From contig JAFQQJ010000019.1 in assembly GCA_017411325.1 (NCBI GenBank), forward strand, positions 62,001 through 126,000: a DNA stretch of 64,000 nt, in the 5' to 3' direction. This document shows, piece by piece, positions 1 through 64,000 of the stretch. This DNA is from Clostridia bacterium (lineage in GTDB: Bacteria; Bacillota; Clostridia; CAKSNL01; HGM11501). The number at the start of each line of letters is the position of its first letter. The stretch's first letter is position 1. Made by a program: the position numbers and the translations under genes. The notes under the pieces are model-generated. The model had not been told where the DNA came from. It did not search any database and saw only the letters and a list, made by a program, of their open reading frames with translations.

Positions 1-908
1 GAATAAAGCTTTTTGGTGGAATCCATTCTCTGGCGCTCCATATAAGCCTTACAATCGCTGCAGTGTGCCCAGTTTTCGTGCTTTGCCTCGTCGCATCCGA
101 TGTGGATATACTTTGAATACTTGAAGGTTTTTGCAATATCTGAAAGCATCTTCTGAATGTTTTCAAAAATTCCGGGCTTACCTACGCACATAATATTGTC
201 AACCTTACCCATATTGGGGCCGGTTACTGCCTGAACCTCTTCGGTTTCTTCCTCATAGGTGTTTCCGAAAAGCTCGGGATATGCAGCTATAAGCTGCTTG
301 GAATGGCCGATTCCCTCAAACTCAGGAATAAGCTGAACACCTGCCTCCTCGGCGTACTCAACGAGATACTTGATTTCTTCCTTGGTATAGCGTGTAGCAT
401 CATTTCCGAGACGGGGAAATTCATCCATAGGATAGGTCCAGATGGGATCGTCCGTAAAATGAAGCTGAAGATACTTTATCTTATTGAGATAGCAGAGGTC
501 TACATAGCCTATTAATGCTTCAAATTCGTGCCACTGACGGCCAAGGTCTGTCATAAATGCACGGAAGTCCTTATCGGGCTTCTGACGGATACAGGTATTG
601 CGAAGAGTAAAGCCCTCTTCTGCCTTTTCCATAAGCTGAAGCATTGTGGCAAGACCGCTTGATGCACCTTCCTTATCGGAAGCTTTGACGGTTGCTCCTT
701 CGATTACATATTCATCCTTTGCCAATGTTTCGTCATAGCAAAGGTTTATGCCGCCTTCGCCTTCCTTAAGATGTACGCCGTAAATCTTAAAAACTATACG
801 GAAGAAAGCTTTTTTACAGCAAAGAAGCTTTTCGTCAGCCTGAAATGTTGATGCTATATTAATTGTGCCGGATTCTTTGAAATTTTTAGCCTTAGGTATG
901 ATGTTCAT
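1..908 (-). CDS. GH20 beta-N-acetylhexosaminidase, partial
   Basis: The gene starts at ATG 908 behind a GGAGGG ribosome site and runs off the left edge after about 302 codons. No signal peptide is visible, so the product is probably cytoplasmic and acts on imported oligosaccharides. After an N-terminal domain of about 110 residues comes the GH20 barrel. The paired acids in HIGCDEAKHENW (D273, E274) are the residues used for substrate-assisted hydrolysis of terminal GlcNAc or GalNAc. It lies downstream of the trehalase-like gene on the same strand. A plausible promoter, TTGTAT-16-TACAAT, is upstream. The family call is firm; the exact substrate is not known. Confidence 0.88.
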   Translation of the reverse strand, partial: MNIIPKAKNFKESGTINIASTFQADEKLLCCKKAFFRIVFKIYGVHLKEGEGGINLCYDETLAKDEYVIEGATVKASDKEGASSGLATMLQLMEKAEEGFTLRNTCIRQKPDKDFRAFMTDLGRQWHEFEALIGYVDLCYLNKIKYLQLHFTDDPIWTYPMDEFPRLGNDATRYTKEEIKYLVEYAEEAGVQLIPEFEGIGHSKQLIAAYPELFGNTYEEETEEVQAVTGPNMGKVDNIMCVGKPGIFENIQKMLSDIAKTFKYSKYIHIGCDEAKHENWAHCSDCKAYMERQRMDSTKKLY

Positions 909-1001
909 AAATATCCCTCCGTTTTATTTATTTACCTACATTGTAGCATTTTTAGGGAAAAATACAAGTCCTATTTTTCCTTTTTTCAGAAAAATATTCC
1001 C

Positions 1002-2207
1002 TTATTCTCCAAGTAAATTCTTGAAATCAAGATATATTCCCGCTGTCCAGCCAAGCATCTCCGGCATTTCATACTCGTCCTTTACGTTGGTTGAGCCCTC
1101 AACCACGTTGTACTTTTCCCAGAGCGTGCCTGTTTTTTCGAATATGCCTTCGATTGCCGTAACATATTTTTTCGCTATGCGAAGCGCATCTTCCCTGTAG
1201 CCATAGCGCAAAAGTCCGTATACCACGATATAATGCATAGGTGCCCAGCCGTTGGGGAAATCCCACTGATAAACGGTGTTGCGCTCCCCTTCTTCGCACA
1301 CTGCAACGCCGTGCTCGCGCTCAAGCAAGGGAAGCTTTTTTACGGTCGATGCCGCTTCTTCATCCGTTGCCGCACCTGCCCATAAAATATAAAAGCTTGC
1401 CGCAGAAAAGATGGGAGAATGCTCCTTCTTTTTGAAATTATAGTCGCGGAAGGTCTCTCCGTCAAACAAAAGCTCGTGAATAAGTGCCTTTCTCCTGTCT
1501 GCCCTTTCCTTCCAGAGATTTTCCTCGCCGTTTGCAAGCTCTATGGAGAAGTACGCCATATTGCACTCGAAACCGTAAAGTATGCCGTTTAAGTCCACGT
1601 GATTAAACTCCGTCTGGCAAAGCTCACATCTCGGATTGAAGTCCCATCCGCTTTCAGCATCGCTCATTTCGTTTTCAACAATTTCGCGGTCGCTCATTCC
1701 CGAAAAGTCAAGTCCTTTAAGCCTTCCCTTTATCATATTGGCAAAGGAGGGAATATTCTCCTCTGTCGCATCAAAGCCGTAGCGGTTAAGCCCCGTTTCG
1801 GTATTTCGGCCCGATGTCCAGAATTTATATTCCTTCTTAAGCACATTGTAGGCAGCAGAGAGCCACACCGGATCCTTATATATACCGTATAAATCCTTTA
1901 CCGTTTCACTTAAAAGCGGCGGCTGACTTCTGCCAAACAGCCCTCTGTGGCTTCCGTTTGGCATATAGCCGAACTTTTCAATCATATAAAGCATATTGTC
2001 GGCGTTGTTTTTTACCATTGCCTCTTTACCGCAAAGATAAATTCCTTTCGCCGCAAAGAACGTATCCCAGTAATACATCTCCTGGAATGCCCCTTTGATA
2101 GAAGGCACGAAATAAGGATAAGGAAGCCCCACAAGGCGCTCATTTCCCTCTCTTTCAAGTCTTACTGTATCGTCCCAATGACTTTTGATATATTCTGAAA
2201 GCTTCAT
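1002..2207 (-). CDS. GH37 trehalase-like glycosidase
   Basis: This 401-residue protein carries the GH37 signatures: GAFQEMYYWDTFF (residues 39-51) and QWDFPNGWAP (314-323). The ESGWDFNPR segment (about 185-193) holds the expected catalytic Asp. GH37 enzymes split alpha,alpha-trehalose into two glucose units. It has no signal peptide, so a cytoplasmic enzyme is likely. It is clearly shorter than E. coli TreA/TreF (about 550 residues), so activity on another glucoside is possible. The start at ATG 2207 has an AAGGGGTG ribosome site. It has its own promoter and follows the terminator of the isomerase gene. Confidence 0.85.
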   Translation of the reverse strand: MKLSEYIKSHWDDTVRLEREGNERLVGLPYPYFVPSIKGAFQEMYYWDTFFAAKGIYLCGKEAMVKNNADNMLYMIEKFGYMPNGSHRGLFGRSQPPLLSETVKDLYGIYKDPVWLSAAYNVLKKEYKFWTSGRNTETGLNRYGFDATEENIPSFANMIKGRLKGLDFSGMSDREIVENEMSDAESGWDFNPRCELCQTEFNHVDLNGILYGFECNMAYFSIELANGEENLWKERADRRKALIHELLFDGETFRDYNFKKKEHSPIFSAASFYILWAGAATDEEAASTVKKLPLLEREHGVAVCEEGERNTVYQWDFPNGWAPMHYIVVYGLLRYGYREDALRIAKKYVTAIEGIFEKTGTLWEKYNVVEGSTNVKDEYEMPEMLGWTAGIYLDFKNLLGE

Positions 2208-2235
2208 TAAATCACCCCTTAATATTACAAGTTAC

Positions 2236-2264
2236 ATAATACCATAAGAGATACTTTTTTTCAA
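2236..2264 (-). promoter_or_regulatory. promoter of the GH37 gene
   Basis: On the minus strand a -35 TTGAAA (2259-2264) and a -10 TATTAT (2236-2241) are separated by 17 bases, about 30 bases before the GH37 start. Confidence 0.6.
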
Positions 2265-2280
2265 TAGTTTTTAAGAAGAA

Positions 2281-2307
2281 AAAACCGCAGGCAAAGCCTG
2301 CGGTTTT
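2281..2307 (-). terminator. intrinsic terminator of the isomerase operon
   Basis: A hairpin AAAACCGCAGGC-aaa-GCCTGCGGTTTT lies just after the stop of the sugar isomerase and is followed on the minus strand by a T-rich run. Confidence 0.85.
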
Positions 2308-2313
2308 AATATC

Positions 2314-3153
2314 TTATATACCGAATGTATCCTTAAGATACTTTCTGCTGATTGCTGCAGCTTCCATGGGAGGTCTGTCGACCGATGCGTCCTGTTCAAC
2401 AATTAATGTATGAACGCACGATGCATCGGCAGCTTCAAGGATTGCCTTAAAGTCCTGTCTTCCCATTCCGAGAGGCTGGAACTTAAATTCGTTATCCTCT
2501 TTTGTGGGCTTAGCTGTTTCTTTTCCGTCGCCGTCAATCAATGCATATGCAGGACCGCCGCCTAATGCCTTGCAGGAGAAGTCTTTTAAGTGAAGCACAC
2601 CAAGACGGCTTGCATACTTTTTAATGTATTCGGAAGGATTATATCCGCCATAGTGTACCCAGCAGGTATCAATCTGGGGATTTAAGATATCCTCACCAAG
2701 TGTAGCATAAAGTCTGTCGAAAATTGTCTCTCCGTCGATTGTATCAAATTCAAAGTCGTGGTTGTGATAAAGCATTTCGATACCGCGCTTTGAAAGAGCT
2801 TCGCTGTACTTTTTGAAAAGTGCGATAGTTTCGTCCCAAACGGGAGTGCCATATTCGAGCTTTGCTCTTTCATACCAGGGGATTACGCAGTACTTTATGC
2901 CAAGCTCTGCCATAAAGTCAACGATTGCTTCACCTTCTGCAACGAAGGGCTGAGGTCCCTGATGTACGGATATGCACTTTAAGCCGTATTTAGCAAGTAT
3001 TTCTTTAATTTCCTTTGCACTCTTTCCGAAGAAGCCTGCAAATTCAACATATTCATAGCCCATTTCGGCAACCTTTTTAAGTGTGCCTTCAAAATCGGCT
3101 GCCATATCATCTCTTACGGAGTAGAGCTGAAGACCAACATTAAACTTTTTCAT
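2314..3153 (-). CDS. sugar phosphate isomerase/epimerase family protein
   Basis: The 279-residue product matches the xylose-isomerase-like TIM-barrel family (AP_endonuc_2). Visible hallmarks are YEYVEFAGF near the start, MLYHNHDFEF with metal-ligand candidates around residues 134-143, QIDTCWVHYGG and VLHLKDF. Members isomerise or epimerise sugars, inositols or their keto derivatives and often act with Gfo/Idh oxidoreductases. Here the Gfo/Idh gene ends 12 bases upstream, so the two form one transcript and probably one sugar pathway. The substrate cannot be read from sequence. Confidence 0.85.
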   Translation of the reverse strand: MKKFNVGLQLYSVRDDMAADFEGTLKKVAEMGYEYVEFAGFFGKSAKEIKEILAKYGLKCISVHQGPQPFVAEGEAIVDFMAELGIKYCVIPWYERAKLEYGTPVWDETIALFKKYSEALSKRGIEMLYHNHDFEFDTIDGETIFDRLYATLGEDILNPQIDTCWVHYGGYNPSEYIKKYASRLGVLHLKDFSCKALGGGPAYALIDGDGKETAKPTKEDNEFKFQPLGMGRQDFKAILEAADASCVHTLIVEQDASVDRPPMEAAAISRKYLKDTFGI

Positions 3154-3165
3154 ATTGCACCAGCC

Positions 3166-4329
3166 TTATATTTCGGGAATTACAACTTCGATTTCGTGAC
3201 CGATTTCAGCAGACTTTACGATACCGTCGATAATAGCCTGGTTGTAGAGAATCTGGCTTGTGGGAACGGGAGCAGTGCCGTTTGTCTTAACAGCATCCAG
3301 GAAAGAACGGATCTTCTTATAGAAGCATCCAACGCTGTCCTTAAGAATCGGAATTTCTGTGAATGTGGGTTCGCCTGCAACGTCGTGATAAATTTTCATA
3401 GGTCCGCCAACAGAGCCGTTCCAGCATTCGGTTGAAGGAATACGGAGTGATCCCTTTGTACCCATAATGATTGTGTCACCGGGGGTGTCAAGGTGCATAT
3501 CCCATGCAATTCTGAAGTCAAGAACTATTCCGCCTTCAAGTCTTATAAAGCCTGCGCCGAAGTCATCAACAGAGAACTTTTTAGCATATTCTGCGGGACG
3601 TCCGCTTCTTGTATAGGTGATTTCCTGCTTACCGAAGAAATCGCTCTTGAAACCGGAAACGGTTAAGGGCTTGGGATAACCGATTGCATTTAATACCATA
3701 TCAAGGCTGTAGCATCCGATATCACCGAGAGCACCTACACCTGCAGTTTCATCCTCAATGAAGGATGTGCCGAAGGGTGTGGGAATACCGTGACGGCGTC
3801 CTCCGCCTGTCTGGATGTAGTAAATCTGTCCGAGCTCGCCGGATTCAACAATCTTCTTGATCATCTGCATATTGGGATCAAGTCTGGGCTGGAAGCCGAT
3901 GGAAATAATCTTTCCGCTTTCCTTTTCAGCCCTGCAAACTTCAACAGCTTCATCAAGTGTAACTGTGAAGGGCTTTTCAAGAAGTACGTTTACGCCTTTC
4001 TTGAGTGAATAAATAGCGCACTCTGCGTGTGTTCTGTTGTATGTACAAATGGAAACTGCATCAAGATCAGGCTCTGCATCAAGCATTTCCTTGTGAGAAA
4101 GATAGCAACGAACGTTTTCTACGCCGTGCTTCTTAAAGAAAGCCTCTGCCTTTCCGGGAACAAGGTCAGCACCTGCAACAATTTCAACATCGGGCATTTT
4201 CTTGTACTCAACAATGTGAGCGTCTGCAATCCAACCTGTACCGATAATACCTACCTTAAGCTTGCGGCCGTCTGTAACCGCAGTGTCTTCTGCTTTGTTT
4301 TTGAAAGCATCCAAAATGTTATCTGCCAT
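3166..4329 (-). CDS. Gfo/Idh/MocA family oxidoreductase
   Basis: This 387-residue NAD(P)-dependent sugar dehydrogenase has a Rossmann motif VGIIGTGWIADAHI near residue 27, the family LLEKPF motif and the GALGDIGCYSLDMVL helix of the C-terminal domain. An ATG also occurs two codons upstream (4335), but the AAGGAG site is only one base from it and seven bases from ATG 4329, so 4329 is chosen. The isomerase gene follows directly. Together they likely oxidise and isomerise a sugar or cyclitol released by the nearby glycosidases; that link is inference. Confidence 0.88.
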   Translation of the reverse strand: MADNILDAFKNKAEDTAVTDGRKLKVGIIGTGWIADAHIVEYKKMPDVEIVAGADLVPGKAEAFFKKHGVENVRCYLSHKEMLDAEPDLDAVSICTYNRTHAECAIYSLKKGVNVLLEKPFTVTLDEAVEVCRAEKESGKIISIGFQPRLDPNMQMIKKIVESGELGQIYYIQTGGGRRHGIPTPFGTSFIEDETAGVGALGDIGCYSLDMVLNAIGYPKPLTVSGFKSDFFGKQEITYTRSGRPAEYAKKFSVDDFGAGFIRLEGGIVLDFRIAWDMHLDTPGDTIIMGTKGSLRIPSTECWNGSVGGPMKIYHDVAGEPTFTEIPILKDSVGCFYKKIRSFLDAVKTNGTAPVPTSQILYNQAIIDGIVKSAEIGHEIEVVIPEI

Positions 4330-4378
4330 ATCCATTCTCCTTTACACTTTTTTGCCCATAGCGGGCCTTGTTAAATTC

Positions 4379-4407
4379 ATTATAACAGAGCATATTAAAA
4401 AAAACAA
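4379..4407 (-). promoter_or_regulatory. promoter of the Gfo/Idh operon
   Basis: Minus-strand -35 TTGTTT (4402-4407), 17-base spacer and a perfect -10 TATAAT (4379-4384). Confidence 0.6.
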
Positions 4408-4453
4408 GACCGATATTGACCTTTTTTTGTACAATATTGACTTTTATAAAAAA

Positions 4454-4539
4454 AGAGATCCTTCACTTCGTTCAGGATGACAAAAAACATGTCATTCTGA
4501 CTCAGGCGTTTTGACGAAAACGCCTACGGAAGAATCTCT
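4454..4539. repeat. REP-like palindromic element
   Basis: An 86-base intergenic unit is bounded by near-perfect inverted ends (AGAGATCCTTC and GAAGAATCTCT, 10 of 11 pairing). Inside are a hairpin from AGGATGACA to TGTCATTCT and a second hairpin GGCGTTTT-GACG-AAAACGCC. It lies after the YitT stop codon and encodes nothing. The layout is that of a small dispersed palindromic element. No second full copy is in the window. Confidence 0.6.
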
Positions 4540-4544
4540 GCTGT

Positions 4545-5384
4545 TTACCTGTATAAATAAAAGCCGTTTCCGATAATTTCGCTGCTCTCGGAAAATATTG
4601 TAAAGGCCTTGCTGTCAAGCTTCTTTACTCTTTCCTCAAAGGCAGGCACTTCCTTTTCCTTAAGGGCGCAAAGAAGCATATATTTGTTTTCAAAGGTATA
4701 GCCGCCTCTTACAGAAATGATAGTAACACCTCTCGGCGAGTGGCTTGTCAAATATCTTGCCATCTCTTCCCCTTTTTCCGTAACCACAAAAGCCATTTTT
4801 GATACATTGAGCTTTCTCATAAGCCAGTCAATTGCAAAGGTAGATATAAAAAGAGCAATTATGCCGTAAAGTGTAAGATTCATTTCCTTGAATACAACAA
4901 GCGAAAGACCTATCACAAAGGCATCCACCACCAAAAGAAGCTTTCCTATGGGCATATGGGGAATAAAATGCTGAAGTATTCTGCCAAGGATATCCGTTCC
5001 CCCGGTTGATGCACCGCCTACAAAGGTTAAGGCAATACCAAAGCCGTAGAGCACCGCACCTGCCACGGATGCAAGGAATATATCATCGGTAAGAGGCGGA
5101 AAAAGTGCAAAAACTTCCACAAGGCCCGAAAGAATGCCTGCACATATTACAGTTTTTATAATAAAGCTTTTTCCGAGAATTTTTATACCGAGAATAATTA
5201 AAATTCCGTTTATCACAGCAAATGAAATACCTGCAGGAATATTAAAAACGTGGTACAAAATTGTGGAAAGGCCCGACACTCCCCCCGATACAATCTTATT
5301 CGGGACATAACAAAGTGATATTCCCGCCGAAGTTAAAATCAGACCTGTTATAATGAGCAAAAGCTCTCTTACCATCTTTTTCAT
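4545..5384 (-). CDS. YitT family membrane protein with DUF2179 domain
   Basis: The product is 279 residues: an N-terminal membrane domain with about five or six hydrophobic segments (roughly residues 8-205), including the VSGGVSGLSTIL stretch, then a soluble DUF2179 domain (about 215-275). Members are inner-membrane proteins of unknown function, proposed transporters or sensors. An in-frame extension to 5462 exists but runs through the terminator hairpin at 5407-5436, so ATG 5384 with its AAAGAGG site is the start. It is a single-gene transcript. Confidence 0.88.
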   Translation of the reverse strand: MKKMVRELLLIITGLILTSAGISLCYVPNKIVSGGVSGLSTILYHVFNIPAGISFAVINGILIILGIKILGKSFIIKTVICAGILSGLVEVFALFPPLTDDIFLASVAGAVLYGFGIALTFVGGASTGGTDILGRILQHFIPHMPIGKLLLVVDAFVIGLSLVVFKEMNLTLYGIIALFISTFAIDWLMRKLNVSKMAFVVTEKGEEMARYLTSHSPRGVTIISVRGGYTFENKYMLLCALKEKEVPAFEERVKKLDSKAFTIFSESSEIIGNGFYLYR

Positions 5385-5406
5385 AAAAACCCTCTTTCCC
5401 CAAAAA

Positions 5407-5436
5407 AATAAACGGCGTATGTCAACGCCGTTTATT
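5407..5436 (-). terminator. terminator after the AEC carrier / small membrane protein pair
   Basis: Perfect stem AATAAACGGCGT with a 6-base loop, followed on the minus strand by seven T residues. Confidence 0.85.
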
Positions 5437-5511
5437 ATAGCATTTTGTAAAAACTTCTTCAATAGCTTAAAAAATTTAAGTGTTTTTTAGCTTTCCAAGG
5501 GCTTTTTACTG

Positions 5512-5673
5512 TTATTTTTCTTCCGGTTCCGCATTTTCTGCCGCTGTAACCGAATTTTTTTCTGTCACATTTTCCCATATCTCGTGAAGAGGCGGTAAGT
5601 CCTTTATTGTAAACCAGGTTATAAAAGCCAGATAGGCAATAAGCCCGATTATTGCAAGTATTCTTTTTTTCAT
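5512..5673 (-). CDS. small single-pass membrane protein
   Basis: A 53-residue reading frame begins MKKRILAIIGLIAYLAFITW: two lysines, then one hydrophobic helix (about residues 4-23), then a short acidic tail ending in EEK. A GAGGGG ribosome site lies about 5 bases before ATG 5673. The gene starts 10 bases after the AEC carrier stop and a strong terminator follows it, so the two are cotranscribed. I recognise no family. Good ribosome site, topology and operon position make it likely real. Confidence 0.6.
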   Translation of the reverse strand: MKKRILAIIGLIAYLAFITWFTIKDLPPLHEIWENVTEKNSVTAAENAEPEEK

Positions 5674-5683
5674 ATTATCCCCC

Positions 5684-6646
5684 TCATACAGCCGGTGCTA
5701 TAAATCCGAAATGAGTAAGCACCGTAACCCATAAAAATACCGTCAGCACCGAAATCGCCGTACCGAACACAACCAGGTGCCCTGCCAGATGCTCATCTGC
5801 TCCCATCTGCTGTGCCATGGTATAGCTCGACACCGCCGAAGGCGATGCATACATCGCAAGAAGTATGGCAAGCTCACGGTCGCGGAATCCAATGAGAATT
5901 CCTGCCGTAATGAATAAAAGGGGCGAAAGCACCAGCTTTCCCGCAATTCCCCATACTATGTACGAAACATTCCCTTTAACCGATGAAAAATCAAGAGATG
6001 CCCCAAGCGCAATGAGCGCAAGAGGTGTTGCAATGGAAGCAACCGACTTTACGGCGGAATATGCCGCACCGGGAATGATCAGTCCCGCCTGCTTTAAGAA
6101 AAGCCCCAGAAAGCCACAGACAGAGCCTATTATAAGCGGATTTTTCACAATATTCAACACTATCTTTTTTGCATCGGACTTCTTACCGCCTAAGGTTTCA
6201 AGGCATATTACCGCAAGGACATTATATACCGGCACGATTATGGCAACCATGACCGCCGCCTTGCCCGAAAGTGAGCCGTCGGTAAATAAGCTTTCCGCAA
6301 CGGGCACACCGAAAATAAGGAAGTTACTTCGGAATATTCCCTGAATTAAAACTCCCACACTTTCTCTCTTTTTGCAAAACAGATTGACAAAAAGAAGAAG
6401 CAGCAAAAAGCAGCAAAGAACGCTTAATATTCCGTAAGTTATCAGTTTTTTATCAAAAACCTCCGAAAACTCCGACTCATAAACACTTTTAAAAATGCTT
6501 ACAGGGAGGAATATATCAAAAATAATTTTATTGAGTTTTTTAGCTAAAGGTGCATCCATCATATTTATTTTTCTTAAGAAAAAGCCCAATGCCAGAAGCA
6601 CAAATATGGGAAAAACAAGATTAAATGCTAAAACAAAGCTATCCGT
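5684..6646 (-). CDS. AEC (auxin efflux carrier) family transporter, apparent ACG start
   Basis: AEC carriers export or import small organic acids or amino acids through ten membrane segments; this one shows the usual two blocks of hydrophobic helices. The first canonical start, GTG 6601, would cut off the first helix. Upstream in the same frame, DSFVLAFNLVFPIFVLL supplies the missing helix, and a GAGGAGG ribosome site sits seven bases before codon ACG at 6644-6646. A TGA stop just upstream rules out any earlier start. I therefore place the start at ACG, probably an ATG changed by one base. With it the protein is 320 residues. Confidence 0.8.
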   Translation of the reverse strand, partial: TDSFVLAFNLVFPIFVLLALGFFLRKINMMDAPLAKKLNKIIFDIFLPVSIFKSVYESEFSEVFDKKLITYGILSVLCCFLLLLLFVNLFCKKRESVGVLIQGIFRSNFLIFGVPVAESLFTDGSLSGKAAVMVAIIVPVYNVLAVICLETLGGKKSDAKKIVLNIVKNPLIIGSVCGFLGLFLKQAGLIIPGAAYSAVKSVASIATPLALIALGASLDFSSVKGNVSYIVWGIAGKLVLSPLLFITAGILIGFRDRELAILLAMYASPSAVSSYTMAQQMGADEHLAGHLVVFGTAISVLTVFLWVTVLTHFGFIAPAV

Positions 6647-6668
6647 AAAAATTCCTCCTCAAACAAAC

Positions 6669-6698
6669 GAAAGGTAAAACCTTTTGGTCTTACCTTTC
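6669..6698 (-). terminator. terminator after the radical SAM gene
   Basis: Inverted repeat GAAAGGTAA / TTACCTTTC with a 12-base loop, then a T-rich stretch on the minus strand, just downstream of the acpP-rnc-radical SAM operon. Confidence 0.6.
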
Positions 6699-6730
6699 AA
6701 GTATAGCACAATAATTCCGTCTTAGTCAAG

Positions 6731-7729
6731 TCAGTCGTATATTTTTGTATCCCAGAGCCATATTCCCTGACCTTCCGGAAGTGTAAACACCGTAACAAGA
6801 CCATTTAAATATTTCTCAATCTTACGGATATTGCTTCTCCTGTTTCCGTAAAGACGGGATATATATTTTTCCTCGCACTTTATGGAAAGCTGATCGGGCT
6901 TTTCATCATCAATGTATTTTATTACTCTGTCAAAAATCACTCTGCTCTGTACCATCTCTCCGAACGCCGGATGAAACGGGCCTGCAACAAATCCCTCCGT
7001 AAGGCTGTCCGACGGCTGAAGCCCCGTCCTTATAACGCGGATTCCCGCCTTTTCAAACCTGTCCGTCAGCTTAGATGCAAGGCAAACCGCCTCTTCTACC
7101 GAAGCAGGGGTATACTCTCCCCGCTCATACATATCACAAAGATAAGTATCCTTAAGAACTAGTGTAGGATAAATCCTTACTTCAGAGGGCTTAAGTGCAA
7201 TAAAATCCCCGCAGGTTTTTATATCCTTTTCTTCATCCGAGAGCGGAAGATGTGTCATCATCTGAAGTCCTAAATTCATTCCGCTTTCCTTTATAAGGCG
7301 GGATGCATTTTTTATATCCTCTGCTGTATGTCCTCGTCTTGCAGCCTTAAGCACCGATTCGTCCGTTGACTGAGCCCCAAGCTCCACGGTGGTTACGCCG
7401 TAAGACAGAAGATTTTCTATTATTTCCTCATTGATATAATCGGGCCTTGTGGAAAGTCGGATTCCCGTTATTTTTTCGCCGTCCACAAACTTTTTCGCTG
7501 CTCCCAAAAGTTCATTCTGGAGCGACATATCAATTCCGGTAAAGCTTCCTCCGAAAAAGGCAATTTCTGCTTCACCCTTAATATATGAAAGCCACTCCTT
7601 AACGGTGGATTCCACATCCTTTTCAGAAACATCTCCGCTTTTACCGGTTATTCGCTTCTGATTGCAGAATATGCAGTCATTGGGGCAACCCTTATGGGAA
7701 ACGAAAACAGGAATATTTGCCTTACTCAT
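6731..7729 (-). CDS. Elp3-like radical SAM protein
   Basis: This 332-residue protein has the radical SAM cluster motif CPNDCIFC (residues 15-22), followed by FFGGSFTG and the TTVELGAQS strand of the Elp3/coproporphyrinogen-oxidase-like group. Proteins of this type commonly sit directly after rnc in clostridia. Their reaction is not established; a tRNA- or rRNA-related role is often supposed. The start overlaps the rnc stop by four bases (ATGA), so translation is coupled. Confidence 0.85.
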   Translation of the reverse strand: MSKANIPVFVSHKGCPNDCIFCNQKRITGKSGDVSEKDVESTVKEWLSYIKGEAEIAFFGGSFTGIDMSLQNELLGAAKKFVDGEKITGIRLSTRPDYINEEIIENLLSYGVTTVELGAQSTDESVLKAARRGHTAEDIKNASRLIKESGMNLGLQMMTHLPLSDEEKDIKTCGDFIALKPSEVRIYPTLVLKDTYLCDMYERGEYTPASVEEAVCLASKLTDRFEKAGIRVIRTGLQPSDSLTEGFVAGPFHPAFGEMVQSRVIFDRVIKYIDDEKPDQLSIKCEEKYISRLYGNRRSNIRKIEKYLNGLVTVFTLPEGQGIWLWDTKIYD

Positions 7730-8394
7730 AAAATATCCTCCAGAGCCGCTTTTGCCGCCCGCTGTTCAGCCTCTTTCTTGCTTCCTGCGCTTCCTTTTCC
7801 TATTACCTTATCGCCGCTTAAAACCTCATAGGAAAACTTTTTCATATGCGCCGGGCCGCTTTCCTCCACAAGCCGGTAACTTATAGCCTCAAGTGCACCG
7901 CTTTGCGCAATTTCCTGAAGCTGGGTTTTATAATCCTTAAAGGCTTTTCCCGATACTGCCTTGTCAATTACAAATTTCACATTTGTCATTATCCATTTTT
8001 TCGCTTCCTCCATGCCGGAGTCAAGAAAAATGGCAGCAATGGTCGCCTCAACTATATCGGCAAGAATGGAAATGCGTTCTCTTCCGCCCGTTGCCTCTTC
8101 TCCCTTATTGAGAAACAAAAATTTCCCCAGAGAAAGACCGGACGCAACTTCATAAAGTGAGCGCTCACAAACAGCAGCCGCTCTCACCTTGGTAAGCTCG
8201 CCCTCGGGCATATCGGGAAAATTCTCGTAAAGATATTCACTTACGACAACAGATAAAATACTGTCGCCCAGAAATTCAAGTCTTTCATAGCTTCTTACGC
8301 CAAACTCATTGGCGTAAGAACTATGAGTAAGAGCTTCTTTTGCAAGAAGCTCATTTTTGAAAGTATATCCTACGGCTTTATAAAAACCGTTCAT
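7726..8394 (-). CDS. rnc: ribonuclease III
   Basis: RNase III cuts double-stranded RNA during rRNA maturation and mRNA turnover. The 222-residue product has the signature ERLEFLGDSILSVVVSEYL (about residues 38-56) with the metal-binding acids. A second acidic site (ADIVEATIAAIFLDSG) follows near 110-125, then a C-terminal double-stranded RNA-binding domain (about 155-222). Length is normal. It lies between acpP (15 bases upstream) and the radical SAM gene (4-base overlap), a typical Bacillota arrangement. Confidence 0.96.
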   Translation of the reverse strand: MNGFYKAVGYTFKNELLAKEALTHSSYANEFGVRSYERLEFLGDSILSVVVSEYLYENFPDMPEGELTKVRAAAVCERSLYEVASGLSLGKFLFLNKGEEATGGRERISILADIVEATIAAIFLDSGMEEAKKWIMTNVKFVIDKAVSGKAFKDYKTQLQEIAQSGALEAISYRLVEESGPAHMKKFSYEVLSGDKVIGKGSAGSKKEAEQRAAKAALEDIL

Positions 8395-8409
8395 ATTTTA
8401 TCCCTCACT

Positions 8410-8631
8410 TCAGGAGTTTTGTCTGATATATTCAAGAGCATCGCCAACTGTTTTCATTGTTTCTGCATCTTCGTCTTCAATTTCCATATCAAACTCTTCT
8501 TCCATGGCCATAATAAGCTCAATAAGATCCATAGAGTCGCCAAGCTCCTTGAATGCAGTATCCTCTGTGATAGAGTCTGCATCAACACCGAACTGCTCCG
8601 CAATAATGTCTTTCATCTTTTCAAATTCCAT
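8410..8631 (-). CDS. acpP: acyl carrier protein
   Basis: The 73-residue protein carries growing acyl chains of fatty-acid synthesis on phosphopantetheine. The attachment serine is in [17 protein letters not shown] (residues 36-52), close to the usual DSLDLVEL form. An in-frame extension to 8721 crosses the promoter region; ATG 8631 with a GGAAG ribosome site is the start. The gene heads the acpP-rnc-radical SAM operon. Confidence 0.95.
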
Positions 8632-8658
8632 AATCTTCTTCCTTTCGTTTTTGTAGAT

Positions 8659-8687
8659 AGTATATGCTATAATACAGAAAAAATCAA
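8659..8687 (-). promoter_or_regulatory. promoter of the acpP-rnc operon
   Basis: Minus-strand -35 TTGATT (8682-8687), 17-base spacer, -10 TATACT (8659-8664). Confidence 0.6.
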
Positions 8688-8732
8688 TAGGTTTTTTCAA
8701 CAAAAATGCTTTTTCTCCCAAAAATTCATTTT

Positions 8733-9422
8733 TTACCCCAGATTTATCAGTGCATCCTTAAGTTTTTCAACCGCTTTCTTCTCAATTCTCGAAACATAGC
8801 TTCTCGAAATATTAAGCCGCTTTGCTATTTTTCTCTGAGGCATCGCTTTCCCGTCAATAAGCCCATATCTGAGCTCCACAATCTTTTTTTCTCTGTCATC
8901 AAGGCAGTCCTTTATACTTTCATAAAGCTTTTTTATTTTAAGCTTTTTTTCGTAGCTCACTTCAATTTCCTCGTCCTCAGAGGGAATTATATCCATAAGA
9001 GTAACTTCGTTGCCCTCCTTATCGCTGCCTATACTTTCGGAGAGGGAAACCTCTGACGGAAGGTGCTTTTTAGCCCTTAAAACCATTAATATTTCATTAT
9101 GTATGCATTTTGCGACATAGGTGGAAAGTCTGGTTTTTTTATCGGTTGTGAAGGTGTTGATTCCCTTAATCAGTCCTATTGTACCAATGGACAGAAAATC
9201 ATCCGCTTCATCCTGATTGCCTGCATATTTTTTCACTATATGAGCAACCAGTCTCAAGTTATGCTCTATAAGCTTGTTTTTCGCTTCGACATCGCCATAT
9301 TTTTCATAGCGTTCAAGAAGAATAAGCTCCTCTTTTTCAGAAAGCGGTTTAGGAAAACTTCCGCTCTGAAGGTGTCCCAAAAGGAAAATTTTCTGAAGCA
9401 ACGAAATAATCAAATTTAACAT
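8733..9422 (-). CDS. sigK: late mother-cell sporulation sigma factor SigK
   Basis: The 229-residue sigma-70 factor matches SigK: a hydrophobic pro-like N-terminus (residues 1-18), then [10 protein letters not shown], region 2 with [34 protein letters not shown], and region 4 ending in [17 protein letters not shown]. SigK directs late spore-coat genes in the mother cell. The frame is intact, with no skin-like insertion. The GAGGGG ribosome site lies in the 3' arm of a 16-bp hairpin (9426-9469), an unusual arrangement described separately. Confidence 0.93.
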
Positions 9423-9425
9423 AAA

Positions 9426-9469
9426 AACCCCTCATACATATTCTTATCACATAATATGTATGAGGGGTT
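9426..9469 (-). terminator. hairpin between GDPD and sigK, overlapping the sigK ribosome site
   Basis: A perfect 16-bp inverted repeat (arms 9426-9441 and 9454-9469, 12-base loop) is followed on the minus strand by TTTTT and then the sigK ATG. It has the form of an intrinsic terminator for the GDPD gene. Its 3' arm also holds the GAGGGG ribosome site of sigK. Confidence 0.75.
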
Positions 9470-9484
9470 GTACCTTATTACATT

Positions 9485-10159
9485 CTAAATTCTGCCCTGA
9501 ATTTCATTTCTGAGTTTAAGTGCGAGACGCGGACATCTCGTGGTTATATTAAACACGCCCATTTCAAGCAGCCTTCTTATTTCCTCTTCCGTGTCAACTG
9601 TCCAGGCCGAAAAGGCAAGTCCTTTTCCTTTAAGTCTTTTAAAGTTTTCATCCGTAATCATGGAATAGTGAAGATTTATCACCGTTAAGTCCTCTGAAAT
9701 GCACCGCTCTTCCATCTTCATTATGTCGCCTTCATTGTCTGAAGAGGGCCACAGACTCATCCACAGTTCTCCTCCAAGAGCTTCAATTTCTTCCTTTTTA
9801 TCGTTGCACATTCCCGTAAACACTGTCCTTGATGCCATATCACGCAAATTAACCTTTTCCATTACGTAAGGCACAAGCTCTTCGGTTTTTACATCGAAAT
9901 TAATTCTTATTTTTTCATAAGGCAAAACCATATCAAGAAATTCGTCAAGGCTTACACATTCTTCAGGGTTTTCCGGAACATCGTGCGAAAGATACAAAAG
10001 GCTTCCGCTTCTTCTTACGTCGATTTCTATCATTTCGGCATCGCTTTTTATGGCCTCAGCAATATGCGCTCTGCTGTTGGGCAATGTATTTTCGCAGCCC
10101 GAATGTGCAGTTATGACAGTAAGGTGTGAATCAATCACTTCAAAAGGCGAATATTTCAT
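9485..10159 (-). CDS. glycerophosphodiester phosphodiesterase
   Basis: The 224-residue protein belongs to the GDPD family, which splits glycerophosphodiesters into glycerol-3-phosphate and an alcohol. Visible features are TAHSGCENTLPNS (family form usually AHRG..ENT; the Arg is Ser here), the metal-binding IEIDVRRS and the catalytic His in LSHDV. The C-terminal FSAWTVDTEEEIRRLLEMGV matches the family end. No signal peptide is seen. It is the last gene of the operon RR-HK-GerMN-GDPD, 10 bases after the lipoprotein. Confidence 0.88.
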   Translation of the reverse strand: MKYSPFEVIDSHLTVITAHSGCENTLPNSRAHIAEAIKSDAEMIEIDVRRSGSLLYLSHDVPENPEECVSLDEFLDMVLPYEKIRINFDVKTEELVPYVMEKVNLRDMASRTVFTGMCNDKKEEIEALGGELWMSLWPSSDNEGDIMKMEERCISEDLTVINLHYSMITDENFKRLKGKGLAFSAWTVDTEEEIRRLLEMGVFNITTRCPRLALKLRNEIQGRI

Positions 10160-10169
10160 AATTCCTCCT

Positions 10170-11063
10170 CTAGTTTACTATATCAGAATTATACGAAAAC
10201 GGCTCTGACAACACTGTGTTTCCGACTTTTTCCGCTTTTTCGCCCTCAATAAGGAACAGAACATAGCTTACCTCAGGAAGCCTTGCAAGTGTATTTACTA
10301 TAGAGTATACACAAAGATCTGAAATTCCTTCCGAAAGCGACAAAAATTCTTTTGAAAAATTTACATAGCAATACTGATCCTTGGTTTCTACGGATAAAAC
10401 CTTTATATCCTCGTTAAGAAGCTTTACGCCCTTTGCAGCGGGGCCCTTCATAAGCTCTTCAATAGCCGTCTTTTCTGCTGTTTCATTGTCCTTGATATCA
10501 AGCATACGCTTCTCGCTTATCAGCGCTGTTTTGTCCTCGTCGGCAAAGTACAGCTCTAAAACCACGGTCTGATTTCTGCCGATTTCGTCTGCCACTATTA
10601 CATTATTCATGGAAAGTGCACCGATTTCCCCTTCACTTGCCGTGTAGCTGAGTTTTCTTCCGTTAACAAGAATCTGCACTTTATTGATTCCGTCAATGCC
10701 GCAAAGTGTATTTACCACAGAATATATTGCCATAAGTCTTGATGCAGGGCCGACAGTTTTCTCGAAATCCTGAGAGAGATTTACCGTAATGGTTTTCTCC
10801 TCCAGTCTGATGCCTAAAAGAGCCGTGTTTTCAGGAATCGCCCGCTTGTGTTCTGCTCTTTTAGGGCCTTCCAGAAGCTTTTCCATTACGGCATAAGCAA
10901 TTTTTTCAGCAGAAGATGTATCCTCAATGCTGAAGGATTCTTCCGCCATACTTTTTCCGTCAGCTGATGCAAAGAAAAGAGTATATTTCTCGTATTGCAT
11001 ACTGCAGCCCGCTGATGCCAAAGCAAGAGCAAGAGCAAGCACTAAAATCATTATCTTTTTCAT
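10170..11063 (-). CDS. GerMN-domain lipoprotein
   Basis: The 297-residue protein starts at ATG 11063 with a lipoprotein signal MKKIMILVLALALALASAGC (Cys20 is the lipidation site). Two GerMN domains follow (about residues 40-165 and 175-290), each with a VNLS/VNFS core strand. GerM of B. subtilis has two such domains and is needed for spore formation and germination. An in-frame extension to 11234 overlaps the histidine kinase gene and is rejected. The start is only four bases after the kinase stop, so it probably shares the sensor system's transcript. Confidence 0.88.
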   Translation of the reverse strand: MKKIMILVLALALALASAGCSMQYEKYTLFFASADGKSMAEESFSIEDTSSAEKIAYAVMEKLLEGPKRAEHKRAIPENTALLGIRLEEKTITVNLSQDFEKTVGPASRLMAIYSVVNTLCGIDGINKVQILVNGRKLSYTASEGEIGALSMNNVIVADEIGRNQTVVLELYFADEDKTALISEKRMLDIKDNETAEKTAIEELMKGPAAKGVKLLNEDIKVLSVETKDQYCYVNFSKEFLSLSEGISDLCVYSIVNTLARLPEVSYVLFLIEGEKAEKVGNTVLSEPFSYNSDIVN

Positions 11064-11067
11064 AATA

Positions 11068-12462
11068 TTACGCCAGGGGAAGGTATATACGAAATACGCT
11101 TCCCGTGCCCTCCTCACTTTCAACATCAATATGACCGCCGTGCATTTCAACAGCCGAAAGAGCAATGGAAAGTCCGAGTCCTGTTCCGCCGGTCTCTCTG
11201 GAGCGTGCCTTGTCCACACGGTAAAAACGGTCAAAAATTTTGCTTATTTCATCCTTGGAGATTCCGATTCCGGTATCAGAAACCGTAAAAATCGCATTGT
11301 ATAAATCCTTTTCCAGAAACATTTCAACCTTTCCGCCGTAAGGGGTATACTTTATGGCGTTGTCGGTTATATTGTAAAAAGCTTCCCAGATTTTATTTTT
11401 TTCCATTATCATAAAGATGTCGCTGTTGCAATTAAGGCTCAGGCGGACACCCTTCTGCATTGCAATTTTAGTAAGAGAACCTGCTACTCCGCGAACAATA
11501 TCCTTCAAGTTACCTGTAACAAACTTTTTATTTTCGTTGTATTTCGCCGCGTCCATTCTGGTTAAATCAAGAAGGTCATTTACTATATTTGTAAGTCTGT
11601 CCACCTCTTCATTCATATCCTGCAGAAATTCTGCCACCATCTCAGGCGGTGCCGAATCACCTGCAGCAATTACGGAATCGCATATAAGCTTTATGGAGCT
11701 TAACGGAGTTTTAAGTTCGTGAGAGGCATTGGATACAAAGGCGGTTCTTTTTTCTTCCTGGGATTCAAGCTCTTCTATAAGTTCGTTGAAGCTTTCAATC
11801 AGCTCTCCTATTTCTCCGGATCCCTTAGCCTCAATTTTCATCTTCCGGGAATCCTTCTGTCCCTTTATCTTTTTTATAAGCTTCTCAATGGGCGCCGTAA
11901 AGAGCCCCGCAAAAATAAAGCTTAAAAGAATCGCTATGGCGCAAAGAAGCACCGTAAGATAGTTAATTCTTCTTTCCGTTGCAGAAAGAATCGCTCCGAT
12001 TTCATTTGCCGAGGATTCAATATAAACAACGCCGCTGACTTCCCCGTTTTTCATAATAGGAACGGATGCGGCGGTTGTAATAACATCCTCCGATTCAACC
12101 TTATTATAAGTGCTTTCGCCACAGAGACCTGACATAATCATGGGACTCAGGCGTACCTTTCCGCTCGAATCAACATAAATATTTTCCGCATTATCGTAGA
12201 TAACAACCGCATCCGTATTCGTTACTATGATGCGGCTGTTATTTCCTATGGAAAGCATTATAATATCCTCGTCCATGGTTTTCTCAATTGCCGACGGAGG
12301 AACATCGGCTATATCCGTTGCAATAATATTGATTTTCGTCATCATATTTACTTTGTTGTCGTTATAAAGAGCCGACGACATTGCCGTAATCATATACATT
12401 CTTACCACGGTAACAGCAAGCAGTATTATAACGATATAAGTAAGTATCAGACGGTATTTCAT
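11068..12462 (-). CDS. sensor histidine kinase
   Basis: The 464-residue membrane kinase has two membrane helices (about residues 5-27 and 166-190) around an extracytoplasmic sensor domain, then HAMP. The phospho-acceptor helix VSNASHELKTPLSS (H about 249) and the ATPase motifs NITDNAIKYTP, DTGIGIS and GTGLGLSIAL follow. The frame stays open upstream of ATG 12462 with a typical cytoplasmic leader (FSFKDFLKKCVKTAQR) but no standard start codon, and the ribosome site before 12462 is weak. It pairs with the response regulator upstream. Confidence 0.93.
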   Translation of the reverse strand: MKYRLILTYIVIILLAVTVVRMYMITAMSSALYNDNKVNMMTKINIIATDIADVPPSAIEKTMDEDIIMLSIGNNSRIIVTNTDAVVIYDNAENIYVDSSGKVRLSPMIMSGLCGESTYNKVESEDVITTAASVPIMKNGEVSGVVYIESSANEIGAILSATERRINYLTVLLCAIAILLSFIFAGLFTAPIEKLIKKIKGQKDSRKMKIEAKGSGEIGELIESFNELIEELESQEEKRTAFVSNASHELKTPLSSIKLICDSVIAAGDSAPPEMVAEFLQDMNEEVDRLTNIVNDLLDLTRMDAAKYNENKKFVTGNLKDIVRGVAGSLTKIAMQKGVRLSLNCNSDIFMIMEKNKIWEAFYNITDNAIKYTPYGGKVEMFLEKDLYNAIFTVSDTGIGISKDEISKIFDRFYRVDKARSRETGGTGLGLSIALSAVEMHGGHIDVESEEGTGSVFRIYLPLA

Positions 12463-12532
12463 TCTTTGGGCAGTCTTTACGCACTTTTTTAAAAAATCCT
12501 TGAAGGAGAAGCGCGCTCCGCCGTTTTCTTCC

Positions 12533-13216
12533 TTAGTCTTCCTTAAAATAGTAACCTACTCCCCACTTAGTTATAATATATACAGGATTTGCCGGATCAG
12601 GCTCGATTTTTTCTCTCAAGCGGCGGATATGCACGTCAAGAGTTCTGATATCTGCAGGATAATCATAGCCCCAGATGATATCAAGAAGAGCCTCTCTCGT
12701 ATAAACCTTTCCCGGATTTGTTATGAAAAGGTCTATTATTTCAAATTCCTTTGACGTAAGCTCAACGGTTTTTCCGTTAACCGTTGCACGTCTCAGATTA
12801 TAGTCAACCTTAAGTCCGCCCCTCACAACACTTGTACTGCTCTTTTTAACCTGATTCTGCCCGCTTCTCCTTATTATCGCCTTAACGCGGAGCTTAAGTT
12901 CAAGTATGTTAAAGGGCTTTGTAAGGTAGTCGTCGGCGCCGTATTCAAGGCCCATAATCCTGTCCATATCGTCAGTTTTTGCAGTAAGCATAATTATCGG
13001 CACATTGGAAAAATCCCTTATTATTCTGCAAACCTCCAGACCGTCGATTTTAGGCAGCATAAGGTCAAGAATGATAAGGTCAATCGACTTATCCTTTGCA
13101 AGCTTTACAGCCTCTTCCCCGTCATATGCGGTTTCAACATCATAGCCGTCCTGCTCAAAATTGAATTTCATACCTTTTACAAGGAGCTTTTCGTCGTCTA
13201 CAATAAGTATTTTCAT
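12533..13216 (-). CDS. OmpR/PhoB-family response regulator
   Basis: The 227-residue regulator has a receiver domain (IVDDE at 5-9, phospho-acceptor Asp in LILDLMLPKIDG, switch residue in MLTAKTDD) and a C-terminal winged helix (about 130-225, RTLDVHIRRLREKIEPDP). It resembles the WalR/PhoP group common in Bacillota. ATG 13216 is preferred over TTG one codon upstream. The cognate kinase follows after 70 bases. Confidence 0.95.
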   Translation of the reverse strand: MKILIVDDEKLLVKGMKFNFEQDGYDVETAYDGEEAVKLAKDKSIDLIILDLMLPKIDGLEVCRIIRDFSNVPIIMLTAKTDDMDRIMGLEYGADDYLTKPFNILELKLRVKAIIRRSGQNQVKKSSTSVVRGGLKVDYNLRRATVNGKTVELTSKEFEIIDLFITNPGKVYTREALLDIIWGYDYPADIRTLDVHIRRLREKIEPDPANPVYIITKWGVGYYFKED

Positions 13217-13256
13217 CAAAAATTCATTCCCTTTCCAATTATGCTTATATAGCTAT

Positions 13257-13285
13257 ATAATATCACAAATACATTCCGACTTCAA
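13257..13285 (-). promoter_or_regulatory. promoter of the two-component operon
   Basis: Minus-strand -35 TTGAAG (13280-13285), 17 bases, -10 TATTAT (13257-13262). Confidence 0.55.
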
Positions 13286-13302
13286 CATCTTTTTATAAAA
13301 AA

Positions 13303-13331
13303 TTAAAGCGGTGTATCATACACCGCTTTAA
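13303..13331 (-). terminator. terminator of the G5/3D gene
   Basis: Perfect stem TTAAAGCGGTGTA / TACACCGCTTTAA with a 3-base loop, then a T run on the minus strand. The upstream arm overlaps nothing but the stop-codon region. Confidence 0.85.
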
Positions 13332-13333
13332 TC

Positions 13334-14536
13334 TCAGTCGCTGAGAATGTAGATGTTACAGCTTCTTCTTCCGAACTGTATACATTCGTCATATTCGTCA
13401 TAGAAAAGATCCACACGGTTGCCCTTTATAAGTCCGCCCGTATCACCGGCAAGACATACGCCATAGCTCCAGGATCCGTCTGTTGATTCAATATAAAGTC
13501 TTGTTCCCAGGGGGATAACTCTGGGGTCAACCGCAACAACGCCCTCCTTTGACTGTATGCCGCTGGCAGTTTTACCCTTATCGCAGTATGCGGTAGCTTT
13601 TGCCTGAATCACTTTGCTGTAGGAATATCCGTTTACTGTTCCTACCGCAGCACCCGCATTCTGATCATTTCTTCTTACGTTCCATACACCGCATTCAACA
13701 ATCTTGTTGGCCCAGGGCTTAACAACGGTTTCGTTGGATTCATAGCCAACTGCCACACCGTCATGATAGGTTATCACGTTATCAATTATCATTTCTCCGT
13801 CATAGCCTTCCTGAACAACAACTTCCTCTCCGGGAGCAAGCTGCTTGTTGATTCTGTATTCTATGCTGGCAGGAACCGCGATGGTCTGTGTATCGTGAAC
13901 AACAGCCACTCGTGTTATTTCGATCTCAACTCCGGGATAGACAAAGCTTGTCATCTGAGGTGTAACCAAATCATCCTCGTCAACGCTTACACCGGAAAGT
14001 CTTATTGCTTCCGCAACTGTTCCTTCCGCAATCATAACGGGATAGGTTGCGCAATCAGCATATATATTTACGGGAAAAGCTTCCTTTACGGCATAAGCAC
14101 CGCCGTCAACAACCGTTCCCGAATTTCCTGTTTCCATAAGAACCAGGCTGTCATGCTCACCGATAAACACACGGGCCTCTTCCGCAAGCTCTCTTGTGGT
14201 GCTTGCTGTGGTGCTGAGATTGTAAACTTCTTCTCCGTCATGAATAACAACATTTTTCATGCGCTTTAAGTTGATAGTGGAGTTTTTCATGATTTTGGCA
14301 TTTGCCGCAGGGAATGTAACATCTCCGCTCTTTACGGCATAATTTCCGTCTGCAAGAATATTTTCTACAGTTCCTGCTTCTGTACTGATGGTTTTTGCGG
14401 GAATACCTTCAATTTCAATATTAACCTGAATCTCACCGTCATAAACGTAACTGTTTACCGTAGCTAAGGCAATCATCACAGCTAACACCAAAACCAAAGT
14501 CCGCGTATTAAAAACCGCTTTAATTACATTAAGCAT
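13334..14536 (-). CDS. secreted G5 and 3D domain cell-wall protein (YabE/RpfB type)
   Basis: The 400-residue protein has an N-terminal membrane helix or signal (residues 7-27), two or three DUF348 repeats (about 35-220), a G5 domain (about 220-300) and a C-terminal 3D domain. In the 3D domain, TASGIQSKEGVVAVDPRVIP, GDTGGLIKGNRVDLF and the conserved aspartates are clear. The 3D domain has the fold of lytic transglycosylase MltA, so it probably cuts or remodels peptidoglycan. It is the only gene of its transcript and has a strong promoter and a structured leader. Confidence 0.93.
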   Translation of the reverse strand: MLNVIKAVFNTRTLVLVLAVMIALATVNSYVYDGEIQVNIEIEGIPAKTISTEAGTVENILADGNYAVKSGDVTFPAANAKIMKNSTINLKRMKNVVIHDGEEVYNLSTTASTTRELAEEARVFIGEHDSLVLMETGNSGTVVDGGAYAVKEAFPVNIYADCATYPVMIAEGTVAEAIRLSGVSVDEDDLVTPQMTSFVYPGVEIEITRVAVVHDTQTIAVPASIEYRINKQLAPGEEVVVQEGYDGEMIIDNVITYHDGVAVGYESNETVVKPWANKIVECGVWNVRRNDQNAGAAVGTVNGYSYSKVIQAKATAYCDKGKTASGIQSKEGVVAVDPRVIPLGTRLYIESTDGSWSYGVCLAGDTGGLIKGNRVDLFYDEYDECIQFGRRSCNIYILSD

Positions 14537-14540
14537 AAAA

Positions 14541-14640
14541 AGCTATCCTTTCCGAAGGCCAAACCAATTCAAATTCTTTTTATTTTTGCCCGTTTCATAC
14601 CGGGCAAATAAGCCTTCCGAGAACATATTTATTTTTGTTC
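14541..14640 (-). promoter_or_regulatory. structured 5' leader of the G5/3D gene
   Basis: Between the predicted transcript start (about 14641) and the gene, the minus strand folds into a hairpin TTGCCCG / CGGGCAA. It is flanked by TCGGAAGGC and GGCCTTCGGA, which can pair over a longer distance and would involve the ribosome-site region (AAAGGA). I see no match to the c-di-AMP (ydaO) class often found before such genes. A protein- or RNA-controlled leader is possible. Confidence 0.4.
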
Positions 14641-14647
14641 CTCGTAA

Positions 14648-14676
14648 ATTATAACTAAATTGTTACAAAAAGTCAA
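14648..14676 (-). promoter_or_regulatory. strong promoter of the G5/3D gene
   Basis: Minus-strand -35 TTGACT (14671-14676), 17 bases, perfect -10 TATAAT (14648-14653). Confidence 0.75.
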
Positions 14677-15014
14677 GCTTTTTTATTTCATTTTAGTATC
14701 CACAAAGCTATTTAACCGCCATTTACCACTATATTTAGTGTTTTTATGTCGAAAAATAATTACATTTTCTTAATATTTTCATTTAATTTTTAATAGTTTT
14801 CATTTATTTTTTAGGGGTTTTCCCCCGCTTTTTCTCTGTGGTTTATTGTCCGAAAAATCCCATTTTTCGCTTATTTCATCCCCTCTTTATACAATCTAAT
14901 TTATTTGTGTATTTTTTAGATTATTTATTAATTTTCCGAAAGGTTATATTTTACAATTATTACAATATTATATATAAAAGGTAATAAATTATATTCCGGA
15001 AAGGAGCTTTGCAG
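14677..15014. other. AT-rich gene-free stretch before spoIIP
   Basis: This region holds no reading frame with a ribosome site and no clear hairpin. It is T-rich at first, then very AT-rich up to the AAGGAG site of spoIIP at 15001-15006. A sporulation-sigma promoter for spoIIP is expected here, but I cannot point to one with confidence. Confidence 0.5.
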
Positions 15015-16040
15015 GTGAAAAAAATTCTTCTGATACTTTCCTCCTTCATACTTTTCGCAGCAACCGTCATCCTTATGTCAGTCCCGCTCACTTCAGACTC
15101 CTTTTACGGAGATGCTTTGTGTATATCAGCTCCCGGAGCACCGCTTAAGCTTCCTAAGCTCCCCTCTTCTGAGGAGTTTATCTTAAGGCACAGTATTGCC
15201 TCCGCGTCCATATCGGATTCGGAAGATGATTCCTCTCCCGTCCCCGCCGAAGAATCCTATACTCCGGAAACCGAACCTTTGCCTCCTCCCTCTGACATAA
15301 TTGAAACAACCATCCAAAAAGGAAGCTCCAGCCTTTTCGGCATTGAGATAAACAACGAAACAGATTATGACCTTTCTTCTGCTCTCAAGGAAGTGCAAAG
15401 GCCATCGTCTCCCACCGTACTTATAGTTCACACCCACACTTCGGAGTCCTATCGCCCATCCGACAAATTCCCCTATATCCCAAAGGACAATTCAAGAACA
15501 GAGGATACCTGTTTCAATGTGGCAAGAGTCGGGGAAGAGCTGCGCTCTTCCCTTTCGGCCTACGGAATAAATGTAATACATGACTCAACCGTTAACGATT
15601 ATCCCTCATACAACGGCTCCTACAAAAAGACGCTGGAGCTTATAGAAGCTCATCTTAAGAAAAATCCTTCCATTGATATAATAATAGATCTTCACAGAGA
15701 TGCCATGGAGCGCACCGACGGGACAAAAATCAGCACGGTCTGCACAGCAGAAAACGAAAAAGCCGCTCAGGTCATGCTCGTTGTAGGCACCGACCGCAGC
15801 GGACTTAATCACCCTGACTGGAGGGATAACTTTTCTTTCGCCGTAGAACTCCAGAATATTATCAATGAAAACTTTCCTCATCTCACCCGCCCGTTAAATG
15901 TGCGCAACGAGCGCTTCAACGGGCATATATCCGGCAAAGAGCTTATAATTGAGGTGGGCACAACAGGAAACACCTTGGACGAAGCCCTGGTCAGTGCCCG
16001 CGCCCTTGCCTTTGCAATAAACGAATTTTATACGGGATAG
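15015..16040 (+). CDS. spoIIP: stage II sporulation protein P
   Basis: SpoIIP is an autolysin that, with SpoIID and SpoIIM, thins septal peptidoglycan and drives engulfment of the forespore. The 341-residue protein has an N-terminal membrane anchor (about residues 3-22), a Pro/Ser/Glu-rich linker, and the catalytic domain from about residue 130. Motifs are PTVLIVHTHTSESY with the zinc-ligand histidines, DIIIDLHRDA and LIIEVGTTGNT. A TTG codon at 15009 is in frame, but spacing from AAGGAG (15001-15006) favours GTG 15015. The 3' end overlaps the convergent repressor gene by 13 bases. Confidence 0.93.
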   Translation: MKKILLILSSFILFAATVILMSVPLTSDSFYGDALCISAPGAPLKLPKLPSSEEFILRHSIASASISDSEDDSSPVPAEESYTPETEPLPPPSDIIETTIQKGSSSLFGIEINNETDYDLSSALKEVQRPSSPTVLIVHTHTSESYRPSDKFPYIPKDNSRTEDTCFNVARVGEELRSSLSAYGINVIHDSTVNDYPSYNGSYKKTLELIEAHLKKNPSIDIIIDLHRDAMERTDGTKISTVCTAENEKAAQVMLVVGTDRSGLNHPDWRDNFSFAVELQNIINENFPHLTRPLNVRNERFNGHISGKELIIEVGTTGNTLDEALVSARALAFAINEFYTG

Positions 16041-16648
16041 CTTATTATAAAAACAACCGTACCGAGGAAAGTAACCTTCCCTTCGGAGAGAATAAATTCT
16101 TCACTTTTCGGAAATGTGGATTCTTCTCTTATTATAACCTTGTCACCATTTATGAAAACACGGCGGATTTTTGCTTCTTCACCTTCGACCTTCACCGCAG
16201 CAAGACATCCTGACTCAAGGGGCAGTGAAGGATTTATAAGCACCTTATCCCCCACACCGATTTTCGCATACAGCATGGAATCGTCCTTTGCAATTACGAA
16301 ATAGCAAAGCTCCATATCGCTTCTTGAATAGTTGCCCGTAATATGTCCGACAGCCTCTATTTCCCGTATATCTTCCTTGCTTGTCACTTTGTCCGGAAAT
16401 TCTGAAAATATCGGAATTTTCGTTATAGGCTCAGACATTTCCTTTACATCGCTTTTCCCCGCAATGTAATCCACCGAAACAGAAAGTGCATCGGCAATTC
16501 TTTTAAGACTTTCAGAGTCCGGCAGGCTGTAATCAGTGATATATCGCTCCAAAGACATTTTCCCGACATTCGCTTTTTCACAAAGCTCAGCCTTGGTCAT
16601 TCCACGTTCTATCATCATATAAAATATCTTTTCACCCGGTGTTGACAT
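16028..16648 (-). CDS. HTH / S24 LexA-like repressor, probably not self-cleaving
   Basis: The 206-residue protein has an N-terminal XRE-type helix-turn-helix (about residues 5-60) and a C-terminal S24 peptidase-like domain (about 90-205). The nucleophile serine is present in AKDDSMLYAKIGVGD. Where LexA-type repressors have the catalytic lysine (EATVKR), this protein reads EAKIRR. If that alignment is right, the base is Arg and self-cleavage is doubtful. It is divergent from a small HTH gene, like a phage-type switch, but no other phage genes are near. Confidence 0.85.
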   Translation of the reverse strand: MSTPGEKIFYMMIERGMTKAELCEKANVGKMSLERYITDYSLPDSESLKRIADALSVSVDYIAGKSDVKEMSEPITKIPIFSEFPDKVTSKEDIREIEAVGHITGNYSRSDMELCYFVIAKDDSMLYAKIGVGDKVLINPSLPLESGCLAAVKVEGEEAKIRRVFINGDKVIIREESTFPKSEEFILSEGKVTFLGTVVFIISYPV

Positions 16649-16691
16649 AGCTTCATTTCTCCTGTATTATATCAGTATAATCTGCTTTATT

Positions 16692-16720
16692 ATAATAGAA
16701 AATTTTTAAGATTTTGTCAA
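16692..16720 (-). promoter_or_regulatory. promoter of the S24-like repressor
   Basis: Minus-strand perfect -35 TTGACA (16715-16720), 17 bases, -10 TATTAT (16692-16697). It lies in the 84-base gap shared with the divergent HTH gene. Confidence 0.7.
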
Positions 16721-16732
16721 GAGGTGATGTTT

Positions 16733-16954
16733 ATGAAACTCAGAATAAAAGACCTTCGTGAAGACCACGATTTAAGTCAAAGAGCTTTAGCAGATATGCT
16801 TCATATACACCAGACAACGTATTCCGATTATGAGCTCGGAAAACTTAATATTCCTTTATCCGTACTTTGTACTCTGGCAGATTTCTATAAAACCAGCATC
16901 GACTATATCGCAGGTCGCACCGACGAAATCAAGCCCTATCCGCCGAAAAAATAA
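16733..16954 (+). CDS. small XRE-family DNA-binding protein
   Basis: The 73-residue product is almost all one Cro/CI-type helix-turn-helix: LREDHDLSQRALADMLHIHQTTYSDYELGKLNIP, with the recognition helix around residues 26-34. It ends in IDYIAGRTDE, a pattern shared with the divergent repressor (VDYIAGKSD), so the two DNA-binding domains are related. GAGGTG at 16721-16726 fits ATG 16733 better than GTG 16724. A terminator follows. Target genes are unknown. Confidence 0.85.
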   Translation: MKLRIKDLREDHDLSQRALADMLHIHQTTYSDYELGKLNIPLSVLCTLADFYKTSIDYIAGRTDEIKPYPPKK

Positions 16955-16980
16955 CACCGCACAGTGTGCGGTGTTATTTT
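16953..16980 (+). terminator. terminator after the small HTH gene
   Basis: Stem AACACCGCAC / GTGCGGTGTT with a 3-base loop followed by a T run. It overlaps the HTH stop codon and can also serve the convergent gene. Confidence 0.8.
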
Positions 16981-18498
16981 TTATTTTGTTGTAACTTCGA
17001 TAATTCCGTTATCGGCTGCCACTTTTGCGCCGTTTCCGAAAAGGAGATTAAAGATGTCATCACCCACATATGTTAAATCGTTTACGATTACGGGAAGAAC
17101 GCCTGCTACTCTTGCCATGGTCAAAGCTTCGCCGATTTTTACGGAGTGAACAGCTTCACCCTTCTTAAGATTAATGCTTCTTTCCTCATTATTCCAGATT
17201 ACTTCAAAGCCCAGACCTTCTGCTAAAGCTCTCAAGGGATACTTTGCCTCTGTGCTTCCGAAGTTGAACTCAACATTGAATTCTTCTCCGTCAACAACTA
17301 CAGCTGAAACATCAGTCTTCACGGGTGCAAGAGAAAGCACCGCAATCTTTTCAGCCGCTACATGAGCGGGAAGACTCATTCCTACAACGGATGCAAATAC
17401 CACGATTTCAGAACCTTCTGTAATATCGTTTGCTTTTATCATCATTCTGATTCTGTGGGCAATAACGGGAGTTGCTTCCTCATATACGATGCGGTTTGCA
17501 CCGTCAAGAGACATCATAACGCCGTTTTCATTTGAACCAACCACTGCATAGATGGGAGCGGAAACAGAATCCTCTGTGTTTACGAAAATATAATGCGCTG
17601 CCATCTGGGGCGGAAGGCTCATTGTCATTGCGCTTCCCGCAACAACGGTAATCATATCGCCAACCTTTAATTCTGCAGGATTTAAGTTGTAGTCGCAGAT
17701 ATAGGTTTCTTCCGCAAGATTAAACTGCTCGTTTCCGTCGTTAATCTGCACATAGCCTTCTCCGATTTCGGAAACTATTCCGCTTACGGAAACTTTTTCG
17801 GGCATTGCTTCGATAATTGTCGCAGGCTCTTCTGCCTTTGCAAGAGTTAAAACAGCAAGGCTTTCTGCATTGATCAATGCAGGCTCACTCATTGTCATAA
17901 CAGATGCAAATGCTATAATTTCGGAACCGGGTGTGATGTCCATACCCTTTAATATAATTTTCATTCTGTGAGCTGTTACGGGAGTTTCCTCTGTATAAGC
18001 AATAATTTTCGAGCAGTCCTCAGACTCGATTTTACCGTCTGTATTAGTTCCGACAACGGCATAGATGGGAGCAGCCTGTGAATTTTCGGTATTCACGAAA
18101 ATGTTGTATGCCGCAACCTGGGGAGGCAAGCTTCTTGTCATCATAGTTGATGCAAGGACGCTTACAGCATCTCCCTTTTTGATTTCTGCGGGATTTAAGC
18201 TGTAGTCTGAAATGTATGTTTCGGGAGCAAGATTTACTCTTAACTTTCCGTCATTCAAGAGTATGTATTCTTCTGTAATTTCTGATACCACGCCGTGGTG
18301 CATTTCCTTTTCGGGCATTTCCGCTATCACTTCTTCATCACTTTCTTTTGGCATCTGAGCATAGGGATCTTCAACATCCTCTATCAGCATAGTGTCATAA
18401 TTTGCTCCGACCTCTTCTGTCGCTTCTGTGCTTGCGCTTACGGAAAATACTCCGATTACCATAAGCATTGCCAATATGGCACTTAAAAATTTCTTCAT
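16981..18498 (-). CDS. secreted protein with two tandem repeats and a copper amine oxidase-like N domain
   Basis: The 505-residue protein begins with a signal peptide (MKKFLSAILAMLMVIGVFSVSAS). Two homologous repeats of about 155 residues follow (about residues 60-215 and 235-390). They share MPEK, LNPAE(I/L)K.GD, SLPPQ.AA, IFVNTE, APIYAVVG and AHR. The C-terminal 110 residues form a Cu_amine_oxidN1-like domain (YPLRALAEGLGFEVIWNNEERSINL), which in clostridia is a structural or stalk domain and not an oxidase. No cell-wall anchor is visible. The repeats are unknown to me. ATG 18498 has an AAGGAGA site; the longer frame to 18606 covers the leader hairpin. Confidence 0.85.
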   Translation of the reverse strand: MKKFLSAILAMLMVIGVFSVSASTEATEEVGANYDTMLIEDVEDPYAQMPKESDEEVIAEMPEKEMHHGVVSEITEEYILLNDGKLRVNLAPETYISDYSLNPAEIKKGDAVSVLASTMMTRSLPPQVAAYNIFVNTENSQAAPIYAVVGTNTDGKIESEDCSKIIAYTEETPVTAHRMKIILKGMDITPGSEIIAFASVMTMSEPALINAESLAVLTLAKAEEPATIIEAMPEKVSVSGIVSEIGEGYVQINDGNEQFNLAEETYICDYNLNPAELKVGDMITVVAGSAMTMSLPPQMAAHYIFVNTEDSVSAPIYAVVGSNENGVMMSLDGANRIVYEEATPVIAHRIRMMIKANDITEGSEIVVFASVVGMSLPAHVAAEKIAVLSLAPVKTDVSAVVVDGEEFNVEFNFGSTEAKYPLRALAEGLGFEVIWNNEERSINLKKGEAVHSVKIGEALTMARVAGVLPVIVNDLTYVGDDIFNLLFGNGAKVAADNGIIEVTTK

Positions 18499-18535
18499 GT
18501 TTAATTCTCCTTTATATTGGTTTTCAATTTTTGTT

Positions 18536-18570
18536 TTAAGCCTTGGGGAGTCCGGACCCGCCAGGCTTAA
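18536..18570 (-). promoter_or_regulatory. hairpin in the leader of the secreted repeat protein
   Basis: Arms TTAAGCCT (18536-18543) and AGGCTTAA (18563-18570) enclose the palindrome GTCCGGAC (18550-18557). It sits about 40 bases upstream of the start codon and has no T run, so it is more like a leader structure than a terminator. Confidence 0.4.
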
Positions 18571-18718
18571 GAGCCCTTTCTGTGTATAATACAGTTTAAG
18601 ATACAAAAAGGTTGCAAAAAAATAAAAAATATTTTCCCTTCATTATTATATATTAGCATTTATCTTGCTTTTTTTCAATACCTATGTGATTAAATGCATA
18701 ATTTCTCTTTAATCCCCC

Positions 18719-18747
18719 TTGACATATCCACAATACACAGCTATAAT
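18719..18747 (+). promoter_or_regulatory. consensus promoter of argF
   Basis: Perfect -35 TTGACA (18719-18724), 17 bases, perfect -10 TATAAT (18742-18747). The rest of the 300-base gap back to 18499 holds only the leader hairpin of the neighbour and AT-rich sequence. Confidence 0.85.
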
Positions 18748-18768
18748 ATACAAATATACGAAATCTTT

Positions 18769-18782
18769 TGCATATTTATGCA
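18769..18782 (+). promoter_or_regulatory. putative ArgR operator (ARG box)
   Basis: TGCATATTTATGCA has perfect 6-base arms and lies about 22 bases after the argF -10, just before the ribosome site. A half-like site TGCATAATTT is about 75 bases upstream. ARG boxes are AT-rich palindromes of this form, and ArgR represses argF in many Bacillota. The assignment is inference. Confidence 0.5.
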
Positions 18783-18798
18783 GAAAAGGAGAATAAAA

Positions 18799-19791
18799 AT
18801 GAGTGAAATAAACTTAAAGGGAAAAAGCTTTTTAAAGCTTCTTGATTTTTCGGCAGAGGAAATTTCTTATCTTATAGATTTGGCGGCTGACCTTAAGGCA
18901 AAGAAAAAAGCAGGCATCCCCCACAGAATGTGTGAAGGGAAAAACATTGCCCTCATTTTTGAAAAGACCAGCACAAGAACACGCTGTGCCTTTGAGGTTG
19001 CGGCAAGCGACCTTGGTATGAGCGCAACCTACTTAGATCCCACAGGCTCACAGATAGGCAAAAAGGAAAGTCTTCCCGACACCGCAAGGGTACTTGGCAG
19101 AATGTATGACGGCATCGAATACCGCGGCTTTGGTCAGGAAACTGTTCAGTCCCTTTCCGATTATGCAGGCGTTCCCGTTTGGAACGGACTTACCAACGAA
19201 TTTCACCCCACTCAGATTTTAGCTGACTTTTTAACCATAAAGGAGCATTTCGGCACTCTTTCAGGAAAAAAGCTGGTTTATATGGGTGATGCAAGATACA
19301 ATATGGGTAATTCCTTAATGGTTGGCTGTGCGAAAATGGGAATGCACTTTGTTGCCTGCACCAATAAAAAGTATTTCCCCGATGCAGCCCTGGTTGACAC
19401 CTGCAAAAAAATTGCGGAAGAATCCGGTGCAATCCTTGAATTTATCGAAGATCCCGTTGTGGCAACCAAAAACACCGATGTAATTTACACCGATGTATGG
19501 GTTTCTATGGGCGAGCCTGCCGAAGTATGGAAGGAAAGAATCGAAGACCTTTCCCCCTACAGCGTTACAAAGGAAATTATGGATAACGCAGGCCCCGGAT
19601 GCCGTTTTATGCACTGCCTCCCCGCCTTCCACGATTTAAATACTGTAATCGGCAAGGAAATTTACGAAAAGTTCGGCCTTACTTCAATGGAAGTTACAGA
19701 TGAAGTATTTGAAAGCGAAGCTTCCATTGTGTTTGACGAAGCTGAAAACAGAATGCATACCATAAAGGCAGTAATGGCAGCCACATTGTGA
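18799..19791 (+). CDS. argF: ornithine carbamoyltransferase
   Basis: This enzyme makes citrulline from ornithine and carbamoyl phosphate. The 330-residue protein has the carbamoyl phosphate motif [14 protein letters not shown] (about residues 51-64), HPTQ, the ornithine-site region, and HCLPAFHD near the C-terminus. The start is ATG 18799 with AAAGGAG; a longer frame from 18694 crosses the promoter and is rejected. No other arginine gene is nearby, so it stands alone. A catabolic role (arginine deiminase pathway) cannot be excluded. Confidence 0.95.
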
Positions 19792-19881
19792 GAGAATGTT
19801 AAAATACTTCACACCGCAAAAAGGCAAGATATTATCGTTTCTCTGAATTCCAGGCTTCTGTAACCCCTGTTTATAATGTTG

Positions 19882-19905
19882 AAAAATCGCAGAAATGCGA
19901 TTTTT
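19882..19905 (+). terminator. terminator-like hairpin after argF
   Basis: Stem AAAAATCGCA / TGCGATTTTT with a 4-base loop, followed by a T-rich run. Confidence 0.7.
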
Positions 19906-19927
19906 CTTTATTTTAAGCCTTTTTGCT

Positions 19928-19999
19928 ACGAACAAACTTCACCACTCGGCGTATCTCATACGCCTTCGGGCAATTGCCCTGCGGGTTCAGTTTGTCCGT
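19928..19999. repeat. foldable palindromic element
   Basis: Outer arms ACGAACAAAC and GTTTGTCCGT can pair around ACC / GGGT, and inside is a perfect hairpin GGCGTAT-ctc-ATACGCC followed by GGGCAATTGCCC. The nested pairing suggests a REP-like element or a structured RNA. No second copy is in the window. Confidence 0.4.
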
Positions 20000-20045
20000 T
20001 CTGAAGCATTTTTCCTATTTCCTCAGAAGAAATGTTAAAACAACA

Positions 20046-20072
20046 AAAATGACCGCGTTGCGGTCATTTTTT
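20046..20072 (+). terminator. terminator-like hairpin before the alarmone synthetase gene
   Basis: Stem AAAATGACCGC / GCGGTCATTTT with a 3-base loop and a T run. It would stop any transcript from the upstream element. Confidence 0.65.
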
Positions 20073-20099
20073 ATTTACAGATATTTCACAATAACTTGC

Positions 20100-20128
20100 T
20101 TGACTTTATCCCGCTAATATATTATCAT
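20100..20128 (+). promoter_or_regulatory. promoter of the small alarmone synthetase
   Basis: -35 TTGACT (20100-20105), 17 bases, -10 TATCAT (20123-20128). Confidence 0.55.
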
Positions 20129-20149
20129 AAAAGTATAGAGGTGATTTAA

Positions 20150-20845
20150 TTGCAGAATTCAAAAGATTTCACTCATTTGCAGGAGGTAATACTTTCCTTT
20201 TTCCAGAAAACGCCCCCGGCTGAAAAGCTGAGAGAATATGTGTCAGGCTACAACAAGCTGATGGCATATTACAAATGCGCAATGATGGAAATTGAAACAA
20301 AATTAAATGTATTAAACGAACAGTTTTCCCTTCAGTATGACAGAAATCCCATTAACAGCATAAAAACAAGGCTTAAAAGCCCCGACAGTATCAAAAATAA
20401 ATTAACCGGAAGAAATCTCCCTGTCACTCTTGCCTCCATCGAGGAAAACCTTCACGACGTGGCAGGTGTAAGGGTTGTATGTACCTTCCCTCAGGATGTT
20501 TACACCATTAAAAATGCACTCCTGGCTCAGGACGATATAACCCTTTTAGAAGAAAAGGATTATATCAAAAATCCCAAGCCCAACGGCTACAGAAGCCTTC
20601 ATTTAATTATATCAGTCCCGATATTCCTGCTTCATGAAAAAAGATTTATGAAGGTGGAAATTCAGCTTCGCACCATAGCAATGGATTCCTGGGCTTCCTT
20701 GGAGCATCAGCTTAAGTATAAAAAAGATGTGGAATTCACCGAGGAAATGTCGCAAAACCTTCTCCTTTGCGCCCAGATGAGCGCCGAGCTTGATGCAAGA
20801 ATGGACTTTTTGCGTAACTGCGTCGGCGAAAAAGAAAACATATAA
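20150..20845 (+). CDS. small alarmone (p)ppGpp synthetase, RelQ/YjbM-like
   Basis: The 231-residue protein has only the RelA/SpoT synthetase domain, with no hydrolase, TGS or ACT domain. It should transfer pyrophosphate from ATP to GTP or GDP as a stress alarmone. Motifs are DVAGVRVVCTF (about residues 102-112), the YIKNPKPNGYRSLH substrate loop and EIQLRTIAMDSWASLEHQLKYK. The start codon is TTG 20150, supported by GAGGTG six bases upstream. Single-gene transcript with its own promoter and terminator. Confidence 0.93.
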   Translation: MQNSKDFTHLQEVILSFFQKTPPAEKLREYVSGYNKLMAYYKCAMMEIETKLNVLNEQFSLQYDRNPINSIKTRLKSPDSIKNKLTGRNLPVTLASIEENLHDVAGVRVVCTFPQDVYTIKNALLAQDDITLLEEKDYIKNPKPNGYRSLHLIISVPIFLLHEKRFMKVEIQLRTIAMDSWASLEHQLKYKKDVEFTEEMSQNLLLCAQMSAELDARMDFLRNCVGEKENI

Positions 20846-20851
20846 AAAGTT

Positions 20852-20883
20852 ACCCCGACAGATTTCCAAAAATTTGTCGGGGT
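20852..20883 (+). terminator. terminator of the small alarmone synthetase
   Basis: Stem ACCCCGACA / TGTCGGGGT with a 14-base loop, then a T-rich run. Confidence 0.8.
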
Positions 20884-20921
20884 TCGTTTTATTCTATTCG
20901 ATAAATCATCTTTTGCAAATA

Positions 20922-21662
20922 TCAAATCGTTTGCTCCAGTATATTAATCAATTCATTCCAATCTGTAATATGTAAATATTCAAAATCAATTTTTAATTTG
21001 TTATTCTTATGTGCAAAAGACTTTGTATCCCCCTCTGTTATTCCTTCATATAAAACAGGAAACATTCCAACATTTTTACACCCTTGCACATCAGCAACTA
21101 CACTATCACCACAATACCACACTTTATCAGCTGACAATCCTGATTTTTGTAACGCAATATCAAACATAATGCTTTGTGGCTTTCTAAAAATGTAATCACT
21201 TGACGCTAAAACAAATTCAAACTTGTTTCCGGGAAGAAGTCTATCAAACAGTCTTTTCAAGGCATTACCGGAAAAACAATTATTGCTTATTACGCCTGAC
21301 CTTATTCCTTTTGAATTAAGATAATCAAGTAGCTTATCGGCGTAAGGCATTATGGCACCTTGCGATATACCGTTCATAATTATCTCTTCTGCTTCTTCTA
21401 TTGATACAGACAACGAAATATCCATATATTCCATTGCTAATTTCAAAAAATTCTGTTCGTGAATTTCGATTATATCTCCTAGTTCTGCTTTGATTTTTGC
21501 AAATAACTCTATGACGATTTTATCATACTCCTCAAATGTAATATTGCGTGGATTTCTGCTTATATATGGCCATATTGCCTTGTTTCCATTTGATGTATCA
21601 AAATCAGGCTGATATAATAATGTATGTCCATAATCAAAAATAATCATTTCAGGCTTTTGCAT
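20922..21662 (-). CDS. HAD-superfamily hydrolase
   Basis: The 246-residue protein has the HAD motifs: IIFDYGHTLL (motif I, nucleophile Asp10; the usual second Asp is Tyr-Gly-His here, so check it), SGVISNN (motif II), RKPQSIMF (motif III Lys) and YCGDSVVADVQGC (motif IV). A four-helix cap lies between motifs I and II. It probably acts on a small phosphorylated metabolite. The gene is visibly more AT-rich than its neighbours and sits beside a transposase, which suggests recent acquisition. Confidence 0.85.
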   Translation of the reverse strand: MQKPEMIIFDYGHTLLYQPDFDTSNGNKAIWPYISRNPRNITFEEYDKIVIELFAKIKAELGDIIEIHEQNFLKLAMEYMDISLSVSIEEAEEIIMNGISQGAIMPYADKLLDYLNSKGIRSGVISNNCFSGNALKRLFDRLLPGNKFEFVLASSDYIFRKPQSIMFDIALQKSGLSADKVWYCGDSVVADVQGCKNVGMFPVLYEGITEGDTKSFAHKNNKLKIDFEYLHITDWNELINILEQTI

Positions 21663-21890
21663 TTCAACACCTCTGCAAATTTTGATTTATCGCCCTATTC
21701 TTCGGTGTACAATTCATCGCAGTCCCAACGCATAGGGTTTTCGTGAATATATTTTACGATTTCATCATAATCTTCGCGGCTACGAATTACATGCTCATAA
21801 AAAGATGTCTGGAATAATTTTTCTGCCATTCCAACCTTTTTGCATTCTCTCGTTGTCAGCGATTTATACGCACAAATCGCATCCATAATC

Positions 21891-21915
21891 GTAGGGCGGG
21901 GGCTTGCTCCCGCCG
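21891..21915. repeat. left copy of the 25-bp inverted repeat inside the RAYT gene
   Basis: GC-rich arm starting GTAGGGCGGGGGCTTGC. It is exactly complementary to 22063-22087 and is itself nearly palindromic (GGCGGG ... CCCGCC), like a REP hairpin. Confidence 0.85.
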
Positions 21916-22062
21916 CATCTCCATCTAAAACCAAAATAATGTGAATGTGATTTGGCATAATTACATATCTGTCAATCGAAAGGCAGGGATAGCGATCTTT
22001 AAGTAATAATAATTGTTCCTCCGCAATCTTTCCAAACGCAGTATACTCGATTCCGTCTGTTT

Positions 22063-22087
22063 CGGCGGGAGCAAGCCCCCGCCCTAC
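22063..22087. repeat. right copy of the 25-bp inverted repeat inside the RAYT gene
   Basis: Exact reverse complement of 21891-21915, 147 bases away. Both arms are in frame and translated. Confidence 0.85.
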
Positions 22088-22270
22088 AATGCGAGATAAT
22101 ACACACCGTCTTTTTTTAGTGCATATCGTTACAAAATATGCACCGGGAGAGCTATAATCATAATGATCAAGTCGCGGATGCTTCCTTTCAGGCAATTCTT
22201 TTTTGTTACACATTTTCATCACTCTTCCCATTATGCCGCAAATCGGCAGAGAAAGCCGCAGAGAACTTTT

Positions 22271-22900
22271 TTATTTAACTGGTTCAAAATCCGATGCGCC
22301 GTGCTTGCATAAGGGGCAGACAAAATCTTCGGGAAGGGTTTCTCCCTCGTAGACATAACCGCAGATTTTGCAGACAAACCCTTTTTTCTTAGCCTCGGGC
22401 TTCGGCTTGACATTGGCGTGGTAGTATGCATAGGTCATGGAAGGCTCATTGGAAATAACGTGAGCTTCCGTCACCGAACAGATGAAAAGGCCGTGGGAGC
22501 CCATATCGGAAAAATCGTCCACAGAAAGGGAAATAACGGAATTAATGTTATCCCTTAAGCACATAAGTCCGTTTTTCGTTCTCCAGGCGTCAACGCCGGA
22601 AAATTTATCCGCATCCTTGCCGCTCTGAAATCCGAAATTTTTGAAAAGAGAAAACGGTGCGCTTTCTGTAAGGCAGCAGACATTCATTTTACCCGTTTCC
22701 TTTATTGTAGCAAAAGAGTAGTTTGCCTTGTTTATCGACACAGCAATTTTCAAGGGCTTTTCCGCAACCTGAGTCACGGTATTTACGATAAGTCCGTTGT
22801 CCTTTTTCCCGTCATTTGTGGTTATGACATATAAGCCATAGCCTATTTTAAAAAGGGCCGTGTTATCAATGGGTTCTATCATATTAACATTCATTTCCAT
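22271..22900 (-). CDS. flavin reductase domain fused to rubredoxin (Hrb-like)
   Basis: The 209-residue protein has an FMN-binding flavin reductase domain (about residues 5-155) and a C-terminal rubredoxin domain with two iron-binding pairs, CKICGYVYEG and CPLCKHGASDF. The same fusion, high-molecular-weight rubredoxin of Moorella, passes electrons from NAD(P)H to flavodiiron proteins that reduce oxygen or nitric oxide. A similar protective role is likely. GAGGTG lies seven bases before ATG 22900, favoured over ATG 22906. It follows the HAD-IIA gene closely. Confidence 0.9.
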   Translation of the reverse strand: MEMNVNMIEPIDNTALFKIGYGLYVITTNDGKKDNGLIVNTVTQVAEKPLKIAVSINKANYSFATIKETGKMNVCCLTESAPFSLFKNFGFQSGKDADKFSGVDAWRTKNGLMCLRDNINSVISLSVDDFSDMGSHGLFICSVTEAHVISNEPSMTYAYYHANVKPKPEAKKKGFVCKICGYVYEGETLPEDFVCPLCKHGASDFEPVK

Positions 22901-22906
22901 ATTCAT

Positions 22907-23698
22907 TCACCTCGTAAGTTCATCCGTTATAACTCTTATATTTTCATAGATAAATTCAGGCTTGGTTTCGCTTTCCTCAACATCCTTCATCGTGCCTTCT
23001 CCGCTTAAAACAAATACGGTGGAAATTCCCGCCGCAACGCCGCAGGCAATGTCCGTATAAAGTCTGTCGCCGAAAAGGGCTGTTTCTTCCTTGCCGTAGC
23101 CTGTCTTTTCCATAGCCAAAAGTGCCATTGTAGGCTCGGGCTTACCGATAAAGATGGGGCTTCTTCCCGTCGCCTTATTAAGCATCCAGCTAACCGAGCC
23201 GCAGTCGGGCACATAGCCGTACCAGGTGGGGCAAACCCAGTCGGGATTGGTGGCGATATAGTCAACGCCTCTATTTAACAATATGCAGGCGTCCTCCAGT
23301 TTCTGAAAGGCAAGCTCTGTATCAAAGCCCATGCAAAGGCAATCGATGTCGTCTTCAAGCTTGTCTGTTATGGGAAGTCCTGCCGCACGGAGCTGCTCCT
23401 TGAACGAAGTTGTTCCGAAGGCGTAAATCTTTTTATAAGTCTTCTTTTTAAGATATAAAATTGTGGCATCGGTGGAGGTTAAAAAGTCATCAGCCGTTGC
23501 AGTTATTCCCAAGGATGCCAGCTTCTCTATATATTTATCCACACTTTTTGAAGAATTATTAGTAAGAAAAATATATCTTCCGCCGATTTTCTTTACATAT
23601 GAAAGAAAATCCAGCGTTCCGTCAAAAAGGTCGTTATCAAGATAAATCGTTCCGTCCATATCAAGAAGGAAAAGTTTTTTGTTTTTAAGCTCGCTCAT
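22907..23698 (-). CDS. HAD-IIA family phosphatase (NagD-like)
   Basis: The 263-residue protein shows LFLLDMDGTIYLDNDLFDG (motif I with both aspartates, about residues 9-27), FLTNNSSKS (motif II), IGKPEPTMA (motif III) and ALFGDRLYTDIACGVAAG (motif IV). The C2B cap between motifs II and III places it with NagD, AraL and phosphoglycolate-type phosphatases. It likely dephosphorylates a sugar phosphate or nucleotide. It lies 12 bases after the MBL gene and just before the rubredoxin fusion, in one transcript. Confidence 0.9.
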   Translation of the reverse strand: MSELKNKKLFLLDMDGTIYLDNDLFDGTLDFLSYVKKIGGRYIFLTNNSSKSVDKYIEKLASLGITATADDFLTSTDATILYLKKKTYKKIYAFGTTSFKEQLRAAGLPITDKLEDDIDCLCMGFDTELAFQKLEDACILLNRGVDYIATNPDWVCPTWYGYVPDCGSVSWMLNKATGRSPIFIGKPEPTMALLAMEKTGYGKEETALFGDRLYTDIACGVAAGISTVFVLSGEGTMKDVEESETKPEFIYENIRVITDELTR

Positions 23699-23710
23699 AG
23701 TGTTTCTCCT

Positions 23711-24586
23711 TTAGTCTATTTTTTTCCACAGCATTTTATTTTCCGAAAATTCAAATCCGATTTTTCCGTCGTCATAAAGATAGGATAAATAGGATTTTAC
23801 GGTGCTTCCCGAAAGCACATACTGACTTGCGTTAAGCTTCAGGCTGTAGGAATCAAAAAGCTCCTTAAGTATTTCTTCAAAGGTTTTTGCGTCCTTGCAT
23901 ATATCGTATATCTTTTCGGCAATTTCCAGCACCTTGTCACGGTTTATTTTAATCAAGTCCTTTATATCCTCCGTTGCCTCGGCGTGGGAGGGTATGAAAA
24001 GCTTTCCTTCAAGGGTTTCAAGATAGCTGAGAGTTTCTAAAAACGCCTTTATGTCATACATAAAGGAAATGTGGTATTTCGTTACAGTTTCCGCACCGAA
24101 AAGGGAATCTGCCAAAAAATATACATCATCGTCGGTTTTTATCCCTATCATATCAAAAAAGTGCCCCTTTAAGGGAATCACACTTATCCCCTCGGGAAGA
24201 TTTCCTTCAATTGGCGTAACCACCGACTCCTGCGCCAGCAGAAACTTTGTGCGAAGGTCGGAAAAAGGATAGCCACCGTATAAGAATGAGGGTTCCAAAA
24301 CCGGATGCTCCGTAAAGTCCTTTTCAATGCCCGATGCAAAAACGGGGCAGGCAGTTCTTTCCTGGATAAGATGGTTTCCTCCGATATGATCGGCATTGGA
24401 GTGGGTTGAGATTATTCCCGCAACCTTAAGCCCCTCGGCATCAAGTATCTTTAATATCTTCTTTCCCGCATCCTTGTCGTTTCCCGTATCGATTAAGTAA
24501 ACGCTGTCCTCCGTCACCTTGTAAACACCGATGTTAACTGCGTTTTTTATATAATAGGTCTTTTCTCCCGCCTTTATAAGCTCCAT
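23711..24586 (-). CDS. MBL-fold hydrolase with altered metal motif
   Basis: The 291-residue protein has a metallo-beta-lactamase fold (about residues 15-205) and an extra C-terminal helical/winged domain. The usual HxHxDH metal motif reads THSNADHIGG, so the second His is Asn while Asp and the last His remain. A later LKGHFFDMIG and IPSHAEA supply further ligands. The substrate is unknown. ATG 24586 with GGAGG is the start. It heads the MBL / HAD-IIA / Hrb operon. Confidence 0.85.
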   Translation of the reverse strand: MELIKAGEKTYYIKNAVNIGVYKVTEDSVYLIDTGNDKDAGKKILKILDAEGLKVAGIISTHSNADHIGGNHLIQERTACPVFASGIEKDFTEHPVLEPSFLYGGYPFSDLRTKFLLAQESVVTPIEGNLPEGISVIPLKGHFFDMIGIKTDDDVYFLADSLFGAETVTKYHISFMYDIKAFLETLSYLETLEGKLFIPSHAEATEDIKDLIKINRDKVLEIAEKIYDICKDAKTFEEILKELFDSYSLKLNASQYVLSGSTVKSYLSYLYDDGKIGFEFSENKMLWKKID

Positions 24587-24678
24587 AATACGCCTCCATA
24601 TAATCCATTTTTCTAATTCTACCACAAAAATTAAAAAAAGTCCACTAAATCATAAAAAACTATTAAAAAGCCTTAGAC

Positions 24679-24731
24679 TTATTCGTCTTAAACCAAAAGT
24701 TATTCGTTATAAATATTTTTAAGACGAATAA
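24679..24731. repeat. 14-bp inverted repeat between the rpsI terminator and the MBL gene
   Basis: Arms TTATTCGTCTTAAA (24679-24692) and TTTAAGACGAATAA (24718-24731) pair perfectly. The 25-base spacer contains a further TTATTCGTTATAA. It lies near the expected promoter of the MBL operon and could be an operator or a small repeat. Confidence 0.5.
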
Positions 24732-24740
24732 CTAAAAAAA

Positions 24741-24763
24741 ATCCACGACCAATGGTCGTGGAT
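24741..24763 (-). terminator. terminator of rplM-rpsI
   Basis: Stem ATCCACGACC / GGTCGTGGAT with a 3-base loop, followed on the minus strand by seven T residues. Confidence 0.9.
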
Positions 24764-24789
24764 TTTTCCTGTGCCCAATAGGGCAATAA

Positions 24790-25185
24790 TTATCTCTTTG
24801 AGAACTGGGGTGCGCGACGAGCTGCCTTTAAGCCGTACTTCTTTCTTTCCTTCATTCTGGGGTCTCTTGTTAAGAAACCTGCAGCCTTGAGGATTGCTCT
24901 GTAAGAATCTTCAACCTTAAGTAATGCTCTTGCTACACCGTGACGGATTGCGCCTGCCTGACCGGAAACGCCACCGCCTGTTACTGTGCAAAGAACGTCA
25001 AACTTGCCAATTGTGCTTGTAGCATTTAAAGGCTGGCGAACGATAACCTTTAATGTTTCAAGTCCGAAATAATCGTCGATATCTCTACCGTTGATTACAA
25101 CTTTACCTGTGCCGGGTACAAGTCTTACTCTGGCAACAGATTCTTTTCTTCTTCCTGTTCCGTAGAACATTGTCTTATCTGCCAT
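24790..25185 (-). CDS. rpsI: 30S ribosomal protein S9
   Basis: The 131-residue protein matches S9: [32 protein letters not shown] at the start, [20 protein letters not shown] in the middle, and the basic tail [17 protein letters not shown] that reaches the ribosomal P site. It follows rplM by 17 bases, the conserved pair. Confidence 0.98.
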
Positions 25186-25202
25186 TATCGTTTACCTCCT
25201 TC

Positions 25203-25640
25203 TTATTTAATATCGCCTGTCCATGCTTCGGGCTTCTGAGCTGCGTGTGCATGGTCAGCATCTTTGTAAACTCTGAGTCTTGTGAGCTCCTGTGCGCCAA
25301 GAGTGTTGTGAGGAAGCATGCCCTTTACTGCAAGGTACATTGCATGCTCGGGCTTGGTTGCCATCATAATCTTAGCCTGTGTCTCCTTAAGACCGCCTAC
25401 CCAACCTGAGTGTCTTCTGTAATACTTCTGCTCCATCTTCTTACCGGTAAGAACAGCGTCCTTACAGTTGATGATGATAACGTGATCGCCACAATCTACA
25501 TTAGGAGTGAATGTGGGCTTAATTTTGCCTCTGAGAATGCTGGCAGCAAGTGCAGCTGTACGGCCAAGGGGCTTTCCTGCAGCATCAATGATGTACCATT
25601 TTCTCTCAACGGCAGAGCTGTTTTCAAGATATGTGCTCAT
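25203..25640 (-). CDS. rplM: 50S ribosomal protein L13
   Basis: The 145-residue protein matches L13: [26 protein letters not shown], then [28 protein letters not shown], and [22 protein letters not shown]. The start is ATG 25640 with GGAGGT; an in-frame extension to 25658 lacks support. First gene of rplM-rpsI. Confidence 0.98.
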
Positions 25641-25674
25641 AATAATACCTCCGTTCATTTTTTCAACATTTGCT

Positions 25675-25703
25675 ATTGTAATATATTATTTCCAATTTGT
25701 CAA
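25675..25703 (-). promoter_or_regulatory. promoter of rplM-rpsI
   Basis: Minus-strand -35 TTGACA (25698-25703), 17 bases, -10 TACAAT (25675-25680). The leader is too short for an L13 leader structure. Confidence 0.7.
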
Positions 25704-25798
25704 CAACTTTTTTCTATTTTTTTAATTTGCATTTTCCTACCTCGTTTTTTCTCTCGTTTTCTCTTGTTTTCTCCCTTTTTCTCATTTTCAATTTTCAC

Positions 25799-25827
25799 TT
25801 GCCAAACGCCTTTTTTTGTTATATTAT
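25799..25827 (+). promoter_or_regulatory. promoter of the HAD-mtaB operon
   Basis: -35 TTGCCA (25799-25804), 17 bases, -10 TATTAT (25822-25827). Confidence 0.6.
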
Positions 25828-25849
25828 ATAATAAAGTGAGTGATTTTTT

Positions 25850-26494
25850 ATGAAAAAAGACTATAGCACCGTAATATTTGACCTTGACGGAACGCTGATT
25901 GACTCCATGTCCGCCTGGGAGGATGTTGATACAAAGTGGCTTATTATGCACGGCATAACACCGACAGGCGAAATACTTGATAAATTCAAGACCATGGAGT
26001 TTTCAGATGCGGCAATTTATGCCCAAAAGGAGCTTGGCGTAAAAGAAAGCGCCGAAGTTCTTTTTTCTGAGTGGACAACCCTTGTTTTTGAAGCATATTC
26101 AAAACTCATTCCCCTAAAGCCCTTTGCCGGGGAAATTTTAGAGAAATACAAAAAAGAAGGAAAGAAAATCCTTCTTGCCACCTCATGCAAAAAAGAATGT
26201 TGCCTCGCAGCCCTTAAAAACCTCGGCATCGAAGAGTATTTTGACACAATCGTGTTTACCGATGATGTGGGACGGGGCAAGGCATATCCCGACATTTATT
26301 TAAGATGTGCTGAAGTTGCGGGAGAAAAATGCGAAAACTGCCTTGTTTTTGACGATATTTACGATGCGCTTAAAAGCGCCCACAAGGCAGGGATGGACTT
26401 TTGCACGGTTTATGATAAAGCAACAAGCCGCCCCTTATCCGCAATGAAGGAAGAAGCAGAATATTTTATAGAAAGCTTTTCTGAGCTTTTATGA
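25850..26494 (+). CDS. HAD-superfamily phosphatase (beta-phosphoglucomutase-like)
   Basis: The 214-residue protein has all HAD motifs: VIFDLDGTLIDSMSAWEDVD (about residues 8-27), LLATSCKKEC (motif II, Ser-containing), GRGKAYPDIYL (motif III Lys) and LVFDDIYDALKSAHKAGM (motif IV). A helical C1 cap lies between motifs I and II. It resembles beta-phosphoglucomutase and general sugar phosphatases; the substrate cannot be told. mtaB begins 22 bases later on the same transcript. Confidence 0.9.
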   Translation: MKKDYSTVIFDLDGTLIDSMSAWEDVDTKWLIMHGITPTGEILDKFKTMEFSDAAIYAQKELGVKESAEVLFSEWTTLVFEAYSKLIPLKPFAGEILEKYKKEGKKILLATSCKKECCLAALKNLGIEEYFDTIVFTDDVGRGKAYPDIYLRCAEVAGEKCENCLVFDDIYDALKSAHKAGMDFCTVYDKATSRPLSAMKEEAEYFIESFSELL

Positions 26495-26516
26495 CCATAT
26501 ATAAAGGAAGAAATTT

Positions 26517-27806
26517 ATGGAGAGAAAAACCTTTGCCGTTCACACACTCGGCTGTAAAGTAAATTCATACGAATCCAACGCCATATCCGCCATTTTGGAG
26601 AAAAACGGATTAAAACCGGTGAATTTCGAGGAAACTGCCGACATTTACATAATAAACACCTGCTCCGTCACCAATACGGGAGATAAAAAATCCCGCCAGG
26701 TGATAAGACGGGCAAAAAGGCAGAATCCCGATGCTTTCATTGCCGTTTTAGGCTGCTATGCCCAAAGCGATCCGGAAGATGTAAAGGCACTCGGCGTAGA
26801 TCTGGTTGCCGGAACATCCGACCGTGAGCATTTTGTCAAAATGATTCTTGAAAGCACCTCAGGCTCTCTTGTAAGGGACATTTCAAAGGTGTCGGATTTT
26901 GAGTATCTTCCCGAACCCGACACTTCCGAACGTACCCGTGCCTACATAAAAATTCAGGACGGCTGCAACAATTTCTGCTCCTACTGCATTATCCCCTACA
27001 CAAGAGGAAGGGTGAGAAGCAAGAACCCCGATTCTGTAATAGCCGAAGCCAAAGCCCTTAAGGAAGCAGGCTTTCTTGAAATCGTCTTAACGGGGATTGA
27101 AGTTGCAAGCTACGGAAAGGACTTAGGCGATACAAGCCTTATCGACCTTCTTGAAAGGCTTTCAGCGGAAGTTTCTTTCAGGCGAATCCGCTTGAGCTCC
27201 ATAGATCCCAGAGCCTTTACCGATGATTTTATCAAAAGAATACCCCTTATCCCCGGCGTTTGCCATCACTTCCACATATCGGCCCAGTCATTATGTACGG
27301 AAACCTTAAAAAGAATGAACCGTCATTATACTGCAGAGGGCTTTCTTGAGATTTTAGAAAAAATCCGAATTGCTATGCCCGATGCTGCCATAACAACCGA
27401 CATAATAACGGGCTTTCCCGGCGAAACCGAAGAAGAATTTGCAATTACCTGTGAAAACACAAAAAAGGCAGCCTTTTCAAGGCTTCACGTTTTCCCCTAT
27501 TCCGAAAGACGGGGAACCGCTGCCGCAAAGATGAAGCAAATTCCCGTATCTGTGCGCTCCGACAGAGCAAAGGCGCTGATAGAAGAGGGCTCTGTCCTAT
27601 CAAAAGCCTTTTCCGAAAGCTTAAAAGGAAAAACCGTATCCGTCCTTTTTGAAGAGGGAAAGGACGGCGTTTATGAAGGCTACACGGAAAACTATGTCCG
27701 CGTTGCCGTAAAAAGCGAAAGGGATTTATCCGGAGAGATACATACTGTTAAAATAAGAAAGCTTTCAGGCGGCACATTATTAATCGGCGTTATTGACAAT
27801 TTATGA
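26517..27806 (+). CDS. mtaB: tRNA threonylcarbamoyladenosine methylthiotransferase MtaB
   Basis: MtaB converts t6A at position 37 of tRNAs reading ANN codons to ms2t6A. The 429-residue protein has the N-terminal UPF0004 domain with three cysteines (LGCKVNSYE, NTCSVTN, LGCYAQ), the radical SAM motif CNNFCSYC (about residues 147-154), and a C-terminal TRAM domain. The HTLGCKVN start is typical of MtaB and not of MiaB or RimO. Its t6A substrate is made by the TsaB/TsaE pathway, whose genes are also in this window. Confidence 0.95.
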   Translation: MERKTFAVHTLGCKVNSYESNAISAILEKNGLKPVNFEETADIYIINTCSVTNTGDKKSRQVIRRAKRQNPDAFIAVLGCYAQSDPEDVKALGVDLVAGTSDREHFVKMILESTSGSLVRDISKVSDFEYLPEPDTSERTRAYIKIQDGCNNFCSYCIIPYTRGRVRSKNPDSVIAEAKALKEAGFLEIVLTGIEVASYGKDLGDTSLIDLLERLSAEVSFRRIRLSSIDPRAFTDDFIKRIPLIPGVCHHFHISAQSLCTETLKRMNRHYTAEGFLEILEKIRIAMPDAAITTDIITGFPGETEEEFAITCENTKKAAFSRLHVFPYSERRGTAAAKMKQIPVSVRSDRAKALIEEGSVLSKAFSESLKGKTVSVLFEEGKDGVYEGYTENYVRVAVKSERDLSGEIHTVKIRKLSGGTLLIGVIDNL

Positions 27807-27821
27807 TTCAGGCGTTATAAT
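27793..27821 (+). promoter_or_regulatory. promoter of the DivIVA-like gene
   Basis: Perfect -35 TTGACA (27793-27798), 17 bases, perfect -10 TATAAT (27816-27821). The -35 is inside the last codons of mtaB. Confidence 0.8.
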
Positions 27822-27856
27822 AGGTATATATTACAAAAGAAACGGGAGGATCCCCT

Positions 27857-28282
27857 ATGGATATAACTTCATTAAAAGGAACAGCCTTTGGCGGCTACAG
27901 CAAAAAGAGCGTTCACGAATTTTTCGAGGAGCTTACCCTGGCAAACTCCATCAAGCTTTCGGAGCTTGCTGAAGAAAAAGGTGCTCTTATCGACAAGATA
28001 ACAGAGCTTGAGAAAAAAGTAGCTTCTCTTGAAGAAGCATTGGGCAATTCCGAAAATGATAAGGAGCATGTTGCAAAGGCTATAGTTTCCGCAGAGAAGG
28101 AAGCTGCAAAAATCCTTGCAAATGCCGCTTCCGAGGCAGAAGAATTAAAGAAAAATACACAAAAAGAGCTTAAGGGCGAATTTGAGTTATTAAAAGACTT
28201 GCGCCTTTCCACCCTTCAGGCCATGACTGCCTACAAGGACAAGCTTGATGCAATTTCAAAAAGACTGGGCGGAGAAGAATAA
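27857..28282 (+). CDS. DivIVA-like coiled-coil protein
   Basis: The 141-residue protein begins with a DivIVA-type membrane/curvature motif (FGGYSKKSVHEFFEEL, about residues 12-27) followed by coiled coil from about residue 30 to 130, rich in Glu, Lys and Ala. DivIVA family proteins mark poles or septa and recruit division or cell-wall factors. It is short for a full DivIVA and closer to GpsB in size, but I cannot assign it to either. It has its own consensus promoter. Confidence 0.75.
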   Translation: MDITSLKGTAFGGYSKKSVHEFFEELTLANSIKLSELAEEKGALIDKITELEKKVASLEEALGNSENDKEHVAKAIVSAEKEAAKILANAASEAEELKKNTQKELKGEFELLKDLRLSTLQAMTAYKDKLDAISKRLGGEE

Positions 28283-28287
28283 AAAAA

Positions 28288-28308
28288 GGGGCTGTCAGAG
28301 ACAGCCCT
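28288..28308. terminator. bidirectional terminator between the DivIVA-like and GNAT genes
   Basis: Stem GGGCTGTC / GACAGCCC with a 3-base loop, flanked by A-rich and T-rich runs so that it can stop transcripts from both sides. Confidence 0.85.
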
Positions 28309-28957
28309 ATTTTCTACCTATAAAGCGGACATAGCGGCACGCTTCCGTTCCGCCTACGCCCTTAACCGTTTTAACCGATGCCGTATTTTCGCTGCGGCAT
28401 TCATATAATACCCTTGCATTTCCCTTATATAAATAGTTGCATAATGCAAGAAGGCAGGCTTTGGCATAACCCTTATGCCTCTCGGAAGGTGCTGTTTCAA
28501 TGTGGATATTATAAACTCCGTCTTTTAACACCGCACCTGCCAGCGATATGACCTTTCCGTCTTTCAGTATGCCGAAAACAGGCCCCTTTGAAACAAGATA
28601 GGGTAAGTCTGAAAAAAGCGAATCCTCTTCGCTCCCTTCAAGAAGCACTGCATCTGTTTTTTCTCCTGTTACTCCTGTCAAATCAAAGCACCTTATTATG
28701 CTTATATGCTTGTCGGGAGTAAAACCTCTGTCTTTCAAGTATTTTTCAGACAGATTATAAATTTTTCCAAGGCTCTCATCAGAAAAAAAATCCTCTGTAT
28801 TTTTAAGCTCAGGAAGAATCTCGGGAACTGCAGTAACATAAAAATTTCCGTTTTCCGAAAGTATTGTGCAAGGCTCGGAAAAAAACTCTTCTTCCGAAAT
28901 CCTCTCTGAAAAATCCGCCTTTTCCATATTTAAAAACGAAAGACAATAATCTACCAT
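28307..28957 (-). CDS. GNAT family N-acetyltransferase
   Basis: The 216-residue protein has a C-terminal GNAT domain. The acetyl-CoA loop is in ETAPSERHKGYAKACLLALCNYLY (about residues 157-180), followed by YECRSENTASVKTVKGVGG. The N-terminal half is not conserved in a way I recognise. ATG 28957 has AAGGTGA; the open frame continues to 29314, but that part runs antisense through the Ppx/GppA gene and is rejected. The substrate is unknown. Confidence 0.85.
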   Translation of the reverse strand: MVDYCLSFLNMEKADFSERISEEEFFSEPCTILSENGNFYVTAVPEILPELKNTEDFFSDESLGKIYNLSEKYLKDRGFTPDKHISIIRCFDLTGVTGEKTDAVLLEGSEEDSLFSDLPYLVSKGPVFGILKDGKVISLAGAVLKDGVYNIHIETAPSERHKGYAKACLLALCNYLYKGNARVLYECRSENTASVKTVKGVGGTEACRYVRFIGRK

Positions 28958-28973
28958 AAAATCACCTTTAATT

Positions 28974-29002
28974 ATAATAGCAGATATAAAAAGAAAAGTA
29001 AA
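28974..29002 (-). promoter_or_regulatory. promoter of the GNAT gene
   Basis: Minus-strand -35 TTTACT (28997-29002), 17 bases, -10 TATTAT (28974-28979). Confidence 0.5.
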
Positions 29003-29012
29003 GGAGCTAATT

Positions 29013-29879
29013 ATGAAAATCGCAATAATCGATTTAGGCTCAAACTCCGCCAGAATGACCGTGTGGAAGGTATCAGGCGGAAAAATCGAAGTAACCGTCA
29101 ACAAAAGAATATATGTAAGACTTTCCGAAGGTCTTTCAGCGGATAATTTAATAAAAGAAGAGCCTTTCAAGCGTACACTTTCGGCCCTTTTAGAATTTTC
29201 CGACATTATAAAGCACGAAAAATGCGAAATTGTAAAGGCAGTTGCAACCGAAACCATCCGCCGTGCGAAAAATTCCGATGAAATATTAGAGATTATATAT
29301 GCAAAAACCGGCATAAAGGTTGAAATTCTTTCCGGCGACGATGAGGCAAGATATGACTATCTCGCCGCAGAGGATTTAACAGGAAAAAAGCCTGCCTTTT
29401 TAATGGACGTCGGCGGCGGAAGCATTGAAATTATCCGTGCAGAAAACGGTGCCGTATGCGGACACACTTCCCTTCCGCTGGGTGCTGTCATCGCAACGGA
29501 TGCAAAAGGAACAGATATTGATTCTCTCATTACTCTTTTCACCAGCGAATTTTCCCGCCTGCCCTTTATAGAAAAAAAAGACGATGCTGTATTAATAGGG
29601 CTCGGCGGTTCAATCCGCTCACTTTTCTCATATGCAGATAAGCTTTATGACGGTGCAGCCATGAGCCGTGATGAATTTTTTGAAGTTTACGGTAAAATAA
29701 CTACAGAAGACAGGGAAATATTAAAGCAGCGTCCCTCTTTTTCTGACCGTTATGACATAATAAATGCAGGCATTACACCCTATGCCGTTCTCTTTAAGCT
29801 GACCGGTGCCGATAAAATTACCCTTTGCAACAGAGGTGTAAGGGAGGGAATTTTAATAGAATGTCTGAAAAAAATATAA
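29013..29879 (+). CDS. Ppx/GppA phosphatase family protein
   Basis: The 288-residue protein is a single ASKHA-fold Ppx/GppA domain: IDLGSNSARMTVW (phosphate 1 loop, residues 6-18), ATETIRRAKN, LMDVGGGSIEII (phosphate 2 loop), and LGGSIRSL. Members break down polyphosphate or convert pppGpp to ppGpp. At this short length it matches the single-domain clostridial form. With the alarmone synthetase and VTC protein in the window, either substrate is possible. QueG-like overlaps its 3' end by 19 bases. Confidence 0.9.
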   Translation: MKIAIIDLGSNSARMTVWKVSGGKIEVTVNKRIYVRLSEGLSADNLIKEEPFKRTLSALLEFSDIIKHEKCEIVKAVATETIRRAKNSDEILEIIYAKTGIKVEILSGDDEARYDYLAAEDLTGKKPAFLMDVGGGSIEIIRAENGAVCGHTSLPLGAVIATDAKGTDIDSLITLFTSEFSRLPFIEKKDDAVLIGLGGSIRSLFSYADKLYDGAAMSRDEFFEVYGKITTEDREILKQRPSFSDRYDIINAGITPYAVLFKLTGADKITLCNRGVREGILIECLKKI

Positions 29880-30622
29880 AAGAAGAGTTAATAAAAAGAG
29901 CAAACGAGCTTGGCATAACAGAAACCGGCTTTTGCATTCACGAGGGAAAATGTGCCGTGTGCTGTCTGTTCCCCTATTATTTCGAGGACAGCGAAAAGGC
30001 GAACATTTCTATGTATGCAAGGTGCATTGACTATCACATTCTTGTAAAAGAAAAGCTCTGTGCCCTTCTTTCCCCCTTTACGGAAGATTTTGAAATCCGC
30101 GTGGATGTTGGCCCCATTGACAACATAGATGTTGCTTTCCGCGCGGGGCTTGGCGTAATAGGGAAAAACCGCCTTTTAATAAATAAAAACTTAGGCTCAT
30201 ACTTTTTCATAGGCTATGCCCTGACGAACCTTGAAATTGAGCCCGACTTGCCAATTGAGGGAAGCTGTCTTTCCTGCAACAAATGCATAAATGCCTGCAC
30301 GGGCGGTGCGCTTTCGGCAAACGGCTTTGACGTGACAAAATGCGTAAGTCACATATCCCAGAAAAAGGGAGAGCTTTCGGATAAGGAAATTAAGCTGCTT
30401 AAAAAATCAAACCTCATCTGGGGCTGTGACACCTGTCAGGATGTATGCTTAATGAATAGAGCCCCGCTTTATGCTATGGCAGAGTTTACGGAAAACAGAA
30501 TCCCTTATCTTAAAAAGGAAGATATCGAAAACCTGTCAAATAAGGAATTTACGAAAAAATATGGCAATTATGCCTTTTCCTGGCGCGGAAAAGCCGTGCT
30601 GCTGCGAAATATGGAATTATAA
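29861..30622 (+). CDS. QueG-like double [4Fe-4S] protein, short form
   Basis: QueG reduces epoxyqueuosine to queuosine in tRNA using cobalamin and two [4Fe-4S] clusters. This 253-residue protein has the QueG core VDVGPIDNIDVAFRAGLGVIGKN (about residues 80-102), the cluster motif CLSCNKCINAC (about 139-149) and the second set CDTCQDVC. It lacks the C-terminal HEAT repeats of E. coli QueG (379 residues), so full function is uncertain. ATG 29861 lies within the end of the Ppx/GppA gene. Confidence 0.83.
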   Translation: MSEKNIKEELIKRANELGITETGFCIHEGKCAVCCLFPYYFEDSEKANISMYARCIDYHILVKEKLCALLSPFTEDFEIRVDVGPIDNIDVAFRAGLGVIGKNRLLINKNLGSYFFIGYALTNLEIEPDLPIEGSCLSCNKCINACTGGALSANGFDVTKCVSHISQKKGELSDKEIKLLKKSNLIWGCDTCQDVCLMNRAPLYAMAEFTENRIPYLKKEDIENLSNKEFTKKYGNYAFSWRGKAVLLRNMEL

Positions 30623-30623
30623 G

Positions 30624-30652
30624 AACAGCGTGCAGAAGTTCTGCACGCTGTT
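30624..30652. terminator. bidirectional terminator between the QueG-like and AraC genes
   Basis: Stem AACAGCGTGCAG / CTGCACGCTGTT with a 5-base loop, T run on the plus side, ending one base before the convergent AraC stop. Confidence 0.85.
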
Positions 30653-31525
30653 TTATATATCAAGCCTTGATTTTATCGTTCTTATATAATCCGACGGAGA
30701 AATATTTTCCGTTTTCTTGAAAAGTCTGCTGAAATAATGGGGAGAAGAAAAGCGGAGTATGGATGCAATTTCGGATAAATTATAGTTCCCCTCTCTCATA
30801 AGTTTTTTCGCTTCCTTTATTTTTAGTGCATTGATATATCCTATCACCGTATCACCCGTTGCCTTCCGGAACATACTGCAAAGGGTAGTTTTATTTGTCC
30901 CGAAGATGAAACAAAGCTCGGACAAAGTGATTTTTTCCCTGAAGTTTTCCTTTAAATAGTTGCATATTTCAGACAGGCTGCGGTCACTCATTTCATTTTC
31001 AGGAGATAGTTTTTCCGCCTCTGATGAACGTACAAGCTCAATTAAAAACGTTTCAAGCTTCAATTTTATCATCTGGTCTGCGCCGAATGGGTAATCCTTC
31101 TTTTTTTTCATATCCCGAAGATTCGGGATATCGTAAGGTCCTTCAAAAACCGTTCTGCCCTCTCTTATGATTTCCGTTAAAATTTTCTGCAGAGCAGGGG
31201 TTAAATTAAGCGCACTTCCGGAAAACACATCAAGCTTTTTATCTTCGCACTCAAACCCGATAATAATCACATTCGGAGCTGTGTTATTGATGCACCGGAG
31301 CGAATGAATCTCCCCTGTTTTATGTATTATCATCATACCTTCTTTAAGTATTCCCTTATAGTTTTCTGCTTCTACAGAAATCTCTCCGTTATCAACATAA
31401 ACAAGCTCTCTGAAGGCATGACTGTCTTTTGTAGTATGATATTCTTTTGTAAATTCAAAATAATGAATGTTGGCAATTCTGCTCACCGTAATTGCCATCT
31501 TAAATTCCTTAAGCTTAAAATCCAT
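30653..31525 (-). CDS. AraC-family regulator divergent from the creatinase-like operon
   Basis: The 290-residue protein has an N-terminal cupin-like sensing domain (about residues 10-150: HYFEF, GEISVEAENY, IIHKTGEIHSL) and two C-terminal helix-turn-helix motifs (about 190-290), ending in the AraC signature ASILRFSSPHYFSRLFKKTENISPSDY. ATG 31525 is chosen by spacing from GGGTGATG. It is divergent from the operon at 31693 and most likely activates it in response to a small organic molecule. Confidence 0.9.
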   Translation of the reverse strand: MDFKLKEFKMAITVSRIANIHYFEFTKEYHTTKDSHAFRELVYVDNGEISVEAENYKGILKEGMMIIHKTGEIHSLRCINNTAPNVIIIGFECEDKKLDVFSGSALNLTPALQKILTEIIREGRTVFEGPYDIPNLRDMKKKKDYPFGADQMIKLKLETFLIELVRSSEAEKLSPENEMSDRSLSEICNYLKENFREKITLSELCFIFGTNKTTLCSMFRKATGDTVIGYINALKIKEAKKLMREGNYNLSEIASILRFSSPHYFSRLFKKTENISPSDYIRTIKSRLDI

Positions 31526-31544
31526 AATATCATCACCCACATAA

Positions 31545-31572
31545 ATTTTAGCATTTTTACCCGTTTTGTCAA
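31545..31572 (-). promoter_or_regulatory. promoter of the AraC regulator
   Basis: Minus-strand perfect -35 TTGACA (31567-31572), 16 bases, -10 TAAAAT (31545-31550). Confidence 0.6.
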
Positions 31573-31657
31573 CAGAAAATTTATTCTATATTAATTTTAT
31601 TTAATATTGTGCAAAATGTTTTTAACATTATCCAAATACAAACAGCAAAACTTTCTG

Positions 31658-31663
31658 TATAAT
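31658..31663 (+). promoter_or_regulatory. -10 box of the creatinase-like operon, weak -35
   Basis: A perfect TATAAT sits 29 bases before the M24 gene, but no good -35 is at the right distance. That is typical of promoters needing an activator such as AraC. Confidence 0.45.
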
Positions 31664-31692
31664 GAACTAAAGTTATAAAGGAGGTTTTTTAT

Positions 31693-32865
31693 ATGTCTAG
31701 AATTTGTATCCCCGACTATGAATACAAGGAGAGAATTGCAAAAGCCGCAAAAATGGTGGCTGACAAAGGGCTGGATGTCATGGTTGTATGCTCAACTGAG
31801 TCCGACTATGCCAACGCCAGATATTTTTCGGGTTTCTGGCCCTTATTCGAAAGAGCAGGCGTTGCCATCGCCGCTAACGGAGATGCAGCATTAATGGTGG
31901 GCCCGGAGTGTATTATCTTTGCAAAGGACGTTGCGAAGATGAACAAAATTTTCTGTCTCCGGGAATTCCGTGAGTCTGCCGATCCATCATATCCCGAGCT
32001 TCAGGCAAGTACATTCCGTGACGTTTTTTCGGCAATCGGCGTAAAGGGCGAAAACATAAAAATCGGATTAGGAAGCTATGTCGAATGCACTCTTCCCATC
32101 TTTGAAGGGCTTAAAGAAAGCTTTCCGAAGGCTGAAATTTTAAAGTGCAACGATATTATGGTTAATCTTCGTAAAATCAAAAGCGAAAACGAGCTTTCAT
32201 GCATAAAGGAAGGCTTCAGAATCATCGACCTTGCAACAAGCGAAGTAATAAGAAATCTTCGTCCGGGCGTTACCGAGCTTCAGATGGTGGGCATCGCACA
32301 GAAGGTAATTTACGAAGAAGGTGCAGAATACGAAGGTCTGCCCATGTATGTATTCAGCGAAAAATCCACAAGTCACGCCATAAGCCGTTCCGGCTACCGA
32401 GAAATAAATAAGGGAGATATTGTTCAGCTTAACCTGTCTGCAAAAATTGACGGTTATTCTCCCTCTATAGGTCTTCCTGTGGTTATGGGAAAACTGGAAG
32501 GCGAGCGAAAAAGAGTTGTAAAGTTCTGTTTAGATGCACATAACTGGACAGTTGACCGCCTTAAAGCAGGTGTTATGGCAAGCTCCATTGCAAAAGATTT
32601 CTATAAGATGTATGTTGACAACGGCTTTAAGGAAAACTTCGTTTACGGTCCTTGCCACGGCACAGGTATGATTGAAGTTGAAGCACCCTGGATGGAAACA
32701 ATTTCAGACTATCCCTTAGAGGAAAATATGACCTTCCAGGTAGACACCTTTATTTCAGGTGACGGCTTTGGCGTACGTTGGGAAAAGGGCGTTGCAATAA
32801 CCAAAGCAGGCTGTACTTCAATGACCAATTATCTCAACCGAGGAATAATTGAGCTTGACTTTTAA
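31693..32865 (+). CDS. M24-fold (pita-bread) protein, creatinase-like
   Basis: The 390-residue protein has the two-domain architecture and length of creatinase and Xaa-Pro aminopeptidases: N-terminal domain to about 150, pita-bread domain to the end. The five metal ligands of M24 peptidases (D, D, H, E, E) appear as N (VQLNLSA), S (GYSPSIG), H (PCHGTG), D (FQVDTF) and E (VRWEKG). With most ligands lost it is probably not a metallopeptidase. Creatinase is the known metal-free member, and a creatininase-family gene lies two genes downstream. The strong AAAGGAGG site marks ATG 31693. Confidence 0.8.
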   Translation: MSRICIPDYEYKERIAKAAKMVADKGLDVMVVCSTESDYANARYFSGFWPLFERAGVAIAANGDAALMVGPECIIFAKDVAKMNKIFCLREFRESADPSYPELQASTFRDVFSAIGVKGENIKIGLGSYVECTLPIFEGLKESFPKAEILKCNDIMVNLRKIKSENELSCIKEGFRIIDLATSEVIRNLRPGVTELQMVGIAQKVIYEEGAEYEGLPMYVFSEKSTSHAISRSGYREINKGDIVQLNLSAKIDGYSPSIGLPVVMGKLEGERKRVVKFCLDAHNWTVDRLKAGVMASSIAKDFYKMYVDNGFKENFVYGPCHGTGMIEVEAPWMETISDYPLEENMTFQVDTFISGDGFGVRWEKGVAITKAGCTSMTNYLNRGIIELDF

Positions 32866-32876
32866 GGAGGGATAAT

Positions 32877-33242
32877 ATGACTGTCGGTAAAAAGGAATGG
32901 ATAATCCCGGATTGCGAGCTTCCACCCGAAGGCGAAGGGGAATTAAAAGGGCATGAATCTGTAATCATAGTAAATGATTCAGAGATTGATGCTACTATTT
33001 CCGTTAAGCTTTTCTTCACTGACCGTGATGCATACGAGAACATCTGCTGGGCTGTTGAAAAGAACAGGGTAAGATGCTTTCGTATGAACAATCTTTCCGA
33101 TATGTGCGGTTATTCCATCCCCAAAGAAACACAGTACGCTATGAAATTTTCAAGCAATACGCCAATAGTTGTGCAGTACGGAAGACTTGATAACCGCCAG
33201 GTTAACCTTGCCTACTATACCACTTTGGGCTATGCCGAATAA
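32877..33242 (+). CDS. sensory rhodopsin transducer-like protein (ASRT family)
   Basis: The 121-residue protein matches the Anabaena sensory rhodopsin transducer family (PF07100): GKKEWIIPDCELPP at the start, ISVKLFFTDRDAYE, IPKETQYAMKFSSNTPIVVQYGRLDNRQVNLAYYTTLGYAE at the end. The family is a small beta-sandwich tetramer. In Anabaena it relays light from a rhodopsin, but most homologs, like this one, have no rhodopsin nearby and may bind sugars or other small ligands. It sits between the creatinase-like and creatininase-like genes with good ribosome sites. Confidence 0.85.
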   Translation: MTVGKKEWIIPDCELPPEGEGELKGHESVIIVNDSEIDATISVKLFFTDRDAYENICWAVEKNRVRCFRMNNLSDMCGYSIPKETQYAMKFSSNTPIVVQYGRLDNRQVNLAYYTTLGYAE

Positions 33243-33252
33243 GGAGGATATT

Positions 33253-33987
33253 ATGGACCTTAATTTCAGTTTTCCAAAAGAACTCGCAAGGGTAAAGGAT
33301 GAGAAAATTCCTGTTGTTTTATGTGGCGGAACGGTGGAATATCACGGAACCCACTGTTCTTTCGGATGCGACTCTTTAATTGCCGAAGGACTTATTAAAA
33401 AACTTTCAGAAAAAAAAGAAATTATGATTTATCCCACGGTTTATTACAGCCCTTCAAGCTATGCCGTTGCCGACGAAACCAGCGGAACGGTACACATTGA
33501 AGAGGATGTCTTTGAAGCCTACCTTTTCGGGATATTTAAAAATATGCTTTATGCAGGGCTTCGTAACATTTATGTTGTAATTCACCACCAGTTTGAATCC
33601 GAAAGCCTTATGCCGATGACGCTATCCTATATGAAGGCGGCAAAGCGTGCCACAATGCGCTATCTGGAGGAAACACTTGGCAAAGGCTGGTGGGGCGGCG
33701 AAAGCTTTTCAGACTACTATGACAATCTCGGCGGAGGCGATGACCCGTTTTCCTGGATAAAGGTAATTCCCACAATGAGCACAGAAGTTCAGAAAGCAAC
33801 CGGCTATGATCATGCCGGAAAATATGAATGTTCTATTTTAATGGCATTATACCCTGACGCCGTAAAAAAAGAACGCCTCGGAGACATTACCCACTGGTTT
33901 GCCGAAAGTGCAAAGGACGCCTCCGTTGAATTGGGTAAAGAAATGATTGAAAAATCCCTCATATATCTGGAAGAAAAGATAAAATAA
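33253..33987 (+). CDS. creatininase-family amidohydrolase
   Basis: The 244-residue protein belongs to the creatininase family of metal-dependent amidohydrolases (cyclic amides, formamides, mycofactocin). Family motifs are VLCGGTVEYHGTHCSFGCDS (about residues 19-38, keeping the Glu, His and Asp metal ligands), VVIHHQFES and DHAGKYECSILM. The true substrate is unknown. ATG 33253 has AAGGAGG. It ends the three-gene operon and a terminator follows. Confidence 0.88.
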   Translation: MDLNFSFPKELARVKDEKIPVVLCGGTVEYHGTHCSFGCDSLIAEGLIKKLSEKKEIMIYPTVYYSPSSYAVADETSGTVHIEEDVFEAYLFGIFKNMLYAGLRNIYVVIHHQFESESLMPMTLSYMKAAKRATMRYLEETLGKGWWGGESFSDYYDNLGGGDDPFSWIKVIPTMSTEVQKATGYDHAGKYECSILMALYPDAVKKERLGDITHWFAESAKDASVELGKEMIEKSLIYLEEKIK

Positions 33988-33988
33988 A

Positions 33989-34015
33989 AAACAGCAGGCG
34001 TTGCCTGCTGTTTTT
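33989..34015 (+). terminator. terminator of the creatinase-like operon
   Basis: Stem AAACAGCAGGC / GCCTGCTGTTT with a 3-base loop and a T run. It is also placed to end the convergent ireB transcript. Confidence 0.85.
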
Positions 34016-34019
34016 ATAC

Positions 34020-34271
34020 TTATTTATCAGAAAGATAGTCGCTGAACACAACCTCTAAAAGCTCATCACGGTCGATTTTGCTCATAATGGTTCTTGCGCC
34101 GTTATGACTCGTGATATAACTGGGGTCCCCCGACATAATGTAACCCACAATCTGCCCTATGGGGTCATATCCCTTTTCTCTGAGTGCTGCGCACACAGTG
34201 CTGAGTGCCGCTCTTATCTCGTCTCCTCTGTCAAGCGGAAGATGAAACATTGTAGTGTTGTCCATATTCAT
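34020..34271 (-). CDS. ireB: IreB family regulatory phosphoprotein (UPF0297)
   Basis: The 83-residue protein matches IreB/YrzL: MDNTTMFHLP, ALREKGYDPIGQIVGYIMSGDPSYITSHNGARTIM and IDRDELLEVVFSDYL. The TT pair near the N-terminus (residues 6-7) matches the threonines phosphorylated by the IreK Ser/Thr kinase in Enterococcus, where IreB limits cephalosporin resistance. The gene usually sits by alaS and ruvX; here it stands alone with its own promoter. Confidence 0.93.
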   Translation of the reverse strand: MNMDNTTMFHLPLDRGDEIRAALSTVCAALREKGYDPIGQIVGYIMSGDPSYITSHNGARTIMSKIDRDELLEVVFSDYLSDK

Positions 34272-34295
34272 CGGTTACACCGTCCTTTCTCTCTT

Positions 34296-34324
34296 ATAAT
34301 ACTACTAAATTATGAGAATTTCAA
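34296..34324 (-). promoter_or_regulatory. promoter of ireB
   Basis: Minus-strand -35 TTGAAA (34319-34324), 17 bases, -10 TATTAT (34296-34301). Confidence 0.55.
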
Positions 34325-34358
34325 TACCTGAAACCGATTTTTAACAAATTCGTAACAT

Positions 34359-36071
34359 TTATTTTACTGCAGCTACCGCTTTTTCGTTTTCTTCCTTTTC
34401 AAGAACCGTATAGGCTACCTTGCCAACCAGTGTCTTAGGCAGGCTGTCACGGAATTCATATTCTCTTGGAAGAGCGTACTTTGCAATATTCTTTTCGCAA
34501 AGCTCACGGATTTCCGCCTTAAGCTCGGGAGATGCAACAAATCCGGGCTTAAGTACGATAAATGCTTTTATTCTCTGCATACGGTAATCGTCCTTTACGC
34601 CGATTACTGTAGAAAGCATAACCGCTTCATGGGAGTCTATTACATTTTCAATCTGCGAAGGATACACATTGTAGCCGCTGGTCACTATCATTCTTTTAAG
34701 TCTCTGCTTAAAGTAGATAAAGCCATCCTCATCCATATAGCCAAGGTCTCCTGTGTGAAGCCAGGTTCTTCCGTCCTCGTGAATCTGCAATGTTTTAGCA
34801 GTTTCCTTGGGCTCATTTAAGTATCCCGTCATAAGAGTGGGGCCTGAAATGCAGATTTCTCCAAGCTCGCCCGCTTCTGCTTCATCAAAGGTATCAGGAA
34901 TGACGATTTTATAAAATACATCCGGGAAGGGCACACCTATGGACCCTTCTCTGTAATAGTCCTTTGGTGTCAGGCAGCTTGCGGTTACGCATTCCGTCAA
35001 GCCATAGCCCTCTCTTACCTGAATCTGTGCTCCGTGTTCCTTCAGGAAGGCATCAACCTTCTTTTTAAGAGAAACAGAAAGGCTATCGCCGCCCGAAAAC
35101 ACCCCTTTAAGGCTGGATAAGTCTATATCCTGCATACCTTCGGAACGCATCATCGCTTCAAAAAGTGTGGGAACTCCCGCCATATAATTGGGCTTGTATT
35201 TCTTGAAATGGCCTGCAAATTCCTTAACATCAACCTTGGGAATAAGTGCACACATACCGCCGCCCAAAAGCATTGTATGTATACATACGCCAAGACCGAA
35301 ACCGTGAAATACAGGCATTGCGGAAAGCATTACATCCCCTGCTTCGAAGCATCCGCTTGCCGCAATCGTCTGAAGGGCAAGAGCGTTGAAATTACGGTTG
35401 GAAAGAAGAATTCCTTTTGCAGTTCCGGTTGTACCGCCGCTGTATAAAATCGCCGCGGTATCTTCGCTTTCGGGAAGATTCGGCATTGCGCCCGTATATT
35501 TTTTGCCGTTTGCCATAAAATCCTTATAGGTGATAACCTTATCAGAGGTTTCTACCTTTCTTTCGTGGCCGATAAATTTATATGCAAAGCTCTTTATCGG
35601 TGGAAGTGCTTCCCCGATTTTCGTCACTATAACCTTTTTAAGCTTCGGCTTCCCTTCTATCGCCTCAAACTTTGTATAAAAATCGGTAAGGGTTATTGCA
35701 AGAACGCTTTCAGATACGTTTAAGTAGAAAAGTATCTCGTTTTCAGCGGACAGGGGATGAACCATATTTGCAACCGCTCCGATTTTGTTTATCGCATAGA
35801 GCATAATAATTGCCTGAGGTGTGTTGGGAAGACAGATTGTAACCCTGTCTCCGCTCTTTACGCCCTCCGCCAGAAGTGCATTGGCGCAAAGGGATATTTC
35901 ATTAATAAATTCCTTATAGGTTTTTGTATTTCCCATAAAGTCATACGCCTTATTGTCGGGATATTTTGCCGCCGACGAAAGAACCATCTCATACATTGAC
36001 TTTTCGGGATATGTGAGTGTAGCAGGCGTATCGCCGTAAAATTTAATCCATGCTTCAGAATTCAAAGTCAA
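34359..36071 (-). CDS. AMP-dependent acyl-CoA synthetase / ligase
   Basis: The 570-residue enzyme activates a carboxylic acid to acyl-AMP and then acyl-CoA. Visible motifs: ILYSGGTTGTAKGILLSNRN (P-loop-like, about residues 209-228), GYGLTECV (about 356), TGDLGYMDEDGF and KRMIVTSGYNVYPSQIENV, then the C-terminal Lys in LPKTLVGKVAYT. It resembles long- or medium-chain fatty acid CoA ligases. Its start overlaps the end of the acyltransferase gene upstream by 17 bases, so the two probably act on the same acyl group. Confidence 0.92.
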   Translation of the reverse strand: MTLNSEAWIKFYGDTPATLTYPEKSMYEMVLSSAAKYPDNKAYDFMGNTKTYKEFINEISLCANALLAEGVKSGDRVTICLPNTPQAIIMLYAINKIGAVANMVHPLSAENEILFYLNVSESVLAITLTDFYTKFEAIEGKPKLKKVIVTKIGEALPPIKSFAYKFIGHERKVETSDKVITYKDFMANGKKYTGAMPNLPESEDTAAILYSGGTTGTAKGILLSNRNFNALALQTIAASGCFEAGDVMLSAMPVFHGFGLGVCIHTMLLGGGMCALIPKVDVKEFAGHFKKYKPNYMAGVPTLFEAMMRSEGMQDIDLSSLKGVFSGGDSLSVSLKKKVDAFLKEHGAQIQVREGYGLTECVTASCLTPKDYYREGSIGVPFPDVFYKIVIPDTFDEAEAGELGEICISGPTLMTGYLNEPKETAKTLQIHEDGRTWLHTGDLGYMDEDGFIYFKQRLKRMIVTSGYNVYPSQIENVIDSHEAVMLSTVIGVKDDYRMQRIKAFIVLKPGFVASPELKAEIRELCEKNIAKYALPREYEFRDSLPKTLVGKVAYTVLEKEENEKAVAAVK

Positions 36072-36921
36072 TCACCTCCGAAAGTGGTTTATCAAGCAGT
36101 TCAGGATTTTTAAATAAATGCTTTACAAGCTTTAAGCTTCTTGCAAAGTAAAAACCGTCCGCAATTCTCTCATCAAGCGTAACCCCTATTGACACAACAT
36201 CGCGGGGAACAAAATTTCCTTCATCATCGGCAACTAACTCCTTATGGATAACACCGATTGTTATAACAACGCTGTTTGTACCGAAGTTATTTAAGTGATG
36301 ATATACAGCATCGCACTTTATGCTTCCGAGATTTGATAAAAGCACGGAGCAGTAGTTTATATCAACATCCGTAACCATACGGGGCATAATCCCGTGGGAA
36401 TCCGCAAAGCGCATAATTCCCATAAAAATATGCATCATAAATTTCGGAAAATGCTTTACCACATTCAATATATCATCGGGATTTTTTGTTTTCTTTCCGC
36501 TTCTGGTTTTTGTAAGCCAGCTTGTTATTCCGTCGGTAATGTCGGTAAGAACCTCGTCCTCCTTAACCTTATAAATCATAAGGGTTTCCTCGGCATGGTC
36601 GGTAAACTGCTTTTTAACCGTAAAGCCCAATGTTATATCGTTTCTGTCGTAAAATTTTTTCCCCGATATATACCTGTTTAAAAGGGGACGCATTTTAACT
36701 GTTCTTGCAACCGCTGCAAGAAAACAATGAAAAAGAGTAACCTTGCGTTCCCCACTCGCATTCTTCTCTTTGATATAGTTAAGAAGTTCGGTTACATCTA
36801 TTGTTTCATTTATATAAACTTCAGCATCCGTTCTCTTCGGCATAAGATATGCCATATAATGATGCATTCCGTCAAGATTTCTCACTTTCACGGCATCACG
36901 TCTGTCTCCCCATTTTCTCAT
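36055..36921 (-). CDS. 2-oxoacid dehydrogenase-type acyltransferase domain protein, altered active site
   Basis: The 288-residue protein has the chloramphenicol acetyltransferase / E2 catalytic fold without lipoyl or peripheral domains. The family HxxxDG motif near the C-terminus reads LDERIADGFYFARSLKLV, so the catalytic His is Glu. Either another residue acts or the protein is non-catalytic. It is the first gene of an operon with the acyl-CoA ligase. An acyl transfer onto an unknown acceptor is plausible, but I cannot name it. Confidence 0.78.
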   Translation of the reverse strand: MRKWGDRRDAVKVRNLDGMHHYMAYLMPKRTDAEVYINETIDVTELLNYIKEKNASGERKVTLFHCFLAAVARTVKMRPLLNRYISGKKFYDRNDITLGFTVKKQFTDHAEETLMIYKVKEDEVLTDITDGITSWLTKTRSGKKTKNPDDILNVVKHFPKFMMHIFMGIMRFADSHGIMPRMVTDVDINYCSVLLSNLGSIKCDAVYHHLNNFGTNSVVITIGVIHKELVADDEGNFVPRDVVSIGVTLDERIADGFYFARSLKLVKHLFKNPELLDKPLSEVIDFEF

Positions 36922-36934
36922 CTTACCATCTCCT

Positions 36935-36953
36935 TATATCTCATATAGATATA
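36935..36953 (-). promoter_or_regulatory. palindromic operator candidate before the acyltransferase gene
   Basis: TATATCT-catat-AGATATA, perfect 7-base arms, lies between the -10 box and the ribosome site. It has the size and symmetry of a repressor site. Confidence 0.45.
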
Positions 36954-36961
36954 GTCGCTAT

Positions 36962-36990
36962 ATTATACTACCTTTTTCGACATTTGTCAA
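36962..36990 (-). promoter_or_regulatory. consensus promoter of the acyltransferase-ligase operon
   Basis: Minus-strand perfect -35 TTGACA (36985-36990), 17 bases, perfect -10 TATAAT (36962-36967). Confidence 0.8.
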
Positions 36991-37004
36991 ATCAAAGAGA
37001 ATTA

Positions 37005-37033
37005 TTGACATATCTTACCTTTTTAACTATAAT
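37005..37033 (+). promoter_or_regulatory. consensus promoter of the RlmI-like gene
   Basis: Perfect -35 TTGACA (37005-37010), 17 bases, perfect -10 TATAAT (37028-37033); it starts 14 bases from the divergent promoter. Confidence 0.8.
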
Positions 37034-37064
37034 ATATCTATTCATCTTTGAAAGGAAGTTTCAT

Positions 37065-38282
37065 ATGGAACGCAATTTTCCTAAAGCAAAAATAACAAAA
37101 AAGGGCGAGCTTTCGCTAAAGGGCGGTCATCCCTGGGTTTTCGATGCCGAAGTAAAAGAAATATCCGGCTCCTGCGAAAACGGTGATTTAGTAGATGTTT
37201 TCTCGGAAAAGGAAAGATATTTAGGGACCGGTTTTATCAACGATAATTCCAAAATAAGAATAAGGCTGATTTCCCGCAACGCCAACGATAAATTTGACGA
37301 AGATTTTTACCGCCGCCGTATTCGCTGGGCTTTAGAGTACAGAAAAACAGTTATGGGCGAGGATTTTTCCTGCTGCCGGTTGATTTTCGGAGAGGCGGAT
37401 ATGTTCCCCGGTCTCACGGTAGATAAATTTTCCGACATATTGTCCGTTCAGGTTTTATCTCTCGGAACCGAAAGAATAAAGGATATGCTTTTTAAGCTTT
37501 TAACCGAAACACTTTCCGAAATGGGCTATCCGGTCCGTGCCATATACGAGCGTAACGACGTTGCTATCCGCGAAAAAGAAGGACTTACTCAATACAAGGG
37601 CTTTTACAAAAAAGAAGGGCTTTCCGATGACCTTGACGGTCATGTACAGATAAATGAAAACGGCATTATTTACGATGTTGACTACATAAACGGGCAGAAA
37701 ACCGGCTTCTTTTTAGATCAGAAGTATAACCGCCTTGCCATAAGAAAAATCGCAAAGGGGAGAAGAGTGCTTGACTGCTTCACTCACACAGGCTCCTTTG
37801 CCTTAAACGCAGCAGCAGGAGGTGCTTCCTATGTCAATGCAGTGGATATTTCAGAGGATGCCTTGAATACAGCAAGAGAAAATGCCCGTCTTAACAGCTT
37901 AAACCTCGACTTCACCAAGGCTGACGTATTCGACCTTTTAACCGAAATGGAGATAAGCAAAAAATGCGATTATGATTTTATTATCTTAGATCCTCCCGCA
38001 TTTACAAAGAGCAGTGCAACGGTAAAAAATGCTTACTACGGCTATAAGGAAATAAACAAAAAAGCCATGAAGCTTCTTCCGAGGGGCGGATATTTAGCGA
38101 CTTGCTCCTGCTCTCATTTTATGAAAAACGAATTATTCGTAAAGATGCTTAAGGAAGCCGCATCTGAGGCATCTGTTTCGCTCCGCCAGATTGAGTGCCG
38201 TCAGCAAAGCGCCGATCATCCCATTTTATGGAATGTTCCCGAAACAGATTACTTGAAATTTTACATTTTCCAGATAGTATAA
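37065..38282 (+). CDS. class I SAM-dependent rRNA methyltransferase, RlmI/RlmL-like
   Basis: The 405-residue protein has an N-terminal PUA domain (about residues 8-80, LKGGHPWVFDAEV), a linker EEHVD-like domain, and a C-terminal Rossmann methyltransferase: DCFTHTGSFALNAAAGGA (SAM loop, about 236-253), VDISEDAL and ILDPPAFTKSS (catalytic motif). E. coli RlmI makes m5C1962 in 23S rRNA; homologs in Bacillota vary in target. ATG 37065 with AAAGGAAG is chosen; the frame upstream covers the promoters. Confidence 0.9.
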   Translation: MERNFPKAKITKKGELSLKGGHPWVFDAEVKEISGSCENGDLVDVFSEKERYLGTGFINDNSKIRIRLISRNANDKFDEDFYRRRIRWALEYRKTVMGEDFSCCRLIFGEADMFPGLTVDKFSDILSVQVLSLGTERIKDMLFKLLTETLSEMGYPVRAIYERNDVAIREKEGLTQYKGFYKKEGLSDDLDGHVQINENGIIYDVDYINGQKTGFFLDQKYNRLAIRKIAKGRRVLDCFTHTGSFALNAAAGGASYVNAVDISEDALNTARENARLNSLNLDFTKADVFDLLTEMEISKKCDYDFIILDPPAFTKSSATVKNAYYGYKEINKKAMKLLPRGGYLATCSCSHFMKNELFVKMLKEAASEASVSLRQIECRQQSADHPILWNVPETDYLKFYIFQIV

Positions 38283-38317
38283 TAAAAAAGCTTGCGATTC
38301 GGCGGTGCTTGTTAGGG

Positions 38318-38337
38318 ATAAATCGCCCAAAAACCAC
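38318..38337. repeat. 20-bp dispersed repeat, copy 1
   Basis: ATAAATCGCCCAAAAACCAC, identical to 59185-59204. Confidence 0.75.
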
Positions 38338-38377
38338 GATTTTGGCACATAACTGTGTCAAAAAGTTTTGAAATAAG

Positions 38378-38410
38378 AAAAAAGCAAGGACATCGAGTCC
38401 TTGCTTTTTT
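38378..38410 (+). terminator. terminator after the RlmI-like gene
   Basis: Stem AAAGCAAGGAC / GTCCTTGCTTT with a 5-base loop, flanked by A and T runs. Confidence 0.8.
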
Positions 38411-38569
38411 ACTCAAAAATCCTTTGGGCTTTTTATCGCATATCCATCAAGGATTCCTTCAACTTTTTTCCTATGCGAAGGAAATTTTCTTAGGCATCTT
38501 AATATGCCGTGAAAATTTTTATCGCATTTACAGTTTTGAGTTAGGAATTTTTCGTCTTAGAGAAACATA

Positions 38570-38606
38570 AAAAATGCAGACATACTGGCGTATGTCTGCA
38601 TTTTTT
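38570..38606 (-). terminator. terminator of the SLH / YaiI operon (bidirectional form)
   Basis: Stem AAAATGCAGACATAC / GTATGTCTGCATTTT with a 4-base loop and A/T runs on both sides, 60 bases past the YaiI stop. Confidence 0.8.
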
Positions 38607-38665
38607 GTGAACTATAAGCGGAAAATAACAAGTCAAAACCGACTTCTCCCTAAGAAGCACCGCCG

Positions 38666-39112
38666 TTATTCGCAAGCTTTTAATTTATCCAGCAATTCGC
38701 CAAGTGCCTTTTTATACGCCTCATCATCCGCCGATGTTCTTTTTTTCGGCCCTTTTATTCTTTTGCCGCTTCTTATGGCTTTTTTTGCTTCATAGCGGTC
38801 AGCCAGGAGAAAATCAATATTTTCCGCCGTATACAAAAGCCCGTCCTGACGGATTGCATATGCCCCTTTTGCAAGGCACATGGATGCAAGTCCATAGTCC
38901 TGAGTCACCGCTATATCCCCTGCTCCCGCTCTGTTTGCAATCACGAAATCGGCACTGTCAGCGCCCTTATCAACGGTAATGCAAAGTGCATCACTTCTTC
39001 TGAACTCGTGGGATGTGTCAGAAAAAATTATAACTTCAATTCCTCTTTTAACGCCTTCCTTTACCGTTATATCGGTAACGGGGCACCCGTCTGCATCAAT
39101 TAAAATTTTCAC
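38666..39112 (-). CDS. YaiI/YqxD family protein (UPF0178, DUF188)
   Basis: The 148-residue protein matches the conserved family: MKILIDADGCPV at the start, ADFVIANRAGAGDIAVTQDYGLASMCLAKGA in the middle and DRYEAKKAIRSGKRIKGPKKRT near the end. The fold is PIN-like with conserved aspartates, but the function is not established. It follows the SLH gene by 8 bases and ends the operon. Confidence 0.93.
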   Translation of the reverse strand: MKILIDADGCPVTDITVKEGVKRGIEVIIFSDTSHEFRRSDALCITVDKGADSADFVIANRAGAGDIAVTQDYGLASMCLAKGAYAIRQDGLLYTAENIDFLLADRYEAKKAIRSGKRIKGPKKRTSADDEAYKKALGELLDKLKACE

Positions 39113-39120
39113 TTTACACC

Positions 39121-40035
39121 TCAGAAAAAGAATTCGTAAAGTACATCAAGATCTTCTGTATATTTTTCGTCAAGGAAGAAGTTTACCAAAAGATTTTTTG
39201 CTTCTATCCTGTGCTCTTTAACAAGCGCACGGTATTGCTTTTCGGTGAGCTCTGCCTGCGTTTTATAGTCAAAAGAGGGATCTTCAAGATATTTTTCCAT
39301 ATTCACCGCAATTGTCTCAAATACCGCCTGTATCTCGGGAACCTCCGTTCTTTTCATAAGGTCATCTCTTACGCCGGCAATAACCCTTGTAAGTCTTCCT
39401 TCCAGTTCTTCCCTGGCAACGGACTGCAGGTCAAACGGCGGGATTACCGGAAGCTCATCAAGAACGAACTGCGAAAGTATCACGCAGGCCTCTTCCCTTG
39501 TTATTTCCTCTGTTGCCCTGAAGCATCCTGCTTCATCCGTGGAAATAAGGAAATTTGAAAGCATTTTCTTAACGCTTTCCTCCGCCCATGGGGATACGGC
39601 ATCGTTAAGTGTCACTTCTACAGGAAGCATGGTAAACTGCATAACATTATCAAGCATAACGCAGACCTGCTCCCGTGTCAGCGTGTCATCCGGCCCGAAA
39701 AGTCCGTTTCCGTAGCCCTTTATATAGCCCGCATTTACCGCAATAGCCACATCATTATAATACCAGGCATCTTTCGCCACATCGGAAAAGCTGATTTTTC
39801 CCAGGTTTTCATAATTGAATACACGGTTTATTATTTTAACCGCCTGAGCGCGGGTAAGTGTGTCATCCGGCCCGAAAAATCCGTTTCCGTAGCCGGATAT
39901 TATCCCCTTTTCGCTCATTGCATAAATTGCTCTTCCGCCCTCGCTCTGCTCATTTACATCGTAAAAGACATTGCTTGCACCTGCCGTTGTGCATAAAAGC
40001 ACTGCAGCAAGAGCTGATATAAAAAATTTCCTCAT
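39121..40035 (-). CDS. secreted SLH-domain protein
   Basis: The 304-residue protein has a signal peptide (MRKFFISALAAVLLCTTAGA) and three SLH repeats (about residues 24-195; ISGYGNGFFGPDDTLTRAQAV is the clearest), which bind pyruvylated secondary wall polymer at the surface. The C-terminal 110 residues form a helical Glu-rich domain unknown to me. ATG 40035, six bases after AAGGAA, is preferred to TTG 40041. It lies between a membrane-anchored acidic protein and yaiI in one operon. Confidence 0.88.
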   Translation of the reverse strand: MRKFFISALAAVLLCTTAGASNVFYDVNEQSEGGRAIYAMSEKGIISGYGNGFFGPDDTLTRAQAVKIINRVFNYENLGKISFSDVAKDAWYYNDVAIAVNAGYIKGYGNGLFGPDDTLTREQVCVMLDNVMQFTMLPVEVTLNDAVSPWAEESVKKMLSNFLISTDEAGCFRATEEITREEACVILSQFVLDELPVIPPFDLQSVAREELEGRLTRVIAGVRDDLMKRTEVPEIQAVFETIAVNMEKYLEDPSFDYKTQAELTEKQYRALVKEHRIEAKNLLVNFFLDEKYTEDLDVLYEFFF

Positions 40036-40045
40036 AGTCAATTCC

Positions 40046-40879
40046 TTACTTTACCATATTCATATAGTAGGCCTTTCTTGCAGCCTTTTCATTTTCATAG
40101 GCCTGCTTTACGGTGTTGATGATGGATAAATCTCCGCCAACAGCCTTAAGTTCCGCTTTCATCTGCTCAAGAAGACCTGAAACCTTGGCATCGCACTCGC
40201 TCTGAAGCCCGGTGGCATATCCAACATACTTACCTACGAAGCCCGCCTTTGAAAGATTTTTCTTCTGCTCCTTGCTCATAGAGGAATATTCACTTCTCGC
40301 ATTGGCCTCTATCTGATTGAGCTGTCCGATATAATAAGCCTTCATACTGTAAAACTGTGCAGTATAATTCTTTATTATTTCACTTTCCTTCGCCTTATTC
40401 TTTTTAGTGCTGTCTGTTTTGCCTGTTGTTGCAGTCCCGGGGTTCTCTGTTTTCGTTGATGTTTCTGTCTTTGAGGGAGTCTCTTCCGTCTTCACGGGCT
40501 CTTTTTCTGTTATCTCCTCTTCAACCTCCGGAGCTTCTTCTTTTTCAGGTGCCTTCTCTTCGGCAGCTGAAGACTCTTCAGCGGTTGTTTCATCAGTATT
40601 TTCTGTTTCAGCAAGCAGTAATGCCGTAGCCTCTTCTACCGACATTTCTCCTCTGGCAATCATTTCTTCTTCCTCGGGAGTAAGATTTCTGGGAACCACG
40701 TCAGAATATTCTTTGATTTTTTCCTCCAGATCCTTTTTGTTGTCTTCAATCATCTTTTCCACGCCTTCCCTGTCATTTGTCAGGGCAAGATAAAGCGCTT
40801 CAATATTGTTTCTCTGCCATATACATAAAGCTCCGAGTATAAGTACGGTTACAAGCGAAGCAATCATCCATTTTTTCAT
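40046..40879 (-). CDS. membrane-anchored acidic linker protein of unknown function
   Basis: The 277-residue protein has one N-terminal membrane helix (about residues 5-22), a helical segment (35-95), a Glu/Thr/Lys-rich unordered linker (about 95-165, EEKAPEKEEAPEVEEE) and a C-terminal helical domain of about 110 residues. I recognise no family. With the SLH protein 10 bases downstream it forms a surface-protein operon with a consensus-like promoter. Confidence 0.75.
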   Translation of the reverse strand: MKKWMIASLVTVLILGALCIWQRNNIEALYLALTNDREGVEKMIEDNKKDLEEKIKEYSDVVPRNLTPEEEEMIARGEMSVEEATALLLAETENTDETTAEESSAAEEKAPEKEEAPEVEEEITEKEPVKTEETPSKTETSTKTENPGTATTGKTDSTKKNKAKESEIIKNYTAQFYSMKAYYIGQLNQIEANARSEYSSMSKEQKKNLSKAGFVGKYVGYATGLQSECDAKVSGLLEQMKAELKAVGGDLSIINTVKQAYENEKAARKAYYMNMVK

Positions 40880-40913
40880 AAAATTAATCCTTTCCTGAGA
40901 ATTATTCTCCTCT

Positions 40914-40942
40914 ATTATACCATCCTAAATCCTCTTAGTCAA
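40914..40942 (-). promoter_or_regulatory. promoter of the acidic protein / SLH / YaiI operon
   Basis: Minus-strand -35 TTGACT (40937-40942), 17 bases, perfect -10 TATAAT (40914-40919). Confidence 0.75.
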
Positions 40943-40972
40943 TAACCCTGATTTTAAATTTATTTTTAACTC

Positions 40973-41001
40973 TTTACAAAAAAGATTTTTTATTATATAA
41001 T
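40973..41001 (+). promoter_or_regulatory. promoter of the Wzz / tyrosine kinase pair
   Basis: -35 TTTACA (40973-40978), 17 bases, perfect -10 TATAAT (40996-41001). Confidence 0.65.
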
Positions 41002-41038
41002 ATAATAACAATATTTATATCGTTTATGAGGTGATTTT

Positions 41039-41803
41039 TTGGAAATAAACATTAGGCAGCTTTTTCTTATAGTGTTGAAAAAGCTTCCGGTTATATTGTC
41101 TGTCGGATTAATTTTCGCACTCATAACTCTTTTCTACACGACCTTTATGGTTACTCCGCTTTATACATCGTCTGCGATGCTTTCAATCCAGGCCAGCGAA
41201 AACAGAGGCGATTATAAATCAGTTACCTCAGCTGACTACACCGTTTCGGTTGAGCTCGTTTCCACCATATCGGAGCTCATCAAAAACGAGGCTTGTCTTG
41301 CCATAGTAGGTAAAATCTCTCAGCTTGACCGCTATTACAGCCTTTCACAGCTTAAGAGCATGGTTTCCTTATCATCAAAGGGCACCGAAAACTTCAACAT
41401 CAATGTTTCCTGCCCCAATCCCGAGCATTCACTTCTTTTGGTAAATGCCTTTGCCGATGTTATTTCGGACTCTTCCTTTATTAACGGAAACATAGTGAAC
41501 GCAGATGAGAAGGATCCTAACCGCGGTTACATAAAAAAGATTCTTAAAGCGGGAACCGTAACACTGATTTCGGGTGCAAAATCCGTTCCGATTTCCCCGT
41601 CATCTCCCAGCCCGAAAAAGAATACCGCTCTCGGTTTTATTGTGGGCTTTATCCTTTCCGCTGCATTCTTCATAGTTAAAGATGCTTTTACAAACAAAAT
41701 ACTTACCGAAGAAGACATCGATGCTCTCTTACCCGGGCTCCCTGCCCTCGGTTCAATTCCGCTGATTGAAAATTACCAAAAAGGAAGTGCTCCGAGATGC
41801 TGA
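41039..41803 (+). CDS. Wzz/YveK-type polysaccharide chain-length and kinase activator protein
   Basis: The 254-residue protein has the Wzz layout: cytoplasmic start, membrane helix (about residues 17-38), extracytoplasmic domain, Pro-rich SPSSPSPKKN and a second helix (about 198-216). In Bacillota such proteins (CapA/YveK) activate the BY-kinase encoded next to them and set polymer length. The start is TTG 41039 with GAGGTG six bases before. It overlaps the kinase gene by seven bases. Confidence 0.88.
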   Translation: MEINIRQLFLIVLKKLPVILSVGLIFALITLFYTTFMVTPLYTSSAMLSIQASENRGDYKSVTSADYTVSVELVSTISELIKNEACLAIVGKISQLDRYYSLSQLKSMVSLSSKGTENFNINVSCPNPEHSLLLVNAFADVISDSSFINGNIVNADEKDPNRGYIKKILKAGTVTLISGAKSVPISPSSPSPKKNTALGFIVGFILSAAFFIVKDAFTNKILTEEDIDALLPGLPALGSIPLIENYQKGSAPRC

Positions 41804-42558
41804 AAAATATTTTACGTAAAAATACCCCTCTCCCCGACCCGACCTCAGTTCTCATTTCAGGCCACGGCACAGGAAGAATCAGCGAATCCTACAAAGCAAT
41901 CAGAACCAATATTATGCATCTTTTAAAGGATTCTGAAAGCAAAACCATACTGGTTACAAGCCCATATGCAAATGCCGGAAAAACCACAACAACCGCAAAT
42001 CTGGCAATAACATTTGCTCAGCTTGGCAAAAAAGTGCTTATGATCGATGCCGATATGAGAAGGCCCTCTCTCCACAGACTTTTCTCTGTCGTTTCAGATC
42101 AAGGTCTTTCAAATGTACTGACCGGCTCTGATTATGCCACCGCAATTATGCCCACAAAGTATGAAAACCTTTTCATACTTCCGGCAGGATGTGTTCCGAA
42201 AAATCCGTCCGAGCTTTTGCTGACTCCTTGTTTTTCAAAGCTTCTCGCAAAGCTTTCCGCAGAATATGACACTATTTTCATAGACGCGCCTCCTGTTGAT
42301 GCGGTAACGGATTCAGTTATAATAAGCCAGAAGGTAACAGGAACAATTCTTGTAATAAGGCAGAATCATACAGAAAAAGAAGCACTTCTCCGCACGATAA
42401 ATATGTTGAACAGCGTCAATGCCAATTTGCTGGGCTATGTATTAAATGCGGTAGATTACAATAAGTTTTCATACAGATACGGTCATTATTACGGCAACTA
42501 CTCAGACAAGTATTCTTCATACTACGCAGACAGCAGCGAAGAATCTTCAGAAAAATGA
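41797..42558 (+). CDS. bacterial tyrosine (BY) kinase, CpsD/CapB type
   Basis: The 253-residue kinase has Walker A (YANAGKTTTTAN, about residues 53-64), Walker A' (VLMIDADMRRP) and Walker B (TIFIDAPPVD). Its C-terminal tyrosine cluster (YNKFSYRYGHYYGNYSDKYSSYY) is autophosphorylated in this family. It works with the upstream membrane activator to control polysaccharide export. No glycosyltransferase, flippase or polymerase gene follows; a terminator does, so the pair is cut off from any capsule locus here. Confidence 0.92.
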   Translation: MLKNILRKNTPLPDPTSVLISGHGTGRISESYKAIRTNIMHLLKDSESKTILVTSPYANAGKTTTTANLAITFAQLGKKVLMIDADMRRPSLHRLFSVVSDQGLSNVLTGSDYATAIMPTKYENLFILPAGCVPKNPSELLLTPCFSKLLAKLSAEYDTIFIDAPPVDAVTDSVIISQKVTGTILVIRQNHTEKEALLRTINMLNSVNANLLGYVLNAVDYNKFSYRYGHYYGNYSDKYSSYYADSSEESSEK

Positions 42559-42560
42559 TA

Positions 42561-42589
42561 AAAGGCTTCAGCCAACGGCTGAAGCCTTT
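42561..42589. terminator. bidirectional terminator between the BY-kinase and glutamine synthetase
   Basis: Stem AAAGGCTTCAGCC / GGCTGAAGCCTTT with a 3-base loop. Confidence 0.9.
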
Positions 42590-42592
42590 ACT

Positions 42593-44689
<2,097 letters not shown>

Positions 44690-44712
44690 CAAACCAATCC
44701 TTCCTATAGCTC

Positions 44713-45183
44713 TTATTCGTTTATGCCGGGCTTATTTCTGATAAGCGCTTCAAGCTCATCAATAAATGAGCTTACATCCTGGAATCTTCTGTATACCGAT
44801 GCAAAGCGCACATAAGCAATGTCGTTTATATCCTTAAGCTTTTCCATAACCAGCTCACCAATTTGCCTTGATGTAATTTCCTTGGTCATGGAGTTGTAAA
44901 TTTCAACTTCGATATCTTCGGCTATTTTTTCAGCTTCCTTTACCGATACCTCTGTTTTATCGCAGGCACGAAGGATTCCCGTAAGTATTTTCTCGCGGGA
45001 GAAAAGCTCTCTCTTTCCGCCGTTTTTAACCACCATTACAGGAACATGCTCAACCTTCTCGTAGGTAGTAAACCTTCTGTCGCAGGAAAGACACACTCTT
45101 CTTCGCCTTACCGTTGTGTTTTCGTCTGTATCACGGGTGTCAAGAACTTTTGTTTCTTCATATCCGCAAAAAGGACAAATCAT
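44713..45183 (-). CDS. nrdR: transcriptional repressor NrdR
   Basis: NrdR represses ribonucleotide reductase genes when bound to ATP/dATP. The 156-residue protein has the N-terminal zinc ribbon ([15 protein letters not shown] ... [12 protein letters not shown], two Cys pairs) and an ATP-cone domain ([26 protein letters not shown], about residues 52-77). Length is normal. No ribonucleotide reductase gene is in the window. It follows rpiB by 19 bases. Confidence 0.96.
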
Positions 45184-45202
45184 TTTTTCTTCCTCCGTTA
45201 TT

Positions 45203-45637
45203 TTATTTCTCGAAACTTGAAATTATGTCTATTCTTCCCTGATGTCTTCCTCCCTGGAATTCTGCATTCATCCAGGAATCCACAATATCTGCCGCAAGCT
45301 CTGTTCCCGTCACTCTTCCTCCGAGTGCTATTATATTCGCATTGTTATGCTCTTTGGTGAGTCTTGCAGAAAAAGAATCACGGACAAGTGCACATCTTAT
45401 TCCGTCAAACTTATTTGCCGCAATGGAAATGCCGATTCCTGTTCCGCAGCAAAGGATACCTCCTTCTGCCTCACCTGACTGAACAGCCTTTGCCACTTTC
45501 TCTGCATAAACGGGATAGTCAACGCTGTCCTCGGAATATGTTCCGAAATCCTTAACCTCAATTCCCTTCTTTTCAAGGTGCTTCTTCAAAAACTCCTTGA
45601 GCTGATATCCTCCGTGATCACAACCTAATGCTAACAT
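45203..45637 (-). CDS. rpiB: ribose-5-phosphate isomerase B
   Basis: RpiB converts ribose-5-phosphate to ribulose-5-phosphate. The 144-residue protein begins MLALGCDHGGYQLKEF (catalytic Asp and His residues), then YPVYAEKVAKAVQSGEAEGGILCCGTGIGISIAANK with the active-site Cys, and KEHNNANIIALGGRVTG. Two codons upstream are an in-frame TTG and ATT; ATG 45637, right after the tsaB stop, is the start. Confidence 0.95.
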   Translation of the reverse strand: MLALGCDHGGYQLKEFLKKHLEKKGIEVKDFGTYSEDSVDYPVYAEKVAKAVQSGEAEGGILCCGTGIGISIAANKFDGIRCALVRDSFSARLTKEHNNANIIALGGRVTGTELAADIVDSWMNAEFQGGRHQGRIDIISSFEK

Positions 45638-45642
45638 TAAAA

Positions 45643-46332
45643 TCAATCCTTTCCGTTGTTTCTTTCGTTATATTCTCTCTCCGCCTGGGAGAGTCTTAAG
45701 TAGCAGGGATTAAGCTCATCCGGATTTACTCCCGCTTCATTCTGCACAAGTGTGCACAGTGTGGACGCCTTTGCTGCGCAAAGATTGGGCGGTGCGAAAA
45801 ACGCAAGATTCCCCAATTTTTCGCTGAAAAACTCACGAAACGGCTTAACTCCGTCGCCAACAAAAATAACAGGCTCATTTATTTCAGAAGCCAGCTCTTC
45901 AGCCGATATGGCGCGTGGTGCTTTTATTTCCTTAAGCTCTCCGTCTTCCCACTTATACATTGCATTATACACCTGACTGCGCCTTGCATCCATTATGGGA
46001 CAGATAATTTTATCCGCAAAAGGGAGATTTCCCGCAAGGGCTCTGAGCGTTGAAACTCCGCACACATTTTTTCCGCATCCGTAGGCAAGGGTTTTTGCAA
46101 CCGTAACCCCGATACGGAGTCCCGAGAAAGAGCCGGGTCCTTCCGTTACCGCAAAAAGGTCGATATCAGAGATTTTAAGCCCTGCTTTTTTAAGGGCATT
46201 TTCCGCCATTGGAAGAAGCGTAACCGAATGTGTCAGCCCGTTTTGTGAAAACTCCTCCGCTTTTAATACACCGTCAGCCATTACTGCGGCACTTGCCGCA
46301 ACTGCGGAGGATTCTATTGCAAGTATATTCAA
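45643..46332 (-). CDS. tsaB: tRNA threonylcarbamoyladenosine synthesis protein TsaB
   Basis: TsaB is the inactive partner of TsaD in the complex that makes t6A37 in tRNA. The 229-residue protein shows ILAIESSAVAASAAV at the N-terminus, AVTEGPGSFSGLRIGVTVAKTLAYG (the TsaD-binding helix, about residues 62-86) and PIMDARRSQVYNAMY. It overlaps tsaE by four bases. tsaD is not in the window. Confidence 0.95.
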   Translation of the reverse strand: MNILAIESSAVAASAAVMADGVLKAEEFSQNGLTHSVTLLPMAENALKKAGLKISDIDLFAVTEGPGSFSGLRIGVTVAKTLAYGCGKNVCGVSTLRALAGNLPFADKIICPIMDARRSQVYNAMYKWEDGELKEIKAPRAISAEELASEINEPVIFVGDGVKPFREFFSEKLGNLAFFAPPNLCAAKASTLCTLVQNEAGVNPDELNPCYLRLSQAEREYNERNNGKD

Positions 46333-46745
46333 TTTTCCTTCACCTCAATTACACGGGTAGCATCGTCATCCCCGTAGGTTATATGTATTTCGATTGAGTC
46401 CTCCGGCATAAGATCGAGAAAAGCATCGGGCCACTCAATCACCCTTACCGTGTTTTCGGAAAAATACTCCTCAAATCCGATGTCGAAAAGCTCTTCCTCA
46501 CTTTCAATCCTGTAAAGATCAAAGTGGTATACCTTTTTATCGCCCGAATATTCGTGAACCAGAGTAAATGTAGGGCTTGATACGCGCACAGATGAACCGT
46601 AGCCCCTTGCAAGTCCTCTTGTAAAAGCGGTTTTTCCCGCTCCCAGATTTCCGAAAAGCAGAAAGGTTGGGCTTTCCTGATATTTTTCCGCCAGCTTTTC
46701 TGCAAAGTGCTCTGTTTCCGCTTCGCTTTTTGAAATAAACTTCAT
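46329..46745 (-). CDS. tsaE: tRNA threonylcarbamoyladenosine synthesis ATPase TsaE
   Basis: TsaE is the small ATPase of the t6A pathway. The 138-residue protein has Walker A in LFGNLGAGKTAFTRGLARG (about residues 31-49), the family SSPTFTLVHEY and HFDLYRIESEEELFDIGFEEYF with the catalytic acid. It heads the tsaE-tsaB-rpiB-nrdR-glnN operon, all genes being within about 25 bases of each other. Confidence 0.95.
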   Translation of the reverse strand: MKFISKSEAETEHFAEKLAEKYQESPTFLLFGNLGAGKTAFTRGLARGYGSSVRVSSPTFTLVHEYSGDKKVYHFDLYRIESEEELFDIGFEEYFSENTVRVIEWPDAFLDLMPEDSIEIHITYGDDDATRVIEVKEN

Positions 46746-46828
46746 AATAAATCACCATATAAAAATACTTACAGCTATTTTATCATATTATATCACAACA
46801 AATAAAGCTTTTCAATAGAAGATATGAA

Positions 46829-46857
46829 AAAAATCGTCTGCTTAAGAGACGATTTTT
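46829..46857 (-). terminator. terminator of the spoIIA operon
   Basis: Stem AAAAATCGTCT / AGACGATTTTT with a 7-base loop and a T run on the minus strand, touching the sigF stop. Confidence 0.85.
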
Positions 46858-47570
46858 CATTGATTCATAAAAATTTCAAGCTTTTCCTTTGCCTTCTTTT
46901 CTATTCGGGAAACCTGTACCTGACTGATTCCCATAAAAGACGCTGTCTGACTTTGCGTCATACTTCTGAAATAGCGCATAAGGATAATGCTTCTCTCCTT
47001 TTTCGAAAGAGACGAAATCCCCTCCTTAATCGCCATTTTAAGAAGTGTTTCCTCTTCGGGAGAGCCTTTATCCGATAGCTTGTCAAGAAGCATCTCTCCG
47101 CTTTCAGGATCAGTTTCCTCATATATGCTTTTAACTCCGGAGGAGGCTTCAAGTGCCAGCAGAAGCCTGTCCTCCTCCACCAAAAGGCGGGCGGCAAGCT
47201 CCTTTATTGTGGGGCTTACTTCGTTTTCAGCTTCCATTTTTGCCTTCTCTGCCATGGCTCTGGCAGAGAGCTCCTTAAGTCCACGGCTTACCTTTATGGG
47301 GCCGTCATCCCTCAAAAATTTCCGGATTTCGCCCATAATGAGGGGTACGGCGTAGGTGGAAAACTGAACGCCGTAATCTTCGGAAAAGCGGTCAACTGCC
47401 TTTATGAGTCCTAATGCGCCGATCTGACATAAATCCTCGAAATCATAGCCTCTTCCCGTAAACCTTAAAGCTATGCTATGTACAAGTCCCATATTATTGC
47501 AGATAAGCTTGTCTCTGGCATCAAGATCTCCGTCGCTTTTCATCCTTAAGAGTCTTTCATTTTCCGTCAT
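46857..47570 (-). CDS. sigF: forespore sporulation sigma factor SigF
   Basis: SigF is the first forespore sigma factor. The 237-residue protein has region 2 (NNMGLVHSIALRFTGRGYDFEDLCQIGALGLIKAVDRF, about residues 24-61), region 3 (DDGPIKVSRGLKELSARAM) and region 4 ([33 protein letters not shown]). It is the third gene of spoIIA and overlaps spoIIAB by four bases, so it is made together with its anti-sigma factor. Confidence 0.97.
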   Translation of the reverse strand: MTENERLLRMKSDGDLDARDKLICNNMGLVHSIALRFTGRGYDFEDLCQIGALGLIKAVDRFSEDYGVQFSTYAVPLIMGEIRKFLRDDGPIKVSRGLKELSARAMAEKAKMEAENEVSPTIKELAARLLVEEDRLLLALEASSGVKSIYEETDPESGEMLLDKLSDKGSPEEETLLKMAIKEGISSLSKKERSIILMRYFRSMTQSQTASFMGISQVQVSRIEKKAKEKLEIFMNQ

Positions 47571-47989
47571 AGCTTTTTAACCATAACCACCTTTGTGCCT
47601 TCCATAGGCTTTGAGTAAACCTCCACGGAATCCATAAAGTTTTCCATTACGGTAAAGCCCATTCCGCTCCGCTCGTGCTCGGGCTTTGTGGTAAAGAGAG
47701 GCGTTCTTGCCATAGCGATGTCGGATATACCTCTCCCCTTGTCCTCCACCGTTATGGTCAAAAGCCTGCCTGTCCAGCCGCAGCTTAGCGTGACATAGCC
47801 CGTCACACCCTCATAGCCGTGTACTATGGCATTTGTTACCGCCTCGGACACCGCCGTTTTTATTTCCGCAACCGCATCAATCGTGGGATCAAGCTGAGAT
47901 ATAAACGCCGAAACCGCCATTCTTGCAAAGCCTTCGTTTGATGTTTTGCTTAAAAAATCAAGCCTCATAAAATTATCCAATTTCTTCAC
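47567..47989 (-). CDS. spoIIAB: anti-sigma F factor / kinase SpoIIAB
   Basis: SpoIIAB holds SigF inactive and phosphorylates SpoIIAA. The 140-residue GHKL-ATPase has EIKTAVSEAVTNAIVHGYEG (N-box, about residues 43-62), DKGRGISDI (G1) and ERSGMGFTVMENFMD (G2). It overlaps spoIIAA by 17 bases and sigF by four. Confidence 0.97.
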   Translation of the reverse strand: MKKLDNFMRLDFLSKTSNEGFARMAVSAFISQLDPTIDAVAEIKTAVSEAVTNAIVHGYEGVTGYVTLSCGWTGRLLTITVEDKGRGISDIAMARTPLFTTKPEHERSGMGFTVMENFMDSVEVYSKPMEGTKVVMVKKL

Positions 47990-48332
47990 CTCTTATCTTA
48001 AGTATTGCATCCTCCACACTTTTATAAATGGGAATTATCTTATCAATCGACGCCATACGAAGTATTTTTTCCACACAGGATTTTGCTCCCGCCACCGATG
48101 CCGTGCCGCCAAGCGCCGTAACATTTTTATAGCGCCCGATAATTATCCCAATACCGGAGCTGTCCATAAAATCCAGCTTTGACAAATCGAAAATCAGGTT
48201 GTTTGCCCCGTCCATTATCTTTTTGTCAAGATTAATCCTTAATTTTACCGCACTGTGCTGATCAAGCTCCCCCGTAAGGTGGACAATCAGTGCACCCTTT
48301 GTTTCCGTGTAAGTATCCTTCAAAAAAATCAT
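47973..48332 (-). CDS. spoIIAA: anti-sigma F antagonist SpoIIAA
   Basis: SpoIIAA is the STAS-domain antagonist that frees SigF when dephosphorylated. The 119-residue protein has the phosphorylated serine in LDFMDSSGIGIIIGRYK (about residues 54-70). First gene of the spoIIA operon, behind a sigma-H-type promoter with a near-consensus 0A box. Confidence 0.96.
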   Translation of the reverse strand: MIFLKDTYTETKGALIVHLTGELDQHSAVKLRINLDKKIMDGANNLIFDLSKLDFMDSSGIGIIIGRYKNVTALGGTASVAGAKSCVEKILRMASIDKIIPIYKSVEDAILKIRGEEIG

Positions 48333-48358
48333 CCTTTCTTTTGTATTGCACTTACCAA

Positions 48359-48401
48359 ATTCTTCTGCCGCCTTTTAATTCCTTTGGCTTTCTTTGTCGG
48401 A
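48359..48401 (-). promoter_or_regulatory. sigma-H promoter and Spo0A box of spoIIA
   Basis: On the minus strand, -35 AAAGGAATT (48377-48385) and -10 GAAGAAT (48359-48365) fit the sigma-H consensus RnAGGAwWW / RnnGAAT with 11 bases between. Ten bases upstream of the -35 is TGTCGGA on the plus strand (48395-48401), one base off the Spo0A box TGTCGAA. B. subtilis spoIIA is likewise driven by sigma-H and Spo0A. Confidence 0.75.
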
Positions 48402-48432
48402 CTTTGGAAAGGCTTTTACATAAAAACAGAAA

Positions 48433-48466
48433 AAGACGGAAAGCTTTACGCTTTCCGCCTTTTTTC
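48433..48466 (-). terminator. terminator of the GH38 gene
   Basis: Stem CGGAAAGC / GCTTTCCG with a 5-base loop and a T-rich tail on the minus strand; it also separates GH38 from spoIIA. Confidence 0.8.
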
Positions 48467-48472
48467 TTCAAT

Positions 48473-51400
48473 TTATCTCTTTATTTTCAAGGTTACGATT
48501 TCAAAGTTTGAAACAGGAACCTTAACACTTCTGCCCGATACTTCAAGCTTTGTCTCTTCGTTTTCCATAAGGTCTGCAATATATACTTCCTTTATGTCAA
48601 AGCCGAAGGTGATGTTTGCCTTGGTATCCATATTGTAAGCATCATAAAGTCTTACGATTAAGTCATCGGAGTCTTCTGCCTTCTTGACAGTTTCAATAAT
48701 CACATTCTTCTTGTCGGAAGAAACGAGGGAATATTCTTCACCCATTTCGCCTTTGTGAGCCTTGGTTTCAGCAAAGAGAAGAGGATTATTAAGCTTGTAT
48801 GCCTCCTCGATTGTTCCGCCCTCGCGGAATGAACCCTCGTGGGGATAGATTGAATAGGTAAACTTATGCTCTCCGATATCCGCTTTGGGATCGGGGAAGC
48901 TGGGTGCTTTAAGAAGTGTAAGACCGATGTCGCTTCCTTCAGCGTAGTATCCGTACTTACAGTCGTTAAGTAAGCTTACGCCGTAGCCTGCGTCAGAAAC
49001 ATCAACCCACTTATGTCCCATAACCTCAAATTTCGAATAATCCCAGGTGGTGTTGGAGTGAGTCGCTCTTTCCACGTGGCCGAACTGAATTTCAAAGGTT
49101 GCCTTGTCCGTTTTTACATTCATGGGGAAGTAAACTCTTAACAGGTTGTGATCCTCATTCCAGGAAACCTCCGTTTCAAAGTCAACCCTTGCAACGTCAT
49201 CGTAAAGAACGATTTTCTGCCTGATTTCGCTCTTTTCAAGGGTACGCTTTACGATGAAGCCTGCACCTACGCTGTCGCTGAAAGTTCCGATTTCTGCAGG
49301 AACGGTGATTTCATACTTCTTGTAAAGTGATTCCTTGTCAATGTTCCACGCATCGTGAACGGGAGGTCTGTCCTCGTGATAGCAGAATACGTTGCCCTTT
49401 TCGCCCGAACGGAAAATTTCCTTATCCGCTCTCTTGTCATAAAGGCTTTCGATGTTTCCGCAGTCATCCAATTTAAGAACGAAATAGCGGTTTTCCGCAG
49501 TTTTACCGGATACCACAACTTCCGTCTTCTTAGCTTCGGGAACCAATGCCTTAAAGCCCAATGCGGGAATGCTTGGAACATAGCATTTTTCGCCTTTATA
49601 TGTAACAAAACCGTCAGATTCAAAGCCGTTGGGATTGTATACAACAAGTCCGTCCTTTGTTTCCATTTTTTCCGCCACGGATGAAAGCTTTGCCTTTTCA
49701 ATCTCACAACCTTCGGATAAAATTTCTTCGTACATCTTATCCGTATCGTCGTAAACCTCTCTTATGGAGCTTCCGGGAATTACGTCGTGGAACTGATTAA
49801 GAAGCACGCCTTCCCAGAATCCGTCGATTTTCTTCTTGGGATAGCTTCCGCCCATAATCATATCAAGAGAAGACAATGCTTCAAGCCTCTGAAGCAGAAA
49901 TTCGCATCTTCTGTTATAAAGCTTGTTCTTTGCCTGGGTTGTATATGTACCTCTGTGGTTTTCAAGGTAGAGCTCGCCAACCCACTTCGGAACTTCGGGA
50001 AGAGCCTTGGTGCTTTCGATAAATTTTTCCTTCACCTTTTCCATAAATTCCGTGGGATTCTGCATTTCGGTTCTGGGAATTCCGGGGATGCCCTTTTCAA
50101 TTCTTCTGCTCTGCTCCAGCATTTCACGGGTGGGGCCGCCGCCGCCGTCACCGTGCCCGAAGGTAATCATAACCGTGTCATTCAAGTCCTTCTGCTGATA
50201 ACGCTCCCAGGTACCCAAAACCATGGAAGGAGTTACTCTTCCAACATAGGTGGTGTAAAACTGAGAGGAGCCGTGATCCTGAGCACTTATGAAATAGGTG
50301 AACATTTCGCTGCCGTCAATACCCTTCCATAAGAAGGTGTCAAAGGGCATTTTATTGTCCTCGTTCCAGCTTATTTTCGAGGTTACAAAGCTTGTAACCC
50401 CCGCTTTTTTAAGAATCTGAGGCATTGCTGCGCTGTAGCCGAATACATCGGGAAGCCAGAGAATTTTATGGTCAACTCCAAATTCGTCCTTAAAGAATTT
50501 CTTGCCCGTTGTAACCTGACGGATCATACTTTCGCCGCCGATTAAGTTACAGTCAGCCTCAACCCACATTGCGCCTTCGCTTTCCCAGCGGCCTTCCTTT
50601 ATCGCCTCTTTAACACGCTCGTAGGTATGGGGATCTTCTTCCTTAAGATATTTATAAAGCTGAGCCTGGCTTGACATAAACTTGAATTCGGGATACTGAT
50701 TCATCAGTGAAAGTACGTTTGCAAAGCTTCGCTGAGTTTTCTCCCTGGTCTGTGCATAGGTCCACTGCCACGCCACGTCGATATGGGTATGACCGATTAA
50801 TGCAACCTTTTCGCAGAGAGTGTTATCCTCACCGCAAACCTTTCCGTAAAACTCGGTCTCCAAAAATTCGTCAGCCTTTCTTATGCTGTCGTAAAATGCT
50901 TCGCTTCCGATATTACGCATATCAATCATGAGGCAGGCCTCTTCAAGATATTTCATAATGAGCATACTTCTGTCGCTGTCCTCAGGGGAGCACTCACTTG
51001 CATCATAGGGCACACTTAAGTCATAATAAAGCTTTTCAATTAAAGTATCAAGATACTGTACTCCCGCATTGAAATCATAAGCGGGGCAGTCATTCATTCC
51101 TGTGTAGAAATAAATGTAAGCATCGTATTCCTTTGAAAACTCTAAAGGATATTCGGTGTGGTTGATATCAAGTCCCGACACAAGGTGCCCGTCAAGATAC
51201 AGCATGCCCTGGGGATTTAATGCATCCCAGGTGCCGATGTTTGAAGTTCTCACCCTTAAATAGGGCTTGTGATGTGGGTATTTTGCCGCTTCTTCCGTCT
51301 TAAATTTAAAGTGTATCCAGGAGTGGTTGTCCTTTCCGCCGGGGATTTTTCCCGAAAGCGGAACAAAACGCTCATCGCCATAAGGAACATCTGAATTCTT

Positions 51401-51517
51401 CTTATATTCACAAGAAAAAAATTCAATGTCGCTTATGTAATTGACAACCCCCTGCATCCAGGTTTTAGCAAGCTTTATGGTCTGATAAACATTCAGTTTA
51501 TACTTGTTAAATAACAT
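48473..51517 (-). CDS. GH38 alpha-mannosidase
   Basis: The 1014-residue enzyme is a class II alpha-mannosidase that removes alpha-linked mannose from N-glycans or oligosaccharides. The catalytic barrel (about residues 245-515) has the zinc motif HIDVAWQWTYAQTREK, the nucleophile Asp in MWVEADCNLIGGES, and WLPDVFGYSAAMPQIL; the middle and C-terminal beta-sandwich domains follow. No signal peptide is seen, so it is cytoplasmic. ATG 51517 has a GGAGGTG site. It is a single-gene transcript divergent from a zinc-ribbon gene. Confidence 0.95.
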   Translation of the reverse strand: MLFNKYKLNVYQTIKLAKTWMQGVVNYISDIEFFSCEYKKNSDVPYGDERFVPLSGKIPGGKDNHSWIHFKFKTEEAAKYPHHKPYLRVRTSNIGTWDALNPQGMLYLDGHLVSGLDINHTEYPLEFSKEYDAYIYFYTGMNDCPAYDFNAGVQYLDTLIEKLYYDLSVPYDASECSPEDSDRSMLIMKYLEEACLMIDMRNIGSEAFYDSIRKADEFLETEFYGKVCGEDNTLCEKVALIGHTHIDVAWQWTYAQTREKTQRSFANVLSLMNQYPEFKFMSSQAQLYKYLKEEDPHTYERVKEAIKEGRWESEGAMWVEADCNLIGGESMIRQVTTGKKFFKDEFGVDHKILWLPDVFGYSAAMPQILKKAGVTSFVTSKISWNEDNKMPFDTFLWKGIDGSEMFTYFISAQDHGSSQFYTTYVGRVTPSMVLGTWERYQQKDLNDTVMITFGHGDGGGGPTREMLEQSRRIEKGIPGIPRTEMQNPTEFMEKVKEKFIESTKALPEVPKWVGELYLENHRGTYTTQAKNKLYNRRCEFLLQRLEALSSLDMIMGGSYPKKKIDGFWEGVLLNQFHDVIPGSSIREVYDDTDKMYEEILSEGCEIEKAKLSSVAEKMETKDGLVVYNPNGFESDGFVTYKGEKCYVPSIPALGFKALVPEAKKTEVVVSGKTAENRYFVLKLDDCGNIESLYDKRADKEIFRSGEKGNVFCYHEDRPPVHDAWNIDKESLYKKYEITVPAEIGTFSDSVGAGFIVKRTLEKSEIRQKIVLYDDVARVDFETEVSWNEDHNLLRVYFPMNVKTDKATFEIQFGHVERATHSNTTWDYSKFEVMGHKWVDVSDAGYGVSLLNDCKYGYYAEGSDIGLTLLKAPSFPDPKADIGEHKFTYSIYPHEGSFREGGTIEEAYKLNNPLLFAETKAHKGEMGEEYSLVSSDKKNVIIETVKKAEDSDDLIVRLYDAYNMDTKANITFGFDIKEVYIADLMENEETKLEVSGRSVKVPVSNFEIVTLKIKR

Positions 51518-51534
51518 ATTATCACCTCCTTTTA

Positions 51535-51563
51535 AGTATACTAAAAAAAAATATATAAGTCAA
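51535..51563 (-). promoter_or_regulatory. promoter of the GH38 gene
   Basis: Minus-strand -35 TTGACT (51558-51563), 17 bases, -10 TATACT (51535-51540). The -35 is within the palindrome 51553-51578. Confidence 0.7.
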
Positions 51564-51578
51564 TATATTGACTTATAT
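51553..51578. promoter_or_regulatory. 26-bp perfect palindrome covering both -35 boxes
   Basis: Half-site ATATAAGTCAATA followed directly by its complement. It contains the -35 TTGACT of the GH38 promoter and of the divergent zinc-ribbon promoter, so one bound dimer would block or control both. Confidence 0.75.
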
Positions 51579-51596
51579 TTTCTTGTGTGATATTAT
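51568..51596 (+). promoter_or_regulatory. promoter of the zinc-ribbon gene
   Basis: -35 TTGACT (51568-51573), 17 bases, -10 TATTAT (51591-51596). Confidence 0.7.
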
Positions 51597-51651
51597 GATA
51601 ACAAGGATTAGTTAACAAGTTAATTAATTTCAATTTAAAGGAGGATTATTT

Positions 51652-51918
51652 ATGTGGAAATGCCCTAATTGCGGTCAGAAAAACAGAATTGATACCTGCA
51701 CAAAGTGCGGTACTGAAAAAAGCTCATCCCCGAAAGGCTCAATTTCTTCGCTTAATTTCATCATTATGGCAATTTTGTCAATTGCAATCATCATCGGCAT
51801 TTTCTTTGCCGTTGACACTGCGATAGATTATAAAAAGAGACAGGAATCATATAACTATCAGGAAGAAATAACCGAGGAGCCCTTTGTTGCTCCCGTAACA
51901 GAACAAACAGCAGAATAA
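51652..51918 (+). CDS. small zinc-ribbon membrane protein
   Basis: The 88-residue protein has an N-terminal zinc ribbon with two Cys pairs (CPNCGQKNRIDTCTKCG, residues 4-20), one membrane helix (about residues 34-56) and a short charged tail. This layout is common in Bacillota but without assigned function. A GGAGG site precedes ATG 51652. It is transcribed divergently from the GH38 gene from a shared control region. Confidence 0.8.
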   Translation: MWKCPNCGQKNRIDTCTKCGTEKSSSPKGSISSLNFIIMAILSIAIIIGIFFAVDTAIDYKKRQESYNYQEEITEEPFVAPVTEQTAE

Positions 51919-51920
51919 AA

Positions 51921-51955
51921 ATAAAAGGGTGTGCAATGCACCCCCTTTTATTTTT
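51921..51955. terminator. bidirectional terminator between the zinc-ribbon gene and pyrR
   Basis: Stem AAAAGGG-TGTGC / GCAC-CCCCTTTT with a 3-base loop and a T run; the pyrR stop codon lies inside its right arm. Confidence 0.75.
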
Positions 51956-52487
51956 CGTATAATTCAATTGAGTCTTTTCCGTCGGTTTCGGAAAGGAGAA
52001 CCTTTATAAGCTCAGACTTGGATGTAGGAATATTTTTCCCCACAAAATCGGGACGGATAGGAAGCTCCCTGTGCCCGCGGTCAACAATTGCCGCAAGCTT
52101 TATCTTTTCCGCCCTTCCCATTTTAAGAAGCGCAGAAAGTGCCGCCCGCACCGTTCTTCCCGTGCAGATAACGTCATCCGTTAAGATAATTTCCTTACCC
52201 TCGGTATCAAATCCGATGTCGGTCAAAGAAATTTCAGGCTCCGTCAGAGCATTTTCCTTAAGGTCGTCACGGTAGGAGGTGATATCAAGCACTCCCACAG
52301 GAACCTTTATACCCTCAATTTTTTCAATGCACTCGCTTAATCTTTCCGCAAAGGGGACACCCCTTGTCTTTATCCCTACAAGGCAAAGCTTTCCGGGGTT
52401 TTCCGTATGCTCCAGAATTTCGTGTGCTATTCTTTTTATACTGCGGTTTAACGTTTCCGCATCATAGAGTACAGATTTAAATTTCAT
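51948..52487 (-). CDS. pyrR: PyrR pyrimidine attenuation regulator / uracil phosphoribosyltransferase
   Basis: The 179-residue protein binds UMP and pyr leader RNA to cause termination, and also makes UMP from uracil and PRPP. The PRPP motif is ILTDDVICTGRTVRAAL (about residues 99-115); GIKTRGVPFAERL and VDRGHRELPIRPDFVGKNIPT complete the family pattern. It lies behind uraA, and the uraA leader shows a PyrR-type hairpin. Confidence 0.96.
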   Translation of the reverse strand: MKFKSVLYDAETLNRSIKRIAHEILEHTENPGKLCLVGIKTRGVPFAERLSECIEKIEGIKVPVGVLDITSYRDDLKENALTEPEISLTDIGFDTEGKEIILTDDVICTGRTVRAALSALLKMGRAEKIKLAAIVDRGHRELPIRPDFVGKNIPTSKSELIKVLLSETDGKDSIELYEK

Positions 52488-52501
52488 ATCCTCAAAACTA
52501 T

Positions 52502-52530
52502 AAAAGGGACTCCCGAAGGAGTCCCTTTTT
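52502..52530 (-). terminator. terminator-like hairpin between uraA and pyrR
   Basis: Stem AAAAGGGACTCC / GGAGTCCCTTTT; on the minus strand the loop is TTCG, a very stable tetraloop, followed by a short T run. Some readthrough would be needed if pyrR has no promoter of its own. Confidence 0.7.
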
Positions 52531-52539
52531 ATTTACTCC

Positions 52540-53889
52540 TTATTCCTGTTCTTTTGCGTTTTTAAGCATAAGATTTGTAAGTATACCAAGGATAAGAGCT
52601 GTTGCGATATTTGTAATTGTAACTGCGCCGAAGTTGAGTGTAAGACCGCCGATACCTGCGATTAAAATTATACTTACTACGAAAAGGTTCTTGTTCTGCT
52701 CAAGGTCAACCTTCTGGATCATCTTAAGACCGGAAACTGCGATGAAACCGTAAAGTGCGATACATACTCCGCCCATTACGCAGGGAGGAATAGAATCAAC
52801 AATTACAACGAAGGGATTGATGAAGGAAATTATGATGGAAAGAACTGCTGCTGTAATAATTGTTACAACGGAAGCATTCTTTGTGATGGCTACACAGCCA
52901 ACAGATTCACCGTAAGTGGTGTTGGGGCATCCGCCGAAGAATGCACCAACCATAGAACCTACACCGTCACCCAATAAGGTTCTGTGAAGACCGGGATTTT
53001 CTAAAAGATCCTGTTCAATGATTGAGCTTAAGTTCTTATGGTCTGCAATATGCTCAGCAAATACAACGAATGCAACGGGAACGTATGCAACTGCGATTGT
53101 TGCGATATAAGTTCCCGTAAGCTCGGAAAATCCGCCGAAAGCAGTTAAGAATGTGAAATCGGGAAGTGTGAAAATACCGCCGGAGATAAGTTCAGAGAAA
53201 TACTCAAGTCTTATTACCTTTAAGGCATCAATTCCTGCAGCTGTTCCGATTAATGTCATGCAAAGAGCAACAACATAGCCTGCACAGATACCGATGATGA
53301 AGGGGATTAAACGTGCCATCTTCTTACCGTATACAGAGCAAAGCATTGTAACAGCAAGTGTTACAAGACCAACTACGATGCAGGCATAGGGAGAAGCAAC
53401 GATTGCGCCTTCTGCATTTGCAACTTCGCCTGTCTGAAGATCGCCTACTGCATTTCCTGCAAGAGAAAGACCGATGATGGAAACTGTGGGACCGATTACA
53501 ACTGTGGGCATAAGAGTGTTGATCCACTTAACGCCCGCAAACTTTACGATTATTGCAATTACAACATATACAAGACCTGCAAAAATCGCACCGATGATAA
53601 GTCCGAGATAGCCGAGAGCCATTGATACTCCGCCTGCAAAAGCAGCAAACATTGAGCCGATGAATGCAAAGGAGCTTCCAAGGAATACAGGGCTGTTGAA
53701 CTTTGTGAAGAGTGCATAAACAAGTGTACCCACACCTGCACCGAAGAGAGCCGCAGAGGGCTGCATTCCGTTACCGATAATAATCGGAACAACCAGTGTT
53801 GCCGCCATAATTGCCAGAAGCTGCTGAATAGCAAAAACTATCATCTGACCGAAAGCGGGCTTGTCTTTTACGCCATAAATCATTTTCAT
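52540..53889 (-). CDS. uraA: uracil permease (NCS2 family)
   Basis: The 449-residue membrane protein imports uracil with protons. About fourteen membrane segments are visible, with family motifs FVVFAEHIADHKNLSSI (about residues 238-254, with the conserved Glu and His) and GDGVGSMVGAFFGGCPNTTYGESVG (about 271-295). ATG 53889 with GGAGGT eight bases before is the start; the frame to 53937 runs through the attenuator. First gene of uraA-pyrR. Confidence 0.95.
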   Translation of the reverse strand: MKMIYGVKDKPAFGQMIVFAIQQLLAIMAATLVVPIIIGNGMQPSAALFGAGVGTLVYALFTKFNSPVFLGSSFAFIGSMFAAFAGGVSMALGYLGLIIGAIFAGLVYVVIAIIVKFAGVKWINTLMPTVVIGPTVSIIGLSLAGNAVGDLQTGEVANAEGAIVASPYACIVVGLVTLAVTMLCSVYGKKMARLIPFIIGICAGYVVALCMTLIGTAAGIDALKVIRLEYFSELISGGIFTLPDFTFLTAFGGFSELTGTYIATIAVAYVPVAFVVFAEHIADHKNLSSIIEQDLLENPGLHRTLLGDGVGSMVGAFFGGCPNTTYGESVGCVAITKNASVVTIITAAVLSIIISFINPFVVIVDSIPPCVMGGVCIALYGFIAVSGLKMIQKVDLEQNKNLFVVSIILIAGIGGLTLNFGAVTITNIATALILGILTNLMLKNAKEQE

Positions 53890-53912
53890 TTTTACCGACC
53901 TCCAATTTTTTA

Positions 53913-53997
53913 TAAAAAAACACCTTGTCCGCCGCAAAAACAGACAAGGTGTTATACTGCCTAATCAAAAAGTCTCTTGCCGACGTCTCTGCATCGA
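53913..53997 (-). promoter_or_regulatory. PyrR-dependent attenuator in the uraA leader
   Basis: On the minus strand, a 6-bp stem (53992-53997 with 53980-53985) closes the hexaloop CAGAGA (53986-53991), matching the CNGNGA loop of PyrR binding hairpins. About 30 bases later comes an intrinsic terminator, ACACCTTGTC / GACAAGGTGT (53920-53952) with seven T residues. PyrR-UMP binding would favour termination. Confidence 0.7.
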
Positions 53998-54022
53998 ATT
54001 AAAGATATTTTTTCCAAAAATC

Positions 54023-54051
54023 AGTATATCATTAATTCCTTATTTTGTAAA
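54023..54051 (-). promoter_or_regulatory. promoter of uraA-pyrR
   Basis: Minus-strand -35 TTTACA (54046-54051), 17 bases, -10 TATACT (54023-54028), upstream of the attenuator. Confidence 0.65.
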
Positions 54052-54073
54052 GACCTTTTTCAGCAAAATTCTT

Positions 54074-57000
54074 TTATTTTTTTACTCTGTCGATAAGACC
54101 GCCGAGTCTTGCAAGGATGGTTGCGGCTTCCGCTCTCTTTATATTGCTTAAAGGAGCAAAGGTACCATTGGCGTCGTTTCCGGCTAAAATACCCGCATCG
54201 TAAAGTGCATAAATTTCAACACCGAACTTACCATCCTTTGTAACGTCGGGAATAATCCATACGTTTATAGCCGTAAGCTTATCGGAAGCAACGCTATGGA
54301 AGAAGATGTATGCCATTTCCGCTCTTGTTGCATAGCGGTTGTAATCCGTAAAGTCGCCTTCCTTTATTATGCCGTTTGCGATGGCATAATTTACATATAC
54401 ATCATACCAGTTATCGCCCGATGCCACGAAATCGGAATCCTTTCCGCCCTTTGCCTGGTTGTGGATTCTGTCTGCCATTGTAATGGCTTCCGCAACGGTC
54501 ATATTGCCTTCGGGATTGAAGGTGGTATCCCCCGTTCCCTTCATAAGGCTCGCATCGCAAACCTTGTATACGATATCCTTATACCAGCTGTCCTCAGAAA
54601 CGTCTGTAAACTTCTTTGCGGGAATGGTTTCTACAGGCTTTCCGATAACCTGAATCTTTACATAGCCCGTGAAATTATCGCCTTCGTTGCTCTGTCCGAA
54701 GTAGGAAATTGAAGCGGTTCCCTTAAAGCCCTCCGAAGGAATAAATGTTACATCCGTGATGTTCGGTTTTCTGTCGGTATAGAATGTGGAGCCCGCGGAA
54801 ATAAGAGTCTGATTAGCCTCGCCGTAGTAGAGATAGAGAGCACCTGCACCGCCTGCCACCGCGCCAAATCTTACGCTCATGCAGGGAGATTCGGTTGCCT
54901 TTACGGATGCATTGTTAAATTCGGTATATCCCATTTTGATTCCCGCATCAGACACACCCTTATAGTTTACCGTTGTATCAACAGCAGGGGCACTCTCTCC
55001 GCTGTAGGTGATTTTTATGGTTCCGGGATAGCCTGTGCTGCTTGCATAAGCCGTGTAATTGATAGTAACCGTTCCGTTATAGCCCTTCTTGGGAACGAAG
55101 CTTACCTTTTTAAGTACACTTGTTGTTCCGGAATAATAATACTTATCAGAAGAGGTCACCTTTTCCTCATCAGAACCGTCATAGTCATAGTAAAGAGTTC
55201 CGGCACTTGCAGAAGGAATGGAGAACTTTATGTAGCTTAAGGTTTTTCCGGAAGCTGCCTTGAATGCGGAATTAAGGCTTGAAGCATTCATAATCACTTC
55301 CTGATCCGCAGTTGCTTTCACCGTGATGGTTTCAATATCCTCGTCATCCTCGTCATCGTCATCATCGCCGTCTGCATCCTTTACCTTGATGGTGATTTTT
55401 CCTTCGATGTACTTTGAGGAGGTATAATAACCCTTATAAGTAAGGGTTACTGTGCCCGAATAGCTTGACTTGGGCTCGAATATGATGTCGGAAATATCGG
55501 GATCGTCATCATAATAGAATTCATCGCCTTTTGCGATTTTTTCATCGTCATAATAAAGAGCTCCCTGACTTGATGTGGGTACGGTTTTAAATTCAAGACC
55601 GATAAAATCCTCTCCCGCATCGTCGAATGCATCATAAAAATCGTCGCCGTCAAAGTCAAGTTCATCGTCGTTGTAAACCGTATAGCTTACGGTATCAACA
55701 TCATAGTCGTCGTCATCATCGTCATCATCGCCGTCTGCGTCCTTTACCTTGATGGTGATTTTTCCTTCGATGTACTTTGAGGAGGTATAATAACCTTTAT
55801 AGGTTATGGATACAGTTCCCGAATAGCTTGACTTAGGAACAAAGGCGATATCTGAAATGTCGGGATCATCATCATAATAGAATTCGTCTCCCTTTGCGAT
55901 TTTTTCTTCATCGCTTCCGTCATAGTCATAATAAAGCACGCCCTGACTTGTGGTGGGTACGGTTTTAAATTCAAGACCGATAAAGTCCTCTCCTGCGTCG
56001 TCAAATACATCGTAGAAATCGTCGCCCTCAAGCCAGAGTTCATCATCGTTGTATACGGTGTAACTTACCGTATCAACGTCATAATCGTCATCATCCTCAT
56101 CGTCAGAATCGGAAACCTTGATTTTTACAGTACCGGAAAATTCCTTACCGCTTATATTTTCTCCTGTGTACTTAATTGTAACAGTGCCCGAGTAGCTTGA
56201 CTTGGGAACAAAGGAAACATCCGAAATATCGGGGTCATCGTCATAGTAAAATTCATCGCTCTTGGAAACCTTTTCTTCGTCGGAGCCGTCATAGTCATAG
56301 TAAAGTATACCGTAGGTTGATGACGGAAGAGTAAAGGTTACATAATCGAGATTTTTACCTGTTGCAGATTTACATATGCTGTTAAACTTGGAACCGGAAA
56401 ATTCTATTGCTTCGTCATTATATCCGCTTAAGCTTATTGCACTTGCTGTTTTGCTTTCCTCTTCAACTATTATCTTTATTTCCCCTTCGATTTCCGGGTC
56501 GGATGAGTTTGTGCCGTAAAGAACAATTGCAATTGTAATTTCGCATTCCTTTTTGGGCACAAAAGAAATATCATCAATCCAGGTTTTTTTGATCTTTTCA
56601 CCTTTGATTATTTTTTCTTCTTCTTTTCCGTCGTAATCATAATAGAGCACACCGTAGGTGGTTGAAGGAAGCTTGGGAATTTCAAAGGATTTGAAGGTTT
56701 TTCCTGTAGCATCGTTATATGCCTTCGAAAAATCGTCTGCATCGAACTCTATCGGATCTTCTGTATCTCCCTCGTATGTAATTGTATCAGCCGTGTCGGA
56801 AGTGTCATCTCCGGTGGTATCATCGCCTGTGGTATCGTCGCCGGTAGTATCATCGCCGGTGGTGTCATCCCCGGTGGTGTCATCCCCGGTGGTATCGTCA
56901 CCCGTGGTGTCATCGCCCGTGGTATCGTCACCCGTGGTGTCATCGCCCGTGGTATCGTCGCCCGTGGTGTCGTCGCCGGTGGTATCGTCGCCCGTGGTGT

Positions 57001-57139
57001 CGTCGCCGGTGGTATCGTCACCGGTGGTATCACCTGCAGCAGGTGTTGTATCCGCTTCTTCGGCAAACACACTTACCGTTGAGCAAATCATCGTAAACAC
57101 CAGTAAAAACGCCAGAACTTTCATTGCAATATTTTTCAT
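54074..57139 (-). CDS. large acidic S-layer homology protein with TTGDD repeats
   Basis: The 1021-residue secreted protein starts with a signal peptide (about residues 1-27, ending VFAEE). Fifteen copies of TTGDD follow, then six related modules of about 110-125 residues, each with a GxLYYDYDG strand, a SFVPK motif and an Asp-rich link (DDDDD). Three SLH domains (about 845-1020) close it and anchor it to the wall. The many aspartates suggest calcium binding. ATG 57139 is chosen by spacing. It lies 15 bases after the VTC gene on the same strand. The modules are unknown to me. Confidence 0.85.
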   Translation of the reverse strand: MKNIAMKVLAFLLVFTMICSTVSVFAEEADTTPAAGDTTGDDTTGDDTTGDDTTGDDTTGDDTTGDDTTGDDTTGDDTTGDDTTGDDTTGDDTTGDDTTGDDTTGDDTTGDDTSDTADTITYEGDTEDPIEFDADDFSKAYNDATGKTFKSFEIPKLPSTTYGVLYYDYDGKEEEKIIKGEKIKKTWIDDISFVPKKECEITIAIVLYGTNSSDPEIEGEIKIIVEEESKTASAISLSGYNDEAIEFSGSKFNSICKSATGKNLDYVTFTLPSSTYGILYYDYDGSDEEKVSKSDEFYYDDDPDISDVSFVPKSSYSGTVTIKYTGENISGKEFSGTVKIKVSDSDDEDDDDYDVDTVSYTVYNDDELWLEGDDFYDVFDDAGEDFIGLEFKTVPTTSQGVLYYDYDGSDEEKIAKGDEFYYDDDPDISDIAFVPKSSYSGTVSITYKGYYTSSKYIEGKITIKVKDADGDDDDDDDDYDVDTVSYTVYNDDELDFDGDDFYDAFDDAGEDFIGLEFKTVPTSSQGALYYDDEKIAKGDEFYYDDDPDISDIIFEPKSSYSGTVTLTYKGYYTSSKYIEGKITIKVKDADGDDDDDEDDEDIETITVKATADQEVIMNASSLNSAFKAASGKTLSYIKFSIPSASAGTLYYDYDGSDEEKVTSSDKYYYSGTTSVLKKVSFVPKKGYNGTVTINYTAYASSTGYPGTIKITYSGESAPAVDTTVNYKGVSDAGIKMGYTEFNNASVKATESPCMSVRFGAVAGGAGALYLYYGEANQTLISAGSTFYTDRKPNITDVTFIPSEGFKGTASISYFGQSNEGDNFTGYVKIQVIGKPVETIPAKKFTDVSEDSWYKDIVYKVCDASLMKGTGDTTFNPEGNMTVAEAITMADRIHNQAKGGKDSDFVASGDNWYDVYVNYAIANGIIKEGDFTDYNRYATRAEMAYIFFHSVASDKLTAINVWIIPDVTKDGKFGVEIYALYDAGILAGNDANGTFAPLSNIKRAEAATILARLGGLIDRVKK
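55340..56090. repeat. near-identical 363-bp tandem direct repeat in the SLH protein gene
   Basis: Modules 3 and 4 are nearly the same at DNA level: the stretch from 55378 recurs from 55741, an offset of 363 bases. The copy encoding module 4 lacks 15 bases (the YDGSDEE segment shrinks by five residues). Confidence 0.7.
56806..57030. repeat. 15-bp minisatellite, 15 units
   Basis: Fifteen tandem copies of a 15-base unit (about catcgcccgtggtat on the plus strand) encode TTGDD on the minus strand. Variation is almost all at third codon positions. Confidence 0.95.
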
Positions 57140-57154
57140 TTTTGTCATCCTTTC

Positions 57155-57898
57155 TTATACAAATGCTTCTGTTTCTATATTTAACAATGCTTCTTTTTCC
57201 CGCATATATGCTTTTCCGTATTTGGAAAATCTGCTTTTTCTTATCTTAAGCTCCGACAGTATATCCACCAGCCACAAAGGGTATCCTCCCACAGCCTTTA
57301 TTTCCATAAGACGCATATCAGGTTCAATTAATCTTTCTCCATAGTCTCCCTTAAGTAAATCCAGCTCGTACATCCTTGCTCTTATATCCCTGTCAAAGGA
57401 TATACGCAGGTCCTTGTTGTCGTGTGAGAAAAATGCCAGACGGTCATACGCCACAATGCATGAAGGCTTTATCCCGGGATTCATTTTAAGAAATTCCAAA
57501 AGCTCCTTTATAACCTGTCCGTTCATATGAGGCAAAATGGCCGGCATTTCCCTTTTTTCAAGAAAATCCATGGCTTCGGTATAGTAAAAGGCAGTTCTTC
57601 TTTTATTTACCGTACCCTTGAATTTTTTCTTCATTTCAAGATATACTTTGGAATCCTCCTTTGGCACTCCGTAAGAACGAAGGCGAAGCTTTTCCTTGTA
57701 TACGGGACGGGATAAAGAGTGTCTTATAAACCGCTTGTCGTCCGTATCAAAGTAGAGGCTGCAGAGAGTATAATACTCTCCGCCGATATTATACTTATCC
57801 ATATATGTATACTCTTTTATCCTGCCGAGAACCGTTTCAAAAATCTCTCCGGTAAGAAGATACTTTTTTTCAACACGGTTAAATACCTCTTTAGCCAT
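57155..57898 (-). CDS. VTC domain protein (polyphosphate polymerase-like)
   Basis: The 247-residue protein is a stand-alone VTC domain (PF09359), a CYTH-like tunnel fold that in yeast Vtc4 makes polyphosphate from ATP. The basic/acidic tunnel residues are seen in RVEKKYLL, SLYFDTDD, YKEKLRLRSYG, YLEMKKKFKG, VAYDRLAF and LMEIKAVGGYPLWL. There are no SPX or membrane parts. It heads an operon with the SLH repeat protein. In bacteria the substrate is unproven. Confidence 0.88.
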   Translation of the reverse strand: MAKEVFNRVEKKYLLTGEIFETVLGRIKEYTYMDKYNIGGEYYTLCSLYFDTDDKRFIRHSLSRPVYKEKLRLRSYGVPKEDSKVYLEMKKKFKGTVNKRRTAFYYTEAMDFLEKREMPAILPHMNGQVIKELLEFLKMNPGIKPSCIVAYDRLAFFSHDNKDLRISFDRDIRARMYELDLLKGDYGERLIEPDMRLMEIKAVGGYPLWLVDILSELKIRKSRFSKYGKAYMREKEALLNIETEAFV

Positions 57899-57941
57899 AG
57901 TTTCCCTCCTTCCTATATAAGAGGCTATCTCTTCATAATAT

Positions 57942-57970
57942 AATATACATTAATGAAGTCTCAAAGTCAA
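57942..57970 (-). promoter_or_regulatory. promoter of the VTC-SLH operon
   Basis: Minus-strand -35 TTGACT (57965-57970), 17 bases, -10 TATATT (57942-57947). Confidence 0.6.
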
Positions 57971-57998
57971 CAAAAAAGAAATTAATTTATTGTTAAAA

Positions 57999-58027
57999 AC
58001 GGGCTGTGATTAAAAATCACAGCCCGT
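57999..58027 (-). terminator. terminator of the small lipoprotein gene
   Basis: Stem ACGGGCTGTGATT / AATCACAGCCCGT with a 3-base loop, then TTTTT on the minus strand. Confidence 0.9.
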
Positions 58028-58031
58028 AAAA

Positions 58032-58469
58032 TTATTCAAGTGATAAAAATATATCCTTCATTTCCGCATCGCTTGCAGGAATTAATGCATATTCGTCATT
58101 TACCGCCACCGCTACATATGTATCAAACATTTCCATATACATTTTTCCTGTTTTCGCCATTTCTTTATACGCATCGCTTTTTACATCGTAGCAGAAAATT
58201 TCAATCACTCTTCCATCGTCAAGTGTGTATTTCTTTCCCGCCTTCGCACCATCTATTATGCCGTCCGCCTTATCCTCTTCGGTGAAGGTATAGCCTTTTT
58301 CCGTAAGTGCTGCCGAAAAACTTACAAATTTATCCTCCGTCGGTCTTGTAACATAGGTGAATTCCTTTTCTTCTCCGTTTTCATCGGTATATTTTTCAGT
58401 TCTAACGGTACATCCTGCAAAGGAGAACACCATTAAAACAGCAAGGGCAAATAAAAATATTCTTTTCAT
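58032..58469 (-). CDS. small lipoprotein of unknown function
   Basis: The 145-residue protein has a lipoprotein signal MKRIFLFALAVLMVFSFAGC (Cys20 lipidated) and a soluble alpha/beta domain. I recognise no family, and no catalytic motif stands out. ATG 58469 is chosen over the frame to 58526, which crosses the promoter. Single-gene transcript. Confidence 0.8.
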   Translation of the reverse strand: MKRIFLFALAVLMVFSFAGCTVRTEKYTDENGEEKEFTYVTRPTEDKFVSFSAALTEKGYTFTEEDKADGIIDGAKAGKKYTLDDGRVIEIFCYDVKSDAYKEMAKTGKMYMEMFDTYVAVAVNDEYALIPASDAEMKDIFLSLE

Positions 58470-58490
58470 AAAAACCATCCTTTCTTTGCT

Positions 58491-58519
58491 AATATAACAC
58501 AGCAGAAACTTTCTGTCAA
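58491..58519 (-). promoter_or_regulatory. promoter of the small lipoprotein gene
   Basis: Minus-strand perfect -35 TTGACA (58514-58519), 17 bases, -10 TATATT (58491-58496). Confidence 0.65.
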
Positions 58520-58529
58520 GAAACAAAAA

Positions 58530-58553
58530 TGTGCGGATGATACTTTCCGCACA
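58530..58553 (-). terminator. terminator of the CarD gene
   Basis: Stem TGTGCGGA / TCCGCACA with an 8-base loop, followed by a short T-rich run on the minus strand. Confidence 0.6.
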
Positions 58554-58559
58554 TAAGTA

Positions 58560-59063
58560 TTATAATTCTTCCGGACAAACTTCACCGAGCACAAAGGGAA
58601 TTATCGCTTCTTTTTCTATCTTAAACACGGTTTTGAATTCGCCATACAAAAGCTTTTCCGCTTCAACGAGGAAATATTCATCCACCTTGTGAAGCTTTTT
58701 ACCAAGCTCTGAAATTTCTTTTCTGTGTTTATCACAGGCTTTGATAAGAGATGCAATCGCCCCGCGGTCTGCACTGTTTATGGCGTTGGAGTAAATATCC
58801 CGTCTCTGACGGTCATTTTCTTCCCAGGGCGCAAGCTCTGCATCACGGATTATTTCCTTGATTTCTTTTCCCGATATAATTTTCCTTAATTTTGTTTCGG
58901 CAACCTTACCCTCTGTGGGTACATAAAAAACCGAGCTTTCGTTTCCCGCCGGTGTAAGAGCATAGTATTTTATAGTTCTGTCAGCAATCTTTTTGTCCTC
59001 GATGCCGATTATCCTGCACAAGCCTTCGCCGCCGTAAAGCACCATATCCCCTATATTATACAT
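58560..59063 (-). CDS. CarD-family RNA polymerase-binding regulator
   Basis: The 167-residue protein has the CarD/TRCF N-terminal RNA-polymerase-interacting domain (MYNIGDMVLYGGEGLCRIIGIED, about residues 1-60), which binds the polymerase beta subunit, and a helical C-terminal domain that in mycobacterial CarD stabilises the open promoter complex. ATG 59063 with GGAGGA is chosen over the frame to 59096. Target promoters are unknown. Confidence 0.9.
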   Translation of the reverse strand: MYNIGDMVLYGGEGLCRIIGIEDKKIADRTIKYYALTPAGNESSVFYVPTEGKVAETKLRKIISGKEIKEIIRDAELAPWEENDRQRRDIYSNAINSADRGAIASLIKACDKHRKEISELGKKLHKVDEYFLVEAEKLLYGEFKTVFKIEKEAIIPFVLGEVCPEEL

Positions 59064-59184
59064 AAAAATCCTCCGGGCATTATCCCAATCTGTCATTTGC
59101 TCAATTCATCTACGGTATATAATACCATAAACCGACATTTTCTTCAAGGGACAAATTGACGAAAAACGACACCGGTCTTTATGT

Positions 59185-59204
59185 ATAAATCGCCCAAAAA
59201 CCAC
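59185..59204. repeat. 20-bp dispersed repeat, copy 2
   Basis: ATAAATCGCCCAAAAACCAC, identical to 38318-38337. Here it lies just past the cca stop codon. Confidence 0.75.
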
Positions 59205-59206
59205 AA

Positions 59207-60403
59207 TTAACACTTGTCTCCAAGGCTTTTTGCCGCATTAATCAGTGCATCCTTCCCGTTTTCACATTTTTCCTCTATCACAAGATTCAAAAGCGCATCC
59301 AGTATTTCGCCCGTTTTTCTTCCCGAAATACCAAGGGATAAAAGGTCACTTCCCGAAACGGCAAGCTCTTTTATCTTTGTGCAGGAACTTGATGTTTTTT
59401 CCAAAAGCTCAAGAGAAGCTTTTGCTTCATTCTCTGTCATTAAACCTAAAGCCTCTTTAAAGCTTATAAGCCTTGATACATCCTCAAAATTTCTTGTTTT
59501 GAGGAAATATCTCATTTTAACAATGTCAGAAAAATCCGCGTTTTTATCTTCCATAAGCCTTATGACCGTATCCTTTAACAGTCTGTCGGTTTTCAGGGAG
59601 TTAAGCACAGCCCTTGCATCGTCTGTGATAAGTCCGTCAAAAAGTATCGCAAAGGAAATGGCGGTATCACAGCCTTTTATTCTCTTTACGTTGTCAATAT
59701 ATTTCTCTTCCGCAACATTTTCCAGATGAGGCATTATAAAAAGAAATACATCCTTGAATTCAGCTAAAATGCAAGGGGCATCTGTCCCTGCAAGAAGCTT
59801 CTTAAGCTCCGTAAAAATTCTTTCCCTTGCTATGTTTGAAAGAAGAGGAAAAAGCTTTGATATCCCTTTTTTTGTTTCCTCTTCAATGGAAAAACCAAGG
59901 ACAGATGAAAACCTTAATGCCCGCATTATACGGAGGGCATCCTCGGTAAATCTCTTTTCCGCATCTCCGACACAGCGGATTATGCCATTTTCAATGTCCG
60001 CCTTTCCCGAAAAGGGATCTGTTATATTGAAGCTTTCGTCCATCGCCATGGCGTTTACCGTAAAGTCACGGCGGGACAGATCTTCTTCAATTTTCTTTGT
60101 AAAATAAACTTCTTCGGGATGGCGGGAATCCTTATATTCCCCGTCAATGCGGTAGGTGGTTATTTCTATCGCCTCACCCTTTATTATGGGTGCCACCGTT
60201 CCGTGCTTCATCCCCGAAAGCACACATTTTTTATCGGGAAAGCAATTTATTATCTCTTCGGGAAGGGCATTTGTGGTAATGTCAAAATCGGACGGAGTTT
60301 TTCCCATAATCATATCGCGGACGCAGCCGCCCACAAGGTATGCTTCATACCCCTTTTTCGTAAGGGCTGACAGAGCATATAATATATTTCCCGGTATTAC
60401 CAT
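59207..60403 (-). CDS. cca: CCA tRNA nucleotidyltransferase
   Basis: The enzyme adds or repairs the 3' CCA of tRNAs. The 398-residue class II nucleotidyltransferase has YLVGGCVRDMIMGKTPSDFDITTNA (catalytic Asp pair, about residues 20-44), EEDLSRRDFTVNAMAMD and the RRFTEDALRIMRALRFSS nucleotide template region, then a helical C-terminal half. No HD domain is visible. It has its own promoter. Confidence 0.95.
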   Translation of the reverse strand: MVIPGNILYALSALTKKGYEAYLVGGCVRDMIMGKTPSDFDITTNALPEEIINCFPDKKCVLSGMKHGTVAPIIKGEAIEITTYRIDGEYKDSRHPEEVYFTKKIEEDLSRRDFTVNAMAMDESFNITDPFSGKADIENGIIRCVGDAEKRFTEDALRIMRALRFSSVLGFSIEEETKKGISKLFPLLSNIARERIFTELKKLLAGTDAPCILAEFKDVFLFIMPHLENVAEEKYIDNVKRIKGCDTAISFAILFDGLITDDARAVLNSLKTDRLLKDTVIRLMEDKNADFSDIVKMRYFLKTRNFEDVSRLISFKEALGLMTENEAKASLELLEKTSSSCTKIKELAVSGSDLLSLGISGRKTGEILDALLNLVIEEKCENGKDALINAAKSLGDKC

Positions 60404-60424
60404 AAATCCACCTCCCTTAAAGTT

Positions 60425-60453
60425 ATCATATATATTTTATCACACATTTTCAA
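60425..60453 (-). promoter_or_regulatory. promoter of cca
   Basis: Minus-strand -35 TTGAAA (60448-60453), 17 bases, -10 TATGAT (60425-60430); the -35 abuts the end of the AraC gene. Confidence 0.55.
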
Positions 60454-61260
60454 TTAATTAAAGCTTTTTCTGTAATTAAAAGGCGATACTCCCTTATATT
60501 TTTTGAAAATCCTTGAAAAATAGTTCTGGTCGGTAAAGCCCGTTTCCTCCCCCACCTTCTGCATGGGAAGGTCGGTATTTTCAAGAAGCTCCGATGCCCT
60601 CTTTATCCTCATTTCAAGTATGTAATTTTTAGGGCTTTTTCCTGTGCATCTTTTAAAAAGATGAGTAAATCGGCTCACGCTTAAGCTACACATATCGGCA
60701 TAAAACGAAATATCAACTTCCATCCCGAAATCCGCCGTCATACGCTTTAGCACCTTTTCAATTCTTTCATCCGCTATATAATGTGAATCCCACACGTTCC
60801 TTCTTGCAAAAAGTGCAAGAATTGTGTAAAGATAGCCTGCGCAAAGCTCTACTGAATATGGCCTTTTAAGATAATATTCTTCTATCATTTTCTTAAAAAG
60901 CGATTCCGCGTGGGGGATTTCCCCGATATAAATAACCCTTTTTGAAAGCTTAAACCCCGAAAGAAGCTTTTCGCACTCCGTGCCCGAAAAATGCACATAA
61001 TAGGAGGTTGTTTTTATCCCGGCTTTAACATAGTAATTCTGCACCTCAAAGGGGCGGTATATGACAATGTTTCCTTTGGTCACTTCCTGCTCGATTCCGT
61101 TTTCTTTTATAAAAAGTGAGCCTTCGGTGATAAAAAGAATGTGATAGTCAACTCTTCCCTTTTCCCTGAACGAGCCTATATCCCTTCCCGAAAGATGCTG
61201 ACAGTCACAGCTGTTTACACATAAAGGCTCAGCCGATTTATATTCGCTTGAACGTACCAT
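60454..61260 (-). CDS. AraC-family regulator of the amino-sugar operon
   Basis: The 268-residue protein has an N-terminal cupin sensing domain (about residues 10-135: HILFITEGSLFIKENGIEQEV, VIYRPFEVQNYYV) and two C-terminal helix-turn-helix motifs (about 165-268), ending EETGFTDQNYFSRIFKKYKGVSPFNYRK. It is divergent from nagB-nagA-GH20 and probably activates it. It shares layout but not close sequence with the other AraC gene in the window. Confidence 0.9.
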   Translation of the reverse strand: MVRSSEYKSAEPLCVNSCDCQHLSGRDIGSFREKGRVDYHILFITEGSLFIKENGIEQEVTKGNIVIYRPFEVQNYYVKAGIKTTSYYVHFSGTECEKLLSGFKLSKRVIYIGEIPHAESLFKKMIEEYYLKRPYSVELCAGYLYTILALFARRNVWDSHYIADERIEKVLKRMTADFGMEVDISFYADMCSLSVSRFTHLFKRCTGKSPKNYILEMRIKRASELLENTDLPMQKVGEETGFTDQNYFSRIFKKYKGVSPFNYRKSFN

Positions 61261-61280
61261 AAAACCGCCTCCTTAAAGAA

Positions 61281-61309
61281 ATTATACCAACCATCTTTCT
61301 TTATGTCAA
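61281..61309 (-). promoter_or_regulatory. consensus promoter of the AraC regulator
   Basis: Minus-strand perfect -35 TTGACA (61304-61309), 17 bases, perfect -10 TATAAT (61281-61286). The divergent nagB side has only a TAAAAT -10 (61369-61374) and no good -35, as expected of an activated promoter. Confidence 0.8.
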
Positions 61310-61394
61310 CAGCAGTTTTGTGCTAATTTTGAGCAAGGCTGTCTATATACATATTTTTATAAATCTGTTAAAATAAAATAAGGAGGTGTCAAAT

Positions 61395-62246
61395 ATGACA
61401 GATTATAATAAAATGCCCGCCGAAAAGCTTGGCGAAGGAAGCACAATTAAACTTGAGCGCTGCGAAACAGAGGTTGACCTTTACTGGCGTGTTGCCATGG
61501 ATGTCCTTTCCGTTATAGAGGAAAACAACAAAAAGGGAGAGCCCACAATAATGGTTGTTCCCTACGGTCCCTTAGGCCCCTATGCGAGAATAATTTACCT
61601 TGTAAACAAATACCGCATAAGCCTTAAAAACTGCACGTTCATAAATATGGACGAGTATCTTGATGATAACGACGAATATTTAGATAAGGCAGACCCCTTA
61701 TCCTTCCGTGGCGGAATGGACAGAATTTTCTATTCACAGATTAACGAGGAGCTTAACGTTCTTCCCGAAAATAGATATTTCCCCGATCCCAAAAATCCCG
61801 GCAAGGTTATGGAGCTTATAGAAAAAGCAGGCAAGCTTGACCTTGTTTTCGGCGGTGTGGGAATAAACGGACACTATGCATTTAACGAGCCTCCCGAAGC
61901 AGACGAGGTTGTAACGGCAGATGAATTTTTAAACCGCCCCACAAGAATCCTTAACGTATCAAGAGAAACAAGAACAATCAACGCATATATGAATGCAGGC
62001 GGAAACTTTGATGCAATTCCCCAAAAGTGCATAACCGTTGGTATGAAGGAAATGTTTATGGCGAAAAAGGTTATTATGTGTATGCCTCGTGACTGGCTGG
62101 CAGGCGCTCTTCGTAAGGTTATTCACGGCGAGGTTACTCCATATGTTCCCTGTTCACTTTTCCGCCTTCATAAGGATGCTACCGTTTATGCCTGCCCCGA
62201 TGCATTAAAAACTCCCCTTCCCGAAATAAGAATTTATAACAAGTGA
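61395..62246 (+). CDS. nagB: glucosamine-6-phosphate deaminase
   Basis: NagB turns glucosamine-6-phosphate into fructose-6-phosphate and ammonia. The 283-residue protein has FINMDEYL with the catalytic Asp region (about residues 81-88), the family GGVGINGHYAFNEPPE (catalytic Asp replaced by Asn in a common variant; His and Glu kept) and TVGMKEMFMAKKVIMC. ATG 61395, eight bases after AAGGAGG, is the start; GTG 61386 is too close. First gene of nagB-nagA-GH20. Confidence 0.92.
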   Translation: MTDYNKMPAEKLGEGSTIKLERCETEVDLYWRVAMDVLSVIEENNKKGEPTIMVVPYGPLGPYARIIYLVNKYRISLKNCTFINMDEYLDDNDEYLDKADPLSFRGGMDRIFYSQINEELNVLPENRYFPDPKNPGKVMELIEKAGKLDLVFGGVGINGHYAFNEPPEADEVVTADEFLNRPTRILNVSRETRTINAYMNAGGNFDAIPQKCITVGMKEMFMAKKVIMCMPRDWLAGALRKVIHGEVTPYVPCSLFRLHKDATVYACPDALKTPLPEIRIYNK

Positions 62247-62247
62247 T

Positions 62248-63417
62248 ATGAAGACGTTTATTAAAAACGGAACCGTTTTCAAAGAGGACGGCATTTCTGA
62301 CGGCATACTCGTTATCGAGGACGGAAAAATTATCGATACGGACTACCTTGGTGCAATCCCCGAAGGCTCAAAGATTATTGATGCAAAGGGCAATTACGTT
62401 ATGCCCGGCTTTGTCGAAATCCACGCCCACGGCGGTGGCGGTGCCGACTTTATGGATAAAACGGCTGATGCCTTTGAAACTGTGGCAAAAACCCACAGAA
62501 AGCACGGCACCACAACGATTTTACCCACAACTGTTGCCGCAAGCTATGAATCTTTATTAAAGGTTTTTGAAACCTACCGCAAAGTTTCTGCATCAAAAAC
62601 CATAAACTACGGCGGACTTCACCTGGAAGGCCCCTTTATCTCTATGGAAATGAAGGGCGCGCAAAATCCCGCCTTTATAAGAAACCCCGAAAAGGCAGAG
62701 GTTGATGCTTTGATAGAAGCAGGCGGTGATGTCATTAAAAAATGCACCGTCGCACCGGAAATTCCCGGAATTGATTATCTTGCAAAGAAGTTTACCGATA
62801 ACGGAATTTGCCTTTCTTCGGGTCATTCCAACGGCACATTTACCGATATTGAAAAGGGATTTTCTCTCGGCATACGCCACATCACCCATATGTATTCAAA
62901 TACGCCGACGGTGAGAAAAATTAATCAGACGGTTTATGCAGGAATTGTTGAAGCGGCGTATTACCTGGATGATATGCGAATCGAATTTATAGGTGACGGC
63001 TGTCATTTCCCGAAGGAAGCCCTTAAAATGGCAGTAAAAATAAAGGGTGTTGACAAAATCAACTTAACCTCGGATGCAATGAGGGCGGCAGGAACTAATG
63101 TTTCCGAAAGTTTCCTTGGCGAATGTCTTCCCGAAAACCGTGTTATTATTGAAGACGGTGTTGCAAAGCTCCCCGACAGAAGCTTTTTTGCAGGAAGCAT
63201 TGCAACAAGCGACAGAATGCTTCGCTGGGTGCATTTTGATGCGGGACTCTCACTTTCCGATGCACTCAGGCTTTTAACCTTATCTCCTTCAAAGGCAGTA
63301 GGTATTGATAAGGAAAAAGGAAGCATAAAAAAGGGCAAAGATGCGGATATAATCATCTTAAATAAAGACCTTTTTGTTGAAGAAACCTATCTGTCCCGTG
63401 ACTTTATGGAGGCTTAA
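62248..63417 (+). CDS. nagA: N-acetylglucosamine-6-phosphate deacetylase
   Basis: NagA removes the acetyl group from GlcNAc-6-phosphate, feeding NagB. The 389-residue amidohydrolase has EIHAHGGGGADFMD (metal site, about residues 58-71), LHLEGPFISMEMKGAQNP, SSGHSNGTF, HMYSNTPTVRK and the catalytic Asp in INLTSDAMRAAG. It starts one base after the nagB stop. Confidence 0.95.
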   Translation: MKTFIKNGTVFKEDGISDGILVIEDGKIIDTDYLGAIPEGSKIIDAKGNYVMPGFVEIHAHGGGGADFMDKTADAFETVAKTHRKHGTTTILPTTVAASYESLLKVFETYRKVSASKTINYGGLHLEGPFISMEMKGAQNPAFIRNPEKAEVDALIEAGGDVIKKCTVAPEIPGIDYLAKKFTDNGICLSSGHSNGTFTDIEKGFSLGIRHITHMYSNTPTVRKINQTVYAGIVEAAYYLDDMRIEFIGDGCHFPKEALKMAVKIKGVDKINLTSDAMRAAGTNVSESFLGECLPENRVIIEDGVAKLPDRSFFAGSIATSDRMLRWVHFDAGLSLSDALRLLTLSPSKAVGIDKEKGSIKKGKDADIIILNKDLFVEETYLSRDFMEA

Positions 63418-63418
63418 A

Positions 63419-64000
63419 ATGATTACTTTTAAGAACTTATTCCCCGAATTGAAAGAAGGCGTGGAGGAATATATAAACTTCCACAAAATTGAAGACCTTT
63501 CCCTTTCCGTGGAAATCTGCGAAAGCAAGGACAACACCCTGAAAATTGAAAAAAGCGGTGATGCCGTAAAGCTTAATCTTCCCAGTCCTTTCACCCTTTT
63601 CCGCGCTCTTACCATAATAAGATGTCATCTTGATGAGGATGTTTTTACCTACTCTGAAAAGCTTATATTTGATATGGGCTGTCCTATGTTTGACGGCTCT
63701 CAGGCAAGCTCCTTAATGAATATGGAGACACTTAAAAAAATGACGGTTATTTTAGCCTCCATGGGCTTTAATTCCATGATGCTTTATATGGAGGACTGTT
63801 ATGAAATCGAGGGCGAGCAATACTTTGGCAATATGCGACCGAGGTATAAAAAAGCAGAACTGAAGGAAATCGACCGCTATGCCGCATCCTTCGGAATTGA
63901 GGTTATTCCCTGCATACAGACTCTTGCCCATATGACGGAAGCTCTCAAGAGAAAGCCATATAAGATACTTGCCGACAGAGACAACATAATGTCCCCGGCA
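63419..64000 (+). CDS. GH20 hexosaminidase-family protein, partial
   Basis: The gene starts one base after nagA and runs off the right edge after 194 codons. After a variable N-terminal domain (about 1-85) comes the GH20 barrel start: LIFDMGCPMFDGSQ, ILASMGFNSMMLYMEDCYEIEGEQYFGNMRPRYKKAELKEID and IEVIPCIQTLAHM. The catalytic Asp-Glu pair lies beyond the window. It has no signal peptide. In this operon it should release GlcNAc from imported oligosaccharides. Confidence 0.85.
   Translation, partial: MITFKNLFPELKEGVEEYINFHKIEDLSLSVEICESKDNTLKIEKSGDAVKLNLPSPFTLFRALTIIRCHLDEDVFTYSEKLIFDMGCPMFDGSQASSLMNMETLKKMTVILASMGFNSMMLYMEDCYEIEGEQYFGNMRPRYKKAELKEIDRYAASFGIEVIPCIQTLAHMTEALKRKPYKILADRDNIMSPA

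Follow-up and report, generated by a model that had tools for sequence, protein, structure and literature searches.

A recurrent AraC-linked operon of Clostridia joining a metal-free M24 protein, a distinct type of ASRT and a creatininase-family hydrolase, with a possible role in glycan catabolism

The window considered here is a stretch of 64,000 nucleotides from a Clostridia bacterium (contig JAFQQJ010000019.1). Three of its plus-strand genes (31693-33987) are one operon, alongside which lies a divergent minus-strand gene for an AraC-family regulator (30653..31525; 290 aa, ATG start; Pfam HTH_18, E 1.8e-16). The regulator gene has a sigma-70-like promoter, TTGACA-16-TAAAAT (31545..31572, minus strand), assigned by consensus match only. 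The operon encodes, in order on the plus strand, an M24 protein of the creatinase/prolidase fold without both Asp metal ligands (31693..32865; 390 aa), which matches Peptidase_M24 (E 1.2e-24) and Creatinase_N in Pfam; an ASRT of the GHExxI type (32877..33242; 121 aa; PF07100, E 1.8e-31); and a creatininase-family hydrolase, here called CRN (33253..33987; 244 aa; PF02633, E 4.6e-26). The mechanically derived CRN reading frame begins at 33169 and overlaps ASRT; the start is likely the ATG at 33253, which is preceded by AAGGAGG. A sequence-only reading had described a three-gene operon with strong ribosome sites, and this is borne out: the three genes are spaced 11 and 10 bases apart, both gaps carry a strong Shine-Dalgarno site, and an intrinsic terminator with a perfect 13-bp stem (33987..34015, plus strand) closes the operon. 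Genes for transporters or glycosidases are absent from the operon itself.

The cassette is present in roughly 270 genomes. Most of 80 named Clostridia loci show the same arrangement of genes, with M24 in 80/80, CRN in 72/80, ASRT in 68/80 and an adjoining AraC gene, chiefly divergent as in the window, in 61/80. The suggestion that ASRT travels with both enzyme families therefore holds, and the neighbourhood search that had been named as a possible refutation found the trio often together. ASRT and CRN may not be strictly required, as 12 of the 80 loci are without ASRT and 8 without CRN, some of these loci sitting at contig ends. The reading frames of M24 and ASRT overlap in 27 of 68 loci and lie within 17 bp of each other in 58. 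Across 291 sampled genomes of the class Clostridia, M24 and CRN occur together (2 x 2 counts 19/3/1/268; Fisher p 1e-25, for genomes that are not independent), and in the reciprocal search 17 of 21 CRN places adjoin M24. Because the M24 copies share 75-99% identity across the 80 species-level genomes, and because divergent M24 groups (25-27% identity) likewise adjoin an ASRT of the GHE type, kinship alone is not enough to account for the conservation, and we reject mere close kinship as its explanation. Plasmid searches with M24 and ASRT gave no cassette outside Clostridia, and in a phylum-wide sample an M24 of 38-40% identity was present outside the class in only one genome. A 266-aa protein adjoins the 38% M24 group. 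The open-licence literature that was searched contained nothing on the combination of M24, ASRT and creatininase genes. These observations support the earlier view of an uncharacterised, conserved, AraC-controlled operon.

Membership of M24 in the pita-bread fold is clear from its profile score (PF00557, 87.7 bits against a cut-off of 23), from Foldseek (E 5e-26 to 2zsg) and from its AF2 model, which matches the creatinase/prolidase fold. The prolidase ligands D, D, H, E, E align with N247, S258, H322, D351 and E364, so that the five-ligand set of the metallopeptidases (prolidase and aminopeptidase P) is broken at its first two Asp. This alignment, which might have refuted the claim of metal-ligand loss in a protein of creatinase length, instead confirms that the site is not intact. 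Both Asp ligands are lost throughout the ASRT-linked M24 groups. The N, H, D and E positions are invariant in sets of 17 and 43 homologues, while S258 varies to A.

The closest parallel is creatinase (1chm, 7yto), with which M24 shares the fold (Foldseek TMq 0.76-0.81), the length, a metal-free lineage and an N at the first Asp position. In creatinase, His232 is catalytic, Glu262 and Glu358 bind the guanidinium group and Arg64 binds the substrate carboxylate. Arg64 corresponds to the invariant R54 of M24 and His324 to H322; however, Glu262 is replaced by G260 and Glu358 by D351, H228 does not align with His232, identity is about 18-19%, and the partner gene and genomic setting are different. 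The Gly at the Glu262 position and the unaligned His232 lead us to reject a simple creatinase mechanism for M24. A second parallel is ectoine hydrolase DoeA/EutD (6twk, 6yo9; E about 1e-19), which has the same fold, although identity is 17%, the scores against the NCBIfam equivalogs are 38.4 and 37.0 bits where the cut-offs lie at 613 and 575, and there are no ectoine genes nearby. In the co-operating hydrolase pair EutD/EutE, it is EutD, itself of the M24 fold, that acts first, by ring opening (PMC8739950).

It is conceivable, but in our estimate very improbable, that M24 is catalytically dead and acts with ASRT as a sugar sensor or as a regulator of CRN. A set of polar pocket residues (H228, H283, H322, E328, E330, E335, D351, R362 and E364) is invariant in 43 homologues, which fits an active site, and creatinase is proof that the M24 fold can work without metal. 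What speaks for a dead enzyme is the loss of both Asp ligands in every ASRT-linked M24 subfamily, together with the published prediction that ASRT acts through protein-protein contact (PMC2739507).

CRN belongs to the creatininase family by profile (PF02633, 92.1 bits against 31.3), by Foldseek (E 1.2e-11 to creatininase) and by its AF2 model, which matches the fold. It shares the fold and the first metal motif, E-x-H...D, with creatininase (1j2t, 3a6g) and with IolN, the 3-dehydro-scyllo-inosose hydrolase. As had been read from the sequence, the Glu, His and Asp of that motif (E29, H31 and D40) are kept: among 42 homologues, H31 and D40 are invariant and E29 is present in more than 90%. With respect to the creatininase metal site (Glu34, His36, Asp45, His120 and Glu122), E29, H31, D40 and E115 correspond, and the position of His120 is Q113 when read without gaps or H112 with a one-residue shift. 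In contrast, the second-half motif is HHQFE rather than NGHYE, and the scores against the NCBIfam equivalogs fall far under their cut-offs (creatininase, EC 3.5.2.10, 50.2/235 bits; IolN, 42/245; MftE, 39/172).

The ASRT of the window matches PF07100 over its full length (109 bits against 25), as do Anabaena ASRT (2ii7) and Thermotoga TM1070 (1nc7) of the ASRAH superfamily, and it has W8, H26, E27 and N33. In a 2009 analysis, sugar binding by ASRT was predicted from gene context, and TM1070 was described as a small soluble oligomer with its pocket filled by a ligand; M24 and creatininase neighbourhoods receive no mention in its main text (PMC2739507). We find two types of ASRT: (i) SHExxC, which is never beside M24; and (ii) GHExx[I/M/L/V], which adjoins a metal-free M24 in 36 of the 44 cases and forms a separate clade (support 0.99). 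The GHE type differs from its relatives in that SHExhChhN has become GHExx[I/M/L/V]xxN, and the Cys that contacts the ligand in TM1070 is lost; the window protein has I30, and all M24-linked members have I, M, L or V. The genome of the window gave no match to PF01036 (bacteriorhodopsin-type), an absence that is weakly supported, as no control genome matched either.

A GHE-type ASRT might itself catalyse a step between the two hydrolases, for instance as a lactonase or as a mutarotase of sugars. RhaM and FucU offer parallels in isomerase-kinase-aldolase operons, the gene sits inside catabolic operons, D12, H26, E27, R103 and D105 are invariant, and the ligand-filled oligomer of TM1070 would suit such a role. 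Nevertheless we consider it distinctly unlikely: the signature pocket Cys is gone, we know of no ASRT with catalytic activity, and many such operons already contain DUF4432, a member of an aldose-epimerase-type clan.

The intergenic region contains a predicted AraC-type operator, delimited by phylogenetic footprinting, with a distal half-site TTTAATATTGTGCAAAA (31600..31616, plus strand) and a proximal half-site TTTAACATTATCCAAAT (31621..31637, plus strand) beside the -35 region; a -10 element, TATAAT (31658..31663, plus strand), begins 37 bp past the start of the second half-site. The footprint shows a 17-bp direct repeat in 63 of 81 upstream regions and in 0 of the shuffles. The period is 21 bp in 61 of the 63 loci, and the spacing to the -10 element is fixed at 37 bp in 51. 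These features, a direct repeat of 21-bp period abutting -35, are those of an AraC-type class II activator and resemble AraC I1-I2, although the operator sequence is another; the earlier inference of an activator-type promoter is thereby upheld. In operons that do not start with M24, the operator lies ahead of a leading DUF4432 or GH3 gene, and in other genomes further copies precede GH16-SLH, DUF4432 and GHL6 genes. The window's own genome has only one further copy, weaker, with 3 mismatches and a -10 of only TTAAAC. It lies 83 bp upstream of a gene from a new family of about 700-900 aa; elsewhere, relatives of this gene (51% identity) sit directly next to the cassette. Searches of Pfam, NCBIfam and the PDB gave no significant family for this associated family of about 712 aa; a weak match to the GH20 N-terminal profile (E 0.0038) makes 'GH20-like' a lead.

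Both the regulon and the operon neighbourhood consist of glycosidases and other sugar enzymes rather than of enzymes for nitrogen compounds. Among 100 neighbouring proteins are DUF4432 (17), Gfo/Idh/MocA (4), GH20 (3), GH38 (3), melibiase (3) and GH3 (2), while the top 25 neighbour families of control genes (n=84) contain no GH family. The cassette is surrounded by glycosidases of various kinds (GH3, GH20, GH38, GH31, GH1, PL8, melibiase and rhamnosidase), a mixture that indicates no single glycan and allowed no single substrate class to be picked.

This setting bears on two alternatives. The sequence-only reading had proposed that CRN opens a cyclic amide, such as creatinine or a hydantoin, and that M24 cleaves the product, in the manner of creatininase and creatinase. 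Creatinine degradation does pair the same two fold families, the Arg64 equivalent is present in M24, and 4 of 5 creatininase ligand positions are kept in CRN when read without gaps; but the Glu262 and His232 mismatches, the CRN score of 50 bits against 235, and the absence of urea, sarcosine, methylguanidine and purine/pyrimidine genes from the 25 commonest neighbour families, where glycosidases are present, leave the proposal with no specific support and make it quite improbable. Alternatively, M24 could cleave a C-N bond in peptide- or amino-acid-linked sugars (glycopeptides, or glycosylated or Amadori amino acids) after trimming by glycosidases, with CRN then taking the amide product. M24 relatives cleave C-N bonds beside a carboxylate; Arg54 is invariant; hexosaminidase-type genes (GH20 and NagZ-like GH3) are among the neighbours, and Antibiotic_NAT genes sit between ASRT and CRN in loci L058 and L157. 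We still think this unlikely, because the commonest neighbour families include no glycosylasparaginase, deglycase or peptide transporter and because the metal ligands required by M24 peptidases are gone.

We favour, with moderate confidence, a reading in which the operon supplies one hydrolase branch of a regulon that AraC activates and that serves glycan catabolism in gut Clostridia, with ASRT as a sugar-binding partner of M24. A sugar intermediate would cause the AraC protein to bind the 21-bp-spaced direct repeat beside -35 and so switch on the cytoplasmic trio of M24, ASRT and CRN; copies of this operator lie ahead of glycosidase and sugar-enzyme genes in other genomes. As to the reaction and substrate that we infer, CRN would be a hydrolase that uses a divalent metal and breaks open a ring in a glycan-derived sugar, possibly a lactone, lactam or oxidised carbocycle; this step is modelled by analogy on the chemistry of IolN. 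M24 would be an active metal-free hydrolase that takes either this intermediate or the one after it, and ASRT, made together with it through overlapping or abutting frames, could serve as its dedicated subunit, allosteric sensor or substrate presenter. A more tentative idea, which we hold rather doubtful, is that GHE-type ASRT and metal-free M24 together make up a hitherto undescribed enzyme of two proteins that serves sugar catabolism, in which ASRT is the subunit that binds the sugar and several kinds of metallohydrolase fill an exchangeable third slot: the creatininase family in the window, and phosphotriesterase-like or M81/MlrC-like proteins in other genomes.

Finally, we note what these findings mean for ASRT, an orphan outside the cyanobacteria whose nearest functional story is light sensing. 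The three-gene operon recurs in uncultured gut Clostridia, and a shared activator site links it to the breakdown of sugar chains and not to light sensing. A separate subfamily of ASRT is associated with a single enzyme family and a single glycan regulon, for which an operator sequence is available; partner, ligand and inducer can therefore be tested directly. Beyond creatinase and ectoine hydrolase, the findings point to a further group of metal-free M24 proteins. They also point to a glycosidase-like family of about 700-900 aa in herbivore-gut Clostridia that is unannotated and has no Pfam match. If true, an M24-ASRT two-protein enzyme would be the first enzymatic role for the ASRT family and would explain the presence of ASRT in bacteria that have no rhodopsin.

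The AraC-family gene (positions 30653-31525, minus strand) is divergent from three plus-strand genes, which encode an M24 protein (31693-32865), an ASRT protein (PF07100; 32877-33242) and a creatininase-family protein, CRN (PF02633; 33253-33987). Gene positions and strands agree with the arrangement proposed in the sequence-only reading, as do the short gaps (11 and 10 bases) and the strong ribosome site in each gap. Because a hairpin terminator with a 13-bp stem lies directly 3′ of the CRN stop codon, the operon consists of exactly three genes. The ASRT gene is the only one in its genome, in which a search run without a positive control detected no bacteriorhodopsin-type gene.

Across GTDB genomes, a search based on the M24 alignment gave 269 relatives, the best 80 of which (75-99% identity) all belong to uncultured Clostridia, mostly from herbivore guts. 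Whether the three genes keep company elsewhere, the check first proposed, is answered by these 80 loci: 72 carry CRN, 68 ASRT and 61 AraC. The M24 and ASRT reading frames overlap in 27 of 68 cases and are separated by no more than 17 bp in 58, and ASRT and CRN are at most 30 bp apart in 43 of 59. Among 291 sampled genomes of the class Clostridia, 19 have both M24 (at least 58% identity) and CRN, three M24 only, one CRN only and 268 neither (Fisher p 1e-25, for genomes that have common ancestry and are not independent); pairwise distances of the two proteins correlate (r 0.79). In the phylum sample outside the class, only one genome has an M24 of even 38-40% identity.

Upstream of the cassette, a 17-bp direct repeat, TTTA(A/C)NATTNTGCAAA, occurs in two copies in 63 of 81 regions and in no shuffled sequences; its period is 21 bp in 61 of the 63. 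In 51, the second repeat begins 37 bp ahead of a -10 box. In the window, the putative operator occupies 31600-31637 and the -10 element, TATAAT, 31658-31663. In most cassettes with no operator before M24, another gene stands ahead of it; in several of these, the operator precedes the leading gene, which is DUF4432 in loci L118, L124, L154 and L159, or a same-strand upstream GH3 gene, in L143 and L144. A GH28-like gene replaces ASRT between M24 and CRN at L154:9160-10308 and L159:9191-10306.

Within the 2.9-Mb genome, the operator pattern (up to three mismatches) occurs at two places only, and the reversed pattern at none. The second, weaker site is 83 bp upstream of a gene for an 899-aa protein with 51% identity to one encoded beside CRN in another genome. 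Its ~700-900-aa family (L197:7360-10059 on contig C36 of the same genome, G000; L059:2906-5608; L185:5928-8066; and others) is encoded next to the cassette at 12 of the 80 loci. Neither Pfam nor NCBIfam gave a match for it, and a profile yielded no more than a weak GH20 N-terminal hit. In other genomes, near-perfect operators precede genes for a GH16-SLH surface protein (genome G054), a DUF4432 protein (G130) and a GHL6 glycosidase (G288). These genes are assigned to the regulon by their sites, and the operator thus ties the trio to glycan digestion without recourse to adjacency.

Adjacency was surveyed in 100 co-directional operon neighbours and in 84 control genes at distances above 5.5 kb. 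DUF4432 was the commonest neighbour (17), followed by Gfo/Idh/MocA (4), GH20, GH38 and melibiase (3 each), and GH3, DUF4838, a sialate-esterase family and Antibiotic_NAT (2 each); PL8, GH28-like, GH31, GH1 and rhamnosidase genes were one-locus neighbours. No glycosidase family was among the top 25 of the controls. Genes of the aminoglycoside 3-N-acetyltransferase family (Antibiotic_NAT) lie between ASRT and CRN at L058:976-1773 and L157:6726-7532, and this position is a hint of an amino-sugar substrate, not of resistance.

The loss of most M24 metal ligands, noted earlier, is borne out by alignment: N247, S258, H322, D351 and E364 stand where prolidases have D, D, H, E and E. All but S258, which is alanine in some homologues, are invariant among 43 homologues. 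Both Asp are also gone, with H, D and E retained, in ASRT-adjoining M24 groups at 25-27% identity. The further invariance of H228, H283, E328, E330, E335, R362 and Arg54 argues for an active site and not decay. Arg54 aligns with creatinase Arg64, which binds the substrate carboxylate, whereas creatinase Glu262 is replaced by Gly260 and His232 is two residues off from His228. The protein therefore most likely functions without the M24 metal centre and probably has a mechanism of its own. Its AF2 model (pLDDT 83; loop 323-336 of low quality) matches prolidases, creatinase and ectoine hydrolase.

CRN retains the Glu, His and Asp of the first creatininase-family motif, as originally read: H31 and D40 are invariant among 42 homologues and E29 is conserved in over 90%. 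Its nearly invariant second-half motif is HHQFE, whereas creatininase has NGHYE. Its AF2 model (pLDDT 90) matches the creatininase fold (E 1e-11), and it scores far under the creatininase, IolN and MftE cut-offs; CRN is a separate subfamily. Creatininase-family copies in loci with no ASRT include the divergent L186:9276-9989 (42% identity), which has lost the first-motif Glu and HHQFE and is probably decayed, and L099:10199-10930 (genome G013), whose in-frame TAA means either that the copy is degrading or that the assembly is wrong there.

ASRT proteins with the published SHExhChhN signature (PMC2739507) adjoined no M24 gene in the loci sampled here. Those with GHExx(I/M/L/V)xxN form their own clade (support 0.99); a metal-free M24 adjoins 36 of 44 sampled members, and an M24 lies near two more. 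In divergent metal-free M24-ASRT pairs, CRN's place is taken by phosphotriesterase-like (L061, L063) or M81/MlrC-like genes (L064, L066, L067, L068), and the third gene is possibly an exchangeable metallohydrolase slot. A 266-aa family with no Pfam or PDB match (L103:5376-6176; relatives at L104, L106, L107, L110 and L057) adjoins a 38%-identity M24 gene and phosphotriesterase-like genes.

Sugar binding by ASRT was predicted in 2009 from other operons, in a paper whose main text mentions neither M24 nor creatininase (PMC2739507). In the scheme that we propose, a sugar would activate AraC and switch on the operon; CRN would be a metal-dependent ring-opening hydrolase, M24 a metal-free hydrolase and ASRT its sugar-binding partner. 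Amino- or acid-sugar compounds are a plausible substrate class, as a lead only, because of the hexosaminidase-type neighbours and the carboxylate-binding type of Arg54. Of the cyclic-amide pathway suggested earlier, the ring-opening step is possible in form, but the setting is sugar catabolism. The component families are all known already; the papers searched gave no account of the M24-ASRT-CRN combination, the regulon or the GHE-type ASRT subfamily. We rate the operon as a form of glycan-utilisation regulon; in a stronger reading, M24 and ASRT may together be a two-protein enzyme.
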